A stretch of 64,000 bases of DNA. Source: Seohaeicola saemankumensis (lineage in GTDB: Bacteria > Pseudomonadota > Alphaproteobacteria > Rhodobacterales > Rhodobacteraceae). Below, one piece after another: positions 1 through 64,000 of this stretch. The stretch lies in NCBI RefSeq assembly GCF_020171285.1, contig NZ_JAIUZI010000003.1, forward strand, positions 124,001 to 188,000, given 5' to 3'. The first letter of the stretch is position 1. Each line of letters starts with the position of its first letter. The notes under the pieces were generated by a model. That model worked only from the letters and a program-made list of their open reading frames with translations. It was not told where the DNA came from and did not search any database. Position numbers and translations under genes: made by a program.

Positions 1-1152
1 CAGAAACCGCCCGGGCGGCGACAGTTGAAGCGGCAGACCGGCGCTGTCGTCGGGCAGGATACCCCAACGATCAAGAGCTGCGGAGACTTGTCGGGTCAGC
101 ATTCGGTCCGGTGAAATCAGCGCCGCAGTCTGACCGTGTTCCACGGCTTGGCGAAGGCGCAGTGCGATTGCCAATGCTTCGGTTCGCGGAGAGGATGCTT
201 CGACCAAAGTCATACCGGCTGCGGCTTGGTCAAGACCGTTCAGCTGCGGGCCCTCGGTCATCCACGCATGGGTCACCGGAGCCGGTCGCAGTGCCAGCGA
301 TACAAGCCCATTACGTGGGGGTGAGGGCGCGGCGGCATCTGTCCACGGGTGGATGTCCGCGGGACCGATATCCAACCCGTCCATCAATTTTCGGAACCGG
401 TATTGAGGGTGATCCTCTGCGGTTAGCGCGTTGTCCAGCTGGGCCCAGACCGTATCGGGTTGGTCAAAGTCAAAACCGGGCAGGACCACCGCGCCCTGCG
501 GCAGCCGGGCGATCGCCTGCATCAGCATCATCGTGGTGCCGCGCGAGCCGGTGGACCCGGCCAGAATGATGGGGTGGTCCGGAGGGGACTGCTGCCATTG
601 CGCGATGAGCGCCTCGGCGGCCAGCCTTTGCCTTGCCTGCGGGTCAACAGATGTCGGATCGCTGTCAGTGAAGTCCTCGGCGATCGCCAGAAAGTTCTGC
701 ATCCGCGCCCAGTGACCCGACAGATCACTGACATCCAACGCGCGAATGGCATCGGGCGATACACCTTCACCCTGCATTTCGTCCATGAGCGCGGCGAGGC
801 TGTCGGTCAGATCGAACAGCGCCGAGCGTGGTGCCAGATCCGGTTGCCGCTCAAGCAAGCGGGAAATCAGCTGGGCCAGTTCCAGCTTGCGGCGCAAGGC
901 AGGAACCGGTGCGGGCAAAGACGTCATGTCGCCCAGCTCAGTCAGCAATGATATCTTGGGAAGCAAGCGGGGCAGTCCCGCGTCGAAAAGGGCGCGGATC
1001 CGACGGGACATGCGGGCGGTATTCACGACCAGGTGCACGCGGGCGAGGTGCCGATCCGGACACCGCGCCAGGAGCCCGGCGATTAGCTGGGATGGAAAGT
1101 CGGCGCCGCAGGGCAGGGCGAAGACACGCGGTTTTTCACTGGGATCAAACAT
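1..1152 (-). CDS. addB: Double-strand break repair protein AddB, N-terminal part
   Basis: N-terminal 384 codons of AddB, the nuclease/inactivated-helicase partner of AddA in the AddAB (RecBCD-like) end-resection complex. The gene runs off the left edge without a stop. The protein opens MFDPSEKPRVFALPCGADFP, as in alphaproteobacterial AddB, and has a P-loop-like GSTGSRGTT near residues 199-207; the C-terminal nuclease and Fe-S parts lie outside. The ATG overlaps the end of murU by 8 bases, so it is the last visible gene of the tsaE-amgK-murU-addB run; addA is expected next. The call rests on recall of the family and on context. Confidence 0.88.
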   Translation of the reverse strand, partial: MFDPSEKPRVFALPCGADFPSQLIAGLLARCPDRHLARVHLVVNTARMSRRIRALFDAGLPRLLPKISLLTELGDMTSLPAPVPALRRKLELAQLISRLLERQPDLAPRSALFDLTDSLAALMDEMQGEGVSPDAIRALDVSDLSGHWARMQNFLAIAEDFTDSDPTSVDPQARQRLAAEALIAQWQQSPPDHPIILAGSTGSRGTTMMLMQAIARLPQGAVVLPGFDFDQPDTVWAQLDNALTAEDHPQYRFRKLMDGLDIGPADIHPWTDAAAPSPPRNGLVSLALRPAPVTHAWMTEGPQLNGLDQAAAGMTLVEASSPRTEALAIALRLRQAVEHGQTAALISPDRMLTRQVSAALDRWGILPDDSAGLPLQLSPPGRFL

Positions 1153-1837
1153 CGGCACTCGCGATCAGCTCTTCAGCCAGCGCGATGCCGCCCGGGTGCC
1201 CCACGTCACACCATTTTCCGGGGTATTCCAGACCATACAGTCGGCCGTCTCGATGTATTTGATCCCATAACACGTTCAACGAAAACACCGGATCTGAGAT
1301 GTCTTGCAATGCGCCGGTTTTGACGATTTGCACGCCCCCGTAGACCAATCCCGGACCGCGGCTGAGACGTCCCGAGGGATCGGCCTGAAAATCTCCGGGA
1401 TGGTCGTGGCCCAGCGCATGCGCAATCGGTATGCACATCAGCAGCGCATCCATCTGCGCCGGGTTCCAGGCCGAACCAAGTAACGCCAAGGGGTTCGGGC
1501 CGGACCAGATCGCATCGGTGTTCATCGTGTAGACAGGCCCGGGTCCGAGAAGCGGCAAAGCAGCCTTTAGCCCGCCGCCAGTGTCGAGAATGCGTTGGCT
1601 TTCATCGCTGATCAGCACATCTCTGGGCGCCAGATGTGCCGCAAGAATAGGTGCGAGATAATGGAGGTTGCAGACGATGCGCGCAGGACTGACCGCCTGT
1701 GCGAGATCAAGCGCATGATCGATCAGCGGCGCGCCTGCGACTTTGATCATGGGTTTCGGGAGAGTCCTGGTCAGGTCGCCCATACGGGTTCCGAACCCGG
1801 CGGCAAACAACATGACGGCCTGCGGATGATCGGTCAT
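1145..1837 (-). CDS. murU: MurU-like nucleotidyltransferase (MurNAc-1-phosphate uridylyltransferase)
   Basis: A 230-residue sugar-phosphate nucleotidyltransferase. The signature AAGFGTRMGDLTRTLPKP (residues 12-29) is the NTP-binding loop, and MNTDAIW holds a likely metal-binding Asp. It starts inside the stop of the kinase gene (ATGA overlap). The known MurU uses UTP to make UDP-MurNAc from MurNAc-1-phosphate in the peptidoglycan recycling shunt that bypasses de novo synthesis. The specific substrate is inferred from pairing with the AmgK-like kinase; the sequence alone supports a GalU/RmlA-type nucleotidyltransferase. Confidence 0.8.
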   Translation of the reverse strand: MTDHPQAVMLFAAGFGTRMGDLTRTLPKPMIKVAGAPLIDHALDLAQAVSPARIVCNLHYLAPILAAHLAPRDVLISDESQRILDTGGGLKAALPLLGPGPVYTMNTDAIWSGPNPLALLGSAWNPAQMDALLMCIPIAHALGHDHPGDFQADPSGRLSRGPGLVYGGVQIVKTGALQDISDPVFSLNVLWDQIHRDGRLYGLEYPGKWCDVGHPGGIALAEELIASADV

Positions 1838-2838
1838 GATGGTTTCAGCTTGGCCAGAACGTCGGGGGAAGGAGCCGGCAGTTGGTCCAGGATCAGCTCA
1901 GCCACCAGGGCCAGCGCTGGATGGTCCAGACCTCGTCGCAAATGATCCCAGACGCGTGGGATCAGGTCGACGTAGTGCGGTTTCCCGTAGTCCGTGGCAA
2001 GTCGGGCGAAGACGCCGATGATCCTCAGGTTGCGTTGCACGCCCAGAACGGCATAGGCGGTTCGAAACCCGTGTTCCTCCACGCCGGAACGATCAATGAA
2101 CCGTTTGCACATTGCCAACTCGATCCGCGCCGGCACATCCCGGCGGGCATCCTGCAGCAAGGACACCAGATCGTAAGCCGGGTGACCCAACATGGCATCC
2201 TGAAAATCCAGCAGCCCGACCCGTGCGACACCCGTGCGATCAGGCAGCCACAACAGGTTCTCTGCGTGATAATCTCGTTGGATCAGAACCGAATGCCCGT
2301 GGGTCGCATCCCGCAGGATATCTTCGAATTGCGTCATGAAACGGTTGAGCGTGGCAGGATCGGCTGGGCCAACGGTGCTGGCGCGATATTTGCTAAAGGC
2401 AAGCGCCGCCAACTCAGTCATCAGAGCCGGCGAATAATGGTCCAACACGGGTCGTTCAGCCTGATGGAGCGAGACCAGAACATCGGTCGCGGTTTCATAG
2501 AGCAGCGGCTCCAGGTCCGGGTTTTGCGGAATGACGCGGGCAAACAGTTCGTCACCCAGATCCTCAAGCAGCAGGAATCCGTTTTCGGCATCCTCGGCAA
2601 GGATTCTGGGCGCGCTCAACCCGATATTCGAGAGATAACCAGCAATGCGGGCGAATGGCCGGATGTCTTCGCCCTTGTCCGGTGGGGCATCCATCAAGAC
2701 GGCGGTTTCACCGGTGTCGGGGTTCGTCAACCGATCGTAGCGCCGGTTAGATGCATCGCCGGCCAAGGGCACCAGTGTCGCGGCGGCCCAATCGGTTTGC
2801 GCCAGAAAGGCACGGGCCAGGGTCTTGCGGTCAGTCAT
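1834..2838 (-). CDS. amgK: AmgK-like N-acetylmuramate/N-acetylglucosamine 1-kinase
   Basis: A 334-residue aminoglycoside-phosphotransferase-fold kinase. The catalytic loop RDYHAENLLW and the metal-binding LLDFQDA, followed by GHPAYDLVSLLQDARRDV, fit the APH/AmgK family. AmgK phosphorylates MurNAc (and GlcNAc) at the anomeric position, and MurU then uses the product. Start and stop overlap tsaE and murU respectively, so the three are translationally coupled. The linked tsaE-amgK-murU-addB order is common in this bacterial group as I recall it. Sugar specificity is by family and context. Confidence 0.82.
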   Translation of the reverse strand: MTDRKTLARAFLAQTDWAAATLVPLAGDASNRRYDRLTNPDTGETAVLMDAPPDKGEDIRPFARIAGYLSNIGLSAPRILAEDAENGFLLLEDLGDELFARVIPQNPDLEPLLYETATDVLVSLHQAERPVLDHYSPALMTELAALAFSKYRASTVGPADPATLNRFMTQFEDILRDATHGHSVLIQRDYHAENLLWLPDRTGVARVGLLDFQDAMLGHPAYDLVSLLQDARRDVPARIELAMCKRFIDRSGVEEHGFRTAYAVLGVQRNLRIIGVFARLATDYGKPHYVDLIPRVWDHLRRGLDHPALALVAELILDQLPAPSPDVLAKLKPS

Positions 2839-3310
2839 CAGCCAGAAAATCCAATTTCAGGGTCCATTTCGGGTCGCTCCAACGCAGTGTTACGCGGCGC
2901 GTGTCTTCTTCGGCAGGATCGGGTTCAAAAGAAACGGTCAATGCATGTGGCGGTGCCTGCGGACCCATTTTTTCGGGCCATTCCACGAGGCAAATAGCCG
3001 TATCGAAGGCGTCGATCAGTCCCAGTTCGTGGACTTCGTCGGGGTGGGAAAGCCGATACAGATCAGCGTGCCAGATCTCTGCCCCGTCTGTTTCATAGGT
3101 TTGGACCAGGGTGAAGGTCGGTGAGGGTACATCTTCGGGATGTTCCAGCAGAGATAGAATGACGCTTCGGGCAAAATGTGTTTTGCCCGCGCCAATCGGG
3201 CCGTCCAACAGAATGCAATCACCGGGCTGCAGGACCGATCCGATCCGACCCGCGAGCTTTGCGGTGTTTTCCGGAGATTTTAGCAGGAGCTCTGTGGGCG
3301 ACTTGATCAT
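2831..3310 (-). CDS. tsaE: tRNA threonylcarbamoyladenosine biosynthesis ATPase TsaE
   Basis: A 159-residue P-loop ATPase with Walker A GPIGAGKT at residues 37-44 and the family's PSPTFTLVQTYE segment. TsaE works with TsaB and TsaD in placing t6A at position 37 of ANN-decoding tRNAs; tsaD is also in this window, near 20 kb. The length is normal. It overlaps amgK by 8 bases and is preceded by the PAS-protein gene 41 bases upstream. Confidence 0.93.
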   Translation of the reverse strand: MIKSPTELLLKSPENTAKLAGRIGSVLQPGDCILLDGPIGAGKTHFARSVILSLLEHPEDVPSPTFTLVQTYETDGAEIWHADLYRLSHPDEVHELGLIDAFDTAICLVEWPEKMGPQAPPHALTVSFEPDPAEEDTRRVTLRWSDPKWTLKLDFLADD

Positions 3311-3329
3311 TTCGCCACAATGACGGCGT

Positions 3330-3350
3330 GCAAACCCGCTCGCAAGCGGG
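3330..3350 (-). terminator. Possible short terminator or attenuator hairpin
   Basis: Read on the minus strand just past the stop of the PAS-protein gene, CCCGCT-TGCG-AGCGGG forms a 6-bp stem with a tetraloop, followed only by TTTG. It lies between the PAS gene and tsaE. The T-run is short, so it may only attenuate. Confidence 0.4.
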
Positions 3351-3351
3351 A

Positions 3352-4962
3352 TCAGCGGGCGACCGGCTCGGTTTCGGGTGCGATCATGGTCAACCTGTCG
3401 GCTTCCGCCGAAGTTCCCGTGTTTGGCGCGCCCGCAGACTGGCTGAATCTGACCATTGTCGCGCCGCTTTGAACCGGATGGACGCTACAGGTCAGGCTGG
3501 CGCCTGTGCGCGTCTGGACGTCGACCCACCATTCCGCACGATTTTCGCGGGCTGCCACAAAGTCACGAATTTCGCCCCAGGCCGGGGTGGCCAGACAGTG
3601 GTTTTGCCAGGTGCGCGTAGTGTCCAGGACGGTGATCTGGGCAAAACTGCGATCAGGATCCGTATTCCAAAGGGTATTGTAGGCCCTGTTGGAAAACGCC
3701 AGCGTTCCGTCCGGGGAAAAGACCGCGATTGCGTCATCCAATTGATCCATCACAGCCTGGTTCAATTCGAGCTCGGACCGGAAACGCCGCGTCAGCGTGA
3801 TTTCCGCGGTGATGTCTTCGAAGAGAAAGGCCACGGCCCCATCGGGGTGCGGCCGCCCGCTAACGGAATAGACTGATCCTGATGGAAGCGACCAGGTTTC
3901 CTGATACCGCCCGTCTGCCGCAGCGGCGACAAGTTCGGCCATCTGATCCCGCCAACTGCCGTAATTTTTTGGCTCGGGCATCATGCGACCGTCTCGCATC
4001 CGGTCGAAGAACGTCAACAAATTTGGGCGACCGCTGAGAAAATCGGCGGGTAAGGCCGTCAGGTCGATAAGGGCGGGGTTGAACAGAGCCAGCTGCCGGT
4101 TCCGGTCAAAGATTGCCAACCCGATGGACAGCTGGGCAAAGGTCTTGGCGAGTGTCTGAACAAAGTTGCGCTGGGCGACTTCGGCATCGATCACCGCGTT
4201 TATGTCGACGGCAAAACACAGGCTGCCGCCTTTTTGTCTTACGACGGAAACATCATACCAAAGACGTTTGTCGTGCGCCTCTGCCGCGATGGACACCCTC
4301 GATTTTCGGCCGGGTCTTTTTTCCGGAACAATCTCGGGAAAGATCGGGCTGAGCGGGTCTGCTTTGGGCCCATGAAGGCGCCGGACCAGCCGCGCATAGG
4401 CCGAGTTTGACCATGTCACCGCGCCGGTTTCACTGACGCGCCAGATTGGGTAGGGCGCGGCGTCCAGCGTTTCACGAAGAAAGCCAAGTTGGCCGGATAA
4501 CTCCTGTGGTATTGCTTTCACTTTGTCAGTGCACAATTGAACGCGCACGGCGCCATCGACCCATTCGCACAACAAGCTGCAGGCCTGGCTGCCGGAGTCC
4601 GAAGGTACACTCACGTGCCCTTTTTCGCGGATATCGTCAGGATTCTTGGGGAATGTGGGGAACTGGGATATCAGCGCGCTGCTAAGCGAGGACCAGTCGG
4701 TCACCTGTTCTTCTGCAGGAAGATACCCGCGGGCTGCATCTGAAATATCTACAAGGGTATCGCCATCGAAAAGAAACACCACGTCTGTGCCACCCAGCGT
4801 GGGTCGGCCCCGGTGCACGCTAGCGGAAAGGGCAAGTCGCGGCGACAACAACCAGACGGCTAGCCCGGCAGAACCTGCGCAGGCGATCAACATCATAACC
4901 CATTCCAACCAAGGTGCGCCCGGCATTCTGCCCGTCCGTTTTGTGCTGCTTTGCCCGATCAT
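3352..4962 (-). CDS. Membrane-anchored multi-PAS protein without a kinase domain
   Basis: 536 residues. One transmembrane segment lies near residues 18-40, followed by several PAS-like units: ...APYPIWRVSETGAVTWSNSAY, ...FAQLSIGLAIFDRNRQLALFN and ...MDQLDDAIAVFSPDGTLAFSN. The protein ends after the last unit with no histidine-kinase H-box, ATPase, GGDEF or EAL domain. The N-terminal segment says it is held at the inner membrane with its sensory domains probably in the cytoplasm. It sits upstream of tsaE in the same direction. It could signal through a separate partner or be a shortened sensor kinase. No ligand can be named. Confidence 0.75.
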   Translation of the reverse strand: MIGQSSTKRTGRMPGAPWLEWVMMLIACAGSAGLAVWLLSPRLALSASVHRGRPTLGGTDVVFLFDGDTLVDISDAARGYLPAEEQVTDWSSLSSALISQFPTFPKNPDDIREKGHVSVPSDSGSQACSLLCEWVDGAVRVQLCTDKVKAIPQELSGQLGFLRETLDAAPYPIWRVSETGAVTWSNSAYARLVRRLHGPKADPLSPIFPEIVPEKRPGRKSRVSIAAEAHDKRLWYDVSVVRQKGGSLCFAVDINAVIDAEVAQRNFVQTLAKTFAQLSIGLAIFDRNRQLALFNPALIDLTALPADFLSGRPNLLTFFDRMRDGRMMPEPKNYGSWRDQMAELVAAAADGRYQETWSLPSGSVYSVSGRPHPDGAVAFLFEDITAEITLTRRFRSELELNQAVMDQLDDAIAVFSPDGTLAFSNRAYNTLWNTDPDRSFAQITVLDTTRTWQNHCLATPAWGEIRDFVAARENRAEWWVDVQTRTGASLTCSVHPVQSGATMVRFSQSAGAPNTGTSAEADRLTMIAPETEPVAR

Positions 4963-5232
4963 TTGCGGACAAAGGTTAACGGCATCTTAAAAGAAGCGAG
5001 CCAAAGCGTTTTGGTGGAAGTTCGGAGCAGTGCGGTGATTGGATCTGGCATCTTTCATCGGTCGCTGTCCGGGCCCGAGTCTGCTACAGGTTTGTCGGTT
5101 ATTCCCCTAACCCACCTCAAAATGCCGCAATCCTTGGTTGTCTACCGGCCTGTTCACTGATCTTGGCCATCTCAAACTGTTTTCGGCTGCTGCTCTTCTG
5201 ACAGAAGAACACCGGAACAGGGCCTCATAACG

Positions 5233-5847
5233 TCATGTGACCACCCGCAACGTCAGATTCAGACGTCCGCCGCGTGGCAGCAGACGGGAAGACCCAAACC
5301 GGATGCGGTCAACCCCGTGATAGGTCAAACGGGCGTCTCCACCCATCACAACCACATCGCCGGAATTCAGCCAGACAGATTCGGTTTTGCCCGCCCTGGT
5401 TAGATTGCCAATCCGGAACATCCCGTCGTCGCCAAGGGACACGGACACCACCGGGAAAGAAAAATCCGCCTCGTCCTTGTCCTGATGCAACCCCATCCGC
5501 GCCCCTTCGCCGTAGTAGTTGATCAGACAGCAGTCCGGTTGCCTGTCCAGACCGGTCAGATCGCTCCAGATCCGCAACGCGGGCTCGGGAATTTCCGGCC
5601 AGCGGCTGCCGTTTGGGTGTCGCTCTTCGTATCGATATCCACGGCGGTCCGAAAACCATCCGAACCTGCCCGCCGAGGTCATCCTGACAGTCATCGGCTT
5701 GCCATATGGCGTGTCGGGCGAAAACAAAGGCGCGGCCTTCAGAACCGGGCGCAACGCTGAAATCAGTTCGGTCTGCGATGGCGAATCCAGATAGGATTTC
5801 CAGATATCGAACCCTCGTACCCGGAGCCGTGTCATCGCCGTTGCCAT
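5233..5847 (-). CDS. alkB: AlkB-like 2-oxoglutarate/Fe(II) dioxygenase
   Basis: About 204 residues. The family core is clear: [20 protein letters not shown] holds the Fe-binding HxD, the distal His is in [11 protein letters not shown], and the 2-oxoglutarate-binding RLNLTLR lies near the C terminus. AlkB oxidatively removes methyl groups from 1-methyladenine and 3-methylcytosine in nucleic acids. I chose the ATG at 5847, with GGGA upstream; a TTG at 5871 and an ATG at 5835 are alternatives. It is divergent from dnaK. Confidence 0.88.
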
Positions 5848-5920
5848 TTGTCCCGTTCCAATCCTTGCCAAACGCTTTCCAGATTCATCACAGATTTGTC
5901 AAAACCACCGCATTAGCACG

Positions 5921-5952
5921 GTTGCAGCACCTTTTTCTGCTCCCTATATACG
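5921..5952 (+). promoter_or_regulatory. RpoH (heat-shock sigma) type promoter of dnaK
   Basis: GTTG, an 18-base spacer, then CCTATATACG. This fits the alphaproteobacterial heat-shock consensus CTTG-N17/18-CYTATNTnnG with one mismatch in the -35 and none in the -10. It lies about 113 bases before the dnaK ATG, which fits a heat-shock transcript with a modest leader. Confidence 0.75.
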
Positions 5953-6065
5953 CCGGGACGCGCGATGGTGCAGGCACGATCGCGCCGCATCAATCGGGGA
6001 TGGAATGCCGAAACGGGTTCCGCACTCGGGTAATCGCCTTGAAGACAAAAAAGGGATCGAAAAAC

Positions 6066-7976
6066 ATGAGCAAAGTAATCGGTATCGACCTCGGGACCAC
6101 GAACAGCTGTGTCGCCATCATGGACGGCTCGCAGCCCAAGGTTATCGAAAACTCCGAAGGGGCGCGCACGACCCCGTCGATCGTCGCATTTACCGACGAC
6201 GAACGTCTGGTTGGCCAGCCGGCAAAGCGCCAGGCGGTGACCAACTCGGAAAACACAATTTTTGCCGTCAAGCGTCTGATCGGACGCCGCACCACGGATG
6301 CCGAAGTTGAAAAGGACAAGAAGCTTGTCTCGTACAACATCGTCGATGGCGGCAATGGCGACGCATGGGTCGAAGCCAAGGGCGAGAAATACAGCCCCTC
6401 GCAGATCTCGGCCTTTACTCTGGGTAAGATGAAGGAAACCGCCGAGAGCTATCTTGGCGAGGAAGTCACCCAGGCCGTTATCACCGTTCCGGCCTATTTC
6501 AACGACGCCCAGCGTCAGGCAACCAAGGACGCCGGCAAGATCGCCGGGCTGGAAGTGCTGCGGATCATCAACGAGCCGACCGCCGCCGCGCTGGCCTATG
6601 GTCTGGACAAGGAAAACACGCAGACCATCGCGGTGTATGACCTTGGCGGTGGTACGTTTGACGTGACCATTCTGGAAATCGACGACGGGCTGTTTGAGGT
6701 CAAATCCACCAACGGGGATACATTCCTGGGTGGTGAAGACTTTGACATGCGCATCGTCAACTACCTCGCCGACCAGTTCAAGAAAGAGAACGGCGTCGAC
6801 CTGACCAAGGACAAGATGGCGCTGCAGCGTCTGAAGGAAGCTGCGGAAAAGGCCAAGATCGAACTGTCGAGCTCGAGCCAGACCGAGATCAACCAGCCGT
6901 TCATCTCGATGGACCCCAACGGCGGCCAGCCGCTGCACCTGGTGATGAAACTGACCCGCGCCAAGCTTGAAAGCTTGGTCGGCGATTTGATCAAGGCGTC
7001 GCTCAAGCCCTGCCAGGCCGCGCTCAAGGATGCGGGTCTTTCGGCCGGTGACGTGGACGAAGTGGTTCTGGTCGGTGGCATGACCCGGATGCCGAAGGTG
7101 GTCGAAGAAGTGACCAAGTTCTTTGGCAAGGAGCCGCACAAGGGTGTGAACCCTGACGAGGTGGTCGCCATGGGTGCCGCCATTCAGGCTGGCGTTCTGC
7201 AAGGCGACGTCAAAGACGTGGTGCTGCTCGACGTGACCCCGCTGTCGCTGGGTATCGAAACCCTGGGCGGTGTGTTCACCCGCCTGATCGACCGCAACAC
7301 CACGATCCCGACGAAGAAGAGCCAGATCTTCTCGACCGCAGAAGACAACCAGAACGCCGTGACGATCCGGGTGTTCCAAGGCGAACGCGAAATGGCGTCG
7401 GACAACAAAATCCTGGGCCAGTTCAACCTGGAAAACATCCCGCCGGCACCGCGCGGCATGCCGCAGATTGAGGTGACTTTCGACATCGACGCCAACGGCA
7501 TCGTGTCGGTCGGCGCCATGGACAAGGGCACCGGCAAGGAACAGAAGATCACCATCCAGGCCTCCGGCGGTCTCTCGGACGAGGACATCGAAAAGATGGT
7601 CAAGGACGCCGAGGAAAACGCCGAAGCGGACAAGGCCCGCAAGGATCTGGTCGAAGCCAAGAACCAGGCCGAGAGCCTCATCCACTCGACCGAAAAGTCG
7701 ATGGAAGAGCATTCGGATAAGGTCGATCCGACCACCATCGAGGCCATCGAACTGGCCATCGCCGCGCTCAAGGACGAGCTGGAAACCGACAATCCGGACA
7801 AGATCCGTTCCGGTATTCAGAACGTGACCGAAGCGGCCATGAAGCTTGGCGAAGCGATCTACAAAGCCAGCCAGGAAGAAGCCGACAATGAACCGTCGGC
7901 AGCCGATGCTGGCCCCGGCGAAGACGATATCGTCGATGCCGAGTTCGAAGATCTGGACGACGACAAGCGTGGCTAA
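6066..7976 (+). CDS. dnaK: Molecular chaperone DnaK (Hsp70)
   Basis: 636 residues, normal for DnaK. The ATPase domain shows [10 protein letters not shown] (phosphate loop 1) and [10 protein letters not shown] (loop 2), then the substrate-binding domain with the [15 protein letters not shown] linker region, and the acidic tail [13 protein letters not shown]. It refolds and disaggregates proteins in the cytoplasm with DnaJ and GrpE. The ATG at 6066 gives the canonical [10 protein letters not shown]; an in-frame ATG at 5706 is far upstream and would cross the promoter. dnaJ follows after 79 bases. Confidence 0.98.
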
Positions 7977-7993
7977 GGCGTAATTCCGGGCCA

Positions 7994-8028
7994 CGGCGGG
8001 CCGGTCCGGGGAACGGGCCGGCCCGCTG
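7994..8028 (+). other. Stable intercistronic hairpin between dnaK and dnaJ
   Basis: 7996-8007 pairs with 8015-8026 (12 bp, one G-U) around a 7-base loop, and the stem extends to about 14 bp with 7994-7995 and 8027-8028. There is no T-run after it, so it is unlikely to be a plain terminator. It could protect the 3' end of dnaK mRNA or set the dnaK:dnaJ ratio by processing or attenuation. Confidence 0.7.
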
Positions 8029-8055
8029 CCGTTCCGGCAAAAGGGTAACAGACCG

Positions 8056-9201
8056 ATGTCAAAACGTGACTTCTACGACGTCCTCGGTGTGCCCAAAGGC
8101 GCATCGGCCGACGAAATCAAGAAAGCCTATCGCAAGAAGGCCAAGGAACTGCACCCGGACCGCAACAAGGACAATGCGGAGGCCGAAAGCCAGTTCAAGG
8201 AAGCCAACGAGGCCTATGAGGTTCTCAAGGACGCCGACAAAAAGGCCGCCTATGACCGTTTCGGCCATGCTGCCTTTGAAGGTGGCGGCGGACCCCGTCC
8301 CGGTCAGGGCTTCGGCGGCGGTCAGGGCGACTTTTCTTCTGCCTTTTCGGATGTGTTCGACGACCTGTTTGGCGACTTCATGGGCCAACAGCGCGGTGGC
8401 GGCGGCCGACGGGCGGCGCGCGGGTCTGACCTGCGGTACAATCTGCGGGTCTCGCTTGAGGACGCCTATTCCGGTATTCAAAAGACTATTCAGGTTCCGA
8501 CCTCTGTCGCCTGTTCGTCCTGCGATGGCTCCGGCGCAGAAGGTGGCGTGGAACCCACGACCTGCCCGACCTGCTCCGGCATGGGCAAGGTGCGTGCGCA
8601 ACAGGGCTTTTTTACCGTCGAACGGACCTGCCCGACCTGCTCCGGCATGGGGCAGATCATCAAGAATCCGTGCAAGTCGTGTGGCGGTCAGGGCCGCGTG
8701 GAGAAAGATCGCGCGCTCAGCGTGAACATTCCCGCCGGCGTCGAGACCGGCACCCGGATCCGGCTGGCTGGTGAGGGCGAAGCCGGGATGCGGGGCGGCC
8801 CTCCGGGCGACCTTTACATCTTTGTCGAAGTCGCACAGCACAAACTGTTCGAAAGAGACGGATTGAACCTGTACTGCCGCGTGCCCGTCAGCATGGCAAA
8901 GGCCGCCCTTGGCGGTGCGATCGAGGTGCCGACCATCGATGGCGGACGCGGACGTGTGCAGATCCCTTCAGGCAGCCAGTCCGGGCGGCAAATGCGTCTG
9001 CGAGGCAAGGGTATGCCCGCGCTGCGCGGCGGCAGCCCCGGTGACATGTTCATCGAACTGGCTGTCGAGACGCCGGTCAACCTGACCAGCCGGCAAAAAG
9101 AGCTTTTGCAAGAGTTCGAGGACCTGAGCGAAGACAATAACCCGGAGACAAAGTCTTTCTTTTCCTCGGTGAAGTCTTTCTGGGACAGCATGAAGGGCTG
9201 A
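8056..9201 (+). CDS. dnaJ: Co-chaperone DnaJ (Hsp40)
   Basis: 381 residues with the full type-I layout: a J domain with the HPD motif (LHPDRNKD near residue 34), a Gly/Phe-rich stretch ([17 protein letters not shown]), and four zinc-binding CxxCxGxG repeats ([32 protein letters not shown]). The C-terminal substrate-binding domain follows. It stimulates the ATPase of DnaK and delivers clients. It is second in the dnaK operon behind the intercistronic hairpin. Confidence 0.98.
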
Positions 9202-9353
9202 CAGGACTGACATCGCGTTTCTACTAACGATGTTTGTTGCTGTTTCAAGAAGCTGGGCGGGCCCACTCCGCGCAATCAAACCTGCTGTCCCGGCATTCAG
9301 GAGACCGACGTGTTGAAGCGCAGAGTCGGCCCCAATGTCGGGGTTCAGCGGGT

Positions 9354-10751
9354 TTAGACTTCAATGGGCTGGTTCTGACCGATAGGCACGGCATTCTCGC
9401 CATAAAGCGCGTCGAGAACACTGCGTGGCCAGACAACCTCGACAATCGCGCCGCGTTGTTCTGGCCGGCTGGTGATCGTCTGGTACGGATCGGACCCATT
9501 GGCGAAGGTCAGTGTGGCACCGGAGCGTTCAAGCAGGGTCTTGGCGATAAACAGGCCCAGTCCCATGCCTTCGTACTCCGGCCGCGCCTTGCGATCTGAT
9601 TCCGTGCGCCGGCGTCGCATGAAAGGATCGCCAATGCGACCAATCATCTGTGGCGGATACCCGCGCCCGTCATCCAGAATACGCACGGAAATCACGTCAT
9701 CAGTCCACACCATTTCAACCCAGACATTGGCTTTGGCAAAATCAACAGCGTTCTGGATCAGGTTGCGAAGACCATGGATGACCTCGGGTTTGCGCAGGAT
9801 CGACGGCTGCTGCACCGAGCCGCCTGGCCCGGGACCTTCTTCGAAATGCACGAATTTGCCTCTGTGTGCGTGCGGTTCGGCGGCCTCGTGCACTACGGTG
9901 CTGAATGGGGCCTGACGCAAATGTAGATCGTCTTTTCCGGCCCGCCCCATACTGCGCAGAATATCACGGCAGCGATCAGCCTGTTCGCGGATCAGAGCCA
10001 CGTCCTCCATCAGGTCGGGACGGTCATCCAATTCGTCGATCAGCTCGGAGCTTGTCAGTTTGATCGTGGCCAGGGGCGTGCCCAGCTCATGCGCGGCAGC
10101 GGCCACCACGCCACCAAGGTCGGTCAGCTTTTGTTCGCGGGACAAGGCCATGTGGGTCGCGGCCAAGGCTTCGGCCATGGACCGCATTTCCGCGCTGATC
10201 CGTTGTGAATAGGCGCCCATGAACACCACGGCGATGATGATGGCGGTCCAGTTGCCAAACACGAACAGGTCCGGGATGCGCAGTATGAACCCCTGTTCCG
10301 TGCGCAGGGGTAGGTGAAATTCAGCCAGCAGCGTCACTAGAATAATGGCTGTGCCACCAATGATCATTGTCGACCGGAGGCCCATTACATTGGCCGAGAT
10401 GGTCACGGGACCCAGCAGAAGCAATGCGAACGGGTTGTGCAGCCCGCCTGTCAGGTACAGCAGGAAAGCCAGCTGTAACAAATCGAACAGCACCATGAAG
10501 AAGTTTTCGATCTCGCTGAGGCGCTTGTTCTCGGGGAAAACGAAAATGGCGACAAGGTTTCCGATAACCGAAACACCGATGGCCAGGTAGCACAGGCCCA
10601 GCTCCAACTGCAGATGATACATCCGCTGGGCAACCGTGATCGCGGTAATTTGACCGGCAATGGCCACCCAGCGCAACAGGATCAGCGTCCGCAGACGGAT
10701 CCAGCTGCTGCGTTCCTGGCCGCGCAGAAAGTCGGTGTTGGTATCGGCCAT
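9354..10751 (-). CDS. regB: Redox sensor histidine kinase RegB/PrrB
   Basis: 465 residues from the ATG at 10751 (MADTNTDFLRGQERSSW). An N-terminal block of about six membrane segments carries GGLHNPFALLLLGP, the family's quinone-sensing motif. The H-box is AAAHELGTPLATIKL; the conserved redox-active Cys is in DRCRDILRSM; an ATPase domain follows (NLIQNAVDFA, DDGRGYPPQ, GMGLGLFIAKTLLERSG). RegB phosphorylates RegA when the quinone pool and oxygen state signal low oxygen, controlling respiration, nitrogen and, where present, photosynthesis genes. It is divergent from senC-regA, as in Rhodobacter. A start at 10814 would add 21 unconserved residues. Confidence 0.95.
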   Translation of the reverse strand: MADTNTDFLRGQERSSWIRLRTLILLRWVAIAGQITAITVAQRMYHLQLELGLCYLAIGVSVIGNLVAIFVFPENKRLSEIENFFMVLFDLLQLAFLLYLTGGLHNPFALLLLGPVTISANVMGLRSTMIIGGTAIILVTLLAEFHLPLRTEQGFILRIPDLFVFGNWTAIIIAVVFMGAYSQRISAEMRSMAEALAATHMALSREQKLTDLGGVVAAAAHELGTPLATIKLTSSELIDELDDRPDLMEDVALIREQADRCRDILRSMGRAGKDDLHLRQAPFSTVVHEAAEPHAHRGKFVHFEEGPGPGGSVQQPSILRKPEVIHGLRNLIQNAVDFAKANVWVEMVWTDDVISVRILDDGRGYPPQMIGRIGDPFMRRRRTESDRKARPEYEGMGLGLFIAKTLLERSGATLTFANGSDPYQTITSRPEQRGAIVEVVWPRSVLDALYGENAVPIGQNQPIEV

Positions 10752-10840
10752 GCGACCCCTATCTCTGTTGCAACGGCTGTCCAGATTGATAGGTGTGCCA
10801 GCCGAAACGATCAACTGCCCTTGTCGCCGGAGCCTGACCC

Positions 10841-11461
10841 ATGAACCGCCTGATAGCCATCGCCGCTGCCGTCATCATCGCCTCTGTGCTGGCGGCGACC
10901 TGGATCATGACTATGAACGCGGGTGAAGAGGACCAGTTTGCCCAATGCCGCAGCAGTCAGATCGCCGGAGGATCCAGCCAGATTGGCGGGCCTTTTGAAC
11001 TGGTGAACGCAGAAGGTGAAACGGTGACCGACAAGGATGTGATAACGCAGCCGTCACTCCTGTACTTTGGTTACACCTTCTGCCCGGATGTCTGCCCGCT
11101 GGACACATCACGCAACGCTGAAGCCATCGACATTCTGGAAGCGCGGGGGCAGATGGTTACACCGGTATTCATCTCAATCGACCCGAAACGGGACACGCCC
11201 CAGGCGGTCGGCGAGTTTGCCAGCAACCTGCACGAGCGCATGATCGGGCTGACCGGGTCGCCGGAACAGGTCAAGGCGGCGAGCAAGGCCTACAAGACCT
11301 ACTTCAAGGCCCATGATGACGGTGACGAATACTACCTCGTCGATCATTCTACCTTTTCCTATCTTGTGCTTCCCGAGCACGGGTTCGTCGAATTCTTCAA
11401 ACGCGACATCAGCCCGGAACAGATGGCCGACCAGATCGGCTGCTTTGTCGATAATATGTAA
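10841..11461 (+). CDS. senC: SCO1/SenC/PrrC copper-binding protein
   Basis: 206 residues. An N-terminal hydrophobic anchor (residues about 4-25) is followed by a thioredoxin-fold domain with the copper-binding CPDVCPLDTS and the later His in VDHSTFSYL. SenC/PrrC delivers copper or acts as a thiol reductase for assembly of the CuA/CuB site of cytochrome oxidase, outside the inner membrane. Its place between divergent regB and regA is the hallmark of this locus. Confidence 0.95.
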   Translation: MNRLIAIAAAVIIASVLAATWIMTMNAGEEDQFAQCRSSQIAGGSSQIGGPFELVNAEGETVTDKDVITQPSLLYFGYTFCPDVCPLDTSRNAEAIDILEARGQMVTPVFISIDPKRDTPQAVGEFASNLHERMIGLTGSPEQVKAASKAYKTYFKAHDDGDEYYLVDHSTFSYLVLPEHGFVEFFKRDISPEQMADQIGCFVDNM

Positions 11462-11545
11462 AGGAAATACTGCGTTTGACCTTTGACTCGGTGGGGGTAA
11501 TACTCAACCGCAGGGAAAATAACATAGATCCGCGGAGGAGAGCGC

Positions 11546-12100
11546 ATGGTCGAGACTGCCCTGAGAGAGATCGGGCCTGACAAGTCACTGTTACTTGTCG
11601 ATGACGATGAACCCTTTCTGCGGCGGCTTGCCAAGGCCATGGAAAAACGCGGATTCGAGATTGAAACGGCAGCCTCTGTTGCGGCGGGACGGGCTATTGC
11701 CACGGCGCGTCCGCCGGCCTATGCGGTCGTTGATCTGCGGCTTGAGGACGGCAATGGTCTGGATGTGGTCGAGGTGCTGCGGGAGAAGCGCCCCGACAGC
11801 AGGGTGGTCGTTCTGACCGGCTATGGCGCGATTGCCACCGCCGTGGCCGCAGTCAAGATCGGTGCAACCGACTATCTGTCGAAACCCGCCGATGCCACGG
11901 ACATCACAAATGCCCTTTTGGCCCAGTCCGACGAATTGCCGCCGCCGCCGGAAAACCCGATGAGCGCCGACAGGGTGCGTTGGGAACATATCCAGCGGGT
12001 TTACGAACTGTGTGACCGGAACGTCAGCGAAACGGCACGACGTCTGAATATGCACCGGCGGACCTTGCAACGCATACTGGCCAAGCGCAGCCCGCGCTGA
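11546..12100 (+). CDS. regA: Response regulator RegA/PrrA
   Basis: 184 residues. The receiver domain has the acidic pocket LLVDDDEP, the phosphoacceptor Asp in VVDLRLEDGNGL, the Thr in VVLTGYGAIA and the Lys in YLSKPAD. A Fis-type helix-turn-helix follows at the C terminus (NVSETARRLNMHRRTLQRILAKRSPR). It has a strong Shine-Dalgarno (GGAGGAG). Phosphorylated by RegB, it binds DNA to switch on low-oxygen energy metabolism. The downstream nap operon and ahcY are plausible but unshown targets. Confidence 0.96.
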   Translation: MVETALREIGPDKSLLLVDDDEPFLRRLAKAMEKRGFEIETAASVAAGRAIATARPPAYAVVDLRLEDGNGLDVVEVLREKRPDSRVVVLTGYGAIATAVAAVKIGATDYLSKPADATDITNALLAQSDELPPPPENPMSADRVRWEHIQRVYELCDRNVSETARRLNMHRRTLQRILAKRSPR

Positions 12101-12112
12101 CGGAGCATCAAA

Positions 12113-13342
12113 ATGGCCGATGACCAGTCTTTCGGCGTCGATAGTCAGCCACTGCCCGAAGGCGGTTGGTCCGAGGACATCGTAACCGTCAATAATGCGG
12201 TCATCGTCCCACCCACGGAGAGCAGCTTTGTTCAGGCCGCCGGGATATTGGATGGCGCCGGTGGGTACTGCGCCCAGGGGGCGCTCTGGCGCAGATACCG
12301 ACCCTTGACGACCGAGCCACCGATGCCGGATGCTGTCAGCGAAAAGTTACCCGGCCGGTGGCTGTGGGGCGGCGTCCTGTGGGCGCATTTCGGTCATTTC
12401 CTGGTAGAAAGCACCGCCCGTCTCTGGGCGCTGGACCATCTTGATGCACTGGTCGACGGTATCCTGTTCATTCCAAAACGCCCGGCCGTCGGGGACGAGC
12501 TGCGCGGATTCCACAGCGAGTTTGTCGGTCTGATGGTTTCCGACCTACCGATCCGCGTGGCGGCGTCGCCCATACAGGTTGAAGAACTGGTTGTTCCGGG
12601 GCAAGGGTTCGGGCTTGGCAAGATCGTCACCGGCACCGCGTCCTTTCGCAATGCGATCCACAAGTGTTTTGCAAAGGACATCGCGCCAGACGGTCCGGAA
12701 AAGATCTATATATCCCGGTCTGCACTGGGCTTGGGAAAGGGCGGGCTGCTCGGGGAAGAGAGGCTCGAAGAATTGCTTAAGGAAGAAGGATACGAGATCT
12801 TTTTTCCGGAACAGCACGATCTGGCCACGCAGATCGCACGCTATAAAGCGGCAAAACAGATCGTGGCGGCAGATGGCTCCGCATTGCATCTGTTTGCCAT
12901 GGTCGGTCGCGCGGATCAGCCGGTTGCAATGATCCTGCGGCGCCAGTCCGGCGCTGCTGACCAACTTGCACAAAACGTGTCGTCATTTTGTGGTCGTGAC
13001 CCTGTGGTGATTTCAGCGTTGCGCACCGAATGGGTGCGGGCAAACAAACAGAAATCAAACAGGTTGTCCTTCGGTGAGTTGGATCTGAACGCGATTGGCA
13101 AGGCGCTGGGCGAGGCGGGATTTGTGAAAAAGGGGCTGGAGTGGCCCGTTTTGACAAAATCTGAACGTCAGAAGCTGTTCTGGCAAAAAGGTTTGGGCAA
13201 GAATTCGAACTTTGTGGAATCGCCAGAGTTCAAGCGTAAACGAGTCAAGGAAATGCGCCTTGTGCGCCGGGCAAAGCGGGCGGAAAAAGATGCTGCGGGT
13301 CCACAGGAAACCGCAGAACTGCCAAGCGTTGATCAAGGATAA
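12113..13342 (+). CDS. GT61-family (DUF563) glycosyltransferase
   Basis: 409 residues. The region PEKIYISRSALG, then GYEIFFPEQHDLATQIARYK, then ADGSALHLFAMV matches the GT61/DUF563 family. LWGGVLWAHFGHFLVEST near residue 85 is the family's N-terminal motif. The substrate is unknown; bacterial members act on cell-surface or capsule glycans. A basic, Lys/Arg-rich tail follows residue 370. It starts 12 bases after regA in the same direction, an unexpected neighbour for a redox regulator, and is convergent with the HD gene. Confidence 0.8.
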   Translation: MADDQSFGVDSQPLPEGGWSEDIVTVNNAVIVPPTESSFVQAAGILDGAGGYCAQGALWRRYRPLTTEPPMPDAVSEKLPGRWLWGGVLWAHFGHFLVESTARLWALDHLDALVDGILFIPKRPAVGDELRGFHSEFVGLMVSDLPIRVAASPIQVEELVVPGQGFGLGKIVTGTASFRNAIHKCFAKDIAPDGPEKIYISRSALGLGKGGLLGEERLEELLKEEGYEIFFPEQHDLATQIARYKAAKQIVAADGSALHLFAMVGRADQPVAMILRRQSGAADQLAQNVSSFCGRDPVVISALRTEWVRANKQKSNRLSFGELDLNAIGKALGEAGFVKKGLEWPVLTKSERQKLFWQKGLGKNSNFVESPEFKRKRVKEMRLVRRAKRAEKDAAGPQETAELPSVDQG

Positions 13343-13354
13343 CCTTGGCCGGCC

Positions 13355-13948
13355 CTACATCAGCGACAGAAGCGTCTCGTGTCGGGCGGTATAGGCGTTT
13401 CTGGCCTCAATGGGTGGACGCAATTGAATGTCCAACCCATCGATCAGCGTGTAATCGGGCTTTCCAAAGAATTTGTTTGCTTCTGTTTCGGAAAAGCCGG
13501 CTATGCGCGTGGCTTCCATCCACGCACTGATGCGGTCCGCCTTCTTGATCTGTTTCTTGACCCGGACCGGAATTGCGGCAGGCAGGCCAAAGCGGATGTG
13601 GATTGCGGCAGTCAGCCGTTGATCCAATTCGCCGTAACCAGGGCCAACAGCAGCCTTTACCGGTGAAATCATGTCGCCGATCACGTATTCGGGTGCGTCG
13701 TGCAGCAACGCGGCAAGCCGCCATTTGACCGGCGCGTCCGTAACGAGCCGTCCAAACAGCTGTTCGACAAGCAGTGAGTGTTCGGCCACGGAATAGGCGA
13801 AATTCCCCATCGTCTGACCATTCCAGCGGGCAACAAACGCAAGGCCATGGGCGATATCTTCGATCTCGATATCTACTGGGGTCGGATCCAACAGGTCCAA
13901 CCGTCGCCCCGATAGCATCCTTTGCCACGCTCTTGGTTGTGTTGCCAT
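13355..13948 (-). CDS. HD-domain phosphohydrolase (YfbR-like)
   Basis: About 197 residues from the ATG at 13948 (MATQPRAWQRMLSGRRLDLL). The metal-binding HD signature is spread over SVAEHSLLVEQLF and ALLHDAPEYVIGDM, with a further Asp in KKADRISAWMEATR. This is the YfbR / 5'-deoxynucleotidase-like branch of HD hydrolases; the substrate is probably a nucleotide but is not determined by sequence. Upstream in-frame ATGs at 13975 and 14020 lack a good ribosome site. It is divergent from the small secreted protein. Confidence 0.82.
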   Translation of the reverse strand: MATQPRAWQRMLSGRRLDLLDPTPVDIEIEDIAHGLAFVARWNGQTMGNFAYSVAEHSLLVEQLFGRLVTDAPVKWRLAALLHDAPEYVIGDMISPVKAAVGPGYGELDQRLTAAIHIRFGLPAAIPVRVKKQIKKADRISAWMEATRIAGFSETEANKFFGKPDYTLIDGLDIQLRPPIEARNAYTARHETLLSLM

Positions 13949-14042
13949 CGTGCCACTGCCCTTTCGTCGCGCCATGATTTTGCCACAATTGCGGCGCACC
14001 CTGAAACCTATCCTGATCACTTGCTGCCAACAGGTGTTGGAC

Positions 14043-14067
14043 CCCCGCTTCTTTCAGTCTCGGCGGG
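14043..14067 (+). other. Small leader hairpin
   Basis: A CCCGC...GCGGG 5-bp pairing upstream of the stronger hairpin at 14094-14126. It may be part of the same leader structure. Weak on its own. Confidence 0.3.
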
Positions 14068-14093
14068 TGCAGTGATCGCGATACAGTCGATGG

Positions 14094-14126
14094 GGGGAAC
14101 GTGTTTCTCCTCCCGGCACGTTCCCC
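14094..14126 (+). promoter_or_regulatory. Leader hairpin with anti-Shine-Dalgarno-like CUCCUCCC loop
   Basis: GGGGAACGTG (14094-14103) pairs perfectly with CACGTTCCCC (14117-14126). The 13-base loop contains CTCCTCCC at 14107-14114. Loops of this sequence mark the alphaproteobacterial CcsR/'cuckoo' small RNAs. Here it sits 33 bases before the ATG of the 14160 gene, whose ribosome site AAGGAGC is partly complementary to the loop. It may be a cis-acting leader or a small RNA; no T-run follows. Confidence 0.6.
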
Positions 14127-14159
14127 TCAGGTCGCAATCCCTATGATAAGGAGCTTGTC

Positions 14160-14486
14160 ATGTTCAAGCCCCAGTTCCGGCGGGTGTCTGGCCTAGCCGT
14201 TGGTTTAGCTGTTGTTGTGTTGCCGGCGTCCCTTGCGGCCTCGGCCTGCGCTGATCGAGACACTGTGATTTCTCGACTAAGCGCTGATTACTCCGAACAA
14301 CTGACTATTGGTGGCCTGCAAAAAGTGCGTGGCGGGCAGAGCGTTATGGAAATCTGGGCATCGGCCGAAACCGGCACCTATACCGTGCTTATGACCGATG
14401 CCCGCGGCGTCAGCTGCATCGTTGCTGCAGGGACAGATTTCTTTCAGGCTACGCCAGCCAAAGATGCCCCCGGACAGGCGAGTTGA
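14160..14486 (+). CDS. Small secreted protein, conserved hypothetical
   Basis: 108 residues. A signal peptide (charged start MFKPQFRR, hydrophobic VSGLAVGLAVVVLPASLAAS, cleavage near SAC-AD) precedes a roughly 75-residue mature protein. Two Cys lie in CADRDTVISRL and GVSCIVAAG. The pattern of a Leu-rich helix, a G(L)xxV...EIWAS turn, then a GTYTVLMTD strand resembles a small periplasmic family common in alphaproteobacteria, of unknown function. It has a good ribosome site (AAGGAG) behind a structured leader and is followed by a weak terminator. Confidence 0.75.
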   Translation: MFKPQFRRVSGLAVGLAVVVLPASLAASACADRDTVISRLSADYSEQLTIGGLQKVRGGQSVMEIWASAETGTYTVLMTDARGVSCIVAAGTDFFQATPAKDAPGQAS

Positions 14487-14490
14487 ATAC

Positions 14491-14515
14491 TTCGGGGTTG
14501 TCCTGCCCCGATTTG
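14491..14515 (+). terminator. Weak terminator-like hairpin
   Basis: TCGGGG (14492-14497) pairs with CCCCGA (14506-14511), followed by TTTG, just after the stop of the small secreted protein gene. The T-run is short. Confidence 0.45.
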
Positions 14516-14610
14516 CATAGGCGCCTGTTGACCCGGTGATCTACGTTGCTACCTCAGACAAGGAATGTTAGGGGCATCGCAACTGATACATAACCGGAAT
14601 GGAGCATGTA

Positions 14611-16005
14611 ATGGCCGGGGACTATATTGTTAAGGACATTGCGCTGGCAGAGTTCGGTCGCAAGGAACTCACCATCGCCGAAACCGAGATGCCGGGCCTG
14701 ATGGCTCTGCGCGAGGAGTACGGCGAAGCCCAGCCGCTGAAGGGCGCGCGCATTGCAGGCAGCCTGCACATGACCATTCAGACCGCTGTTCTGATCGAAA
14801 CGCTGGTAGCGCTGGGTGCCGACGTGCGCTGGGCATCGTGCAACATTTTCTCCACCCAGGACCACGCAGCAGCGGCGATTGCGGCTGGCGGCACACCGGT
14901 CTTTGCCATCAAGGGCGAAACGCTGGAAGAATACTGGGACTACGCCGACAAGATCTTCCACTTCGAGGAAGGCGGCTGCAACATGATCCTCGATGATGGT
15001 GGCGACGCCACCATGTACATCCTGATCGGAGCCCGCGTCGAAGAAGGCGAAACCGACCTGATCGAAAACCCGCAGTCCGAGGAAGAGATCTATTTCTTTA
15101 AACAGATCAAGAAGCGGATGCAGGAAAGCCCCGGTTGGTTTGTCAAACAGCGCCATATGATCAAGGGCGTTTCCGAGGAAACCACCACCGGTGTGCATCG
15201 CCTGTACCAGCTGATGGAAAAGGGCCACCTGCCGTTCCCGGCGATTAACGTCAACGACAGCGTCACCAAGTCCAAGTTCGACAACAAATACGGCTGCAAG
15301 GAATCGCTGGTTGACGGCATCCGCCGCGCCACCGACACCATGATGGCTGGCAAGACCGCCGTCGTCTGCGGCTATGGCGACGTTGGCAAAGGCTCGGCCG
15401 CATCGCTTCAAGGCGCCGGCGCCCGCGTCAAGGTGACCGAGGTCGACCCGATCTGCGCCCTGCAGGCCGCGATGGACGGGTTCGAGGTGACCACTCTGGA
15501 AGATGCCGTGTCCTCGGCTGACATCTTCATCACCACGACCGGCAACAAGGACGTGATCCGCATCGAGCATATGCGCGAGATGAAGGACATGGCCATCGTC
15601 GGCAACATCGGCCATTTCGACAACGAAATTCAGGTCGCCAACCTGAAGAACCACAAGTGGACCAACATCAAGGACCAGGTCGACATGATCGAAATGCCCT
15701 CGGGCAACCGGATCATCCTGCTGTCCGAAGGCCGTCTGCTGAACCTCGGCAACGCCACCGGCCACCCGTCCTTTGTGATGTCGGCCTCCTTCACCAATCA
15801 GACGCTGGCCCAGATCGAGCTTTGGACCAAGGGCGAGAACTATGACAACAAGGTCTATGTCCTGCCCAAGCATCTGGACGAAAAGGTCGCGCGCCTGCAC
15901 CTGGAGAAAATCGGCGTCAAGCTGAGCACGCTGAGCAAGGAACAGGCCGACTATATCGGCGTGACGCCCGAAGGTCCGTTCAAGCCGGAACATTACCGCT
16001 ACTGA
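14611..16005 (+). CDS. ahcY: S-adenosylhomocysteine hydrolase (adenosylhomocysteinase)
   Basis: 464 residues from the ATG at 14611, preceded by GGAG at good spacing; an ATG at 14599 would add four residues. The enzyme cleaves S-adenosylhomocysteine to homocysteine and adenosine, keeping methylation running. The NAD-binding [10 protein letters not shown] and substrate-site stretches such as [10 protein letters not shown] and [15 protein letters not shown] are intact, and the C-terminal KPEHYRY is canonical. In Rhodobacter the reg locus is also linked to ahcY. A strong terminator follows. Confidence 0.98.
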
Positions 16006-16044
16006 TCGCGGTGCGTCTTACGCGGCCTGCGGCTTATCGCCTGT

Positions 16045-16080
16045 CGAAACCCCGGTGTGTTTACGCCGGGGTTTCGTTTG
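16045..16080 (+). terminator. Rho-independent terminator of ahcY
   Basis: CGAAACCCCGG (16045-16055) pairs perfectly with CCGGGGTTTCG (16066-16076), an 11-bp stem with a 10-base loop, followed by TTTGTT. It lies 40 bases after the ahcY stop. Confidence 0.88.
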
Positions 16081-16121
16081 TTAAGCTGGGCTTGAATTTC
16101 CTGCGCAACGGGATTCTTGTC

Positions 16122-16916
16122 ATGAATTGGTTTCGGTCTGCCCTGCTGTCGGCTCTTGTAACACTCCCGTTTGCGGGTAGCCTTCGGGCCGATGAGGCCA
16201 GCGCATTGGCACAAAAACTGTCGAACCCGATTTCCGATCTCATCAGCTTGCCCTTCCAGTTCAACTACGACCAGAATCTGGGCGCGTCGGGCCAGGGCAG
16301 CCGCTGGACCGTCAACGTGCAACCGGTTGTCCCGATCAGCCTAAACGAAAACTGGAACCTGATTTCGCGCACCATCGTACCGCTCACGCGCCAGGATGAT
16401 GTGACCGGTGCCGGCACCAGCCAGGGTGGCGTTGGCGATGTTTTCCAAAGCTTTTTCTTCTCACCCAAACACCCCAGCAAGGGCGGTTTGATCTGGGGTG
16501 TCGGCGCGGCCTTCCTGTTGCCCACCGCCACCGATCCGGCGCTGGGCGCAGATACATTCGCCGCCGGCCCGACAGCCGTCGCATTGTGGCAAAAGGGGCC
16601 GTGGACCGTCGGCGCGTTGGCCAATCATGTCTGGGACATCGACGGCCCGGCAGATATCAGCAACACGTTCCTGCAGCCCTTTGCGGCGTATGGGTTTGGC
16701 CAGGGCTGGACCGTGACGCTCCAGGCCGAGGCGACCCGCGATTGGGTTCGTAAAACCAATTCGGTCCCGGTTGGGCTGCTGGCGTCCAAGGTCACCAAAC
16801 TCGGCAATCAACCGGTCAGCATCGGTGGCGGCGTTCGCTACTACGTCGATTCTGCGCCGAACGGTCCGTCAGGGCTCGGTGCGCGGGTTTTTCTGACATG
16901 GATGTATCCCAAATAG
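16122..16916 (+). CDS. Outer-membrane beta-barrel-like protein
   Basis: 264 residues from the ATG at 16122, which opens with a signal peptide (MNWFRSALLSALVTLPFAGSLRA-DE). The mature part is Gly/aromatic-rich with alternating strand patterns (FQFNYDQNLG, WTVNVQPVVPISL, WNLISRTIVPL, GLGARVFLTWMYPK) and ends on an aromatic/basic C terminus, as beta-barrels do. Homologues are often labelled 'neuromedin U' in databases; that name has no functional meaning here. Function unknown. It has its own start after the ahcY terminator. Confidence 0.72.
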   Translation: MNWFRSALLSALVTLPFAGSLRADEASALAQKLSNPISDLISLPFQFNYDQNLGASGQGSRWTVNVQPVVPISLNENWNLISRTIVPLTRQDDVTGAGTSQGGVGDVFQSFFFSPKHPSKGGLIWGVGAAFLLPTATDPALGADTFAAGPTAVALWQKGPWTVGALANHVWDIDGPADISNTFLQPFAAYGFGQGWTVTLQAEATRDWVRKTNSVPVGLLASKVTKLGNQPVSIGGGVRYYVDSAPNGPSGLGARVFLTWMYPK

Positions 16917-17073
16917 TCCGATAGCTTGATTGGCCGCTGTCTTGACCCGGTTTGGTCCTGGAACGCCCCGGGCGCGCGGCGGCGGAATTTCCCCTTTGTT
17001 TCGCACAACTGCCCCGATATCGTCGGCGCGAGCGGCACACGCTCTGAATTCAAAGTTCGGCTGGAGGAAAACA

Positions 17074-17415
17074 ATGGGCAAACGAGACGATTTGATCGCG
17101 CAGTACGCGGATGATCTGAAGAACAAATGCGGCATGGATCCCGACATGGATCTGCTGACGAAGGTGACTATTGGCTGTGGTCCGGCAATCTATGATGCCG
17201 ACGCCTCGACAGTGGCATCATCGCAGCCCAGCGAGCTTGAGACGGTCAAGAACAACTTCCTGATCAAGAAACTCGGTCTTTCCGACGGGCCGGAATTGGA
17301 TGCGGCAATTGCCCAGGTTGTCGAAACCTACGGCCAGTCCGAACGCAACAAATACCGCGCGGTTGTCTACTATATGCTGACAAAGCATTTCGGCAAAGAG
17401 TCGGTGTACGGCTAA
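17074..17415 (+). CDS. DUF2853 family protein
   Basis: 113 residues starting at an ATG with a strong GGAGG site. The sequence MGKRDDLIAQYADDLKNKCG, the central NFLIKKLGLSD and the C-terminal KYRAVVYYMLTKHFGKE are characteristic of DUF2853, a small helical family of unknown function. It has no signal peptide or membrane segment, so it is probably cytoplasmic. It is a stand-alone gene followed by a 200-base non-coding stretch. Confidence 0.85.
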   Translation: MGKRDDLIAQYADDLKNKCGMDPDMDLLTKVTIGCGPAIYDADASTVASSQPSELETVKNNFLIKKLGLSDGPELDAAIAQVVETYGQSERNKYRAVVYYMLTKHFGKESVYG

Positions 17416-17578
17416 AAACTTTTAGCACGCGGCATAAATTGTCGCTCATTTGAATGGTATCGTTCGGGCTTTGCAGTTGCAGAATCGCGGCACGACACGG
17501 TACCAATTTCCTATGGCCAGGATGGCCGGGACCAGAGTTTTTCATACGCGTGTGGTGAGTAGGTAGCACGCGGGGTGA
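17416..17578 (+). ncRNA. Possible small RNA before a strong terminator
   Basis: A 163-base stretch without an ORF between DUF2853 and a good terminator. It contains a hairpin CGCGTG (17547-17552) / CACGCG (17567-17572) with loop TGGTGAGTAGGTAG, then the terminator stem. It may be only the 3' end of the DUF2853 message. No known RNA family was recognised. Confidence 0.3.
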
Positions 17579-17615
17579 GGGGAAGGTTCCGGTTTTCCGG
17601 GGCCTTCCCGTTTTT
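17579..17615 (+). terminator. Rho-independent terminator
   Basis: GGGAAGG (17580-17586) pairs with CCTTCCC (17603-17609); an inner CCGG-TTTT-CCGG closes the loop; GTTTTT follows. It terminates rightward transcription from the DUF2853 side just before the convergent DUF1761 gene. Confidence 0.8.
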
Positions 17616-18010
17616 CAAAACAGTACCAAGACAAAGCCCATGACGATGCAGGCCGCTGTAGCGTAACCGCCGTCGATCAATGTCAGCTTTGCTGAACGCA
17701 TCGCATAGAGGTTATTGATCGCAATCCAGGGCGTTATGAGAAACAACCCTATCCCAAGCCCGGCGACGACACCTTTGGCGAACGTGTCTATTGATGCCAG
17801 CGCAAAGACATGGCGCATCATTCCCGCGACGACCAGCTGCAAGACAAAGCTGATGCCAAAGATGCTCAGGTTCATGCCGCCTTCGGGCTGCCCATTCTCG
17901 TCCCGCGGTACGCCTGACGCTTGCATCCATTGCTGGGCAAGAATCATGTACCAAAGCGATCCGAGAACAAAGGCACCCAGTGCTGCGGCGACAACATTCA
18001 GAAATTCCAT
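17615..18010 (-). CDS. DUF1761-type small membrane protein
   Basis: 131 residues, four predicted membrane segments: residues about 3-22, 48-66, 78-97 and 108-128 (MEFLNVVAAALGAFVLGSLW, ISFVLQLVVAGMM, GVVAGLGIGLFLITPWIAI, YATAACIVMGFVLVLF). It fits the DUF1761 family, of unknown function. I chose the ATG at 18010; the open frame continues upstream to 18289 but overlaps the EVE gene. It lies 43 bases downstream of the EVE gene and may be co-transcribed with it. Confidence 0.75.
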   Translation of the reverse strand: MEFLNVVAAALGAFVLGSLWYMILAQQWMQASGVPRDENGQPEGGMNLSIFGISFVLQLVVAGMMRHVFALASIDTFAKGVVAGLGIGLFLITPWIAINNLYAMRSAKLTLIDGGYATAACIVMGFVLVLF

Positions 18011-18053
18011 CTTGCAAGGCTCCTGCTTAGGTTCGCTTGTGCAGGATGGCTGA

Positions 18054-18476
18054 TCAATCCGGTTTTGTCTGCCCCAGGGCGCAGATTGCCAACCACTCAT
18101 CCCGGGTGACAGGCTGAACCGACAGGCGAGAGTTTTTGACCAGCACCATCTGTTCCAAACGGGAGTCGGATTTGATCTGGTCCAAGGTAACGGGTTTTTC
18201 AAAAGGGCGGATCGCCTTGATATCCACACAATCCCACCGGTCGTCGTCAGTGGTGCTGTCGGGATGGGATTCTGCGCAGACTTCGACAATGCCTACGACC
18301 GCTTTTTCCTTTTGGGAATGGTAGAAGAACCCGCGATCGCCCAGCTTCATTTCACGCATGAAATTACGTGCCTGATAGTTCCGTACCCCGTCCCATTCCT
18401 CGCCTGCGGCGCCTTTGCCGGCTTGGTCGTCCCAACTCCAGGTGGAGGGCTCGGATTTGAACAGCCAATAGGACAT
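18054..18476 (-). CDS. EVE domain protein
   Basis: 140 residues from MSYWLFKSEPSTWSWDD, the classic EVE (PUA-like, formerly DUF55) opening. GVRNYQARNFMREMKLGDRGFFYHS is the conserved modified-base pocket region. EVE domains are thought to bind modified nucleobases in DNA or RNA; some act in defence, but stand-alone copies are widespread in alphaproteobacteria. Its ATG overlaps the yciI-like stop (TGATG). An upstream ATG at 18497 adds seven residues. Confidence 0.88.
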   Translation of the reverse strand: MSYWLFKSEPSTWSWDDQAGKGAAGEEWDGVRNYQARNFMREMKLGDRGFFYHSQKEKAVVGIVEVCAESHPDSTTDDDRWDCVDIKAIRPFEKPVTLDQIKSDSRLEQMVLVKNSRLSVQPVTRDEWLAICALGQTKPD

Positions 18477-18745
18477 CAGCCGATCACCTTTTTCCACTCG
18501 ATCAGTTCAACCCCGGAAAACAGGCCCGCCTTGGCATAGGGATCGTTGTTGGCCCACTCCTGTGCGGCATCCATGCTGTCAACATTGAGAATGACCAGCG
18601 ACCCGGCCATCTCACCGTCGACAATCAGAGGTCCGGCCTGCGCAACCACCCCGGTTGCCTCAATGTAAGCAAGATGGTCGGCACGGTTGTCCTTGCGGGT
18701 TTGCAGGGCGCCTGCTTTGTCGCGGGCGATCAGGGCAATCAACAT
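18476..18745 (-). CDS. YciI-like protein
   Basis: 89 residues of the YCII-related fold. The conserved His/Asp pair sits in RADHLAYIE and NNDPYAKAGLF, followed by VELIEWKKVIG. The family is a small alpha/beta barrel dimer with possible enzymatic activity; its substrate is unknown. It is tightly packed between gpsA (1 base away) and the EVE gene. Confidence 0.85.
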   Translation of the reverse strand: MLIALIARDKAGALQTRKDNRADHLAYIEATGVVAQAGPLIVDGEMAGSLVILNVDSMDAAQEWANNDPYAKAGLFSGVELIEWKKVIG

Positions 18746-18746
18746 A

Positions 18747-19709
18747 TCATTCTTCCTTCAAGGGTCGGGCCATCAGGGCCGACATGGCCTGGGTCAGTGT
18801 TAGGGTCTCATCGACCAGCCCCGCAACGCAAGCCGTGATCGGCATGTCCAGCTTCATATCGCGGGCTTTTGAATGGACGGCCCGGGCGGTTGCCGCGCCT
18901 TCGACGGTAACAGAGGGATCGAAGGGCTGGCCGCGTCCGATTGCGAGGCCCAGTTGATAATTGCGCGACAGGTCAGAGGTGCAGGTGAGGGCCAAATCAC
19001 CAAACCCGGACAATCCGGCCATTGTTTCCGCGCGAGCGCCCAGCGCTACAGCCATGCGTTGCATCTCGGCATATCCCCGTGTCATCAGTGCCGCCCGGGC
19101 GCTATCGCCCAGGCCGGCACCGATTACCGCTCCGCATGCGATCGCCATGACATTCTTCAGCGCACCGCCCAACTCGGCGCCGATTGTGTCAGTGGTGCGG
19201 TACAGTCGCAAATTGGACGTAGACAGGCATTGCTGCAGCGATCGACCGGCGCTTTCATCCGTGCAAGCCAGCGTCAGTGCCGTGGGCAGACCGCGTGCAA
19301 TATCGGCGGCAAAGCTTGGGCCGGTCAGCAGCGCCGGTTGCGCGGACGGTAGGCATTCCGAGATCACGGCCACGGGGCCCAGCCCGGTTGCAAGCTCCAT
19401 CCCCTTGCAGCATGCGACCAGCGTACGCCCCTCCAGATGCCGGCTCAGATCCGTCAGGACGCTGCGCAGTTTCTGCATTGGGACGGCAAGAAGCACGATC
19501 CGGTGTTCTGCCGCCACCACGGGATCACTTGTGACCTCTATCTGCGCAGACAATGGAACACCGGGTAATCGCAACCGGTTTTCCCGTGCGAGGGACATCG
19601 CATCTAAATGCGCTCTGGATCTTGCCCATAGGCGTACCGGTCCGTTGTCTGCCAGGGAAATTGCCAGAGCGGTGCCGAAAGCTCCGGCGCCCAGAACCGA
19701 AACACTCAC
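18747..19709 (-). CDS. gpsA: NAD(P)-dependent glycerol-3-phosphate dehydrogenase
   Basis: 320 residues from a GTG at 19709, which overlaps the tsaD stop (GTGA) and has GGGAGC upstream; it opens (M)[15 protein letters not shown] with the dinucleotide GxGxxG. Catalytic Lys region [12 protein letters not shown] and C-terminal substrate motifs ([10 protein letters not shown]) are present. It reduces dihydroxyacetone phosphate to sn-glycerol-3-phosphate for phospholipid synthesis. A longer open frame upstream is antisense-free overlap with tsaD and is not needed. Confidence 0.95.
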
Positions 19710-20803
19710 GCTTTGGCTCCCTTTTTTCCGCTTCCCAGCATGGCGGGCGCGCTTTGATCCAGCGGCCACCGTGGTCGTGGGGTAAGATCCAGACCGTCGT
19801 ATTCCCCTGCTTTGAACCTTTCGAGACCGGCATAGGCGATCATTGCCGCGTTGTCGGTGCACAGGCTCAGCGGGGGCGCGGTAAAGGTGACACTCATTTC
19901 ATCACAGAGGCTTTCCAGAGCGGACCGAATCTTTGTGTTTGCAGCAACCCCACCCGCGACAGCGACGGTCGGGGTATCCGGTTCGCCCGCTAGATAAATC
20001 TGAAGTGCGCGATGAGTTTTTTCAGAAAGAACATCAGCCACCGCTTGCTGAAATCCGGCACACAGATCGGCGCGATCGGCACGGGTCAGGCCGCCTTGTT
20101 CATTGACCAGTTGGTCCCTCAAACGCAGCAATGCGGTTTTCAGCCCCGAGAACGACAGATCGCAACCGGGTCGGTCCAAAAGCGGGCGCGGGAAGCGGAA
20201 ACGTTCGGAGTCACCCGTTTTCGCCTCGGCTTCGACCGAGGGACCGCCGGGTTGAGGCAGACCCAAGACGCGCGCCGTCTTGTCAAAGGCTTCACCGGGA
20301 GCGTCGTCGATTGTGCCACCCAGACGTGTGTAGGCGCCATGGCCCCGAACGATCAGGAACTGGCAATGCCCACCCGACACCAGCAGCATCAGGTAGGGAA
20401 ACGGCGTGCCGTCGGTCAGACGAGGTGTCAGCGCGTGACCTGCCAAGTGATTGACACCAACCAAAGGCACACCGCTCGCGGCGCTAATACCCTTGGCGCA
20501 CATGACCCCGGACATCACGCCGCCGATCAAACCGGGGCCAGCCGTGACGGCGACGGCATCGAGATCGCTCAATTCGACGTTGGCCTCTCGTAATGCTTCG
20601 CGCACGCAGTGGTCTAGCTTTTCCGCGTGGGCACGGGCGGCCAGTTCTGGCACGACGCCGCCGTAGGCGCTGTGCAGTTCGGTCTGGCCATAGACGATCG
20701 ACGACAGGATATCCGGCAATGTATTGTCGGTCTGCCGCACGACAGCCGCAGCCGTGTCGTCACAACTGCTTTCCAACCCCAATACCGTAAGCGTTCGAGC
20801 CAT
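19706..20803 (-). CDS. tsaD: tRNA N6-adenosine threonylcarbamoyltransferase TsaD
   Basis: 365 residues from the ATG at 20803 ([20 protein letters not shown]). The ASKHA-fold metal site is in VNHLAGHAL, and the Asp-rich nucleotide region [10 protein letters not shown] and [12 protein letters not shown] are clear. TsaD transfers the threonylcarbamoyl group to A37 of tRNA, completing t6A with TsaB/TsaE. It is first in the tsaD-gpsA-yciI-EVE run and divergent from hemD with an 81-base shared upstream region. Confidence 0.97.
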
Positions 20804-20884
20804 CTTCTCTGACCGTTGCATCGTCGTTCGCACGCAGGTATCACCCCAGCCTCAGTCAAACAATCCCGGGACGCTCTTGCTACC

Positions 20885-21613
20885 ATGACAAGCCTTCTGC
20901 TGACCCGGCCTCAATCGGCATCGCAGCGGTTCCTTGACGGTCTGGATGCAAAGGTGCGCTCACGCCTGACTCCTGTGATATCGCCGCTGATTGAAATCGT
21001 CGCGTTGAACGAAACGGTCGATTTTGAGGATTACGGCGGATTGATCATCACTTCGGCCAATGGGGTGGCGTCAGCGGTTCGTCTGAATGCGCCCAGGGAT
21101 ATGCCGTGTTATTGCGTCGGCTCCGAAACCACCCGTGCCGCCACGCACGCAGGATGGGAGGCGACCATGGCAGGTCGTAACGCAAGCGAACTCGTGACTT
21201 CATTGTCAGAGCTTCGCCCACAACGCCCGCTGCTTCACCTGGGCGGCAAGCACCGCCGAGGAGACATCGCAAGTCGCCTGTCGGCTGCCGGTTGTCCAAC
21301 TTATGAAAAAACCGTGTACGATCAGCAGCTTTTGCCGTTCACCGAACAGGCGCTGAAAGCGCTTGATGGAACATCCCCGGTTTTGGTGCCATTGTTTTCG
21401 CCACGCACTGCGCGACAATTTGCCGACCTGCACAAGGGGCGTGCTCCACTGTGTATCGCGGCCCTCAGCCCGGCGGTCTCGGAACCACTAAAGCACTTAT
21501 ATTACAGGGAATTACAGGTTTGCGACCAGCCCGATGCCCGAAGCATGACGGCGTTGGTGGAAAAAATGTCGTCAGACGGATGGCGGGTTGAGGGCGATGA
21601 GGCCGCACATTAG
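20885..21613 (+). CDS. hemD: Uroporphyrinogen-III synthase
   Basis: 242 residues from the ATG at 20885 (MTSLLLTRPQSASQRFLDGL). It shows the two-lobe HemD pattern: GGLIITSANGVASAVRL in the first lobe, then LLHLGGKHRRGDIASRL and VPLFSPRTARQFADL in the second. The enzyme closes hydroxymethylbilane with inversion of ring D, the branch point to heme and cobalamin. HemD diverges strongly in sequence, so the order hemD, mitofilin-like, hemY is part of the evidence. Confidence 0.87.
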   Translation: MTSLLLTRPQSASQRFLDGLDAKVRSRLTPVISPLIEIVALNETVDFEDYGGLIITSANGVASAVRLNAPRDMPCYCVGSETTRAATHAGWEATMAGRNASELVTSLSELRPQRPLLHLGGKHRRGDIASRLSAAGCPTYEKTVYDQQLLPFTEQALKALDGTSPVLVPLFSPRTARQFADLHKGRAPLCIAALSPAVSEPLKHLYYRELQVCDQPDARSMTALVEKMSSDGWRVEGDEAAH

Positions 21614-21664
21614 AGTTTGATCGTGGCGCGCGCCGATTATTTGAGAATCGAAAGGTTGACCGAG

Positions 21665-23071
<1,407 letters not shown>

Positions 23072-23081
23072 AGGACGATAC

Positions 23082-24608
23082 ATGCTTTGGTCCCTGTTAA
23101 AGATCCTGGTTTTCGTTGCGATCATTGCACTGCTCGCACTGGGCGCAGGTTTTCTTATGGAAACGAGTGGCGGCGTGCAGGTTACGGTCGCCGGTACCGA
23201 ATATACGCTAGGACCGTTGCAATCGGTCATTGCGCTGGGCGTGTTGGTCGTCGGCGTTTGGGTATTCCTGAAACTTTTGTCTCTGCTTATTGCGACGCTG
23301 AAGTTCTTGAACGGTGACGAAACCGCCCTGTCCCGGTTTTTTGACCGGGGCCGCGAAAAGCGTGGGTATCAGGCGTTGGCAGACGGGTTGATGGCGCTTG
23401 CGTCGGGTGAAGGGCGGCTTGCGATGTCAAAGGCGTCGAAGGCTGAGAAACTGCTGCAGAAACCGGAACTGACGAATCTTTTGACCGCTCAAGCGGCGGA
23501 ATTGGCAGGCGATACCCGCACGGCGGCTGAGACCTACAAGAAACTGGTCACGGATGAGAAAACCCGCTTTGTCGGGGTCCGCGGCATCTTGAAACAGAAA
23601 CTGGCCGATGGCGACACCGAAACCGCCCGCAAGCTGGCCGAGAAAGCCCTGGCATTGAAACCACGTCATGAAGAAACCCAGGACGTGCTGTTGAAGCTGC
23701 AAACACAGGCACAGGATTGGGCCGGCGCACGCACCACGTTGACTGCCAAGCTGAAGTCGGGCGCATTGCCGCGCGACGTTTACAAGCGTCGTGACGCCGT
23801 TCTGGCATTGTCAGAGGCGCGTGGCATTCTGGCCGAAGATGCCACGGTGGAAAGCCAGGAAAAAGCGATCGAGGCCAACCGTCTATCTCCTGACCTTGTC
23901 CCGGCGGCGGCGCTTGCCGCCCGATCTTATATTGCTAAGGGAAAACCGCGCTCTGCCACCCGCGTATTGAAAAAAGCGTGGGAAGCGCAGCCGCACCCGG
24001 ATCTTGCTGCGGCATTTGCTGAAATCGCACCAAACGAAACACCGGCAGAACGGATCAAGCGATTTACAGCACTCACCAAAATCAACCCGCAGCACACCGA
24101 GACCAAGCTGCTCGTGACCGAACTGAATATCGTCGCCGAAGACTTTCCCGAAGCGCGCCGGGCGCTCGGAAACCTTGCCGAAATCGCAGCCGACGCACGC
24201 TCTTTGACGCTCATGGCTGCGATCGAGCGCGGCGAAGGCGCATCGGACGCGGTGGTGCAGGGTTGGCTGGCCAAAGCATTGAACGCGCCACGTGGTCCTC
24301 AGTGGGTCTGCGACAACTGTCACCATATTCACAGTGAATGGGCGCCTGCCTGCGAGTTCTGCGGCAGCTTTGATACGCTGAGCTGGACAAAGCCCGAAAC
24401 TCCGGAGATCTCCAGTGCCACTGGGGTTCACATGCTTCCATTGATTGTCGGAGCGATTGAGGACAAGTCGGAACCGGTCGACGATCCGGTGACAGAGGTT
24501 TCCGAACCAGTTTCAGACGACACAGAGACTGACATGCCAGAAACTGACAGCGACGAAGATACGATCGAAGGGGTTTCGGAACCAGTTCTGGAAGAGGAAC
24601 GCAAATAA
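23082..24608 (+). CDS. hemY: HemY-type TPR membrane protein with C-terminal zinc ribbon
   Basis: 508 residues. Two N-terminal membrane segments (about residues 5-27 and 43-66) fit the HemY_N domain, followed by TPR-like helical repeats. Near residue 407 comes a zinc ribbon, CDNCHHIHSEWAPACEFCG, with two CxxC pairs, then an acidic Glu/Asp/Thr-rich tail. This proteobacterial HemY is not the Gram-positive oxidase; its role in heme synthesis is by association. The ribbon resembles that of LapB. It starts 10 bases after the mitofilin-like gene. Confidence 0.85.
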   Translation: MLWSLLKILVFVAIIALLALGAGFLMETSGGVQVTVAGTEYTLGPLQSVIALGVLVVGVWVFLKLLSLLIATLKFLNGDETALSRFFDRGREKRGYQALADGLMALASGEGRLAMSKASKAEKLLQKPELTNLLTAQAAELAGDTRTAAETYKKLVTDEKTRFVGVRGILKQKLADGDTETARKLAEKALALKPRHEETQDVLLKLQTQAQDWAGARTTLTAKLKSGALPRDVYKRRDAVLALSEARGILAEDATVESQEKAIEANRLSPDLVPAAALAARSYIAKGKPRSATRVLKKAWEAQPHPDLAAAFAEIAPNETPAERIKRFTALTKINPQHTETKLLVTELNIVAEDFPEARRALGNLAEIAADARSLTLMAAIERGEGASDAVVQGWLAKALNAPRGPQWVCDNCHHIHSEWAPACEFCGSFDTLSWTKPETPEISSATGVHMLPLIVGAIEDKSEPVDDPVTEVSEPVSDDTETDMPETDSDEDTIEGVSEPVLEEERK

Positions 24609-24788
24609 CCTCTTCCCAGTAGGGCGGGGCGGTGTTAATAGCCCGCGGCATCGTGCTGTGGTAGGCCGACTGGAGAGGCAAGTCATTCGTGAGCTGCGGG
24701 TTCCGCTGGAATGATACGCAAAATCAGTTTCTTACAGATGGCGCAACGTATCGAGTAAGGTCATGGTAGGGCCGAACAAAAGAGGAAT

Positions 24789-24864
24789 GCCGCTGTAGCT
24801 CAGCTGGTAGAGCACGTCATTCGTAATGATGGGGTCGGGGGTTCGAGTCCCTTCAGCGGCACCA
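24789..24864 (+). tRNA. tRNA-Thr (anticodon CGT)
   Basis: 76 bases. Acceptor GCCGCTG pairs with CAGCGGC; the D-arm is GCTC...GAGC; the anticodon stem CGTCA/TGATG encloses loop TTCGTAA (anticodon CGT, reading ACG); the T-arm loop is TTCGAGT; ACCA is encoded. No attachment-site duplicate or integrase was found nearby. Confidence 0.95.
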
Positions 24865-25104
24865 TTCCTCTTAGATAACCAATTAGTCCCAAAACCTTAG
24901 ACGACTTTGCGCCCGGCGCATCGGCTAGGGTCGCGACGATCAGGGTTTTGGGGTTTCGGGTTTCAACGCTTTACACCGTTGGAATAGGTTCGGTGAAGAT
25001 CCTCTATGTATGCGAGCGGCTCCCTCCACAGACCGTTGCAACTCATTAGCAGAACAGTGCGAACACCTCATCCTGCCATTTCGCTCCTTTGCGGTACGCG
25101 AAGA
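24865..25104. other. Non-coding stretch after tRNA-Thr
   Basis: Between the tRNA and the P-type ATPase remnant I see no gene, repeat or terminator. Only short ORFs without family features occur. Confidence 0.5.
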
Positions 25105-25380
25105 AACGGAACAATGCCGCGACAGATCCAAAAACCGCGCTGTCGCCCAAGCCGTCCTCGGTACAGACTAGGTCATCCGCTCGGACAAGACCGGCACGGG
25201 GACGCCTAACAAGATGCAGGCAATGCGCGTTTGGACGGGCGGAAAACCTGGGACGCGACCGGAGAGGGATTTGACCCCAACGGCAAAATCGTGGGTTCCG
25301 ACGGCGACATCCCGGACATCGAGGCAGCCAGCGAGTTTGGCAATCACGTCCGGTTCGATGTGCGTGCAAATTATCGTGCA
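25105..25380 (+). pseudogene. Remnant of a cation-transporting P-type ATPase
   Basis: In three shifted frames the plus strand reads MPRQIQK, then NRAVAQAVLGTD-stop-VIRSDKTGTGTPNKMQAMRVWTGGK, then KTWDATGEGFDPNGKIV. DKTGT at 25184-25198 is the phosphorylation motif of P-type ATPases. The order matches the usual MARRNALVRRL...LGSVTVICSDKTGTLTRNEMTV...W..GG...TG.G(Y/F).P.G segment of P2-type (Ca/Mg or Na/K-like) pumps. A TAG at 25169-25171 and at least two frameshifts inactivate it. Only about 85 codons remain, so it is a dead fragment. Confidence 0.75.
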
Positions 25381-25506
25381 ATCGAAACCACGCGAGTTGC
25401 GGCCATTTTTCGCTCTACAACCGAGGCGGGGCTTTCTGCCTCAGCCCTCGGTAGCGTCGCGCCGTGAAGTTGAGCATCGGTCGGCAAAGACTGTTTATCT
25501 GGTGGA
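25381..25506. other. Non-coding stretch before the KpsM-like gene
   Basis: Possibly further decay of the ATPase remnant, but nothing recognisable could be aligned by eye. Confidence 0.4.
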
Positions 25507-26328
25507 TTACCGCCGAGCGCTCCAACTCGCCGACGCGTGACGGCGCGTGTAGAATTCACCCATCAGTCCGATCATCATCATGACGAGCCCAACCCAGAAC
25601 GCATACTGCCAGTTGCTGTTGAACGGATTGTAGTTGATGAACGTGTGACCCCTTGCCTGGTCAATGGCATGAAACAGGGGGTTCCACGAAAACATGGGCA
25701 GCATGAAGCCAGGCAGAGAGTTGGCAAGGAACATTTTGCCTGACGCGATCATGTTGGCGCGCTGATAGATCGACATCGCCACCCCCACAAAGGTGGGAAA
25801 CCATGGTTTTAGTGCCAGAAAAATCAGACCGACCGAAAAGCCTGTGAACCATGCCAGCAACATCATGCCGAATGCAGGTATCGGCTCTTCGATGTGAATT
25901 GGGACAAAAGCGACGTGGTAGATGAACAGGATGACAAAGACGGTAAGCACCTGAATATACAGCGCGCCCAAGGCTGCCGCTGCAATGGCTACGATCGTGT
26001 TCATTGGCGCATGTTGCATCATCGGGGAACTTGGCCCCTCTGAACCTACGACAGCCGACACGGTTTTGATGTGGCACATGTACAGGAAAATGCCAGACAT
26101 CACGTACAGCAGGAAATCGCCCCGCACTGCAGAGCTGCGCATGCCCAGAACAGAGAACATCAGGTAAAAGGCCGCAACCAGTACAACGATCTGCAAAATG
26201 TTCTTGGCGATGGCCACGAATGCGTTGCTGTGCGATGCGCGCACACTGCGAACGGCGGCATGAAAGATCAGCTCGATCATTGTGAACGCGCCGCTCAATC
26301 GCGATCTGTGTACTCTATGCCGAAACAT
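25507..26328 (-). CDS. KpsM-like ABC-2 polysaccharide export permease
   Basis: 273 residues starting at the ATG at 26328 (MFRHRVHRSRLSGAFTMIEL). Six membrane segments, with the ABC-2 pattern FLLYVMSGIFLYMCHIK, MLLAWFTGFSVGLIFLALKP and a Trp/Asn-rich NPLFHAIDQARG before the last segment. The conserved tail GEFYTRRHASASWSARR is as in roseobacter KpsM relatives. It would export a surface polysaccharide with an ATPase (KpsT) that is not in the window. The open frame runs on to 27162, but that part is antisense to cysQ and is spurious. Confidence 0.87.
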   Translation of the reverse strand: MFRHRVHRSRLSGAFTMIELIFHAAVRSVRASHSNAFVAIAKNILQIVVLVAAFYLMFSVLGMRSSAVRGDFLLYVMSGIFLYMCHIKTVSAVVGSEGPSSPMMQHAPMNTIVAIAAAALGALYIQVLTVFVILFIYHVAFVPIHIEEPIPAFGMMLLAWFTGFSVGLIFLALKPWFPTFVGVAMSIYQRANMIASGKMFLANSLPGFMLPMFSWNPLFHAIDQARGHTFINYNPFNSNWQYAFWVGLVMMMIGLMGEFYTRRHASASWSARR

Positions 26329-26448
26329 TAATCTTTGACCCCGAGACTCAGCACTCAAATATGCACGGAAATCTTGCCGTTCCGTTGCGACCGCAGCATA
26401 AGAGGCGGTGTACCGATTTTCAACAATTCGCAAAACTGGAGCCCTTTT

Positions 26449-27246
26449 GTGAACTACGATGCTCTTATTCCTGTCATCCGAAAGCTTGCCATCGAGGCAG
26501 GCACCGAAATCATGAAGATCTACGATGCGGATGATTTCGACGTTAAGGTGAAGTCGGACGACAGCCCCGTGACCGCAGCCGACGAAGCGGCGGACGCCCT
26601 GATCTCCAAGGGGCTGCGCGCCGCCTTTCCGGATGTGATGCTGGTGACAGAAGAGCAGGCCGACAGTCACAAGTCCTCGGGCGATACGTTCCTGATCGTC
26701 GACCCATTGGACGGAACCAAGGAGTTCATACATCGTCGTGGCGACTTCACGGTCAACATCGCACTGGTGGAAAACGGTGTTCCCACGCGCGGCGTGGTTT
26801 ATGCGCCGGCCAAGAACCGTATGTTCTTTACTCTGCCGGATGGCAGCACCGTCGAGGAAACAGGTGCCTTCGATCCTGATACAATTGGTGAAACGACACC
26901 GATCAACGTGGCGGACAGCGACAATAGTGCCCTGATGGTCGTTGCATCCAAATCGCACCGGGACCAGGCCACAGACGATTACATCAACAAGTACAGCGTC
27001 AAAGACATGAAAAGCGCGGGCTCCTCGCTGAAGTTCTGCCTTGTGGCGACCGGTGAAGCGGATCTTTATCCGCGGGTCGGCCGCACGATGGAATGGGACA
27101 CAGCGGCGGGTCATGCCGTTTTGCACGGCGCGGGCGGCAAGGTGGTGCGTTTCGACGATCACACCCCGCTGACCTATGGCAAGGACGGCTACGCCAACCC
27201 GTTTTTCATCGCCTATGCGCCTGGAGTTGAGCTAAAAGAAGCCTGA
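26449..27246 (+). CDS. cysQ: 3'(2'),5'-bisphosphate nucleotidase CysQ
   Basis: 265 residues from a GTG at 26449 (V/MNYDALIPVIRKLAIEAG) with GGAG upstream. The inositol-monophosphatase-fold metal site DPLDGTKEFIHRRGDFTVNIALV and the C-terminal WDTAAGHAVL are complete. It hydrolyses PAP, the inhibitory by-product of sulfotransferases, and PAPS. Divergent from the permease and 1-base overlapping kdsB, it starts the rightward glycan operon that ends in a sulfotransferase, which gives its presence a reason. Confidence 0.92.
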   Translation: MNYDALIPVIRKLAIEAGTEIMKIYDADDFDVKVKSDDSPVTAADEAADALISKGLRAAFPDVMLVTEEQADSHKSSGDTFLIVDPLDGTKEFIHRRGDFTVNIALVENGVPTRGVVYAPAKNRMFFTLPDGSTVEETGAFDPDTIGETTPINVADSDNSALMVVASKSHRDQATDDYINKYSVKDMKSAGSSLKFCLVATGEADLYPRVGRTMEWDTAAGHAVLHGAGGKVVRFDDHTPLTYGKDGYANPFFIAYAPGVELKEA

Positions 27247-28046
27247 TGTCGGTATTGGTGGCCATCCCCGCGCGCTTTGCGTCGACCCGGTACCCGGGCA
27301 AGCCGCTGGTCCCTGTGACCGGCGCAAGGGGTGTGTCCAAGACCCTGATTCAACGCAGCTGGGATGCGGCGTGTGCGGTCCAGGGCGTGGACCGCGTGGT
27401 TGTGGCGACAGACGATGAACGCATCCGGACCGAAGCAGAGGCGTTCGGGGCCGAAGTCGTGATGACCTCGTCCGACTGCGCCAATGGAACGGAACGTTGC
27501 GCCGAGGCGTTCGACAAACTCGGCGGTGGGTTCGATATCGTGGTGAATTTGCAGGGCGACGCGCCGCTGACGCCTGCTTGGTTCATCGAGGAACTGGTTG
27601 CGGGCCTGCGTGCAGACCCAATGGCCGAGGTCGCCACACCCGTCCTGCGTTGCGATGGCCGGGCCTTGAACGGGTTTCTCGACGATCGCAGGGCTGGTCG
27701 CGTTGGCGGGACAACCGCGGTGTTCACCCAAAATCACCACGCCATGTATTTTTCGAAAGAGGTCGTGCCGTACACCTCGGAACGTTACAACGACGGCGAT
27801 GAAACACCGGTGTTCCATCACGTCGGCGTTTATGCCTACAGACCCTCGGCGCTGGGCGCCTACCCGCGCTGGACGCCGGGACCTTTGGAGCAGTTGGAAG
27901 GTCTGGAACAACTGCGTTTCATGGAGCATGGCCACACCGTCCTGTGTGTTGAGGTCGAAGCGCGGGGTCGCCAGTTCTGGGAGCTGAACAATCCCGAGGA
28001 CGTACCCAGGATCGAGGCGATGCTGGCGGAGATGGGATTGGAATGA
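27246..28046 (+). CDS. kdsB: 3-deoxy-manno-octulosonate cytidylyltransferase
   Basis: 266 residues. The CMP-Kdo synthase signatures ARFASTRYPGKPL (N terminus), VVATDDERI, VNLQGDAPL and the product-side FWELNNPEDV are present. It activates Kdo as CMP-Kdo for LPS inner core or capsule linkers. It overlaps cysQ by one base (TGATG) and the next glycosyltransferase by four (ATGA). KpsU is the capsule-linked form of this enzyme; it sits here beside a KpsM-like gene. Confidence 0.94.
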   Translation: MSVLVAIPARFASTRYPGKPLVPVTGARGVSKTLIQRSWDAACAVQGVDRVVVATDDERIRTEAEAFGAEVVMTSSDCANGTERCAEAFDKLGGGFDIVVNLQGDAPLTPAWFIEELVAGLRADPMAEVATPVLRCDGRALNGFLDDRRAGRVGGTTAVFTQNHHAMYFSKEVVPYTSERYNDGDETPVFHHVGVYAYRPSALGAYPRWTPGPLEQLEGLEQLRFMEHGHTVLCVEVEARGRQFWELNNPEDVPRIEAMLAEMGLE

Positions 28047-29278
28047 CCTCTGCGCTGACGGTCAGTGTTGTGATCGTCAGCCGCGAGCGCCCGGATGCGC
28101 TGCGCCGTTGCCTGATGGCGGTATCGCAAATAACCTATCATCCGTTTGAGGTCGTGGTTGTTGCCGACCCGGCCAGTTGCGCCCATGTGCGCGGGTGGCC
28201 GCGGGCTGCTCAGGTCAGGGTCGTTCCTTATGACAAGGCGAATATCTCGGCGGCCCGCAATCTTGGGATAAGCATGGCGACTGGTGACATCATCGCCTTT
28301 GTCGATGACGATGCCGTGCCTGAGCCAACTTGGCTGACCTATCTGATTTCACCATTTCGCGACGCTCGGGTCATGGCCGCCGGCGGTTGGGTGCGTGGGC
28401 GAAACGGTATTTCCTGGCAATCGCAATCGCAATCGGTGGAGTGCACCGGGGCGACCGTGCCGTTGGAGGTGGATTCCGGTCGAGCGATGGTATTCAACGC
28501 GAGGCCGGGCAGGGCGATCAAGACCGAAGGAACGAATATGGCCGTGCGCAGATCCTGTCTGGCTGCAATTGGCGGATTTGATGAAAGGTATCGCTATTTT
28601 TTGGACGAGACGGATTTGAACCTGCGACTGGCGGCGATGGGCGCGGCAACGGCCCTGGTCCCGCGCGCCGAGGTGCACCATGGCTACGAGGCCAGTGCCA
28701 GGCGGCGTTCTGACCGGGTGCCGACGGATCTGTTCGAGATTGGCGCGAGCTGGGCGGTCTTTCTAGAAACTCACTGCCCCGCATCCAGACGCAAGGCGCG
28801 CTGGGCTGCGATTCGGGCGGAAGAACGCCGCCGTGCCCTGCGGCACATGGTTAGTGGAGCTCTGGAGCCTCGGGATGTTGGAAAATTGATGCGTGGGTTG
28901 CAGGCGGGTTACCAGGAAGGTTTGAAACGCGGGCCAGCCCGGCTGTCTGCGTTGCCTGAACCGAGTGTCACGTTCCGCCCGTTCGCGTCGGAAGCAGGGA
29001 CGTCCAGTATCGTTATCGCGGGGCGGATCTGGTCCCGGAAGAAGCTGCTGCAGCAAGCCCGCCGCGATGTTGCCGCTGGACACATCACTAGCCTTTTTTG
29101 CTTTTCTCCAACTGCCATCTTTCATCGTGTCCAGTTCAACGACGATGGGGTCTGGCAACAATTTGGCGGTCTGTTCGGACGCAGTGAGCGCACGCAAAAG
29201 CTGTTCCGGTTCTGGCGGTTCAAGCACAGGGTGCGAGCGGAATCGGATCGTATCGGCGCCGTTCGCGGGATCAGCTGA
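28043..29278 (+). CDS. Glycosyltransferase family 2
   Basis: 411 residues. The GT-A domain occupies the first 230 residues: TVSVVIVSRERPDALRRCL, NISAARNLGIS, the DxD-type FVDDDAVPEP, and FDERYRYFLDETDLNLRLA. A C-terminal part of about 180 residues has no recognised domain. The donor and acceptor cannot be read from sequence. It overlaps kdsB by 4 bases, so it probably acts on the same glycan. Confidence 0.85.
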   Translation: MTSALTVSVVIVSRERPDALRRCLMAVSQITYHPFEVVVVADPASCAHVRGWPRAAQVRVVPYDKANISAARNLGISMATGDIIAFVDDDAVPEPTWLTYLISPFRDARVMAAGGWVRGRNGISWQSQSQSVECTGATVPLEVDSGRAMVFNARPGRAIKTEGTNMAVRRSCLAAIGGFDERYRYFLDETDLNLRLAAMGAATALVPRAEVHHGYEASARRRSDRVPTDLFEIGASWAVFLETHCPASRRKARWAAIRAEERRRALRHMVSGALEPRDVGKLMRGLQAGYQEGLKRGPARLSALPEPSVTFRPFASEAGTSSIVIAGRIWSRKKLLQQARRDVAAGHITSLFCFSPTAIFHRVQFNDDGVWQQFGGLFGRSERTQKLFRFWRFKHRVRAESDRIGAVRGIS

Positions 29279-29427
29279 GTTAACGTGCTGGAAAGCGCAC
29301 AACTGATAAAAAATAAGGCCAAGTGCAGCGGTTTCCTGAGCGCAAAGCTGTTACTATTCGCATGTTGGTGCAACACTGATCGAAAGCGCCCGGGGGGTGC
29401 CTGCATTGGATTTTGAGGAAGAGGTTG

Positions 29428-30321
29428 ATGCGCAGAAAAGTAACGAAGGCGATTTTTCCGGTTGCTGGATTGGGAACGCGGTTTTTGCCGGCGACCAAAT
29501 CGGTACCGAAGGAGATCATGACGCTGGTCGACCGCCCGCTGGTTCAATACGCGATTGACGAGGCGCGCGCTGCGGGGATCAAGGAGTTTATCTTTGTGAC
29601 TTCGCGCGGCAAATCTGCGCTTGAGGACTACTTTGATCACTCGCCGGTTCTGGAACAGGAACTGCGCAAGAAGGGCAAGGACAAGCTGCTGGAGACGCTG
29701 AAGGCGACCAACATGGAATCCGGCGCGATTGCCTATATCCGTCAGCACAAGGCACTGGGCCTGGGCCACGCGGTATGGTGCGCACGGCGCCTGATCGGCA
29801 ACGAGCCCTTTGCAGTGATGCTGCCCGATGACGTTATCGCCGCCGAGGTGCCCTGCCTTCAACAGATGGTCGAGGCTTATGAGGAGACCGGCGGCAACAT
29901 GGTCGCGGCGATGGAAGTGCCGCCGGAGAAAGCGTCGGCCTACGGTGTACTGGACGTGAAAGAGGACATGGGTTCGATCGTGTCGGTGCGCGGCATGGTG
30001 GAAAAGCCGGCGCCGGAAGAGGCCCCGTCGAATCTGGCTGTGATCGGGCGCTACATTCTGAACCCGTCGGTGCTGAGTAACCTGAATCGGATGAAATCCG
30101 GCGCAGGCGGAGAAATCCAGCTGACCGACGCGATTGCTGAAGATATCGATGCCGGGCGCGATGTATACGGCTACCGGTTCCGCGGACAGCGGTTCGATTG
30201 CGGATCAAAGGCCGGTTTCCTGCAGGCGACAGTCGCATTCGCGCTAGCCCGTGATGACCTGCGTGACGACCTGTCCCGGTATCTGAGCGAGATCGTACAG
30301 GTCGACAAGGCCGCGCAATAG
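29428..30321 (+). CDS. galU: UTP-glucose-1-phosphate uridylyltransferase
   Basis: 297 residues from the ATG at 29428 with a strong GAGGAAGAGG site; a TTG at 29413 is less likely. The nucleotide-binding signature GLGTRFLPATKSVPKEIM is intact, with AVMLPDDVI and GEIQLTDAIAED further on. GalU makes UDP-glucose for cell-surface glycans. A 149-base upstream gap suggests its own promoter. galE follows after 20 bases. Confidence 0.95.
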   Translation: MRRKVTKAIFPVAGLGTRFLPATKSVPKEIMTLVDRPLVQYAIDEARAAGIKEFIFVTSRGKSALEDYFDHSPVLEQELRKKGKDKLLETLKATNMESGAIAYIRQHKALGLGHAVWCARRLIGNEPFAVMLPDDVIAAEVPCLQQMVEAYEETGGNMVAAMEVPPEKASAYGVLDVKEDMGSIVSVRGMVEKPAPEEAPSNLAVIGRYILNPSVLSNLNRMKSGAGGEIQLTDAIAEDIDAGRDVYGYRFRGQRFDCGSKAGFLQATVAFALARDDLRDDLSRYLSEIVQVDKAAQ

Positions 30322-30341
30322 CGCCAGGCGGGGGCTTGTTC

Positions 30342-31325
30342 GTGAGCAATATCCTGGTGACAGGCGGTGCGGGCTACATTGGATCGCATGCCTGCAAGGC
30401 GTTGAAGGCGGCGGGTTACACCCCGGTGACCTTCGACAACCTGGTTACAGGCTGGCGGGACGCGGTGAAATTCGGTCCGTTCGAAGAGGGCGAACTGAGC
30501 GACCGGGCGCGGCTGGACGCGGTGTTTGCACAGTATCAGCCGGCGGCGGTGATGCATTTTGCTGCCCTGAGTCAGGTCGGCGAGGCGATGCGCGAGCCGG
30601 GGCGTTATTGGCGCAACAATGTCGAGGGGTCGCTGACGCTGATCGAGGCGTCGGTGGCGGCGGGCTGCAAGCGTTTCGTGTTTTCCTCGACCTGCGCGAC
30701 TTACGGCGACCATGACAACGTGGTGCTGGACGAGGATACGGTGCAGCTGCCGCTCAACGCCTATGGTGCCAGCAAGCGCGCGATCGAGGACATGCTGCGC
30801 GATTTCGGCGCCTCGGACGGGCTGGAATCGGTGATCTTTCGATACTTCAACGTGGCCGGTGCCGACCCGGAAGCGGAGGTGGGCGAGTTCCACCGGCCGG
30901 AGACTCACCTGGTGCCGCTGATGTTGGAGGCGATCGACGGCAAACGCGACGCTCTGACAGTGTTTGGAACCGATTACGATACGCCGGATGGCACCTGCAT
31001 TCGCGACTATGTGCATGTTTGCGATCTGGTGGATGCGCATGTCATGGGGCTGAAGTGGCTGCAGGATGGTCGTGGCAGCGAGGTTTTCAACCTTGGCACC
31101 GGCAGTGGGTTTTCGGTGATGGAGGTGATCGAACAGTCGCGGGCGGTGACCAACCGCGTGGTGCCCTATGACATTGGCCCCCGTCGTGCTGGTGACGCCA
31201 CAAAACTGGTCTCCGGCTCGACCCGTGCCGCTCGCGACCTGGGCTGGACACCAAAGCGCTCAACCATGACTCAGATGATCGAAGACGCATGGAGATGGCA
31301 CAAAACTGGACAGTATGAAAAATAG
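30342..31325 (+). CDS. galE: UDP-glucose 4-epimerase
   Basis: 327 residues from a GTG at 30342 (V/MSNILVTGGAGYIGSHACKAL); a TTG at 30336 is possible. The NAD-binding TGGAGYIGSH, the catalytic YGASKRAIED and the substrate region RYFNVAGADPE are standard for GalE of the extended SDR family. It interconverts UDP-glucose and UDP-galactose. Together with galU it supplies precursors for the downstream glycosyltransferases, and it overlaps the next gene by 11 bases. Confidence 0.94.
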   Translation: MSNILVTGGAGYIGSHACKALKAAGYTPVTFDNLVTGWRDAVKFGPFEEGELSDRARLDAVFAQYQPAAVMHFAALSQVGEAMREPGRYWRNNVEGSLTLIEASVAAGCKRFVFSSTCATYGDHDNVVLDEDTVQLPLNAYGASKRAIEDMLRDFGASDGLESVIFRYFNVAGADPEAEVGEFHRPETHLVPLMLEAIDGKRDALTVFGTDYDTPDGTCIRDYVHVCDLVDAHVMGLKWLQDGRGSEVFNLGTGSGFSVMEVIEQSRAVTNRVVPYDIGPRRAGDATKLVSGSTRAARDLGWTPKRSTMTQMIEDAWRWHKTGQYEK

Positions 31326-32541
31326 CGCGCCACCTGCGCGTTTGCTGGATCTGACTCGGCTGATCAGTCGCGCGGGACGTGTCGCGACCGGGGTGGATCG
31401 CGTCGAACTGGCCTATCTTGATTACCTGATGCAGCGGCCTGATCCGCTGTTTGCGGTGGTTCGCACAACCCTTGGGTTTGTCCTGCTCGACCGCAAAGGG
31501 GTGATGGCGGTTCAGAAGCGTTTATCGGGCCAAGTAAACTGGGGAATGCCTGATCGTTTGTCCAGACTTGCCCGCAGCAAGTCTCCGGAAGTGCGGCGGG
31601 CTGAAAGCGACTTGCGCCGGCACGCGCTGGATCGCTGCCTGCCGCGGGGGCTGTTCAAAATGCTGGCCCGGCATCTGCCAAAGGGGTCTGCCTACCTGAA
31701 TGTCGGGCATTCCAACCTGACTGATCGCATGTTTCAATCGGTGAGACACGGGCTGGGCGGCCGGACAGCGATCATGATCCACGATGTCATCCCACTGGAG
31801 TTCCCGCAGTTTCAGCGACCGGGCACACCGGAAAAGTTTCGACAGATGCTGAAGCGCGTTCGCGCGCAGGCCAATGTGGTGATCTATAATACTTCCGACA
31901 CCAGAGACCGGGCGGAAAGGTATATGGAACAATGGGGGCCGCCACCGAAAGGAGTCGTTGCCCATTTGGGCGTCAACGTAGGCGAGACCGAACCAGAAGC
32001 CCTGCCCGCGGGGCTTATCCCGTCTGAACCGTACTTCGTAACCCTTGGCACCATCGAGCCGCGCAAGGGACACGATATGCTGTTGGACATCTGGGAGAAC
32101 TGGGAAAATGGCTCAGTCGCGCCGGGCTTGCTGATCTGTGGATCGAGGGGTTGGAACAACGATGCCGTTTTCGCCAGGCTGGACGCTCTGCCCAAAGGCG
32201 GACCGATCCGCGAACTTCAGGGTCTGGAGGATGGCGCAATTGCCGCACTGCTGAAGGGGTCCAGCGGCCTGCTTTGTCCTAGTCACGCCGAAGGGTTTGG
32301 TCTTCCTGCGGCCGAAGCGGCGGCTCTGGGAGTTCCGGTCGTTTGTTCTGATCTTCCGGCGTTTCGCGAAGTTCTGGGAGACTATGCAGTTTACGCAGCA
32401 GAAACGGACCGTTATCAATGGCGCAACAGAATTCAAAGCCTGATCAAGGGTCGAGGAGAGCGAGAAAAGGCTGGCAAAGGCGCGGAATTTATTGCGCCGA
32501 CGTGGGCTGATCACTTCAATACCGTCTTAAAGTATACCTGA
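31315..32541 (+). CDS. Glycosyltransferase family 1/4 (GT-B)
   Basis: 408 residues. The N-terminal half starts LLDLTRLISRAGRVATGVDR, seen in bacterial GT4 proteins of the 'D-inositol-3-phosphate'-like group. The C-terminal half has the GT-B signature CPSHAEGFGLPAAEAAALGVPVV with the two Glu of the EX7E motif. It uses a nucleotide-sugar donor at the cytoplasmic membrane face; specificity is unknown. It overlaps galE by 11 bases. Confidence 0.86.
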   Translation: MKNSAPPARLLDLTRLISRAGRVATGVDRVELAYLDYLMQRPDPLFAVVRTTLGFVLLDRKGVMAVQKRLSGQVNWGMPDRLSRLARSKSPEVRRAESDLRRHALDRCLPRGLFKMLARHLPKGSAYLNVGHSNLTDRMFQSVRHGLGGRTAIMIHDVIPLEFPQFQRPGTPEKFRQMLKRVRAQANVVIYNTSDTRDRAERYMEQWGPPPKGVVAHLGVNVGETEPEALPAGLIPSEPYFVTLGTIEPRKGHDMLLDIWENWENGSVAPGLLICGSRGWNNDAVFARLDALPKGGPIRELQGLEDGAIAALLKGSSGLLCPSHAEGFGLPAAEAAALGVPVVCSDLPAFREVLGDYAVYAAETDRYQWRNRIQSLIKGRGEREKAGKGAEFIAPTWADHFNTVLKYT

Positions 32542-32586
32542 TAGGTGCGGTACAAGCAGGCAGCGAAGGAAATAGAGGGGTAAGGC

Positions 32587-33597
32587 GTGGGCGTATGGCA
32601 GTCATACCGCCTGAGGATCCAGCGGAAACGCTGGCGTATTCGCGCGTTTCGTAAACGACGCGAGTTGCATCCTGTTGCCAACCGCACGGCCCAAATACTC
32701 GCTAACGATATTATCGTATTCTGCACCCAGCGCAACGAACGGACCCGGCTGCCGTTTTTTCTGAATTATTATCGCGATATGGGTGTCGGACATTTCGTGT
32801 TTGTCGACAACGACAGCACGGATGGATCACTGGATTACCTGTCTGGTCAACCGGATGTGTCGGTCTGGCATACGCGGGCCAGCTACAAGCGGTCGCGTTT
32901 CGGCGTGGATTGGCTGAACTGGCTTCAACGCAAATATGCCGATGGGCACTGGTGTCTGGTGGTCGATCCGGATGAATTTCTGGTTTACCCATTCTGCGAC
33001 ACCCGACCATTGCAGGCACTCACGGATTGGCTGGACGCATCGTCGATCAAATCCTTCAGCGCGATGTTGCTGGACATGTACCCAAAGGGTCGGCTTGATG
33101 CGCAACCCTATGAAGAGGGGCGCGATCCGATCGAGATCGCCTGCTGGTTCGACAGCGGTAACTATACGCTCAAAAAGAACAAGAAATTCGGCAACTTGTG
33201 GATTCAGGGCGGCCCGCGCAGCCGTGTGTTTTTCCGCGACATGCCTGCAAAGGCGCCCGCATTGAACAAGATTCCTTTGGTAAAATGGGACAAGAAATAC
33301 ACCTACGTTAGCTCCACCCATATGCTGCTGCCACGCGGGTTGAATCAGGTTTTCGACGAGTGGGGCGGCGAAAAGGCCAGCGGCGTGCTGCTGCATGCCA
33401 AATTTCTTGATACCTTTTCGGCCAAGGCGAAAGAGGAACTGGAACGTAAACAGCACTACTCCGCATCGGTCGAATACCGTGCCTATGCCGAAAGTCTGAA
33501 GGACGATCCCGAGCTTTGGTGCAAATGGTCGGAAAAATACATAAACTGGCGACAGCTTGAAATCCTCGGGCTGATGTCGAAAGGAAACTGGGCGTGA
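32587..33597 (+). CDS. Glycosyltransferase family 2-type (Glyco_tranf_2_4)
   Basis: 336 residues from a GTG at 32587. FCTQRNERTRLPFFLNYYRDMG, FVFVDNDSTDGS and WCLVVDPDEFLVYP mark the Glyco_tranf_2_4 / GT92-like family, in which the DPDE carries the metal-binding Asp. The C-terminal 150 residues are basic and probably also catalytic. It overlaps the next gene by four bases (GTGA), consistent with the pair acting together. Confidence 0.8.
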   Translation: MGVWQSYRLRIQRKRWRIRAFRKRRELHPVANRTAQILANDIIVFCTQRNERTRLPFFLNYYRDMGVGHFVFVDNDSTDGSLDYLSGQPDVSVWHTRASYKRSRFGVDWLNWLQRKYADGHWCLVVDPDEFLVYPFCDTRPLQALTDWLDASSIKSFSAMLLDMYPKGRLDAQPYEEGRDPIEIACWFDSGNYTLKKNKKFGNLWIQGGPRSRVFFRDMPAKAPALNKIPLVKWDKKYTYVSSTHMLLPRGLNQVFDEWGGEKASGVLLHAKFLDTFSAKAKEELERKQHYSASVEYRAYAESLKDDPELWCKWSEKYINWRQLEILGLMSKGNWA

Positions 33598-35291
33598 CGG
33601 TTGGGATTGTCATGCTGGTCCATACCGCCCTGAACCGGGCCGAGCAGGTTGCCCGGCACTGGACGGCGGCGGGTTGCCCGGTGGTCATTCATGTCGACCG
33701 GAATGTGCCGCGGCGCGTCTACAACCGCTTTACGTCTTCCGTCGCGGACAACCGCATGATCCGCTTCAGCGAGCGCCATCGCTGTGAGTGGGGCACCTGG
33801 GGTATCGTGGCTGCGTCGCAATCCGCGTCGGAACTGATGTTGGAGAGTTTTCCGGACGTCAGCCATGTTTACCTTGCTTCGGGCTCCTGTTTGCCGCTGC
33901 GCCCGGTACAGGAACTGATCGATTATTTGGCGGCCCGCCCGCGCACCGATTTCATCGAAAGCGCGACAACAGCAGACGTGCCGTGGACCGTTGGCGGTCT
34001 TGATAGCGAACGGTTCACCCTGCGGTTTCCCTTTTCATGGAAAAAGAACCGCTATCTGTTCGACAAATACGTCGACCTGCAAAGACGGGTCGGGTTCAAG
34101 CGAAAGATCCCTTCCGGATTGGTGCCGCACATGGGCAGCCAGTGGTGGTGTCTGACGCGCCAGACCTTGTCCGCCATCCTGCAAGACCCGGAGCGGGAGA
34201 CCTATGATCGTTACTTCAGGAAGGTATGGATCCCGGACGAAAGCTATTACCAGACCCTGGCAAGACAGTACTCGACCAATATTGAAAGCAGGTCGCTGAC
34301 GCTGAGCAAGTTCGATTTTCAGGGTAAGCCGCATATTTTCTATGATGACCATCTTCAGCTGCTACGAAGGTCCGATTGTTTTGTCGCACGCAAAATCTGG
34401 CCGCGGGCCGAGCGCCTGTATCAGGCGTTTTTGGCCGACGGCGCGGGTGCGATGAACAAGACAGAACCGAACCCGGGCAAGATCGACCGGATTTTCGCCA
34501 AGGCGGTTGAGCGGAGAACGCGCGGCCGACCCGGTTTGTACATGCAAAGCCGATACCCCAATGCCGGCTGGGAAAACGGTCTGACCTCGAACCCATACTC
34601 CGTCTTTCAGGGGTTTTCAGAGCTCTTTGAGAATTTCGAGCCATGGCTGGCCAAGGCCACCGGCGCACGGGTCCATGGCCACATCTTTGCCCCTGACCGG
34701 GTTGAATTTTCCGGCGGTCAGACACTAATCAACGGCGCATTATGTGACAGCGCGGCAAAGCGCGATTATGCACCAGAAGCCTTTTTGACCAGTCTGATAT
34801 GGAATACCCGCGGTGAGCGGCAGTGTTTTCAGTTCGGCCCGGGCGACAACCAGGACATCAACTGGTTCATAGCGCGCGACCCGAATGCGCAGATATCCGT
34901 GATTTCTGGCACCTGGGCGGTCCCGCTTTTCCGGTCAAACCGAAACTTCGCGGATCTTCGTAAAGAGGCGGCCGAGTTGCAGCGGATCGAAAGCAGTCAC
35001 TTGGATGTTTTGCGATCGACACATACCAAAGCCCGGATACGAATCTGGACCATGGCCGAGTTTGTTGAGGCGCCGATGGAACCGATCCAGACCATTATCG
35101 ATGAAATCGGTCCTCCCGGTCAGCGCCACTTGGCCGAAGCGCCGACGATGGCCAACCTCGAAGGGTTCGGGCAGTTCTTGCAGAACCTCAAGAATCAGGG
35201 AATGCATCCCTATCTGATGGGTGATTTCCCGGTGGAACAAGGACCGGTCAAAATGCCAAAGCCCACGCGCAAACCCTATTTGGTGCGATAG
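33594..35291 (+). CDS. GT14-like (core-2/I-branching) glycosyltransferase with C-terminal domain
   Basis: 565 residues from a GTG at 33594. The first 270 residues fit the 'Branch' family: VMLVHTALNRAEQVARHW, CEWGTWGIVAASQSASEL, VYLASGSCLPLRP, MGSQWWCLTRQTLS and WIPDESYYQTLARQ. Known members transfer GlcNAc or xylose. The remaining 290 residues form a second domain (SKYPN..., GHIFAPDRVEFSGGQ) of unknown function, like the DUF5927/5928 type in roseobacters as I recall. It overlaps both neighbours closely and probably adds branches to the same glycan. Confidence 0.8.
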   Translation: MTVGIVMLVHTALNRAEQVARHWTAAGCPVVIHVDRNVPRRVYNRFTSSVADNRMIRFSERHRCEWGTWGIVAASQSASELMLESFPDVSHVYLASGSCLPLRPVQELIDYLAARPRTDFIESATTADVPWTVGGLDSERFTLRFPFSWKKNRYLFDKYVDLQRRVGFKRKIPSGLVPHMGSQWWCLTRQTLSAILQDPERETYDRYFRKVWIPDESYYQTLARQYSTNIESRSLTLSKFDFQGKPHIFYDDHLQLLRRSDCFVARKIWPRAERLYQAFLADGAGAMNKTEPNPGKIDRIFAKAVERRTRGRPGLYMQSRYPNAGWENGLTSNPYSVFQGFSELFENFEPWLAKATGARVHGHIFAPDRVEFSGGQTLINGALCDSAAKRDYAPEAFLTSLIWNTRGERQCFQFGPGDNQDINWFIARDPNAQISVISGTWAVPLFRSNRNFADLRKEAAELQRIESSHLDVLRSTHTKARIRIWTMAEFVEAPMEPIQTIIDEIGPPGQRHLAEAPTMANLEGFGQFLQNLKNQGMHPYLMGDFPVEQGPVKMPKPTRKPYLVR

Positions 35292-35297
35292 AACGGA

Positions 35298-36731
35298 ATG
35301 ACCGCGCCCTTTGACTACTTCATCATGTTTGCGGAAATGCGAACCGGATCCAATTTTCTGGAAACGAACCTGAACGCGCTGGACGGAGTGACTTGCCACG
35401 GTGAAGCGTTCAACCCGCATTTCATCGGCTACCCGAACAAGACCGAGATCTTGGGCGTGACCCAGGCCGAACGCGAGGCCGACCCGTCCCGCCTGATACG
35501 TGCGATCCGCGACCAGAAAGGCGTTCTGGGCGGGTTCAGGTATTTTCACGATCATGACCCTCGTGTTCTGGAGCTGGCCTTGGAGGATTCGCGTTGCGCC
35601 AAGATCATCCTGACGCGCAATCCACTGGACAGCTATGTGTCGTGGAAGATCGCCCAGACCACAGGTCAATGGAAACTGACGGACGTAAAACGCCGCAAAG
35701 AAGCCAAGGCACGTTTTGACCCGGACGAATTTTCCACCCACGTTGAGGCGTTGCAGGATTTTCAAGTTCTGCTGCTGAACCAACTGCAACACAGCGGGCA
35801 GACGGCGTTCTACGTCGCATACGAGGATTTGCAGGACCTTCAAATGATGAACGGGCTGGCCAAATGGTTGGGCGTGCCCGCGCGGCTTGAGTCGCTGGAT
35901 CAGAAGTTGAAACGGCAAAACCCCAGCCCCGTAATCTCAAAGGTGTCCAACGTCGATGAGATGATCGATTCGCTCAGCGGTCTGGACCGGTTCAACTTGT
36001 CCCGGACCCCAAATTTCGAGCCGCGCCGGGGCGCCGCAGTGCCCAGTTATGTAGCCGGCGCAAGTGCTCCGTTGCTTTTCCTGCCAATGCGCGGGGGGCC
36101 CGAGGAAAACGTCATCCGCTGGATGGCCGCTCTGGATGGAGTGGAAACGGACGGGCTGCAGACCCGGATGAATCAAAAGCAGTTGCGCAAATGGAAACGG
36201 ACGCGCCCCGGTCACCGCAGCTTTACCGTGTTGCGCCACCCTCTGGAACGCGCGCACAGTGTGTTCTGTAACCGAATTCTGACGACCCGGCGTGGCAGTT
36301 ATCTGCAAATCCGCGAGACGCTGCGCAAGCAATTCAAGCTGCCGTTGCCCAAATCGGAACCCGACGACAGTTTTTCGCGGGCAGATCATCGAGCCGCGTT
36401 TGTTGCCTTTATGGAATTCGTCCGCATGAATCTGGCTGGTCAAACCGGTGTCCGCGTCGATGGGGCGTGGTGCACACAAAGCCAGACGCTGGCCAGTTTT
36501 ACCGACTTTGCTCCTCCTGATCACGTCCTGCGCGAGGATGAAGCGGCCGGGCAGCTCGCTCAGATGGCCGGAGTTCTCGGGTATCCAGATCCGCCTGAAA
36601 TGGATACTGCGACCGACGATACTCCGTACGCGCTCGCAGACATTTATGATGCCGAACTCGAAGCGCTGGCGGCGGATGTGTACCAGCGCGACTACGTAAT
36701 GTTCGGGTTCTCAGACTGGCGGGGCAGCTGA
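35298..36731 (+). CDS. Sulfotransferase with two sulfotransferase-like halves (NodH/Stf0-like)
   Basis: 477 residues. The first half has the PAPS 5'-phosphosulfate loop MRTGSNFLETNL (near residue 15), GEAFNPH, and the 3'-phosphate motif ILTRNPLDSYVSWKIA (near residue 103), as in Stf0/NodH sulfotransferases. The second half, from about residue 255, has FTVLRHPLERAHSVFCNRIL (near 308), a 3'-phosphate motif of a different sulfotransferase branch, but its 5' loop reads LPMRGGPEENVIRW and lacks the usual Lys. It closes the glycan operon and would add sulfate to the polysaccharide. The acceptor is unknown. Confidence 0.78.
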   Translation: MTAPFDYFIMFAEMRTGSNFLETNLNALDGVTCHGEAFNPHFIGYPNKTEILGVTQAEREADPSRLIRAIRDQKGVLGGFRYFHDHDPRVLELALEDSRCAKIILTRNPLDSYVSWKIAQTTGQWKLTDVKRRKEAKARFDPDEFSTHVEALQDFQVLLLNQLQHSGQTAFYVAYEDLQDLQMMNGLAKWLGVPARLESLDQKLKRQNPSPVISKVSNVDEMIDSLSGLDRFNLSRTPNFEPRRGAAVPSYVAGASAPLLFLPMRGGPEENVIRWMAALDGVETDGLQTRMNQKQLRKWKRTRPGHRSFTVLRHPLERAHSVFCNRILTTRRGSYLQIRETLRKQFKLPLPKSEPDDSFSRADHRAAFVAFMEFVRMNLAGQTGVRVDGAWCTQSQTLASFTDFAPPDHVLREDEAAGQLAQMAGVLGYPDPPEMDTATDDTPYALADIYDAELEALAADVYQRDYVMFGFSDWRGS

Positions 36732-36735
36732 CCGA

Positions 36736-37197
36736 TCAGGCGGCGAGTGATCTCGCCTCGGTCAGGATCGTGTAAAGCGTTGCCGGATCAAGGTTTGCGC
36801 GCAGCTTCGAACACAGCGAGGGTTCCCGCAATGTCCGCGAAACCAGCGCCAGCGCCTTGAGATGTTCTACGCCGGCTTGTTCCGGCGCAAACAACGCGAA
36901 TGCGATGTCGACAGGCTGCCGGTCTACTGCCCCAAAATCGATCGGGGTTTCCAGCATGACGAACAGGCCGACCACGCGATCCAATGTATCCAGTCGGGCG
37001 TGGGGCAGGGCGACGCCGTGGCCCACACCAGTCGGGCCAAGGCTTTCGCGTTCCATTAATGCCTCGACCGTGGTCGATGCATCCAACCCGTAAGCGGAAT
37101 GCGCGATGTCGCCAATTTCCTGGAACAGGCGTTTCTTGCTCGACGCTGCAGAAAATACCTTCACGGCCTCAGGCTTGAGGATCTTCGAAAGTTCCAT
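36736..37197 (-). CDS. ptsN: PTS IIA-like nitrogen regulatory protein PtsN
   Basis: 153 residues. The phosphorylated His is H66 in GVGHGVALPHARLD. The EIIA-Ntr fold is clear: DLPTPEDV-like start, LMERESLGPTGVGHGVALPHA, IAFALFAPEQAGVEHLKALA. It takes phosphate from PtsO/PtsP and regulates potassium uptake, nitrogen and envelope functions. It is convergent with the sulfotransferase (4-base gap) and is 57 bases downstream of hpf. Confidence 0.93.
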   Translation of the reverse strand: MELSKILKPEAVKVFSAASSKKRLFQEIGDIAHSAYGLDASTTVEALMERESLGPTGVGHGVALPHARLDTLDRVVGLFVMLETPIDFGAVDRQPVDIAFALFAPEQAGVEHLKALALVSRTLREPSLCSKLRANLDPATLYTILTEARSLAA

Positions 37198-37254
37198 CGA
37201 CGCTTGCTCCGCTCTTGTGCCCTCTTTGTGGCACGCCGGGTGTTAATACCGTGT

Positions 37255-37818
37255 TTACGGATCAATCCAGCCGATGTTGCCGTCTTCGCGGCGGTACACG
37301 ACATTCAACCCGTCTTTGCCTTCATTCCGGAAAACCAGCACTGGCGCGCCAGCCAGTTCCATCTGCATCACGGCCTCACCGACGGACAGGGACGGAATCT
37401 TGGTTTCCATCTCGGCCACGATAATCGGCTGCAAAGACTCAGGCTCTGCGTTTTCGTGCTGTTCTTCCGACGCGAGGATATAAGAGGACGCGCCGTAGAG
37501 TTCAACCGGTTCCGCGCGGTCACGGTGATGGTCTTTCAGGCGTCGTTTGTAACGCCGCAGCTGTGTTTCCATCTTGTCGCAGCACGCATCAAAAGCAGCA
37601 TAGATTTCATGGGCATGCGCTTTGGCAGTGGCGGTCAGACCGGTCGACAGATGAACGGTTGCCTCGCACACATACTCATGCGCGGAGCGGGAAAAGATGA
37701 CATTAGCGTCGGTCGGACGCTCGGCATATTTCTTGACGACTTCGCTCAGTTCGGTTTCGACGTGAGTCTGAAGGGCGGTTCCTATGTCGATCTGTTTTCC
37801 GCTGATTTGGTAACGCAT
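37255..37818 (-). CDS. hpf: Ribosome hibernation-promoting factor, long form
   Basis: 187 residues with ATG preceded by GAAGGAGAG. The N-terminal S30AE domain (MRYQISGKQIDIGTALQTHVE) joins via a linker to a C-terminal dimerisation domain (PVLVFRNEGKDGLNVVYRREDGNIGWIDP). The long form makes 100S ribosome dimers in stationary phase. Its place between lptB and ptsN is widely conserved in alphaproteobacteria, though rpoN, often between lptB and hpf, is missing. Confidence 0.93.
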   Translation of the reverse strand: MRYQISGKQIDIGTALQTHVETELSEVVKKYAERPTDANVIFSRSAHEYVCEATVHLSTGLTATAKAHAHEIYAAFDACCDKMETQLRRYKRRLKDHHRDRAEPVELYGASSYILASEEQHENAEPESLQPIIVAEMETKIPSLSVGEAVMQMELAGAPVLVFRNEGKDGLNVVYRREDGNIGWIDP

Positions 37819-38066
37819 GTGCTCTCCTTCACGATAGTCACCCGATAAGACCGGACCTCCGGCTGCGTTCAGTTTCGGGTGTTGGGGAATGGCGACAGTT
37901 CGGGTTGTGGCTGCCCGGGCCTTGCACCGAAGGCCGGACCTGTAACTGCATCGAACTGCACGTTTGCCATGACTCCATTGAGGCCCCGCGCGGCCCAAGA
38001 GTCAACGTATGGAAGCATCGAAATACTCAAAAACAAACCTGTATCAGTTTCCATATTGCCGCAGGG

Positions 38067-38837
38067 TCAGGAAATCCGGAAGTTATCACCCAGATAGACG
38101 CGGCGGACGTTTTCGTTTTCAACGACTTCGCTGGGCGTGCCGGACATCAGCACCTGCCCATCATGCAGGATATAGGCCCGATCCACGATTTCGAGCGTTT
38201 CACGAACGTTGTGATCGGTGATCAAAACGCCGATGCCGCGTTTTGTCAGATCGGCGACAAGGTGGCGGATATCGCCGACGGAAATCGGGTCGACTCCGGC
38301 GAACGGTTCGTCCAGCAGCAGGTACTTGGGGTCGGCGGCCAGACAGCGCGCGATTTCGACACGACGACGTTCGCCCCCGGACAGCGCAAGCGCCGGGGCG
38401 CGGCGCAGGTGCTCGATTGAGAAATCCGACAGCAGTTCTTCTAAACGTTCACGGCGTTTGTGCGGATCACGATGGGAAATATCGAGAACCGCGGAAATAT
38501 TGTCTTCGACACTGAGGCCGCGAAAAATCGACATCTCTTGTGGCAGGTAGCCGATACCCAACCGGGCGCGCCGGTACATCGGAAGCGTTGTGACGTTCTG
38601 GCCGTCGATTGTCACGGTTCCCGCCTCGGGAAAGACAAGGCCTGCGACTGCATAGAATGTGGTGGTTTTTCCTGACCCATTTGGCCCCAGCAGCGCAACA
38701 ACTTCGCCGCGGTCCAAGGTCATTGTGACATCCCGAATAACCAGTTTGCGGCGAAAAGACTTGCGAAGCTTGGATATTCGCAGACCCGAAGATCCATCGG
38801 TGACGGTCAATTCAGGACCAGGAGACGGACTGTCCAT
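38067..38837 (-). CDS. lptB: LPS export ABC transporter ATPase LptB
   Basis: 256 residues. Walker A GPNGSGKTTTFYAV, the ABC signature LSGGERRRVEIARC, Walker B YLLLDEPFAGVDP and the switch His in LITDHNVRETL are all intact. LptB drives the LptFG pump that moves LPS from the inner membrane to the LptC-LptA bridge. It overlaps lptA by one base (TAATG). Confidence 0.96.
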   Translation of the reverse strand: MDSPSPGPELTVTDGSSGLRISKLRKSFRRKLVIRDVTMTLDRGEVVALLGPNGSGKTTTFYAVAGLVFPEAGTVTIDGQNVTTLPMYRRARLGIGYLPQEMSIFRGLSVEDNISAVLDISHRDPHKRRERLEELLSDFSIEHLRRAPALALSGGERRRVEIARCLAADPKYLLLDEPFAGVDPISVGDIRHLVADLTKRGIGVLITDHNVRETLEIVDRAYILHDGQVLMSGTPSEVVENENVRRVYLGDNFRIS

Positions 38838-39331
38838 TACTCAGATTTTTCCGGGTTAAGTATCGTCTTGACCCGCCCAACCATCTGCGCGGTACCCGTG
38901 ATCAGGTTGACGGTCATCTTGTCTGACGTCAGCGCATTCAGGCCCTGTGTCAGAAGGACGTTCCCTGTCATTACGATGATACCGGTGTCGATGGAATAAT
39001 CGGCGCGGTCAGCTTCGGCTGCATCCGGACCGCTGACCAGAACAACATCGCCGGTTGCTTCCATTCTATCGATAGCACTGTTGTCCTGGTTGTAGATAAC
39101 CAGCACGCGTTTTGCGGACAAACGCATTTCGCCCTGGCCGATCAGCACATTGCCGAGAAATTCGGCAGATCCATCTGCTTGATTGACGTCCAGTGTATCG
39201 GCGGTCACCTCGACTGGCAGAGTCGGATCGGCCTTGATTGCCCCAAACGCCACATTCGTGCTCTGGGCGCTCGCATGCCCTGCCGGCACCGCCAGCAGCC
39301 CGCATAGAAAAATGGCACGCAAATCAAACAC
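38837..39331 (-). CDS. lptA: LPS transport periplasmic protein LptA
   Basis: 164 residues with a signal peptide (MFDLRAIFLCGLLAVPAGHASA-QS). The OstA-like beta-jelly-roll repeat is seen in VEVTADTLDVNQADGSAEFLGNV and MTGNVLLTQGLNALTSDKM. LptA forms the periplasmic bridge for LPS. It lies between lptC and lptB in the same operon, three bases after lptC. Confidence 0.93.
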   Translation of the reverse strand: MFDLRAIFLCGLLAVPAGHASAQSTNVAFGAIKADPTLPVEVTADTLDVNQADGSAEFLGNVLIGQGEMRLSAKRVLVIYNQDNSAIDRMEATGDVVLVSGPDAAEADRADYSIDTGIIVMTGNVLLTQGLNALTSDKMTVNLITGTAQMVGRVKTILNPEKSE

Positions 39332-39334
39332 AGA

Positions 39335-39934
39335 TTATCTTTCCGGCTGTTTCGGATCGTATACCAGCTTCACGCCGTTTTTGAAAAGCGTGTGGATGGG
39401 TCCATCTTCAATTTTTGATTCCATCAACATGCTACCTGCCGTGAAAGTGCCAATCGGCCCGGTGCCACTGATCTGGCCGGGACTGCGTGCCGCAAGGCCG
39501 CTCAGTTCCGTCTCAAGCCGCTCTGACAGGATCTCGTATCCTGTGGTGGTCGAAATCTGCACCTTGCCTATGAATGTTGCCAACTGGCCAGCGAAATCGA
39601 CCATGCCGGCTTCTGATGTCAGGGTGATACGCTGGCCTCCGGTCATGGTGATCCGTGCGATCAGTTTTTCCGCCTCAGCCGGGCGGCCTTCCCCGCCGGG
39701 GCGGGCGACAGACGCGGTCAAAATTACCTCGTCACCGCCGGATGTGGTGCCCGAGAAGTAGGGCGCCGTCACCTGCTGGTCGCCGATGCGCGCCTTGATA
39801 TCATGTTCGGCAAAGGGAATCGTTGCGGTGGTATCGACGCCCCGCGACAACAGGAACACCGTTGACAGCAACGCAAGCGCGGCAAGCGGAAGAATGACCT
39901 TGAGCAGTCGAACCGTGCGGGAATAGGAATCCAC
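39335..39934 (-). CDS. lptC: LPS export protein LptC
   Basis: 199 residues. An N-terminal membrane anchor (LLKVILPLAALALLSTVFLLS) precedes a periplasmic jelly-roll domain with NVAT-like strands (IKARIGDQQVTAPYFSG...RITMTGGQRITLTSEAG). LptC passes LPS from LptBFG to LptA. Sequence is less conserved than lptA/B, so context supports the call. It follows kdsD after 11 bases. Confidence 0.9.
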   Translation of the reverse strand: MDSYSRTVRLLKVILPLAALALLSTVFLLSRGVDTTATIPFAEHDIKARIGDQQVTAPYFSGTTSGGDEVILTASVARPGGEGRPAEAEKLIARITMTGGQRITLTSEAGMVDFAGQLATFIGKVQISTTTGYEILSERLETELSGLAARSPGQISGTGPIGTFTAGSMLMESKIEDGPIHTLFKNGVKLVYDPKQPER

Positions 39935-39945
39935 CGCGCGTCCTC

Positions 39946-40908
39946 TCAGCCCAGCCCGACCCGCAGGCAGTCGTGGATATGCAACAGCCCTTGTGCGGTG
40001 CGTGGCCCCTGTGGGTCAACCACGAACAGGCAGGTGATTTTGCGCTTGTTCATGATAGCGACGGCTTCTTCGGCCAGCGCGTCAGGGCCGATCGTTGTAG
40101 GATCTACTGTCATGACGTCTGCGGCGGACAGGTTTAGCAGCCCCTCCATATGGCGGCGAAGGTCACCGTCGGTGATGATGCCTAACAAGGTGCCATCTGG
40201 CTGTGTCACCCCGACCACGCCGAATCCCTTTTGACTGATCTCGATCAGCGCGTCGCCCATCTGTGTCGTCTTGACCACCAGGGGCAGGGCGTCGCCGGAA
40301 TGCATCAGATCGCGCACCTTGCTCAGCCGCGCGCCCAATTTCCCGCCGGGATGGAATTCGCGGAAATTCTCGGGGGTGAAGGCGCGGTGCTCCATCAAGG
40401 CGACGGCCAGAGCATCACCCAGTGCCAGGGTCATCGTCGTCGATGTGGTCGGAACGATTCCCGATCCGCAAGCTTCCTCGGCCGGTGGCAGAACAAGCGC
40501 CACATCCGATTGTTTGAGAAGCGTGGAACCGGGCCGGCTGGCCACTCCAATCAGCGGGATGGCAAAGCGGCGAGTATAGGCAACCAAATCGGCCAGCTCC
40601 GGGGTTTCGCCTGAATTCGACAAAACCAAAGCAACATCCCCCTGCGCCATCATGCCAAGGTCGCCGTGGCTGGCCTCGGCCGGGTGCACGAAATGCGCTG
40701 GTGTGCCAGTGCTGGCGAAGGTCGCTGCAATTTTGCGGGCAATGTGTCCTGATTTGCCCATACCGCTGATGATGACACGGCCCGTTGCGTTCAGCAGTGT
40801 TTCCACGGCACGGTCAAAGCTGTCGTCCAGCCCGTCGGCGAGCAGGTTCAGCGCGTTTGCCTCGACCCGGATCACTCGGCGGGCGATATCCTGAAACTGG
40901 CCGCTCAT
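39946..40908 (-). CDS. kdsD: Arabinose-5-phosphate isomerase (Kdo synthesis)
   Basis: 320 residues. The SIS domain has GMGKSGHIARKIAATFASTG and FVHPAEASHGDLGM, and two CBS domains follow (DLMHSGDALPLVVKTT..., DVMTVDPTTIGPDALAEEAV). It converts ribulose-5-phosphate to arabinose-5-phosphate, the first step to Kdo. It overlaps rnd by four bases and is followed by lptCAB, joining Kdo supply with LPS export. Confidence 0.94.
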   Translation of the reverse strand: MSGQFQDIARRVIRVEANALNLLADGLDDSFDRAVETLLNATGRVIISGMGKSGHIARKIAATFASTGTPAHFVHPAEASHGDLGMMAQGDVALVLSNSGETPELADLVAYTRRFAIPLIGVASRPGSTLLKQSDVALVLPPAEEACGSGIVPTTSTTMTLALGDALAVALMEHRAFTPENFREFHPGGKLGARLSKVRDLMHSGDALPLVVKTTQMGDALIEISQKGFGVVGVTQPDGTLLGIITDGDLRRHMEGLLNLSAADVMTVDPTTIGPDALAEEAVAIMNKRKITCLFVVDPQGPRTAQGLLHIHDCLRVGLG

Positions 40909-41519
40909 GAATGTGCAAAGATGTCGGTTTCAGGCCATCCGGCCAGATCGAGTTGCGCTCGCATTGGCAGAAAGTCGAAACAGGCCTGGGCCATCTCGGT
41001 TCGCCCTTCACGCGCCAGCCGCTTGTTCAGCTCGTCACGCAGTTGGTGCAGGTGCAATACGTCGGATGCCGCATAGTCCAACTGGGCCGCAGTCAGTGTT
41101 TCGGCGCCCCAGTCGCTCATCTGTTGCTGCTTGCTGATATCAACGCCGATCAATTCCTGAGTCAGGTTTTTCAACCCGTGCCGATCCGTATAGGTGCGGA
41201 CGAGACGGCTGGCGATTTTGGTGCAGTAGACCGGAGCGGCCAGCGCTCCAAAGGCATTGAACATGGCGGCGATGTCAAAGCGCCCGAAATGGAACAGCTT
41301 GAGGACATCGGGGTTTTCCAGCATGGCGCAGAGGTTTGGCGCCTCGGTCTGGCCTTTTTCGACCTGAACGATGTGGGCATTGCCGTCGCCGCCGGACATT
41401 TGGATCACACACAAACGGTCGCGATGCGGGTTCAGGCCCATCGTTTCGCAGTCGATGGCCACCACGGGACCCAGGTCCAGCCCGTCGGGGAGGTCGTTCT
41501 GATACAGGTGATTTGCCAC
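40905..41519 (-). CDS. rnd: Ribonuclease D family 3'-exonuclease
   Basis: 204 residues from a GTG at 41519 (V/MANHLYQNDLPDGLDLGPVV). The DEDD exonuclease residues are in VVAIDCETMGL, FHFGRFDIAAM and QLDYAASDVLHLHQL. It is the short alphaproteobacterial RNase D without HRDC domains. It likely trims tRNA or other RNAs. It overlaps kdsD (ATGA). A longer ATG frame to 41615 lacks conservation. Confidence 0.85.
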   Translation of the reverse strand: MANHLYQNDLPDGLDLGPVVAIDCETMGLNPHRDRLCVIQMSGGDGNAHIVQVEKGQTEAPNLCAMLENPDVLKLFHFGRFDIAAMFNAFGALAAPVYCTKIASRLVRTYTDRHGLKNLTQELIGVDISKQQQMSDWGAETLTAAQLDYAASDVLHLHQLRDELNKRLAREGRTEMAQACFDFLPMRAQLDLAGWPETDIFAHS

Positions 41520-41630
41520 TGCGCGTTGTCCTTTGCCGCTGACTTGCGTTTGCGCCGAGATAGGCGCTTTGACCGGCAAACTCAACGGGGACCTGGACAA
41601 CGCGCAGCGGCACATGCCTGACCTGTGGCG

Positions 41631-42128
41631 TCAGTTGCCGTCAATCCATGCCAGAATCGAGTCCAGATCAGACCCCAGGCCCTGGGCCTCGCCATCGCAG
41701 AACGTGTTCAGCGCATCGAGGTTGAGCTTGTTGGCGCCGACAAGAACCGGCACATCCAGTTCCAGCGCCTTGCCAATGGTATCACGGAATCCCCGGCCAT
41801 CGGCCTCGTGTTTTCCGAATTTGTTGACAATCAGCAAATCGGCGCCTTCATCGAGCCGGTCATTGGTCAGTGCGACAGCCTGTTCCAGCGCGTTCGGGTC
41901 CAACCGGCAGCCTTGCGCCCCGGCGCCCAAATCCTGGCTGATGCGGATAATCGGTCCGTCAGGCAACACCTGGACATCCATATCGCAATGATGATCCTTT
42001 TCACGTTCCGTATCGGTCTGCACCGTTCCACACAGACGCAGCCCGCGATCAGCCAGTCGGCCGGCGAGTTCGGTCAAAAGCAGATTGGTTTCACCCCGTC
42101 CGGGGGCCAGCACATAGGCAATTTTCAT
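41631..42128 (-). CDS. DUF2478 protein, molybdenum-locus type
   Basis: 165 residues from the ATG at 42128 (MKIAYVLAPGRGETNLLLTEL), with a P-loop-like GRGETNLLL near the N terminus and VLVGANKLNLDALNTF near the C terminus. It fits DUF2478, whose genes often sit by molybdate or molybdoenzyme loci; function unknown. It lies downstream of the nap operon but beyond a terminator, so it may have its own promoter. Confidence 0.72.
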   Translation of the reverse strand: MKIAYVLAPGRGETNLLLTELAGRLADRGLRLCGTVQTDTEREKDHHCDMDVQVLPDGPIIRISQDLGAGAQGCRLDPNALEQAVALTNDRLDEGADLLIVNKFGKHEADGRGFRDTIGKALELDVPVLVGANKLNLDALNTFCDGEAQGLGSDLDSILAWIDGN

Positions 42129-42207
42129 TCTTGGTCTCCGAGAAGTGCTCAGACAAGGGAAACCCCGGAAGTGGGTCTTAGTGTTCACACCACGCTCGCC
42201 TGATGAC

Positions 42208-42240
42208 AAGGAACGGGCCCACAAATCGCGTGGGCCCGCT
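42208..42240 (-). terminator. Terminator at the end of the nap operon
   Basis: On the minus strand a 9-bp stem (42230-42238 with 42214-42222, GC-rich) with a 7-base loop is followed by TTCCTTGT. It lies 20 bases after the stop of the 85-residue protein gene. Confidence 0.65.
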
Positions 42241-42260
42241 TGATCCTGTCAATGTGTTTT

Positions 42261-42518
42261 TCAGACGGTCGTACCCTTGATGCGGATCGCGCAGCCAAGC
42301 GCACCCGCCAACAATCCGACACCCATTGAGATGACCAGTTCGAGCATCTCAACATTCGACATGTCAAACCCGGCAAAAATCAGGGTTTCGGCAAACCCGA
42401 CAATCGCGCCCATGATCGATGCAAGCAGCAGGTTTCGGGTGGTCATGCCCAGCGCCAGCCCCAGAATGCCGGGGAGGCTCAGAATGTTGCCGGCAATTGT
42501 GCCCAGTAGATTCAGCAT
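42261..42518 (-). CDS. 85-residue membrane protein after napC
   Basis: Two or three hydrophobic segments: LLGTIAGNILSLPGILGLALGM, LLLASIMGAIVGFAETLIFAG, and MLELVISMGVGLLAGALGCAI. No family was recognised; NapE-like proteins are similar in size but single-pass. It starts 4 bases after napC and shares its terminator, so it is the last nap-operon gene. It may help assembly or anchoring of the reductase, but that is only context. Confidence 0.6.
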   Translation of the reverse strand: MLNLLGTIAGNILSLPGILGLALGMTTRNLLLASIMGAIVGFAETLIFAGFDMSNVEMLELVISMGVGLLAGALGCAIRIKGTTV

Positions 42519-42522
42519 GGGT

Positions 42523-43239
42523 TCAGTCTCCGGAGGTTTTTTGGGTGGACTGTTTCAGGTAACTGCGCACCGTGTCCGTGTCGGCAGAAGCCGTTTCGAG
42601 CGGCTTGGGAGCCTCCTCCATCGCCAGTTCGTCGACGACCCGCTTGTACTCGTCTAGGTATCCTTCGGGCAGGCGGTGCGCGATGCCCTGATGGCAATCG
42701 ATGCAAGTCATGTTGTTGTCGATGGCGCGCTGGTGTTCCTTGGCGGCGCGGGTCTCTTGGATGGTAAAGTCCATGTACTCGAAGTTGTGGCAGTTCCGGC
42801 ATTCACGGCTGTCGGACTGCTTCATCTTTTTCCAGGTCTGGGATGCCATCTTCAGCCGGTGATCTTCGTATTTCTCCTTGGTGTCGATGGTGCCCATCAG
42901 CTCGTGATAGACGTCTTTGACGGCCATGACCTTGGCCTTGACCTTGTGATTCCATTCTTTGGGTACGTGGCAGTCAGAACAGATTGCGCGCACACCGGAG
43001 TGATTGTTGTAGTGCACGGTTTCCCGGTATTCGCCCAGGTTGGTTTCCATGGTATGGCACCCGGTGCAGAATTCTTCGGTGTTGGTCATTTCCATCGACC
43101 AGTGAAAGCCCCCCCAGAAGAGGATGCCGGCCAGAAAGCCGATGATCAGGACAAAACCGGCGCTGAGCACGGCGGTCGGGGTCCAGAACCAGTTCCAGAT
43201 GCGTCGGAAAAAGCCAGGGCGCGAATTGTTATCAGTCAT
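42523..43239 (-). CDS. napC: Cytochrome c-type quinol dehydrogenase NapC
   Basis: 238 residues from MTDNNSRPGFFRRIWNWFW. An N-terminal anchor (LSAGFVLIIGFLAGILFWGGF) precedes four CxxCH heme sites (CTGCH, CSDCH, CRNCH, CIDCH), the NapC/NirT pattern. It passes electrons from quinol to NapB-NapA in the periplasm. It follows napB closely. Confidence 0.95.
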   Translation of the reverse strand: MTDNNSRPGFFRRIWNWFWTPTAVLSAGFVLIIGFLAGILFWGGFHWSMEMTNTEEFCTGCHTMETNLGEYRETVHYNNHSGVRAICSDCHVPKEWNHKVKAKVMAVKDVYHELMGTIDTKEKYEDHRLKMASQTWKKMKQSDSRECRNCHNFEYMDFTIQETRAAKEHQRAIDNNMTCIDCHQGIAHRLPEGYLDEYKRVVDELAMEEAPKPLETASADTDTVRSYLKQSTQKTSGD

Positions 43240-43270
43240 TTTGGTATCCCTCGATTCAATCGCGGCGGGC

Positions 43271-43702
43271 TCAGTTGGAGGGCCGGAACGTGTTGTCGAC
43301 GAGTGCCGGTGCATCGGCCTGCGGCACGTGGCACTGGTTGCAGAACCAGCGGGTTCCGGCGACGCGGTCCAGCTGGTTGCCGGCGCGGTCCAGGTAGTGT
43401 GTCATCGACAGAGTGGGCGCGCCGCGTTCGCCGGCGACGGTCCAGTCGTGGCAGCGCAGGCACTGGTTCGCCTTGAGGTCGATCTGATATTGGTCGATCG
43501 AGTGCGGGATAAGCGGCGGCTGCTGGCGATAGTTGCGCGGGAACCGTTGTTCGTCCTGTTGAAAGACATCTTCGACCCGGTTCTGGTCACTGACATCACT
43601 GCCACGCAGGGTTTGCACAGTGGCGGATTGCGCAAAGGCGATGCCAGCAGCGGTAAAGATGGCCGCGGCGGCGAAGGCGCTGATGATAGCTTGCTTTTTC
43701 AT
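43271..43702 (-). CDS. napB: Nitrate reductase cytochrome subunit NapB
   Basis: 143 residues with a signal peptide (MKKQAIISAFAAAAIFTAAGIAFA-QS) and two CxxCH hemes (CLRCH, CNQCH). The flanking DYxPSM-like strands and VDNTFRPSN end fit NapB. It is the diheme electron donor to NapA. Confidence 0.94.
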   Translation of the reverse strand: MKKQAIISAFAAAAIFTAAGIAFAQSATVQTLRGSDVSDQNRVEDVFQQDEQRFPRNYRQQPPLIPHSIDQYQIDLKANQCLRCHDWTVAGERGAPTLSMTHYLDRAGNQLDRVAGTRWFCNQCHVPQADAPALVDNTFRPSN

Positions 43703-43722
43703 GTGGGTACTCCGTTGCTTGC

Positions 43723-44646
43723 TCAGGCGGCGCGGCTGGCCCTGGATGCAGGTTGAGATCTGGTCCGACCTTCCCGACCGGGGGCGGGCGTGTCGTCGAA
43801 ACGGTGGGTGAATTCAAAAACGTCCATTGCGCAGACGTCGATGCATCGCCCGCAGTTGGTGCAATCGGGCGCGAGGATAAGAGGCGTGTCTTCGCTGGTC
43901 CCGCGCAGGGCGGGGGTGATGACCTGCATTTCAGGGCAGACGGCAAAGCAATCCATGCAGTCATCGCAATCTGCACGGCGCGCGGCGCTGATCCGTAGCA
44001 GGGATTTGGTGCCCAAAAGGCCATAGAAGGTGCCGACCGGGCAGAGGTGCCCACACCATCCCCGACGCGAAACAAAGAGGTCGAACAGGAACACCGCGAG
44101 AACCCAGGCCCAGGCAAAGCCCATACCGAAAATCAACCCGCGGTTCAGCATCGAGATCGGGTTGACCAGCTCCCAGGCAATCGTGCCTGTCAGGGTCGAG
44201 ACAACAAAGACCATGGCCAGAACCCAGTAGCGCGTGCCGCTTTTCGGTTGCCAGCCTTTCTGCAGACCCAGTTTTTCATGCAGCCAGTGAGCGCCATCGG
44301 TGACCGGATTAATCGGGCAAACCCAGGAACAATAAACCCGACCGCCGATCAGGGCATATGCAACGCCGACGATCAATGCGCCAATCAACGCGGTGAGTTC
44401 CGGCCAATGTCCGGCCAACATAGATTGCAGGGCGATGAACGGGTCGGTCAGCGGCAAAACACCAAGTGTCAGCGAACCGCTGAGGTTACCTTTGACCCAC
44501 CAGATGCCCAGCCACGGTCCCATGAGGAACAGGAACAAAAAGAAGATCTGAGACGCCCGGCGGAGCAGCAGAAAGCGGTGCGCGCGCAACCAGCCGAATT
44601 TCTCGATGGCTTCCTGACCGACGGGGATTTTGGCCTTGTCGTTCAT
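43723..44646 (-). CDS. napH: Membrane quinol-oxidising Fe-S protein NapH
   Basis: 307 residues, four membrane segments, two cytoplasmic CxxxCP motifs ([19 protein letters not shown]) and two C-terminal 4Fe-4S clusters ([25 protein letters not shown]). With NapG it gives a second route for electrons from (mena/ubi)quinol to NapA. It overlaps napG by four bases. Confidence 0.95.
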
Positions 44647-45506
44647 TGGCCTGTCCCCCCTGTTCCGGGCAGTTGGAAGCTGGGGCTGAAGCCGCCTTCC
44701 ATGCTCGGGTCCGGCAGGGCGTCGGGCGTGTATCCGCCGGGCGCGACAAGGTTGTCGGTTCCTGGTCCCGGCAAGCGGTCGGGAAGGTCGATCAGCTCAT
44801 CCACCAGCGGGTTTCGGTCTTCCCACCCCAGTTTGTAGTGATCGGCGGCCTCGGTGCGTGCAATGCGCATAGGCAACACTTTGATCGCGGCCTCTCCGGG
44901 CAAGACGCAAGACTTCTCGCACTTGCCGCAACCGGTGCATTTGTCGGCATGCACCGTGGGCATAAAGATCGCGTGGTGGCCGGAGCGGTCGTTGTGCGAT
45001 AGCTCCAGTGTGATCGCCTCGTCGATGACGGGGCACACGCGATAGCAGACGTCACAGCGCAGACCCAAGGCGTTCAGACAGTTTTCCTGATCGATCAGAA
45101 CGGCAACGCCCATCTTCGCGTCGTCGATGTTGTCCAGCCCCTTGTCCAGCGCCCCGGTGGGGCAGGCAGCGACGCAAGGGATGTCGTCACACATCTCGCA
45201 AGGGATATCGCGAGCGGTGAAAAACGGGGTTCCGGTGGCGGGGCCGTCCACGCCCAGCTCGGCCAGTTTCAGCGTGTCGTAGGGACAATCGCGAACACAC
45301 AGGCCGCAGCGGATGCAGGAGGCAAGGAAATCGTTCTCGGCCAACGCGCCCGGTGGGCGGATGGCCTGCGCCGGCAGGGCGCGGGCGTCTCGGGCCAGAT
45401 AGGCCAGTCCCATGCCCGCCACCGCGCACCCTGCAATACCCCGCGCCGAGTCCTGAAGGAAGCGGCGGCGGTCCATGGCCTTGGGTTTGCGGTTTGCGGC
45501 GGACAT
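44643..45506 (-). CDS. napG: Periplasmic ferredoxin-type protein NapG
   Basis: 287 residues. Twin-arginine leader [16 protein letters not shown], then four 4Fe-4S sets ([46 protein letters not shown]). It carries electrons between NapH and NapA in the periplasm. ATG at 45506 is used; a later Met at MDRRRF is possible. Confidence 0.95.
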
Positions 45507-45531
45507 GGTCTTGTCTCTTGTCGTCAGTTAG

Positions 45532-48033
45532 TCACGCGCGCTCGACTTTGCAGGCGCACTTCTTGAAGTCGGTCTCTTTCGAGATCGGGCAGGTCGCATC
45601 CAGCGTCAGCTTGTTGATCAACTGACCTTCGTCGAACCACGGCACGAACACGACGCCACGGGGCATCTTGTTGCGGCCACGGGTTTCGACGCGGGACTGC
45701 ATGTCACCCCGGCGCGAGGAGATGGTGATTTCCTGTCCGCGCCGCAGTCCGCGGTCCTTGGCGTCCTCTGGGTGCATGTAAACGACAGCGCTGGGGTAGG
45801 AGCGGTGCAGTTCCGGCACCCGGCGCGTCATCGATCCCGAATGCCAGTGCTCAAGCACGCGTCCGGTGACCAGCCACAGGTCGAATTCGTCGTCCGGCAT
45901 TTCCGCAGGCGGCTCGTAAGGGGCGAAGATGATGTTCGCCTTGCCATCCGGCTTGCCGTAGAACTGCACGCCTTTGCCCTTCTCGACATAGGGGTCATAA
46001 CCTTCTCGGAAGCGATACAGCGTTTCCTTGCCGTCCACGACGGGCCAACGCAGACCACGCGCCTGGTGGTAGGTTTCAAACGGTGCCAGGTCGTGGGCAT
46101 GTCCGCGACCAAAGTTGGCGTATTCCTCGAACAGACCTTTCTGAACGTAGAACCCAAAATCTTCGGATTCGTCGTTGTCAAAGCCTTCGGCGGTTTCGCT
46201 CAGCGGGAATTTGTCGACCACACCATTGCGGAACAGGACTTCGTACAGGGTCTTGCCGCGCAGTTCGGGCTTCTGATCCAACAGTTCGGCGGGCCAGACT
46301 TCGTCCGTGGTGAACCGCTTGGAGAACTCCATGACCTGCCAGACATCCGATTTCGCGACGCCGGGGGCCTTGACCTGCTGGCGCCAGAACTGGGTCCGGC
46401 GTTCCGCGTTACCGTAGGCGCCCTCTTTCTCCACCCACATGGCTGTGGGCAGGATCAGGTCGGCAGACAGGGCCGTGACCGTCGGATAGGGATCCGACAC
46501 GACGATGAAGTTTTCCGGGTTGCGGTAGCCCGGATAGCCTTCTTCGTTCATGTTGGGCGCGGCCTGCATGTTGTTGGTGCACTGAACCCAATAGGCGTTC
46601 AGGTCGCCGTCTTTCAGCTTGCGGTGCTGCAGCACGGCGTGAAAGCCGGGTTTGGCCGGGATGGTGCCCTTGGGGATGCCCCAGGCGGTTTCGCAGATGT
46701 CGCGGTGCTCTTCCTTCATCACCACCATGTCGGCCGGCAGGCGGTGTGCAAAGGTGCCGACCTCGCGCGCGGTACCGCAGGCGGACGGCTGACCGGTCAG
46801 CGAGAAGGGCGAATTGCCGGGTTCCGAGATTTTTCCGACCAGCAGGTGCACGTTGTACATCAGTGAGTTGACCCAGGATCCGCGCGTGTGCTGGTTGAAC
46901 CCCATGGTCCACAGCGACATCACCTTGCGTTTGGGGTTGGCGTACTCGCGGGCCAGCCGTTCCAGCTGGGCTTCGGGCACACCAGAGATCTGTGAGACCT
47001 TCTCCAGCGTGTACTCGCTGACCGCCTCGGCGTACTCCTCAAACGTAATCGGGGTCAGTTTGCCGTGCTTGCCTTCGTGCGAGGGGTTCGCGGCGGCTTC
47101 CTCCAACGGGTTGTTGGGGCGCAGACCATAGCCGATATCGGTGGCGGTCTTGGTGATGTTCACGTGGTTCTTGACGAACTCTTCGTTCACCGCTCCGGTT
47201 TGGATGATGTAGTTGGCGATATAGTTCAGGATCGCGAGGTCGGTCTGCGGGGTAAAGATCATGCCGTTGTCCGCCAGTTCGAACGAGCGGTGTTCGAAAG
47301 TGGACAGCACGTGAACCTGGCAGCCCGGTTTGGTCAGGCGGGTGTCGGTCAGACGCGACCACAGGATCGGGTGCATCTCGGCCATGTTGGAGCCCCAAAG
47401 CACGAAGGTGTCTGCGTGTTCGAGGTCATCGTAACACCCCATCGGCTCGTCGATCCCGAAGGTCCGGATAAAGGCTGCAACGGCCGAGGCCATGCAGTGG
47501 CGCGCGTTGGGGTCGATGTTGTTGGTGCGCAGCCCGGCCTTCATGAACTTGGCGGCGGCGTAGCCCTCCCAGACGGTCCACTGACCGGACCCGAACATGC
47601 CTACGCTTGTCGGACCTTTCTTGGCGATGGCCTCCTTGAACTTGGTGGACATAACGTCAAAGGCTTCGTCCCAGCTGACCGGTTCGAATTCTCCGTTCTT
47701 GTCGTAGACACCGTTCGTCTTGCGCAGAAGGGGTGTGGTCAGGCGGTCCTGGCCGTACATGATTTTGGACAGGAAATAGCCCTTGATGCAGTTGAGACCG
47801 CGGTTCACCGGCGCCTCGGGGTCGCCTTGTGTGGCGACGACACGGCCATCCTTGGTGCCGACGAGGACCGAACAGCCCGTTCCGCAGAAACGGCAGGCGG
47901 CTTTGTCCCAGCGGATTGAAGGGGCAGACAGCTGCGCCGCGGCGCCATTGGGAAGCGTGATGCCAGCGGCCGAAGCGGTCGCAGCAGCGGCCGACGCCTT
48001 GAGAAAGGAGCGGCGGGAAGTTGGCAGGGTCAT
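45532..48033 (-). CDS. napA: Periplasmic nitrate reductase catalytic subunit NapA
   Basis: 833 residues, normal for NapA. Twin-arginine signal ([17 protein letters not shown]), 4Fe-4S motif [12 protein letters not shown]...NCIKG, and the Mo-coordinating Cys in [13 protein letters not shown]. It reduces nitrate to nitrite with a Mo-bisMGD cofactor in the periplasm. napD (its Tat chaperone) is upstream and napG downstream. Confidence 0.98.
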
Positions 48034-48049
48034 GGGCTAGGTCTCCCGT

Positions 48050-48319
48050 TCAGTGTGTGGGGTGAGCGAGGTCATCGGAGCTTTCGTCCAGTTCCTCGAA
48101 ATGATGATAGGTCAGCGTGACCGTCAGGACGCCGGGGATCTGGTGCATATCCATGATCTGATCCGAGGCGCGCTTTTCGTCAGTATCTTCGACTGTTACG
48201 ACGATGCGACCGTCCTGGTGGGCGTGAACTTCGCCACCTTCGGTCGCGTCGATGGCCGCAATAACACTGTCGGTCATCTGGGGCATCGTGTGGACAAGAC
48301 ATCCGCAGATGTTCAGCAT
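48050..48319 (-). CDS. napD: NapA signal-peptide-binding chaperone NapD
   Basis: 89 residues from the ATG at 48319 (MLNICGCLVHTMPQMTDSVI). The fold is ferredoxin-like (EGGEVHAHQDGRIVVTVED; GVLTVTLTYHHFEE). NapD holds the NapA leader during cofactor loading. It overlaps the napF end; the longer frame to 48553 lies inside napF. Confidence 0.92.
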   Translation of the reverse strand: MLNICGCLVHTMPQMTDSVIAAIDATEGGEVHAHQDGRIVVTVEDTDEKRASDQIMDMHQIPGVLTVTLTYHHFEELDESSDDLAHPTH

Positions 48320-48816
48320 GTCTGGGCCTCCATTTGGGGTTTCATCTTGACAAGTTCGACGGCGTTGATCGGGCAGGAGGATACGCAACCGCCGCAGCCG
48401 ATACATTGATCGAGGTCGATCCGGGGTTCCGATCGGCCACCGGTCTGCAATTGAAAGCGGATTGCGCCGGCATCGCAGAAATCCTGACAGGTACGGCAGT
48501 GAACACCGTTGCGCGACAGGCAGGACGATTTTGCGCTGGCTTTCCAGAGCCATGGTTGCCCTGCGTCCAGTGCACCTGTGTCGCAGACATCAATGCAGAC
48601 GCCACATTGAGTGCAGGCGCCGACCTTTGGGTCGATAACCGGAAAACCATCCTTGTCCATCACGATAATGGCTTCGGGACAGGCCGAGGCGCAATCGCCG
48701 CACTTGGTGCAGGCATCGGCAAACAGACTGTCCGCCACGGCCCCGAATGGGCGCAGTGCACCTCGGTCCATGAAGGCGCCGCGCAGGAACGCGCGTCTGG
48801 ATGTCTGGCTGGTCAA
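48313..48816 (-). CDS. napF: Ferredoxin-type protein NapF
   Basis: 167 residues from a TTG at 48816, which has AGGAGG 8 bases before it; an ATG at 48861 has none. Four Fe-S sets: CTKCGDCASACPE, CTQCGVCIDVCD, CRTCQDFCDAGA and CIGCGGCVSSCP. It is a cytoplasmic NapA maturation or activation factor. First gene of the operon, 75 bases after the FNR box. Confidence 0.92.
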   Translation of the reverse strand: MTSQTSRRAFLRGAFMDRGALRPFGAVADSLFADACTKCGDCASACPEAIIVMDKDGFPVIDPKVGACTQCGVCIDVCDTGALDAGQPWLWKASAKSSCLSRNGVHCRTCQDFCDAGAIRFQLQTGGRSEPRIDLDQCIGCGGCVSSCPINAVELVKMKPQMEAQTC

Positions 48817-48890
48817 GCCGCTGTCCTCCTGGTCAAAGCAGCATGTTGGTCTAGCACCCACTGCGATAGGACGATCGGCGTGATGAAAAC

Positions 48891-48904
48891 TTGATCTGGA
48901 TCAT
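48891..48904 (-). promoter_or_regulatory. FNR/FnrL binding site upstream of napF
   Basis: TTGATCTGGATCAT; 9 of 10 contact bases match the FNR consensus TTGAT-N4-ATCAA. Centred about 81 bases before the napF TTG. This predicts low-oxygen induction of the nap operon. Confidence 0.82.
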
Positions 48905-49215
48905 TTGGTTCCGCCATTTCAGCGGAAAATTTTGCGACTAAATATCTGAAATTATGAATATTTTTCCAACACTGAGCAAAATATCAGCGATTTAAGTACC
49001 TGAAAACAAGAAGCTTTTGGAGAGATCAGGAGGTGCATTCTGAACGGCCTGGATACAGCAAAAACGGTACCGATTTTACGAAGAGTACTGTTGATCCTAA
49101 GGTAAACCAAGGCATGTGGGAAACTCTCACACTCAAATTGATGATTCGGTTTCACATGTTTTCGCGTCACCGCGCCGGCAAGGCTGGCATCGGAAAACCT
49201 CGACAATTTTGCTTG
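48905..49215. other. Intergenic region between nap and motB
   Basis: About 310 bases without a supported ORF. It is AT-richer than the surroundings (48930-49010) and holds the divergent promoter region of nap and motB. No further motif is claimed. Confidence 0.6.
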
Positions 49216-49231
49216 TTAGCGGCCTGTTAAC
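49216..49231 (+). promoter_or_regulatory. CtrA-type box upstream of motB
   Basis: TTAG-N7-TTAAC; CtrA consensus is TTAA-N7-TTAAC (one mismatch). It lies 60 bases before motB. A near-identical box precedes flgE. Confidence 0.65.
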
Positions 49232-49275
49232 GCACGCTCTGATATCCAGACCCCGGGTGAGAAAAGGTGGTGGAG

Positions 49276-50121
49276 ATGGGTGCGCAGACGAATGCCGCGC
49301 CGGTCATCATCAAGCGTAAGAAGGTCGTTGGTGGCGGGGGCCACCACGGTGGCGCATGGAAAGTCGCGTATGCGGATTTCGTGACAGCCATGATGGCTTT
49401 CTTCATGCTGATGTGGCTGTTGAACGCGACAACTGAAAAGCAACGCAAAGGGTTGGCCGATTACTTTTCGCCGACGATTCCGATCAATCGGGTCTCGGGC
49501 GGCGGTGACGGCGCCTTTGGCGGGACAAACATGTTTTCCGAAGAGACAATGATCAATGACGGGACCGGCGCCACGGCGCGAAACCCGATGACCGCCCGGC
49601 AGTCTTTGGGGCTGACCGGGCTTGATCAATCCGACGTTTCCAAGGAAGAGCTCGATTCATTGGCTGCGGTCGAAGACCTCCTGCAGGGGCGAGGCGGCGA
49701 AAGCCTGGTCTCGGTCGAGGCGCGCAAACATATTGTCACCCGCGTCACCGACGAAGGTCTGGTGATCGAGTTGTTTGAGACGGATGATACACCGCTGTTT
49801 GTCGGGGGAACGGATCACCCGACCGCCTTGCTCCGGGAACTTGCAAAGGCGGTTGTTCAGGCGGCTGACCTGGTGACAAATGCGGTTGCTGTCGGAGGGC
49901 ACATCCGCGCGCATCCGGTGGTCTTGGCCGAGAACCCCGTGTGGGATCTGTCGACGGCACGTGCAAGCCGGACCAGACAATTGCTGGAAGCCAGCGGACT
50001 TGATGCACTGCGCGTTCACAGGGTGACGGGGCATGCGGACCGCAAACTTGCCGTGCGTGACCCAATGGCAAACCGGAACAACCGGATCGAGGTTATTCTG
50101 TTGCGCAAGTCGCGCCCCTGA
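49276..50121 (+). CDS. motB: Flagellar motor protein MotB
   Basis: 281 residues from the ATG at 49276; GTG starts at 49267 and 49270 are also in frame. One membrane segment near residues 27-46 (YADFVTAMMAFFMLMWLLNAT) contains the essential proton-path Asp, and a C-terminal OmpA-type peptidoglycan-binding domain ends in GHADRKLAVRDPMANRNNRIEV. It is the stator anchor with MotA, which is not in the window. Flagellar genes follow. Confidence 0.93.
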   Translation: MGAQTNAAPVIIKRKKVVGGGGHHGGAWKVAYADFVTAMMAFFMLMWLLNATTEKQRKGLADYFSPTIPINRVSGGGDGAFGGTNMFSEETMINDGTGATARNPMTARQSLGLTGLDQSDVSKEELDSLAAVEDLLQGRGGESLVSVEARKHIVTRVTDEGLVIELFETDDTPLFVGGTDHPTALLRELAKAVVQAADLVTNAVAVGGHIRAHPVVLAENPVWDLSTARASRTRQLLEASGLDALRVHRVTGHADRKLAVRDPMANRNNRIEVILLRKSRP

Positions 50122-50184
50122 ACTGCGGCGCGATCTGGCAACCCGTCAGAAGGCGGGCCAGCAACTTAGATAATATTTTAGCTG

Positions 50185-50199
50185 TTAGCGCGGTGTTAA
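50185..50199 (+). promoter_or_regulatory. CtrA-type box upstream of flgE
   Basis: TTAG-N7-TTAA at 50185-50199, one mismatch to the CtrA consensus, with the same flanks (TTAGCGnnnTGTTAA) as the box before motB. It lies 58 bases before the flgE ATG. Confidence 0.68.
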
Positions 50200-50256
50200 G
50201 CCGCCGCACGCTAACTGTTGCGTCAAGTTTCCTTGAGGCAGCAGAAAGGCGTGTCC

Positions 50257-51558
50257 ATGACCATTTCCTCTTCGCTTAATGCCGGTATTGCGGGCCTGAC
50301 GGCGAATGCCAGCAGGCTGGCGTCGATTTCGGACAATATCGCGAATTCATCGACCTTCGGCTATAAACGCGTTCAGACCGACTTTCATTCGATGGTGATC
50401 GCATCAAACGGCGGAACCTATTCTGCCGGTGGCGTGCGCTCCACCACTCAGCGCATTATTGATCAAAGCGGGCCGTTGGTCTCTACGTCCAACCCCACCG
50501 ACCTCGCGGTACGCGGTCGCGGGATGTTGCCTGTCACCAAGGTGTCTGAACTGAACACCGGGAACGGTGATCCGCAGATGCTGTTGACTACGACCGGATC
50601 GTTTCGAACCAATGCCGATGGCTTGCTGACAACCGAATCGGGATTGGCCCTTTTGGGTTGGCCGGCGTTGCCCGATGGTTCGATCCCCAGTTTCCCCCGA
50701 GATACCTCTGACGGGCTGGAGCCGGTCCAAATCAATGTCAACCAATTCTCCGGTGAACCCACGACGCGGATGTCCCTGGGTGTGAACCTGCCGGCGACCG
50801 AGACCGACAGCACGTCGTTGGGCGAAGTGCAGGAATTGTCGGTTGAGTATTTCGACAATCTCGGGACGTCCGAGAGTATCCGGGTTGAATTTACCCCGAC
50901 GGTTCCGGCCACCGGCGCATCGAATACCTGGACCATGGTGATGCGCGATACGGCGTCTGACAACGCGATCATCGGCGAATACACTTTGACATTCGATGAC
51001 AGCCGTACCGCGGGCGGCACGCTCGCCACTGTGACGACGGTTGCCGGGGGGAGCTATGATCCGGCGACCGGATCAGTGATTGTCAACGTCGGCGGTGGGC
51101 CGATTGAAATCGATATCGGGATGATCGGCGACAACGACGGTATCACCCAGCTTTCAGACCGTTTCGCCCCGGTTTCGATCTCAAAGGATGGGCAACCGGT
51201 CGGAAACATGACGAGCGTCGAGATTGACGCCAATGGGCTGGTGCACGCGTTCTTTGATACCGGTATCACGCGGACGATCTACAAGGTGCCGCTCGTTGAT
51301 CTGCCGAACCCGAACGGCATGGTCGCGCTGGACCGGCAAACCTACGCGCCATCCCCGGAAAGTGGCACCTATTTCCTGTGGGATGCGGGTGAAGGGCCGA
51401 CCGGTGACATTGTCTCCTACGCACGCGAGGAATCCGCGACCGATGTGGCTGGCGAATTGACGTCGATGATTCAGACCCAACGGGCCTATTCCTCGAACGC
51501 CAAGGTCATTCAAACAGTGGATGAGATGTTGCAGGAGACCACCAACATCAAACGCTGA
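50257..51558 (+). CDS. flgE: Flagellar hook protein FlgE
   Basis: 433 residues from the ATG at 50257 (MTISSSLNAGIAGLTANASRLASIS). The N-terminal rod/hook signature SDNIANSSTFGYKRV and the C-terminal coiled end TSMIQTQRAYSSNAKVIQTVDEM fit FlgE. It forms the hook, the flexible joint outside the cell. It is preceded by a CtrA-type box. Confidence 0.95.
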   Translation: MTISSSLNAGIAGLTANASRLASISDNIANSSTFGYKRVQTDFHSMVIASNGGTYSAGGVRSTTQRIIDQSGPLVSTSNPTDLAVRGRGMLPVTKVSELNTGNGDPQMLLTTTGSFRTNADGLLTTESGLALLGWPALPDGSIPSFPRDTSDGLEPVQINVNQFSGEPTTRMSLGVNLPATETDSTSLGEVQELSVEYFDNLGTSESIRVEFTPTVPATGASNTWTMVMRDTASDNAIIGEYTLTFDDSRTAGGTLATVTTVAGGSYDPATGSVIVNVGGGPIEIDIGMIGDNDGITQLSDRFAPVSISKDGQPVGNMTSVEIDANGLVHAFFDTGITRTIYKVPLVDLPNPNGMVALDRQTYAPSPESGTYFLWDAGEGPTGDIVSYAREESATDVAGELTSMIQTQRAYSSNAKVIQTVDEMLQETTNIKR

Positions 51559-51609
51559 TCCGGGCAACCGAAAGCCTGTGGCTGCCCCAGAAAGACAGGA
51601 GCCTGAGTA

Positions 51610-53058
51610 ATGGCGATCACGTCGGCCTACAACAACGCGCTCAGCGGTTTGAACGCTGCGCGCCGCGCGTCAACCCTCGTGTCCGAAAACCTCGCCAATG
51701 CCTTAACGCCAGGCTTTGGCCGCCGTTCGTTGGAGTTGGGAACAAATACCGCGACCGGCGGCGTTCGTGTGTTGGGTATCGTGCGGCACGGCGACCCGGC
51801 CTTGCTGACCAATCGGCGATCGGCGGATGCGGGCCTGGCCAGCGCGGAGGCGTATTCCGCGTTCTTCAGTCGTCTGGAAAGCCTGACAGGAACGGCCACC
51901 GACCCGCAGGCAATTACCGCGCGGCTTGCAGAATTTGAGACAAGCCTGATCGCGGCAGCAAGCATGCCCGGATCGCAACAGCGCCTTGATCAGAGCGTAG
52001 CAGATGCAAAAGCTCTGATTTCCGCGATTTCGGGTGCCGCTGACGGGCTACGAGATCTGCGTACCCAAGCCGACAAGAATATTGGTTTGCAGGTCGATAG
52101 AATCAACGTGTTGTTGGCCGACATTCAGGAGCTCAACATCGATATCACGTCCGTCAGCAGCTCGGGCGGGAATACGAACGCGTTGCTGGACCACCGCCAG
52201 GTGCTGATCGATGAACTGAATAAAATGATACCGGTGAACGTGCTAAATCGCGATCATGGGCAGATAGCGCTGTATTCGCAGGGCGGAGCGATCTTGCTGG
52301 ATGGCAATCCCGCCGAACTCAGTTTCTCATCGGCCACCGAAGTCATGCCCCACATGACCCTTGAAAACGGTTTCCTGTCGGGGCTCGAGATCAATGGAAA
52401 CCCAGTGCGGACCAGCGGATCCCGGAACGCGCTGATTGGCGGCTCGCTCGAAGCTGAATTTGCGATCCGGGATGATCTGTCTGTTTCGGCCCAGCAAGAC
52501 CTGGATGCGTTGGCGCGCGATTTGATCAAGCGGTTCGAGGATCCCGGGCTGGATCCCACACTCGGCGTTGACGATGCAGGTTTGTTCACGGATGGCGGAT
52601 CTGCTCTGGATAGCGCTCAGGAAATCGGCTTGGCAGGGCGTTTGGAAATCAATGCACTTGTTGACCCGGACTCCGGAGGAAACAGTTGGCGCTTGCGCGC
52701 AGGTTTGGGGGCAGCCGACCCAGGAGAACCGGGCGATGGCCGCCTGTTGCAGGGATATATCGACGTGCTGGATGACGGTCGAAGTCTCGAATCGGGAAGC
52801 TTTGGCCCCGGCCCGATGTCGGCTGCGGATGTTGCTTCCGGTCTGATGGCAACGATCAGCCTGCAACGCTCCGGCTCTGATGAAAGCCTGAGTTTTGCGG
52901 CTACCCATCAAACAGAGATGTCCCGGATAGAATTGGAGCAGGGTGTCGATACGGATGCCGAACTGCAGTCGCTGATGGCAGTGGAACAGGCCTATGCGGC
53001 AAACGCCCGTGTGATCGAAGCACTGGAGTCCATGATGAACACCATACTGAGGCTATAA
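51610..53058 (+). CDS. flgK: Flagellar hook-filament junction protein FlgK
   Basis: 482 residues. N-terminal LNAARRASTLVSENLANALTPGFGRR and C-terminal SLMAVEQAYAANARVIEALESMM are FlgK hallmarks. It links hook and filament. It follows flgE after 51 bases and precedes flgL. Confidence 0.95.
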   Translation: MAITSAYNNALSGLNAARRASTLVSENLANALTPGFGRRSLELGTNTATGGVRVLGIVRHGDPALLTNRRSADAGLASAEAYSAFFSRLESLTGTATDPQAITARLAEFETSLIAAASMPGSQQRLDQSVADAKALISAISGAADGLRDLRTQADKNIGLQVDRINVLLADIQELNIDITSVSSSGGNTNALLDHRQVLIDELNKMIPVNVLNRDHGQIALYSQGGAILLDGNPAELSFSSATEVMPHMTLENGFLSGLEINGNPVRTSGSRNALIGGSLEAEFAIRDDLSVSAQQDLDALARDLIKRFEDPGLDPTLGVDDAGLFTDGGSALDSAQEIGLAGRLEINALVDPDSGGNSWRLRAGLGAADPGEPGDGRLLQGYIDVLDDGRSLESGSFGPGPMSAADVASGLMATISLQRSGSDESLSFAATHQTEMSRIELEQGVDTDAELQSLMAVEQAYAANARVIEALESMMNTILRL

Positions 53059-53062
53059 CATC

Positions 53063-54070
53063 ATGAGCATGACATCTATTGGAGACCTTGCGCAGAGCCT
53101 GATGCTGCGCACCCGATCCACTCAGTTGAAACAAACGATGAACAGGCTGACCAATGAGCTTGCCAGCGGTCAGGTGTCGGATGTCTCTTCCAGACTTGGC
53201 GGTGACTACTCCTACCTCTCGGACATTGATCGAAACCTGGCGCAGTTAAGTGGCTACGCACTCGCAACGACCGAGGCCACCGTATTTGCATCAGGGGTGC
53301 AGTCCGGTCTGGGACGGCTGTATGAACTGGCTTCCGATCTTGGGACTACTCTGATCGGAATAGGCGAAGGCAGCCTTGAAACCGCCCGCATAAATGCGGC
53401 TTTTCAGGCGGAAACAGCGTTGCAAGCTGCGATTTCCGCGCTGAATTCACAGGCCGCCGGTCGTAGTTTGTTTGGCGGCATGGCAACCGATCGGCCAACT
53501 TTAGCCGAGGCCGACGTCCTTTTGGACGCGCTACGATCTGCGGTTGCTGGGTTAACAACGTCGCAGGACATCTCAGAAGCGGCCGCAAACTGGTTCGATG
53601 ACCCTTCTGGTTTTCGGGCGACCATTTACTCCGGATCCGATGAAACGCTGGCTCCGTTTCGTCTGGGCGCCGGAGAGCAGGTGTCTATGACCCTTCGGGC
53701 GGACGACCCGGCTTTCATTGAAACATTGAAGAATCTGGCTTTGGCGGCGCTTGCACGGGACGGCTCGCTCGGACTAGACATTGCAGAACAAAACAGCCTG
53801 ATGCACAGCTCCGGAGAAGCCCTTTTGGGGGAAAGTGCGACGCTGGGCCGGCTCAGTGCCGATCTGGGTTATGCCGAGTCCCGGATCGAAGCAGCAGCAG
53901 CTCGCAACGCAGCGGCAAAATCTTCGCTTGAGTATGCCAGAACAGAGCTTCTGGCCGCTGACCCGTACGAAACGGCCACCCGTTTGGAAGAGGTGCAGTT
54001 TCAACTTGAAAGCCTCTATTCGGTTACCGTTCGCACATCCCGCCTGTCATTGTTGAGCTTCCTTGAATGA
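53063..54070 (+). CDS. flgL: Flagellar hook-filament junction protein FlgL
   Basis: 335 residues. Flagellin-like N terminus (LAQSLMLRTRSTQLKQTMNRLTNELASGQ) and C terminus (ARTELLAADPYETATRLEEVQFQLESLYSV). It makes the second junction layer. It begins 4 bases after flgK and overlaps flgI by four. Confidence 0.9.
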   Translation: MSMTSIGDLAQSLMLRTRSTQLKQTMNRLTNELASGQVSDVSSRLGGDYSYLSDIDRNLAQLSGYALATTEATVFASGVQSGLGRLYELASDLGTTLIGIGEGSLETARINAAFQAETALQAAISALNSQAAGRSLFGGMATDRPTLAEADVLLDALRSAVAGLTTSQDISEAAANWFDDPSGFRATIYSGSDETLAPFRLGAGEQVSMTLRADDPAFIETLKNLALAALARDGSLGLDIAEQNSLMHSSGEALLGESATLGRLSADLGYAESRIEAAAARNAAAKSSLEYARTELLAADPYETATRLEEVQFQLESLYSVTVRTSRLSLLSFLE

Positions 54071-55167
54071 AATATCTGCGCGTCCTTTTGTTTTTCCTGC
54101 TGTGTCCTGTAATGGCGCAATCAGGTGTTGTCCGACTGAAGGACCTTGTCGAGTTTGACGGGGTTCGCGGCAATGACCTGGTTGGATACGGGCTGGTTGT
54201 GGGCCTGAACGGAACCGGCGACGGGCTGCGGAATGCCCCGTTCACCGAGGACATAATGTCCAATATCCTCGAACGATTGGGTGTAAACGTCACCGGAGAA
54301 CAGTTTCGCCCCAAGAACGTTGCCGCTGTATTCGTAACCGCCAGCCTTCCGCCGTTTTCACGCACAGGCAGTCAGATTGACGTCACCGTCTCCGCTATCG
54401 GAGATTCCAAAAGCCTGTTGGGCGGAACTTTGATCATGACGCCCTTGAATGCGGCCGACGGTCAAATCTATGCCGTGGCTCAGGGAACCATCCTGGCCGG
54501 GGGAGCAGTTGCCGAGGGGCAGGCAGCGTCAGTCACTCAAGGCGTTCCCACATCTGGCGTTATCCCTTCGGGAGCACGCGTTGAACGCGAGATTGCCTTC
54601 GATCTTTCGGATTTGAACACGGTCCGACTTGCCCTGAGAGAGCCGGACTTCACGACCGCGGGGCGTATCGAGCAGGCAATCAACGGAACATTTGGTCGTC
54701 GGGTTGCGGCGATGCGCGACTCCGGTACCGTCGAAATTGATATTGAAGCCACCCGCATGGCATCGACGGCCCATGCGATTGGTCGCATCGAGAACATTCT
54801 GGTTGAACCGGAGCGCAAAGCGCGAGTGGTCGTCGATCAGCGGTCGGGTACAATCGTGATGGGCAACGACGTACGCCTGTCCCGGGTCGCGGTTTCTCAA
54901 GGCAATCTGACACTTAGGATCGAAGAGACACCGCTTGTCGTGCAGCCAAATCCTTTCGCGGATGGCGAAACGGTCGTTGTGCCGCGAACAGGGGCGGAAA
55001 TCGAAGAGGAGGACGGCGTTTCTCTCGCCGAGGTTCCCGAAGGCACTTCACTATCCGAAGTCGTTGAAGGGCTGAACGCTCTCGGAGTATCGCCACGCGA
55101 CATGATTGACATATTAAAGAGCCTGAAGGCCGCGGGCGCTTTGCACGCTGAATTCGTTGTTCGGTAA
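54067..55167 (+). CDS. flgI: Flagellar P-ring protein FlgI
   Basis: 366 residues, signal peptide (MKYLRVLLFFLLCPVMA-QS), then RLKDLVEFDGVRGNDLVGYGLVVGLNGTGDG, the family signature. The C terminus carries the usual LVEGLNALG-like SLSEVVEGLNALGVSPRDMIDILKSLKAAGALHAE. It assembles the periplasmic ring round the rod. Confidence 0.96.
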   Translation: MKYLRVLLFFLLCPVMAQSGVVRLKDLVEFDGVRGNDLVGYGLVVGLNGTGDGLRNAPFTEDIMSNILERLGVNVTGEQFRPKNVAAVFVTASLPPFSRTGSQIDVTVSAIGDSKSLLGGTLIMTPLNAADGQIYAVAQGTILAGGAVAEGQAASVTQGVPTSGVIPSGARVEREIAFDLSDLNTVRLALREPDFTTAGRIEQAINGTFGRRVAAMRDSGTVEIDIEATRMASTAHAIGRIENILVEPERKARVVVDQRSGTIVMGNDVRLSRVAVSQGNLTLRIEETPLVVQPNPFADGETVVVPRTGAEIEEEDGVSLAEVPEGTSLSEVVEGLNALGVSPRDMIDILKSLKAAGALHAEFVVR

Positions 55168-55586
55168 AATGTCCATAAGAGCCGTCCGATCATGCGGCCA
55201 TCCCCAACTGGCGGCGCGAGCATTTCGAAACACCTGTTCCCGACACTGCGCCATACTCGTCATTTGAGTTCGGCATGGTGCGACGACAAAAACTCCCGCC
55301 GCCCGTATTCGAGCCTCGACTGGGCGCGCCTCCGGAGCATCACAAACGGCCACGAGCGGGTTTAGGCCTGAACAGAACCGACCTTTAGACGCAGCCTCTA
55401 TGGCGAACCGGTCAACTAAAAACCAAAGCCGCGTGAGGCCAAGAAGCTACTGAAGGAGTCTCCGCAAACTGGATGGTCCCAGGTCACTGGGAACCCATTC
55501 TCCTGATGGACTGGGTGCCCGCCGTGAACAACTTGCCGACGCAACCTATCTTGTCCGATTGATCTCCGACGCAGCGGGTCGTGCGA
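55168..55586. other. 419-base region without an assigned gene in the flagellar cluster
   Basis: No recognised gene. A plus-strand open frame from about 55453 to 55629 has no good start and overlaps the fliI end; a minus-strand frame at 55114-55353 overlaps flgI. No terminator is clear. It may hold a decayed gene. Confidence 0.5.
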
Positions 55587-56924
55587 TCACCTCGTCGCAT
55601 GGTCTGCGGGGCCGGCACCGCGACGCAAGATAAGGCCCAGCCTGTCAAAACTGGCGCCTATTCCATCATTCTCACTACGCGCGAAAAACGCGTCTAACTC
55701 GGGCCACAGTCGCACCGCCTTGTCGAGCACCGGATCGGCCCCCTCGGTATACAGGCCCGCACGAATCATTACTTCGGATTGTTCGTAACTTCCCAGGTAT
55801 TTCCTAACCTCAGAAATGATTTGATTTTCTGAATCGCTTGCGGCGTCGGGGAGGCTGCGTGAAACCGAGCGGCCGGCGTCGATTGCGGGAAACCTGCCGC
55901 GTTCGGCGATTTCACGATCCAGAATGATGTGACCGTCAAGAACCCCGCGTAGGATGTCTGCTATCGGCTCGTCCATGTCCGACCCGGCGACCAAAACACT
56001 GAAAACGGCCGTGATGTCGCCTTGGCCTTCGGTTCCGGGGCCTGCGCGTTCACACAACGCGGTAATCATCGGGGTAACAGACGGGGGAAACCCGCGCAGG
56101 GCGGGAGCTTCTCCAGCGGAGGTCGCGACCTCGCGATGAGCTTCGGCAAACCGTGTCACCGAATCCGCGAGGAAAAGAACGTTCATACCGCGGTCCCTAA
56201 AGGATTCCGCCACTGCCATCGCCGACCAGGCACACCTGCGTCGGGTCAACGCGGATTGGTCCGACGTCGCCGCCACAACGACGGACCGGCGCATGCCTTC
56301 GGGGCCCAAAACCTTGTGCACGAATTCGTTCACTTCGCGGCCCCGTTCGCCAATCAGCGCGATAACGACGATGTCGGCGTCCATTCCGCGGGCAAGCTGT
56401 GCCAGCAATCGCGATTTCCCGACCCCGGATCCGGCGAACAAGCCGACACGCTGGCCCCGGACGACCGGCAGCATGGTATTGAGAACCGCCAGCCCGGTGG
56501 ACATCCGTTCACCCATGGGGCGGCGTGACGCGGCAAGCGGGGGCGAAGTGATAACCGGTCGTGCTTCGCGGCCGCTCGGCAGAGGCTTGCCGTCCAGAGG
56601 TTTGCCATAAGGATCAATGATGCGACCGATCCAGTGATCGCCGGGCGTCAGGCTCGGAACTTTGTGCAATGTCACCGGATCGTTCAACGCGACTCCGTCC
56701 GCCGCGGTGTCAGGCAACATGTCGATTGTGGTCGCGCCAATTCGCAGGACCTCCCCCGCCAGTTCCGAACCACGTGCCCGCGAGAGGACCAAATGGTCGC
56801 CGATCTGGGCCAGATCCGCCAGCCCGGCCACTTCGACAATGCTGCCTTTCACGCCCGAGACGCGCCCGACAGGGCAGGACAATTCCAAAGCATCCAATTC
56901 GCGCCGCAGCAGTTGTAAGTCCAT
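55587..56924 (-). CDS. fliI: Flagellum-specific ATPase FliI
   Basis: 445 residues from the ATG at 56924 (MDLQLLRRELDALELSCPVG) with GGAG 6 bases before it. Walker A-like GLFAGSGVGKSRLLAQ, Walker B VLFLADSVTRFAEAHREV and the family's LRGFPPSVTPMITALCERAG are intact. It energises flagellar type III export. No fliH is adjacent. Divergent from flgB. Confidence 0.95.
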   Translation of the reverse strand: MDLQLLRRELDALELSCPVGRVSGVKGSIVEVAGLADLAQIGDHLVLSRARGSELAGEVLRIGATTIDMLPDTAADGVALNDPVTLHKVPSLTPGDHWIGRIIDPYGKPLDGKPLPSGREARPVITSPPLAASRRPMGERMSTGLAVLNTMLPVVRGQRVGLFAGSGVGKSRLLAQLARGMDADIVVIALIGERGREVNEFVHKVLGPEGMRRSVVVAATSDQSALTRRRCAWSAMAVAESFRDRGMNVLFLADSVTRFAEAHREVATSAGEAPALRGFPPSVTPMITALCERAGPGTEGQGDITAVFSVLVAGSDMDEPIADILRGVLDGHIILDREIAERGRFPAIDAGRSVSRSLPDAASDSENQIISEVRKYLGSYEQSEVMIRAGLYTEGADPVLDKAVRLWPELDAFFARSENDGIGASFDRLGLILRRGAGPADHATR

Positions 56925-56979
56925 GCCAATCTCCTGGATTGCGACCATTCTCTGAAAACAATTTCTAAAGGAATCGGGG

Positions 56980-56994
56980 TTAAGCCTTGATTGA
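56980..56994 (+). promoter_or_regulatory. CtrA-type box between fliI and flgB
   Basis: TTAA-N7-TTGA (56980-56994), one mismatch to TTAA-N7-TTAA. It lies 24 bases before the flgB ATG in the divergent region with fliI. Confidence 0.45.
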
Positions 56995-57017
56995 AATTGA
57001 TCGAGGGAGAAGCCCCG

Positions 57018-57407
57018 ATGTTCACAGACCTGAATGTCTTTCAAGTGGCCCATGCCATGGCCGCACACGCCGGACACCGGCAAGCGTTGGTATCCAGAAA
57101 TATCGCCAACGCCGATACACCCGGCTACACTGTCCGCGATATCGAACCCTTTGCTTCCGCATTCGAAACGGACAGCGGAAGTCTTGCCGCCAAAGGGTCC
57201 CGTCTCGGCCACTTCGGTCAGAGTTCCTCTTTTGGGGGACTGTGGGCCGAAATCACGCCGGACACTCCGGCGGATCCCAATGGCAATTCCGTTTCCGTCG
57301 AAGAAGAAATGTTCAAGGCGGTCGAGGTCAAACGCCAGCATGACCGGGCGCTCGCGATCTATCGCTCGTCTCTCAACATCCTTCGGACCAGCCTTGGCCG
57401 GTCTTGA
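57018..57407 (+). CDS. flgB: Flagellar rod protein FlgB
   Basis: 129 residues from the ATG at 57018 with GAGGGAGA upstream. The rod motif SRNIANADTPGYTVRDI is present. Proximal rod. First gene of the rightward rod operon flgB-flgC-fliE-fliQ-flgF-flgG-flgA-flgH. Confidence 0.93.
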   Translation: MFTDLNVFQVAHAMAAHAGHRQALVSRNIANADTPGYTVRDIEPFASAFETDSGSLAAKGSRLGHFGQSSSFGGLWAEITPDTPADPNGNSVSVEEEMFKAVEVKRQHDRALAIYRSSLNILRTSLGRS

Positions 57408-57421
57408 ACGGAGGACAGGTG

Positions 57422-57814
57422 ATGAGCGAGTTTTCCAAAGCGTTGTCGGTTTCCTCCAGTGCACTGCGCGCGCAGGCGACGCGTCTGCGCCACGTGGCCG
57501 AGAACATTTCCAACGCCGATACCCCCGGTTATCGGCGCAAGACCGTCCCATTCCAGACGACGACCGAAATCGATGGCCCCTCCGGCCTGGTCACGACGGG
57601 GCGAGTTCATCTCGATCGAAGCGACCTCACCGCAATTTACGATCCGTCGCATCCAATGGCTGATGAAACCGGCCACTACCAAGGCTCGAACGTCGATCTG
57701 ATGATCGAAATCGCTGACGCGCGGGAAGCGCAGCGCAGCTACGAGGCCAATATGAAAATGTTCGATCAGGCACGCCAAATGTCGTCGTCTCTGCTCGATC
57801 TGCTCCGCAAATAG
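57422..57814 (+). CDS. flgC: Flagellar rod protein FlgC
   Basis: 130 residues from the ATG at 57422, preceded by GGAGGACAG. ENISNADTPGYRRKTVPF is the rod-protein signature, and SYEANMKMFDQARQMSSSLLDLL is the C-terminal helix. Proximal rod subunit. Confidence 0.94.
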   Translation: MSEFSKALSVSSSALRAQATRLRHVAENISNADTPGYRRKTVPFQTTTEIDGPSGLVTTGRVHLDRSDLTAIYDPSHPMADETGHYQGSNVDLMIEIADAREAQRSYEANMKMFDQARQMSSSLLDLLRK

Positions 57815-57828
57815 AAAGGACATCCAGA

Positions 57829-58119
57829 ATGGATATTCGAGCACTCTCAGCCCTGCAAAGTTATAATTCCGCACGCCCTGCGACGCAGCCGGATCCCGCC
57901 ACCGGAAACGGGGCCAGTTTTCTCGGTCAGACCGCCACCGACTTTGCCGCGACGCTGCAACAGGGCGAACAGGCTGCAATGTCCGCAATGACCGGGAATG
58001 CAGATCCACACACTCTCGTTCAGGCACTGGCCCAAACCGAACTTGCTGTCGAGACGGCCGTGACCGTCCGCAACAAGGTCGTAGAGGCCTATCAGGAAAT
58101 TCTGAGGATGCCGGTCTGA
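57829..58119 (+). CDS. fliE: Flagellar basal-body protein FliE
   Basis: 96 residues. QGEQAAMSAMTGNADPHTLVQALAQTELAVETAVTVRNKVVEAYQEILRMPV is a FliE C-terminal half. It joins the MS ring to the rod. One base before fliQ. Confidence 0.92.
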   Translation: MDIRALSALQSYNSARPATQPDPATGNGASFLGQTATDFAATLQQGEQAAMSAMTGNADPHTLVQALAQTELAVETAVTVRNKVVEAYQEILRMPV

Positions 58120-58120
58120 C

Positions 58121-58393
58121 ATGCTGACCGACGGCCAGTTTTTTGATGCGCTGCGTCAGGGTCTTTGGGTTGCGGTGCTGATGTCGACGCCCATTCTGAC
58201 GGCCGCTCTGGTCACAGGGCTAGCCATCGGCTTGTTTCAGGCCCTGACGTCGATTCAGGAAATGACGTTGACCTTTGTGCCCAAACTGGCGGCGATCGTC
58301 ATCGTGTTCTGGTTGGCCATGGGGTTCATGACCCAAACTCTGGTTTCGTTTTTCGACTCACAGATCATACCTCTGATAATCGGAGCTACTTAA
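58121..58393 (+). CDS. fliQ: Flagellar export protein FliQ
   Basis: 90 residues, two membrane helices (VAVLMSTPILTAALVTGLAIGLFQA and LAAIVIVFWLAMGFMTQTLVSFF). It has the FliQ hairpin QALTSIQEMTLTFVPKL. Export-gate subunit. Its TAA overlaps flgF (TAATG). Confidence 0.95.
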   Translation: MLTDGQFFDALRQGLWVAVLMSTPILTAALVTGLAIGLFQALTSIQEMTLTFVPKLAAIVIVFWLAMGFMTQTLVSFFDSQIIPLIIGAT

Positions 58394-59106
58394 TGGAACA
58401 CGCAGGCTACGCCACCCTATCGCGCCAGTCGGGTTTGATGCGAGAGATGCAGATTGTCGCCAACAACATCGCAAATGCCGCCACCACCGGATATCGGCAG
58501 GAAGGTGTCGTATTTTCGGAATTCGTACGGTCCATGCCAGAGGGCGCCTCGATGTCGATGGCTCGGGCTCAGGTTCGCAATACCTCTATGGACCAGGGAC
58601 CTTTGACGCAGACCAATGGCCGGTTTGACCTCGCTATCGAAGGCGACGGATTCTTCATGGTTGAAACGCCGAACGGCCAACGGTTGACCCGTTCGGGCAG
58701 CTTCTCTCCGAACGCGCAAGGTGATCTGGTGAACATGTCCGGTTTCCCAGTTCTGGATCCCGGAGGGATACCTGTGTTCGTTCCGCCCAACGCGACGACC
58801 GTCCATGTGGCGGCTGATGGAACCTTCAGCGCCGATGGCAAACCGCTGGGTCAAATCGGTGTTTTTCGCCCGACCGACCCGCTGTTGATGGTCCGCGAAG
58901 ACGGGGTCATGTTTCGCAGCGATGGCGGCGCAGAACCCGCAGATCAAGCCAGGGTCCTGCAGGGCTTCCTCGAAGGATCCAACGTGAATGCGATTGCCCA
59001 GGTGGCCCGCATGATCGAAGTGCAACGCGCCTATGAAATGGGTCAGAGCTTTCTTGAAGCCGAAGACGAACGCATCCGCAACGCCGTGAAGAACCTTCTT
59101 CGTTAA
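58393..59106 (+). CDS. flgF: Flagellar rod protein FlgF
   Basis: 237 residues from the ATG at 58393 (MEHAGYATLSRQSGLMREM); ATG at 58165 would reach into fliQ and is not used. VANNIANAATTGYRQEG and IEGDGFFMVETPNGQRLTRSG are the FlgF/G signature; QVARMIEVQRAYEMGQSFLEAED is the C-terminal helix. Distal/proximal rod. Confidence 0.95.
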   Translation: MEHAGYATLSRQSGLMREMQIVANNIANAATTGYRQEGVVFSEFVRSMPEGASMSMARAQVRNTSMDQGPLTQTNGRFDLAIEGDGFFMVETPNGQRLTRSGSFSPNAQGDLVNMSGFPVLDPGGIPVFVPPNATTVHVAADGTFSADGKPLGQIGVFRPTDPLLMVREDGVMFRSDGGAEPADQARVLQGFLEGSNVNAIAQVARMIEVQRAYEMGQSFLEAEDERIRNAVKNLLR

Positions 59107-59130
59107 CCTATCCCGATACAGGAGACCCCA

Positions 59131-59916
59131 ATGCGTGCTCTCAAAATTGCCGCCACTGGAATGAGCGCTCAGCAGCTTAGGGTGGAAACCATATCCAACA
59201 ACCTCGCGAACATGAACACGACCGGCTACAATGCGCGCCGGGCAGAGTTCTCGGATCTGCATTATCAGCAGGCGACCCGTGCGGGCACCATCAACGCCTC
59301 TGACGGGACGGTGCTGCCGACGGGCGTTCAACTCGGTCTTGGCGTGCGTCCCTCAGCGGTGACTGTTCACCTGGCGCAGGGCGCCTTGTCCGCCACCGGA
59401 AACGATCTGGATCTGGCAATTGACGGAAACGGTTACCTCGAGGTCACGCTGCCGTCCGGCGACAGCGCATTTACCCGTGATGGCAGCCTGAAACGGTCGG
59501 CAGAAGGTCTGATTGTAACCTCTGATGGCTACGCCGTGGTCCCCGAGATCGTCATTCCATCAGAAACCCGCAGTATTTCGGTGAACGGTCAGGGTGAGGT
59601 CTACGCGTACTTCCACGACACCGCCGAAGGGCAGCTGCTGGGACAATTCTCGCTTGCGGGGTTTTCCAACGCCAAAGGGCTCGAGGCTCTGGGCGGAAAC
59701 CTCTTCGGCGAAACCGAAGCCTCGGGACCGCCGGTGATTTCCGAGCCGGGAGAGGACGGGCTTGGCACTTTGCGCCAGGGTTACCTTGAGAACAGCTCCG
59801 TGGATGCTGTCCGTGAAGTTACCGAGCTGATCGAAGCCCAGCGGGGATATGAAATGAATGCCAAAGTCATCTCGGCCGTGGATCAGATGATGGGCGCAAC
59901 CACGCAGGTCAGGTGA
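59131..59916 (+). CDS. flgG: Flagellar distal rod protein FlgG
   Basis: 261 residues with CAGGAGA upstream. SNNLANMNTTGYNARRAEFSDLHYQQ and IDGNGYLEVTLPSGDSAFTRDGSL are FlgG hallmarks; VREVTELIEAQRGYEMNAKVI ends it. It forms the distal rod through the rings. flgA overlaps by one base (TGATG). Confidence 0.96.
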   Translation: MRALKIAATGMSAQQLRVETISNNLANMNTTGYNARRAEFSDLHYQQATRAGTINASDGTVLPTGVQLGLGVRPSAVTVHLAQGALSATGNDLDLAIDGNGYLEVTLPSGDSAFTRDGSLKRSAEGLIVTSDGYAVVPEIVIPSETRSISVNGQGEVYAYFHDTAEGQLLGQFSLAGFSNAKGLEALGGNLFGETEASGPPVISEPGEDGLGTLRQGYLENSSVDAVREVTELIEAQRGYEMNAKVISAVDQMMGATTQVR

Positions 59917-60329
59917 TGCGCATTTTTCTGTTGATCATGCTGGTTTTGGGCGCGCCGGTTCACGCTGATTTCCTGGTGCCGGTGCGGACAATCCGGGCCA
60001 AGGAAATCATCACTGCCGACGACATCGCGTTGAAGGCTGCCGATGTTCCCGGCGCCTTTGCCGATCCCGAGTCGGTGATTGGCCAAGAAGCAAGAGCTGT
60101 TCTGTACCCCGGCCGGCCAATTCGCCCCGGTGACATCGGGCCGCCCGCTCTCATCAGTAGGAACGACGCGGTCACTCTCGTCTACACGCGCGGCGGCCTG
60201 CATATCCTGGCCGAAGGTCGCGCATTGGGCCGGGGGGCCGCGGGAGAAGTCATTCGCGCAATGAACAGCGCGTCTCGCGCCATGATAACCGGCCGTATTC
60301 GTCCGGACGGATCCATCGAGGTAAGATGA
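59916..60329 (+). CDS. flgA: P-ring assembly chaperone FlgA
   Basis: 137 residues from the ATG at 59916; a GTG at 59913 is also in frame. Signal peptide MRIFLLIMLVLGAPVHA-DF; SAF-type core GRPIRPGDIGPPALISRND and C-terminal GRIRPDGSIEVR. It helps FlgI polymerise in the periplasm. Overlaps flgG and flgH. Confidence 0.9.
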   Translation: MRIFLLIMLVLGAPVHADFLVPVRTIRAKEIITADDIALKAADVPGAFADPESVIGQEARAVLYPGRPIRPGDIGPPALISRNDAVTLVYTRGGLHILAEGRALGRGAAGEVIRAMNSASRAMITGRIRPDGSIEVR

Positions 60330-61069
60330 TGAAATACAGCCAATTTATGAACCAAGCCTTGTTTGGCGCGCTGATCGTATTGGGGGCATGTGGGCGGGCC
60401 GATCATATCGGTAAACCACCTTCGTTTTCCTCCAATACCGAATCGCCGGAACATGTCGCCATGCTTTGGCCCGGGTTACCGCTTCACAGCCAGGCCGAGC
60501 GTCCGGTCGATCAGGCATCTTTGTGGAGCGGTGCCCGACAGTCGCTGTTGGGTGACCGGCGTGCCATGGCCAAGGGAGATATCCTGACGGTTGTCATTGA
60601 AATCGATGAAAAAGCCGAAATATCCAATGATACTGCACGATCCAGAAGCGGATCGGAATCGTTGGGCGTGCCCCAGTTCTTTGGGCTGCCGCAGCGTGCG
60701 GACGAACACCTTCCCGAGGGTGCCTCGCTGGCTGAAGCTGTCGAGATAAACTCAGACAGCCAGAGCGGCGGAAAGGGGTCTGTCAAACGTAAAGAGAAAC
60801 TGACCCTCAGGGTGGCCGCGACAGTGGTTGATGTTCTGCCCAACGGTGTCTTGGCTATCAGCGGGTCGCAGGAGTTGCGGGTGAATTTCGAACTGCGGGA
60901 ACTGTTGGTAACGGGCTATGTCCGCCCGGGTGATATCTCGCGTCAAAACGAAGTGACCTATGACAAGATTGCATCGGCAAGGGTTTCTTACGGCGGGCGC
61001 GGTCAGATCACCGATGTGCAACAGCCAAGGTATGGCCAGCAAATTCTTGACGCTGTTCTCCCGTTCTGA
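60326..61069 (+). CDS. flgH: Flagellar L-ring lipoprotein FlgH
   Basis: 247 residues. Lipobox LGACG near residue 20-24; SLWSGARQSLLGDRRAMAKGDILTVVIEI and the C-terminal SARVSYGGRGQITDVQQPRYGQQILDAVLPF are FlgH. It forms the outer-membrane bushing. Starts at ATGATG; the first ATG is used. Confidence 0.95.
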   Translation: MMKYSQFMNQALFGALIVLGACGRADHIGKPPSFSSNTESPEHVAMLWPGLPLHSQAERPVDQASLWSGARQSLLGDRRAMAKGDILTVVIEIDEKAEISNDTARSRSGSESLGVPQFFGLPQRADEHLPEGASLAEAVEINSDSQSGGKGSVKRKEKLTLRVAATVVDVLPNGVLAISGSQELRVNFELRELLVTGYVRPGDISRQNEVTYDKIASARVSYGGRGQITDVQQPRYGQQILDAVLPF

Positions 61070-61078
61070 GGTCCTGTC

Positions 61079-61588
61079 ATGTTGAAAAAACTGCTCCCGC
61101 TCCTGTTCCTCGTGCTCGGTACCGGTGCTGGAATCGGCGCAGGCTTGTTTATGGGGCCCAAAGATGAGCCGGGCGCTCACGCTGAGGCCGGAGGAGACGC
61201 GCATGCGGTATCCGGTTCGAAAACGAAAAACGGACCGGACACGCACGACGATGAAAAAAATGCAGGATCCGAGTTCATCAAGCTCAACAATCAATTTGTG
61301 ATCCCAGTGGTCCAACACGGCCGCGTGGCGTCGCTGGTCGTCCTCTCCCTGAGCCTGGAAACAGGCTTTGGGCTGCGCGAAACGGTTTATGAACGGGAAC
61401 CCAAGATTCGTGACGCCTTTTTGCAGGTTCTGTTCGATCACGCCAACATGGGTGGATTCGATGGGGCGTTTACGCGACCGGAGATTCTCGACCCGCTTCG
61501 GGCGACGTTGCTGCAAGTGGCAAAAACGGAATTGGGAGATGCAGTGGCGAGCGTTTTGATCTTAGACATCGCACGCCAGGACAACTGA
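61079..61588 (+). CDS. fliL: Flagellar basal-body associated protein FliL
   Basis: 169 residues, one N-terminal membrane anchor (LLPLLFLVLGTGAGIGAGLFMG), a Glu/His/Asp-rich linker, then FliL domain (FVIPVVQHGRVASLVVLSLSLE...VREPKIRDAFLQVLFDH). It supports stator function. Convergent with the FliJ-like gene. Confidence 0.85.
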   Translation: MLKKLLPLLFLVLGTGAGIGAGLFMGPKDEPGAHAEAGGDAHAVSGSKTKNGPDTHDDEKNAGSEFIKLNNQFVIPVVQHGRVASLVVLSLSLETGFGLRETVYEREPKIRDAFLQVLFDHANMGGFDGAFTRPEILDPLRATLLQVAKTELGDAVASVLILDIARQDN

Positions 61589-61600
61589 CAAGGACGCAAA

Positions 61601-61999
61601 TTAGCGATCGAGCAAACTCGCTTCGAATTTCTTGCGCTCTCTGAAGCGCCGTGTCTCTTTTTCATCTCGCGACAGGTTTGCCACGGCAGTTTTTCGGCCG
61701 AATGCCGTGCGGACCCTGTCCATTGCGGCGAGTTTTCGTGCCATTACGCGAGCCAGTTCCATGTTCAAAGCTCGACGGGTTCGTTCTTCCCATGCTTGCC
61801 AGAGAATGTCCGCACCGATTGCGCGCATCGAACCGACGGTGCTTCCGGTCTCTCTGGCCGCGCGCGCATGTTCGTCAAGCTGCGCAAGACGTAGCCGCAG
61901 AGCGGCTTCTTCCTTGAGAATGCCCTTAACTTTGTCGTGCTCGCGCAGGTACATGGCGTGGGTCGCCTTGGCGAGCTCAGGTAACAGATCGGGCTTCAT
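61601..61999 (-). CDS. FliJ-like coiled-coil protein
   Basis: 132 residues, all-helical and charged: LREHDKVKGILKEEAALRLRLAQLDEHA and MARKLAAMDRVRTAFGRKTAV. No membrane segment. It starts at the flhB stop, so it is co-transcribed with flhA-fliR-flhB. FliJ-like general export chaperone is the best guess by size, composition and place, not by a clear motif. Confidence 0.5.
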   Translation of the reverse strand: MKPDLLPELAKATHAMYLREHDKVKGILKEEAALRLRLAQLDEHARAARETGSTVGSMRAIGADILWQAWEERTRRALNMELARVMARKLAAMDRVRTAFGRKTAVANLSRDEKETRRFRERKKFEASLLDR

Positions 62000-63087
62000 C
62001 AGATCATCCCCTTTGCGCGCCGGCGCATGTCTTCGGCAAACCGGATGGCTGCGGCCACTGCACGGTAATGTTCTTCAAAGATCTCTTGGCCAATATCCAC
62101 GGTCGCAAAAATTGCACGTGCGGTCGGTGGGTCGCTGTGCACGGGAACGCCGGCTTGCTGCGCTGTTTCACGGATTGCAGCGGCAATTGTATCGACGCCC
62201 TTCGCGACGCAAACTGGTGCTGTTCCGGGTTGCCGACTCCATGACAGGGCAACGGCAAAGTGGGTTGGGTTGACGATTACAACGTCGGCTTTGGGGACGT
62301 CGGCCATCATTTGCGACATCGCGATTTCCTGTGCTTTCTGCCGCCGATGCTGCTTGACGTGGGGGTCACCTTCAGCGTCTTTTGCCTCGTCCGTCACTTC
62401 CTTGCGGGACATGCGGTTCTTGCGCAGATGCTCTTGGTGCTGCCAAATCGCATCGATTGCGCCGATCCCTGTTGCGATCAAGAGCGCAAGAAACAAAAAC
62501 TCCACGCACAGTCTCATCATTTGAGCTATCGAGACCTGAGGCTCGGTTCCGCTGGTCGCGAGTATTTCAGGCATGCGCACTTGAAGGAACAAAGCGAGGC
62601 AAACCGAGTACAGGGTCAACTTGGCAAAACTCTTGGCAAATTCAAAAAGCCCCGCGCGGCCGAATTTGTTTCGGGCATTGGACAGGATCGAGATGCGTGA
62701 CATCTTCAGCGCAAGTTTCGATGGCGCGATCACAAAGGCCCGTTGTGCCACAATCGACAGCAAGACAGCGATCGCCGGTACGGCGAACCACGGCGCCAGT
62801 GCGCGTGCCACGCTCCACATCAATCCACCCATCTGGGCGTTCGCAGCGCCGTCAAACATCAGTGGCGCCAGGCTGTCGGCCTGATCAATCAGGACGGACA
62901 TCGTCGTGCCCAACTGGATCAACGAACCGGTTCCAGCGGCCAAGCCGGCCAAGAGTAAACCCGCATAGGCTGCGGCCACTGAAAGATCGGTCGACTTGGC
63001 GACCTCGCCTTTTTCGCGGGCCTTTTGCAGCTTTTGCGGCGTTGGCTCGTGTGACTTGTCGGTGTCTTCATCGCTCTGGCCACTCAT
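61999..63087 (-). CDS. flhB: Flagellar export-switch protein FlhB
   Basis: 362 residues. Four membrane helices, then the cytoplasmic domain with the self-cleaving NPTH in VVIVNPTHFAVALSW (Asn near residue 272). N terminus MSGQSDEDTDKSHEPTPQKL, typical. Controls export specificity switch. It overlaps fliR by four bases (ATGA). Confidence 0.96.
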   Translation of the reverse strand: MSGQSDEDTDKSHEPTPQKLQKAREKGEVAKSTDLSVAAAYAGLLLAGLAAGTGSLIQLGTTMSVLIDQADSLAPLMFDGAANAQMGGLMWSVARALAPWFAVPAIAVLLSIVAQRAFVIAPSKLALKMSRISILSNARNKFGRAGLFEFAKSFAKLTLYSVCLALFLQVRMPEILATSGTEPQVSIAQMMRLCVEFLFLALLIATGIGAIDAIWQHQEHLRKNRMSRKEVTDEAKDAEGDPHVKQHRRQKAQEIAMSQMMADVPKADVVIVNPTHFAVALSWSRQPGTAPVCVAKGVDTIAAAIRETAQQAGVPVHSDPPTARAIFATVDIGQEIFEEHYRAVAAAIRFAEDMRRRAKGMI

Positions 63088-63854
63088 TTGACACCTGTCG
63101 GGTCGGACAAAAAGCCGTTCAATGCCCCGGTCCAGACAGAGAGCATCAAAGGGGCGCCTGCAAAGAGCAGAAACAGCCCGCCAAGCGTGATGACCGGCGC
63201 GCCGACAAAGGCGACCATCAGTTGTGGCATCGCACGGTTGATGACCCCGAGGGTCAAATAATAGATCAACGATGCGATCGCGAAGGGGGCGGCCAGCATG
63301 AAGGCAAGTTTGAAAGCCTGAGCGATCCGGCCCACGCCCCAGAGACCGAGGTCACGAGCATCGGGGAGCGCACCTGCCGGGAACAGCTCGTAAGACTGGA
63401 TCAGCAGTTCGGCGGCCCGCACATGTAGCCCGCTCATGACGGCCAAAGCCAACCCGCCGACCACCAGCACATGGCCCATGGCAGGGGCAGGGTCGGCCGT
63501 GGCTCCTCCGAGCAGTTGAGACAACGAGGTCGCCTGCGCAGCAATCGCGCCAGCAGTCTGCAAGGCGAGAACAAACAACCGAACACCAAGTCCCAGTGCC
63601 AGGCCGACAGTGACTTCGGTCACGGCCATGCCGCTGAGCCCGGCGAAATTCTTTGGCAGATCCAGCCCTGGAAGTGATGGCGCCACAACCAGTGTAAACG
63701 CAATTGCCAGCCCGAGCTTCACACGGATCGGCACCGTTTGTTCGCCGAATGCCGGCAACATAGAAACAAGCGCCGAGACCCGGAGAAAGATCAGACCGAA
63801 CTGCCACAGACCAGACGTCAGCCATGCGCCGAATTCCGGCGGCAGGCCGGTCAT
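63084..63854 (-). CDS. fliR: Flagellar export-gate protein FliR
   Basis: 256 residues with six membrane segments (GLIFLRVSALVSMLPAFGE, LGLAIAFTLVVAPSLPG, TVGLALGLGVRLFVLALQTAG...). Matches FliR. Part of the FliPQR gate. Overlaps flhA and flhB by four bases each. Confidence 0.94.
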   Translation of the reverse strand: MTGLPPEFGAWLTSGLWQFGLIFLRVSALVSMLPAFGEQTVPIRVKLGLAIAFTLVVAPSLPGLDLPKNFAGLSGMAVTEVTVGLALGLGVRLFVLALQTAGAIAAQATSLSQLLGGATADPAPAMGHVLVVGGLALAVMSGLHVRAAELLIQSYELFPAGALPDARDLGLWGVGRIAQAFKLAFMLAAPFAIASLIYYLTLGVINRAMPQLMVAFVGAPVITLGGLFLLFAGAPLMLSVWTGALNGFLSDPTGVK

Positions 63855-64000
63855 GCCGCGACCATTCCGACAAGTGCAGGCCGCGCCTCGAGCCCGATTT
63901 CTTCAAAGGACAAAACGGGGTTGGTCAGGCCTCGGGCGCGCATGATCGTCCGCAGGAAACGCCTGCGCCTGGTTGAGGTGACCAATGCCGGCGCCAGTCC
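63851..64000 (-). CDS. flhA: Flagellar export protein FlhA, C-terminal end
   Basis: The last 49 codons plus stop, cut by the window edge. LAPALVTSTRRRRFLRTIMR and LTNPVLSFEEIGLEARPALVG match the FlhA C terminus (PALVTSxxxRxFxRxxxE, PVLSxxEI). It overlaps fliR (ATGA). Confidence 0.88.
   Translation of the reverse strand, partial: GLAPALVTSTRRRRFLRTIMRARGLTNPVLSFEEIGLEARPALVGMVAA

Follow-up and report, generated by a model that had tools for sequence, protein, structure and literature searches.

The window, a 64,000-nucleotide stretch of a contig from Seohaeicola saemankumensis (NZ_JAIUZI010000003.1, positions 124,001 to 188,000), carries a same-strand gene run in the order cysQ, kdsB, GT2, galU, galE, GT4, PF13704, GT14-DUF5927 and sulfotransferase. 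The genes are listed below, with their occurrence among the loci compared where this was counted.

25507-26280, minus strand: KpsM/VexB-like ABC-2 permease, divergent from cysQ (63/80 loci)
26335..27246 (start approximate), plus strand: CysQ, 3'(2'),5'-bisphosphate (PAP) nucleotidase, first gene of the run (TIGR01331, 267.4 bits against a cut-off of 228.8)
27246..28046, plus strand: kdsB, CMP-Kdo synthetase
28043..29278, plus strand: GT2-type glycosyltransferase (31/80 loci)
29413..30321, plus strand: galU
30336..31325, plus strand: galE
31315..32541, plus strand: GT4-type glycosyltransferase (36/80 loci)
32587..33597, plus strand: glycosyltransferase PF13704 (Glyco_tranf_2_4), conserved upstream (77/80 loci)
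33594..35291, plus strand: Branch (PF02485, GT14) glycosyltransferase with C-terminal DUF5927, the obligate upstream partner (adjoining in 80/80 named loci)
34389..35288, plus strand: DUF5927 domain of that glycosyltransferase
35298..36731, plus strand: two-domain sulfotransferase, 477 aa

Downstream of the sulfotransferase gene lie the convergent genes ptsN, hpf, lptBAC and kdsD. The names of lptB and kdsD come from the same search as that of cysQ, and we take ptsN, hpf and the other lptBAC genes to be such by recognition of their sequences. No gene for an ATPase partner was identified beside the KpsM/VexB-like permease. Each of the 53 loci with kdsB has cysQ directly upstream of it; sulfur and Kdo genes are not usually paired in this way.

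The last gene of the run was confirmed as a coding frame for a sulfotransferase of two halves. The frame comprises 477 codons from an ATG start, and the reverse frame contains stop codons. Searches against NCBIfam and PHROGs assigned the protein to no family, and promoter and terminator scans found sites no more often than in shuffled sequence. Its parts are as follows.

35298..35987, plus strand: N-half, residues 1-230, NodH/Stf0-type sulfotransferase domain, predicted to be catalytic
35337..35354, plus strand: 5' PAPS loop of the N-half, MRTGSN (residues 14-19)
35403..35405, plus strand: E36, candidate general base
35610..35642, plus strand: 3'-phosphate loop of the N-half, LTRNPLDSYVS (residues 105-115)
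35988..36047, plus strand: linker, residues 231-250 (RTPNFEPRRG), conserved in sequence
36048..36728, plus strand: C-half, residues 251-477, degenerate Sulfotransfer_2 (PF03567) domain
36069..36110, plus strand: 5'-loop region of the C-half, PLLFLPMRGGPEEN (residues 258-271)
36216..36266, plus strand: 3'-phosphate-like loop of the C-half, R307-F323 (RSFTVLRHPLERAHSVF)

An AF2 model of the protein, built on 80 sequences, reached a mean pLDDT of 84.4 (mostly above 90 within the C-half), and in both halves strands and helices follow the sulfotransferase order. The linker was modelled with low confidence (pLDDT below 50 at about residues 230-247) and the pTM of the model was 0.52; the placement of the N-half relative to the C-half is therefore not fixed by the model. 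Foldseek matched the model to Stf0, TPST, heparan 3-O-sulfotransferase and NDST structures, in a table that does not identify the aligned half. The original prediction, that the protein consists of two halves each with a sulfotransferase fold, was borne out; for residues 246-477, Pfam, profile-profile comparison and AF2 agree on this fold.

The N-half had been described as Stf0/NodH-like with both PAPS motifs, and this description held. A profile of 30 orthologues, from 30 genera, matched the solved structure 9vki ('LPS sulfotransferase NodH') over residues 5-152 with an E-value of 2.7e-15. Residue conservation in both halves was counted in a union alignment of 109 orthologues. In the N-half, R15, T16, G17, S18 and N19 of the Arg-containing (RxG) 5' loop were present in 109/109, as were R107, N108 and S115 of the 3'-phosphate loop. 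E36, likewise found in 109/109, aligns with the Glu of the HGE/HYE motif in free-standing NodH-like proteins and is a candidate for the catalytic base. Sulfotransferases are recognised by a 5'-loop Lys (Arg in Stf0, RxG in NodH), a 3' Ser, and a His or Glu as base (PMC11625862). With its invariant RxG loop, its 3' loop Ser and E36 as candidate base, the N-half agrees with this description, and it looks like an active NodH/Stf0-type domain that would carry out PAPS-dependent sugar sulfation.

The N-half also differs from its known relatives. It shares with NodH-type proteins (PF13469; 9vki) the 5' loop with Arg in place of Lys. The window copy, however, stays under the Pfam cut-off for PF13469 (17.4 bits against 27), and its score for PF00685 is also weak and below threshold (17.9 bits against 22). 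PF13469 was matched by 14 of the 30 orthologues at an E-value of 0.01 or lower, the best being 2.4e-6. The 264-residue 9vki is a single-domain protein, whereas the protein described here adds a second half with a sulfotransferase fold. The mycobacterial trehalose sulfotransferase Stf0 (1tex; Foldseek E 2e-4) also has an Arg-containing 5' loop, but it is a single-domain enzyme with another acceptor and from another lineage.

The C-half matched PF03567 (Sulfotransfer_2) over residues 293-472 with an E-value of 1.5e-8 and a score of 35.5 bits, above the cut-off of 22. In hhalign, its comparison with free-standing Sulfotransfer_2 proteins gave an E-value of 1.3e-7 (prob 94), whereas 14 profiles of neighbouring genes, used as controls, gave 0.0074 or worse. 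The original prediction of a 3'-phosphate-like motif near residue 308 and of a missing standard 5' loop Lys proved right on both points: the motif is FTVLRHPLERAHSV at residues 309-322, and the 5' loop of the window protein, LLFLPMRGGPEEN (residues 259-271), holds no PKT/PKC-type Lys. The Lys of the free-standing relatives aligns with G266 of the C-half, or with M264 when the alignment is anchored on the Pro residues before it, and neither column holds Lys or Arg in any of the 109 orthologues. Pro-Glu stands where the 5' loop would otherwise have Thr/Ser. The 3' motif of PF03567 is PxxRxxS (PMC11625862); its P and R are retained in the C-half, and position 321 is Ser in 13/109 and Ser or Thr in 20/109. 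The His of the HW motif (H390) is present in 24/109. The C-half thus shares with PF03567 members such as HS2ST, the chondroitin sulfotransferases and free-standing bacterial proteins the fold and the PxxR of the 3' loop; unlike them, it has no Lys and usually neither Ser nor His, residues called defining or catalytic in PMC11625862. In the same class, free-standing Sulfotransfer_2 proteins kept the Lys in 11/11 cases, including members from two genera without the fusion. Because the aligned Lys is never present, Ser and His are mostly gone and the free relatives keep their Lys, the C-half is, as judged from these alignments, most likely a family-wide pseudosulfotransferase, with the fold kept and the PAPS chemistry lost.

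It had also been proposed that the enzyme modifies two positions. Both halves would then be catalytic, and the C-half would use R265 (or K265), one residue from the usual Lys. Residue 265 is indeed basic in 89/109 sequences, R313 and R318 are kept in 104/109 and 108/109, and the window copy has both R265 and a complete PxxRxxS motif. However, residue 265 is basic in only 19 of 30 genera and not in the other 11, and the replaced Thr/Ser of the 5' loop and the low counts of Ser/Thr321 and H390 also speak against this proposal. Basic 265, R313, R318 and Ser/Thr321 occur together in 15/109 C-halves, the least degenerate ones, with the window copy among them, and in combination with H390 in 1/109. 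We therefore regard sulfation at two positions as very unlikely. Since 15 sequences do combine basic 265 with the two Arg and Ser/Thr321, some C-halves may retain residual nucleotide binding. We favour the other proposal made from the sequence, that one half is active and the other structural or acceptor-binding: the motifs are kept in the N-half and lost in the C-half, and activity of the former and an acceptor role of the latter are the probable extensions.

Conservation of the C-half bears on what such a role would be. The C-half is less conserved than the N-half, with a mean entropy of 1.67 against 1.18 bits and with 33/225 against 67/226 columns holding one residue in at least 95% of sequences. 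This, and the fact that intact orthologues always keep the fusion at full length, would suit a folding or dimerisation scaffold that makes no contact with the acceptor. Yet R313, R318, H314, P315, W391, Q394 and D465 are retained in at least 104/109 orthologues (H314, P315, Q394 and D465 being invariant, R313, R318 and W391 nearly so). They lie in what were once the PAPS-loop and HWxPQ motifs and exceed the needs of a scaffold, which makes scaffolding alone an unlikely function. The same Arg residues could instead bind a phosphorylated ligand, either PAP or the phosphate of a lipid or glycan acceptor, with the C-half serving as a sensor or acceptor anchor. In favour of this, the 3'-phosphate loop has kept its Arg residues almost without exception whereas the sulfate-side loop has gone, and a PAP phosphatase gene lies in the same run; but R313 is replaced in 5/109 and most sequences lack the Ser of the 3' loop, and we consider binding of this kind improbable too. 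Our preferred reading remains that of a non-catalytic domain for the acceptor or the partner enzyme. Pseudoenzymes are well known among kinases. A survey of the open-access literature, in which few subscription journals are covered, found no description of a pseudosulfotransferase or of a tandem sulfotransferase.

An internal tandem duplication was considered as the origin of the two halves and rejected. The halves match different families, Sulfotransfer_2 aligning with the C-half and not with the N-half, and their alignment with each other by hhalign (E 2e-4) was out of register (145-193 against 116-162). As the halves belong to different sulfotransferase families, profile comparison indicates that the gene is a fusion and not a duplication. 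Outside Rhodobacteraceae, relatives in the same class were found only at the length of the N-half (frames of 241 and 296 aa). NDST, the bifunctional heparan N-deacetylase/N-sulfotransferase, likewise joins its sulfotransferase domain to another domain that works on the same glycan. The second domain of NDST, however, is a deacetylase, whereas the enzyme described here has a degenerate sulfotransferase in that place, with the glycosyltransferase encoded as a protein of its own.

The fusion occurs only in Rhodobacteraceae, where about 249 of 299 genomes hold both the sulfotransferase and DUF5927 (a count made after removal of the exception cases described below), against 0 of 284 other genomes of the class. 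Matches were found in 32 of 36 sampled genera of the family (one genome each, besides the window's own set), nearly all at full length, and in 0 of 24 genomes of other families. In a class sample of 289 genomes, full-length matches were limited to the five members of the family that it included. A public genome set yielded 579 confirmed relatives, and the named loci belong to Rhodobacteraceae/roseobacters. Recurrence on this scale goes well beyond chance.

Within the family, the two-domain sulfotransferase is an obligate neighbour of the GT14-DUF5927 glycosyltransferase. A survey of 61 genomes showed full concordance in presence and absence (32/32 and 29/29), the same 32 genomes holding both. 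Among 299 genomes, the sulfotransferase and DUF5927 were each found in 254, with three discordant each way when the presence lists were compared by eye; DUF5927 was found in 0 of the 284 non-family genomes of the class. In four genomes, DUF5927 is followed directly by ptsN and the sulfotransferase is gone, and in a fifth, a different gene follows DUF5927. The glycosyltransferase therefore persists without the sulfotransferase in about five genera. A further match begins at a contig end, and another genome has a fragment. No intact sulfotransferase without GT14-DUF5927 was seen among the exceptions examined. Two of the unusual loci have features of their own. The fifth genome, which has DUF5927 and lacks the fused enzyme, carries two tandem genes for NodH-like single-domain sulfotransferases, and at another locus a transposase occupies the place expected for the glycosyltransferase and the N-half, leaving a C-half remnant alone.

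Pfam gives no function for DUF5927, and the open-access literature, with few subscription journals covered, held no paper naming it. The AF2 model of the domain (pLDDT 74.6, core about 90) has the same strand and helix order as the N-half, and hhalign aligned the two in the expected register with an E-value of 7.8e-4, the other 16 comparisons giving 0.086 or worse. Foldseek matches were weak, the best being to guanylate kinase (E 0.036) and then TPST2 (E 0.046), and nothing below 1e-3 was found among viral models. A DUF5927 profile searched against PDB sequences and Pfam scans of DUF5927 members gave no sulfotransferase match, and the would-be 5' loop lacks the RTGS motif. With only these weak P-loop kinase and TPST matches in Foldseek, the comparisons suggest rather than prove that DUF5927 is a degenerate domain of sulfotransferase-like or P-loop-like type. 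One could go further and take DUF5927 for a third, fully degenerate NodH-like domain, so that a GT14-pseudosulfotransferase and a sulfotransferase-pseudosulfotransferase would join via their inactive domains to form a single complex, in which a sugar is added and sulfated in one hand-over. We offer this as a tentative idea and think it rather doubtful.

The gene run offers a context for the proposed reaction, since its content points to a Kdo-linked surface glycan, either LPS core or capsule-like. The GT14-DUF5927 glycosyltransferase would add a sugar to this glycan, and the N-half would bind PAPS and move sulfate to a hydroxyl of that sugar, the acceptor probably being a Kdo/galactose-containing surface glycan of the LPS core or capsule-like type. 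CysQ, encoded in the same run, would remove the by-product PAP; CysQ also has a role in general sulfur metabolism. The C-half, a former Sulfotransfer_2 enzyme, would most likely hold the acceptor glycan or the partner glycosyltransferase. Taken together, we consider it somewhat better than even, at a probability of about 0.6, that the protein is a carbohydrate sulfotransferase specific to Rhodobacteraceae whose N-half sulfates the GT14-DUF5927 glycan and whose C-half, itself non-catalytic, serves the acceptor or the partner. A large bacterial family, marine for the most part, would then have conserved a pseudosulfotransferase together with one particular glycosyltransferase, a link that points to a sulfated surface glycan, so far undescribed, in roseobacters and their relatives; no report of sulfated LPS or capsule in roseobacters was found in the open-access literature. 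The pairing also offers a testable function for DUF5927.

APS kinase was tried as a marker of the pathway and set aside as uninformative, as it occurs with or without the sulfotransferase gene. It is present in the Seohaeicola saemankumensis genome and in most carriers. Three carriers have no convincing APS kinase, one of them with a genome 98% complete and the other two at 91-93%. Two further observations concern single records. An orthologue from a metagenome-assembled genome has a stop codon near its C-terminus, at residue 466 of the match. The record JAHVJD010000003.1, a 544 kb contig titled Nocardioides marinus, carries a locus typical of Rhodobacteraceae and fully syntenic with theirs; it looks mislabelled or contaminated.
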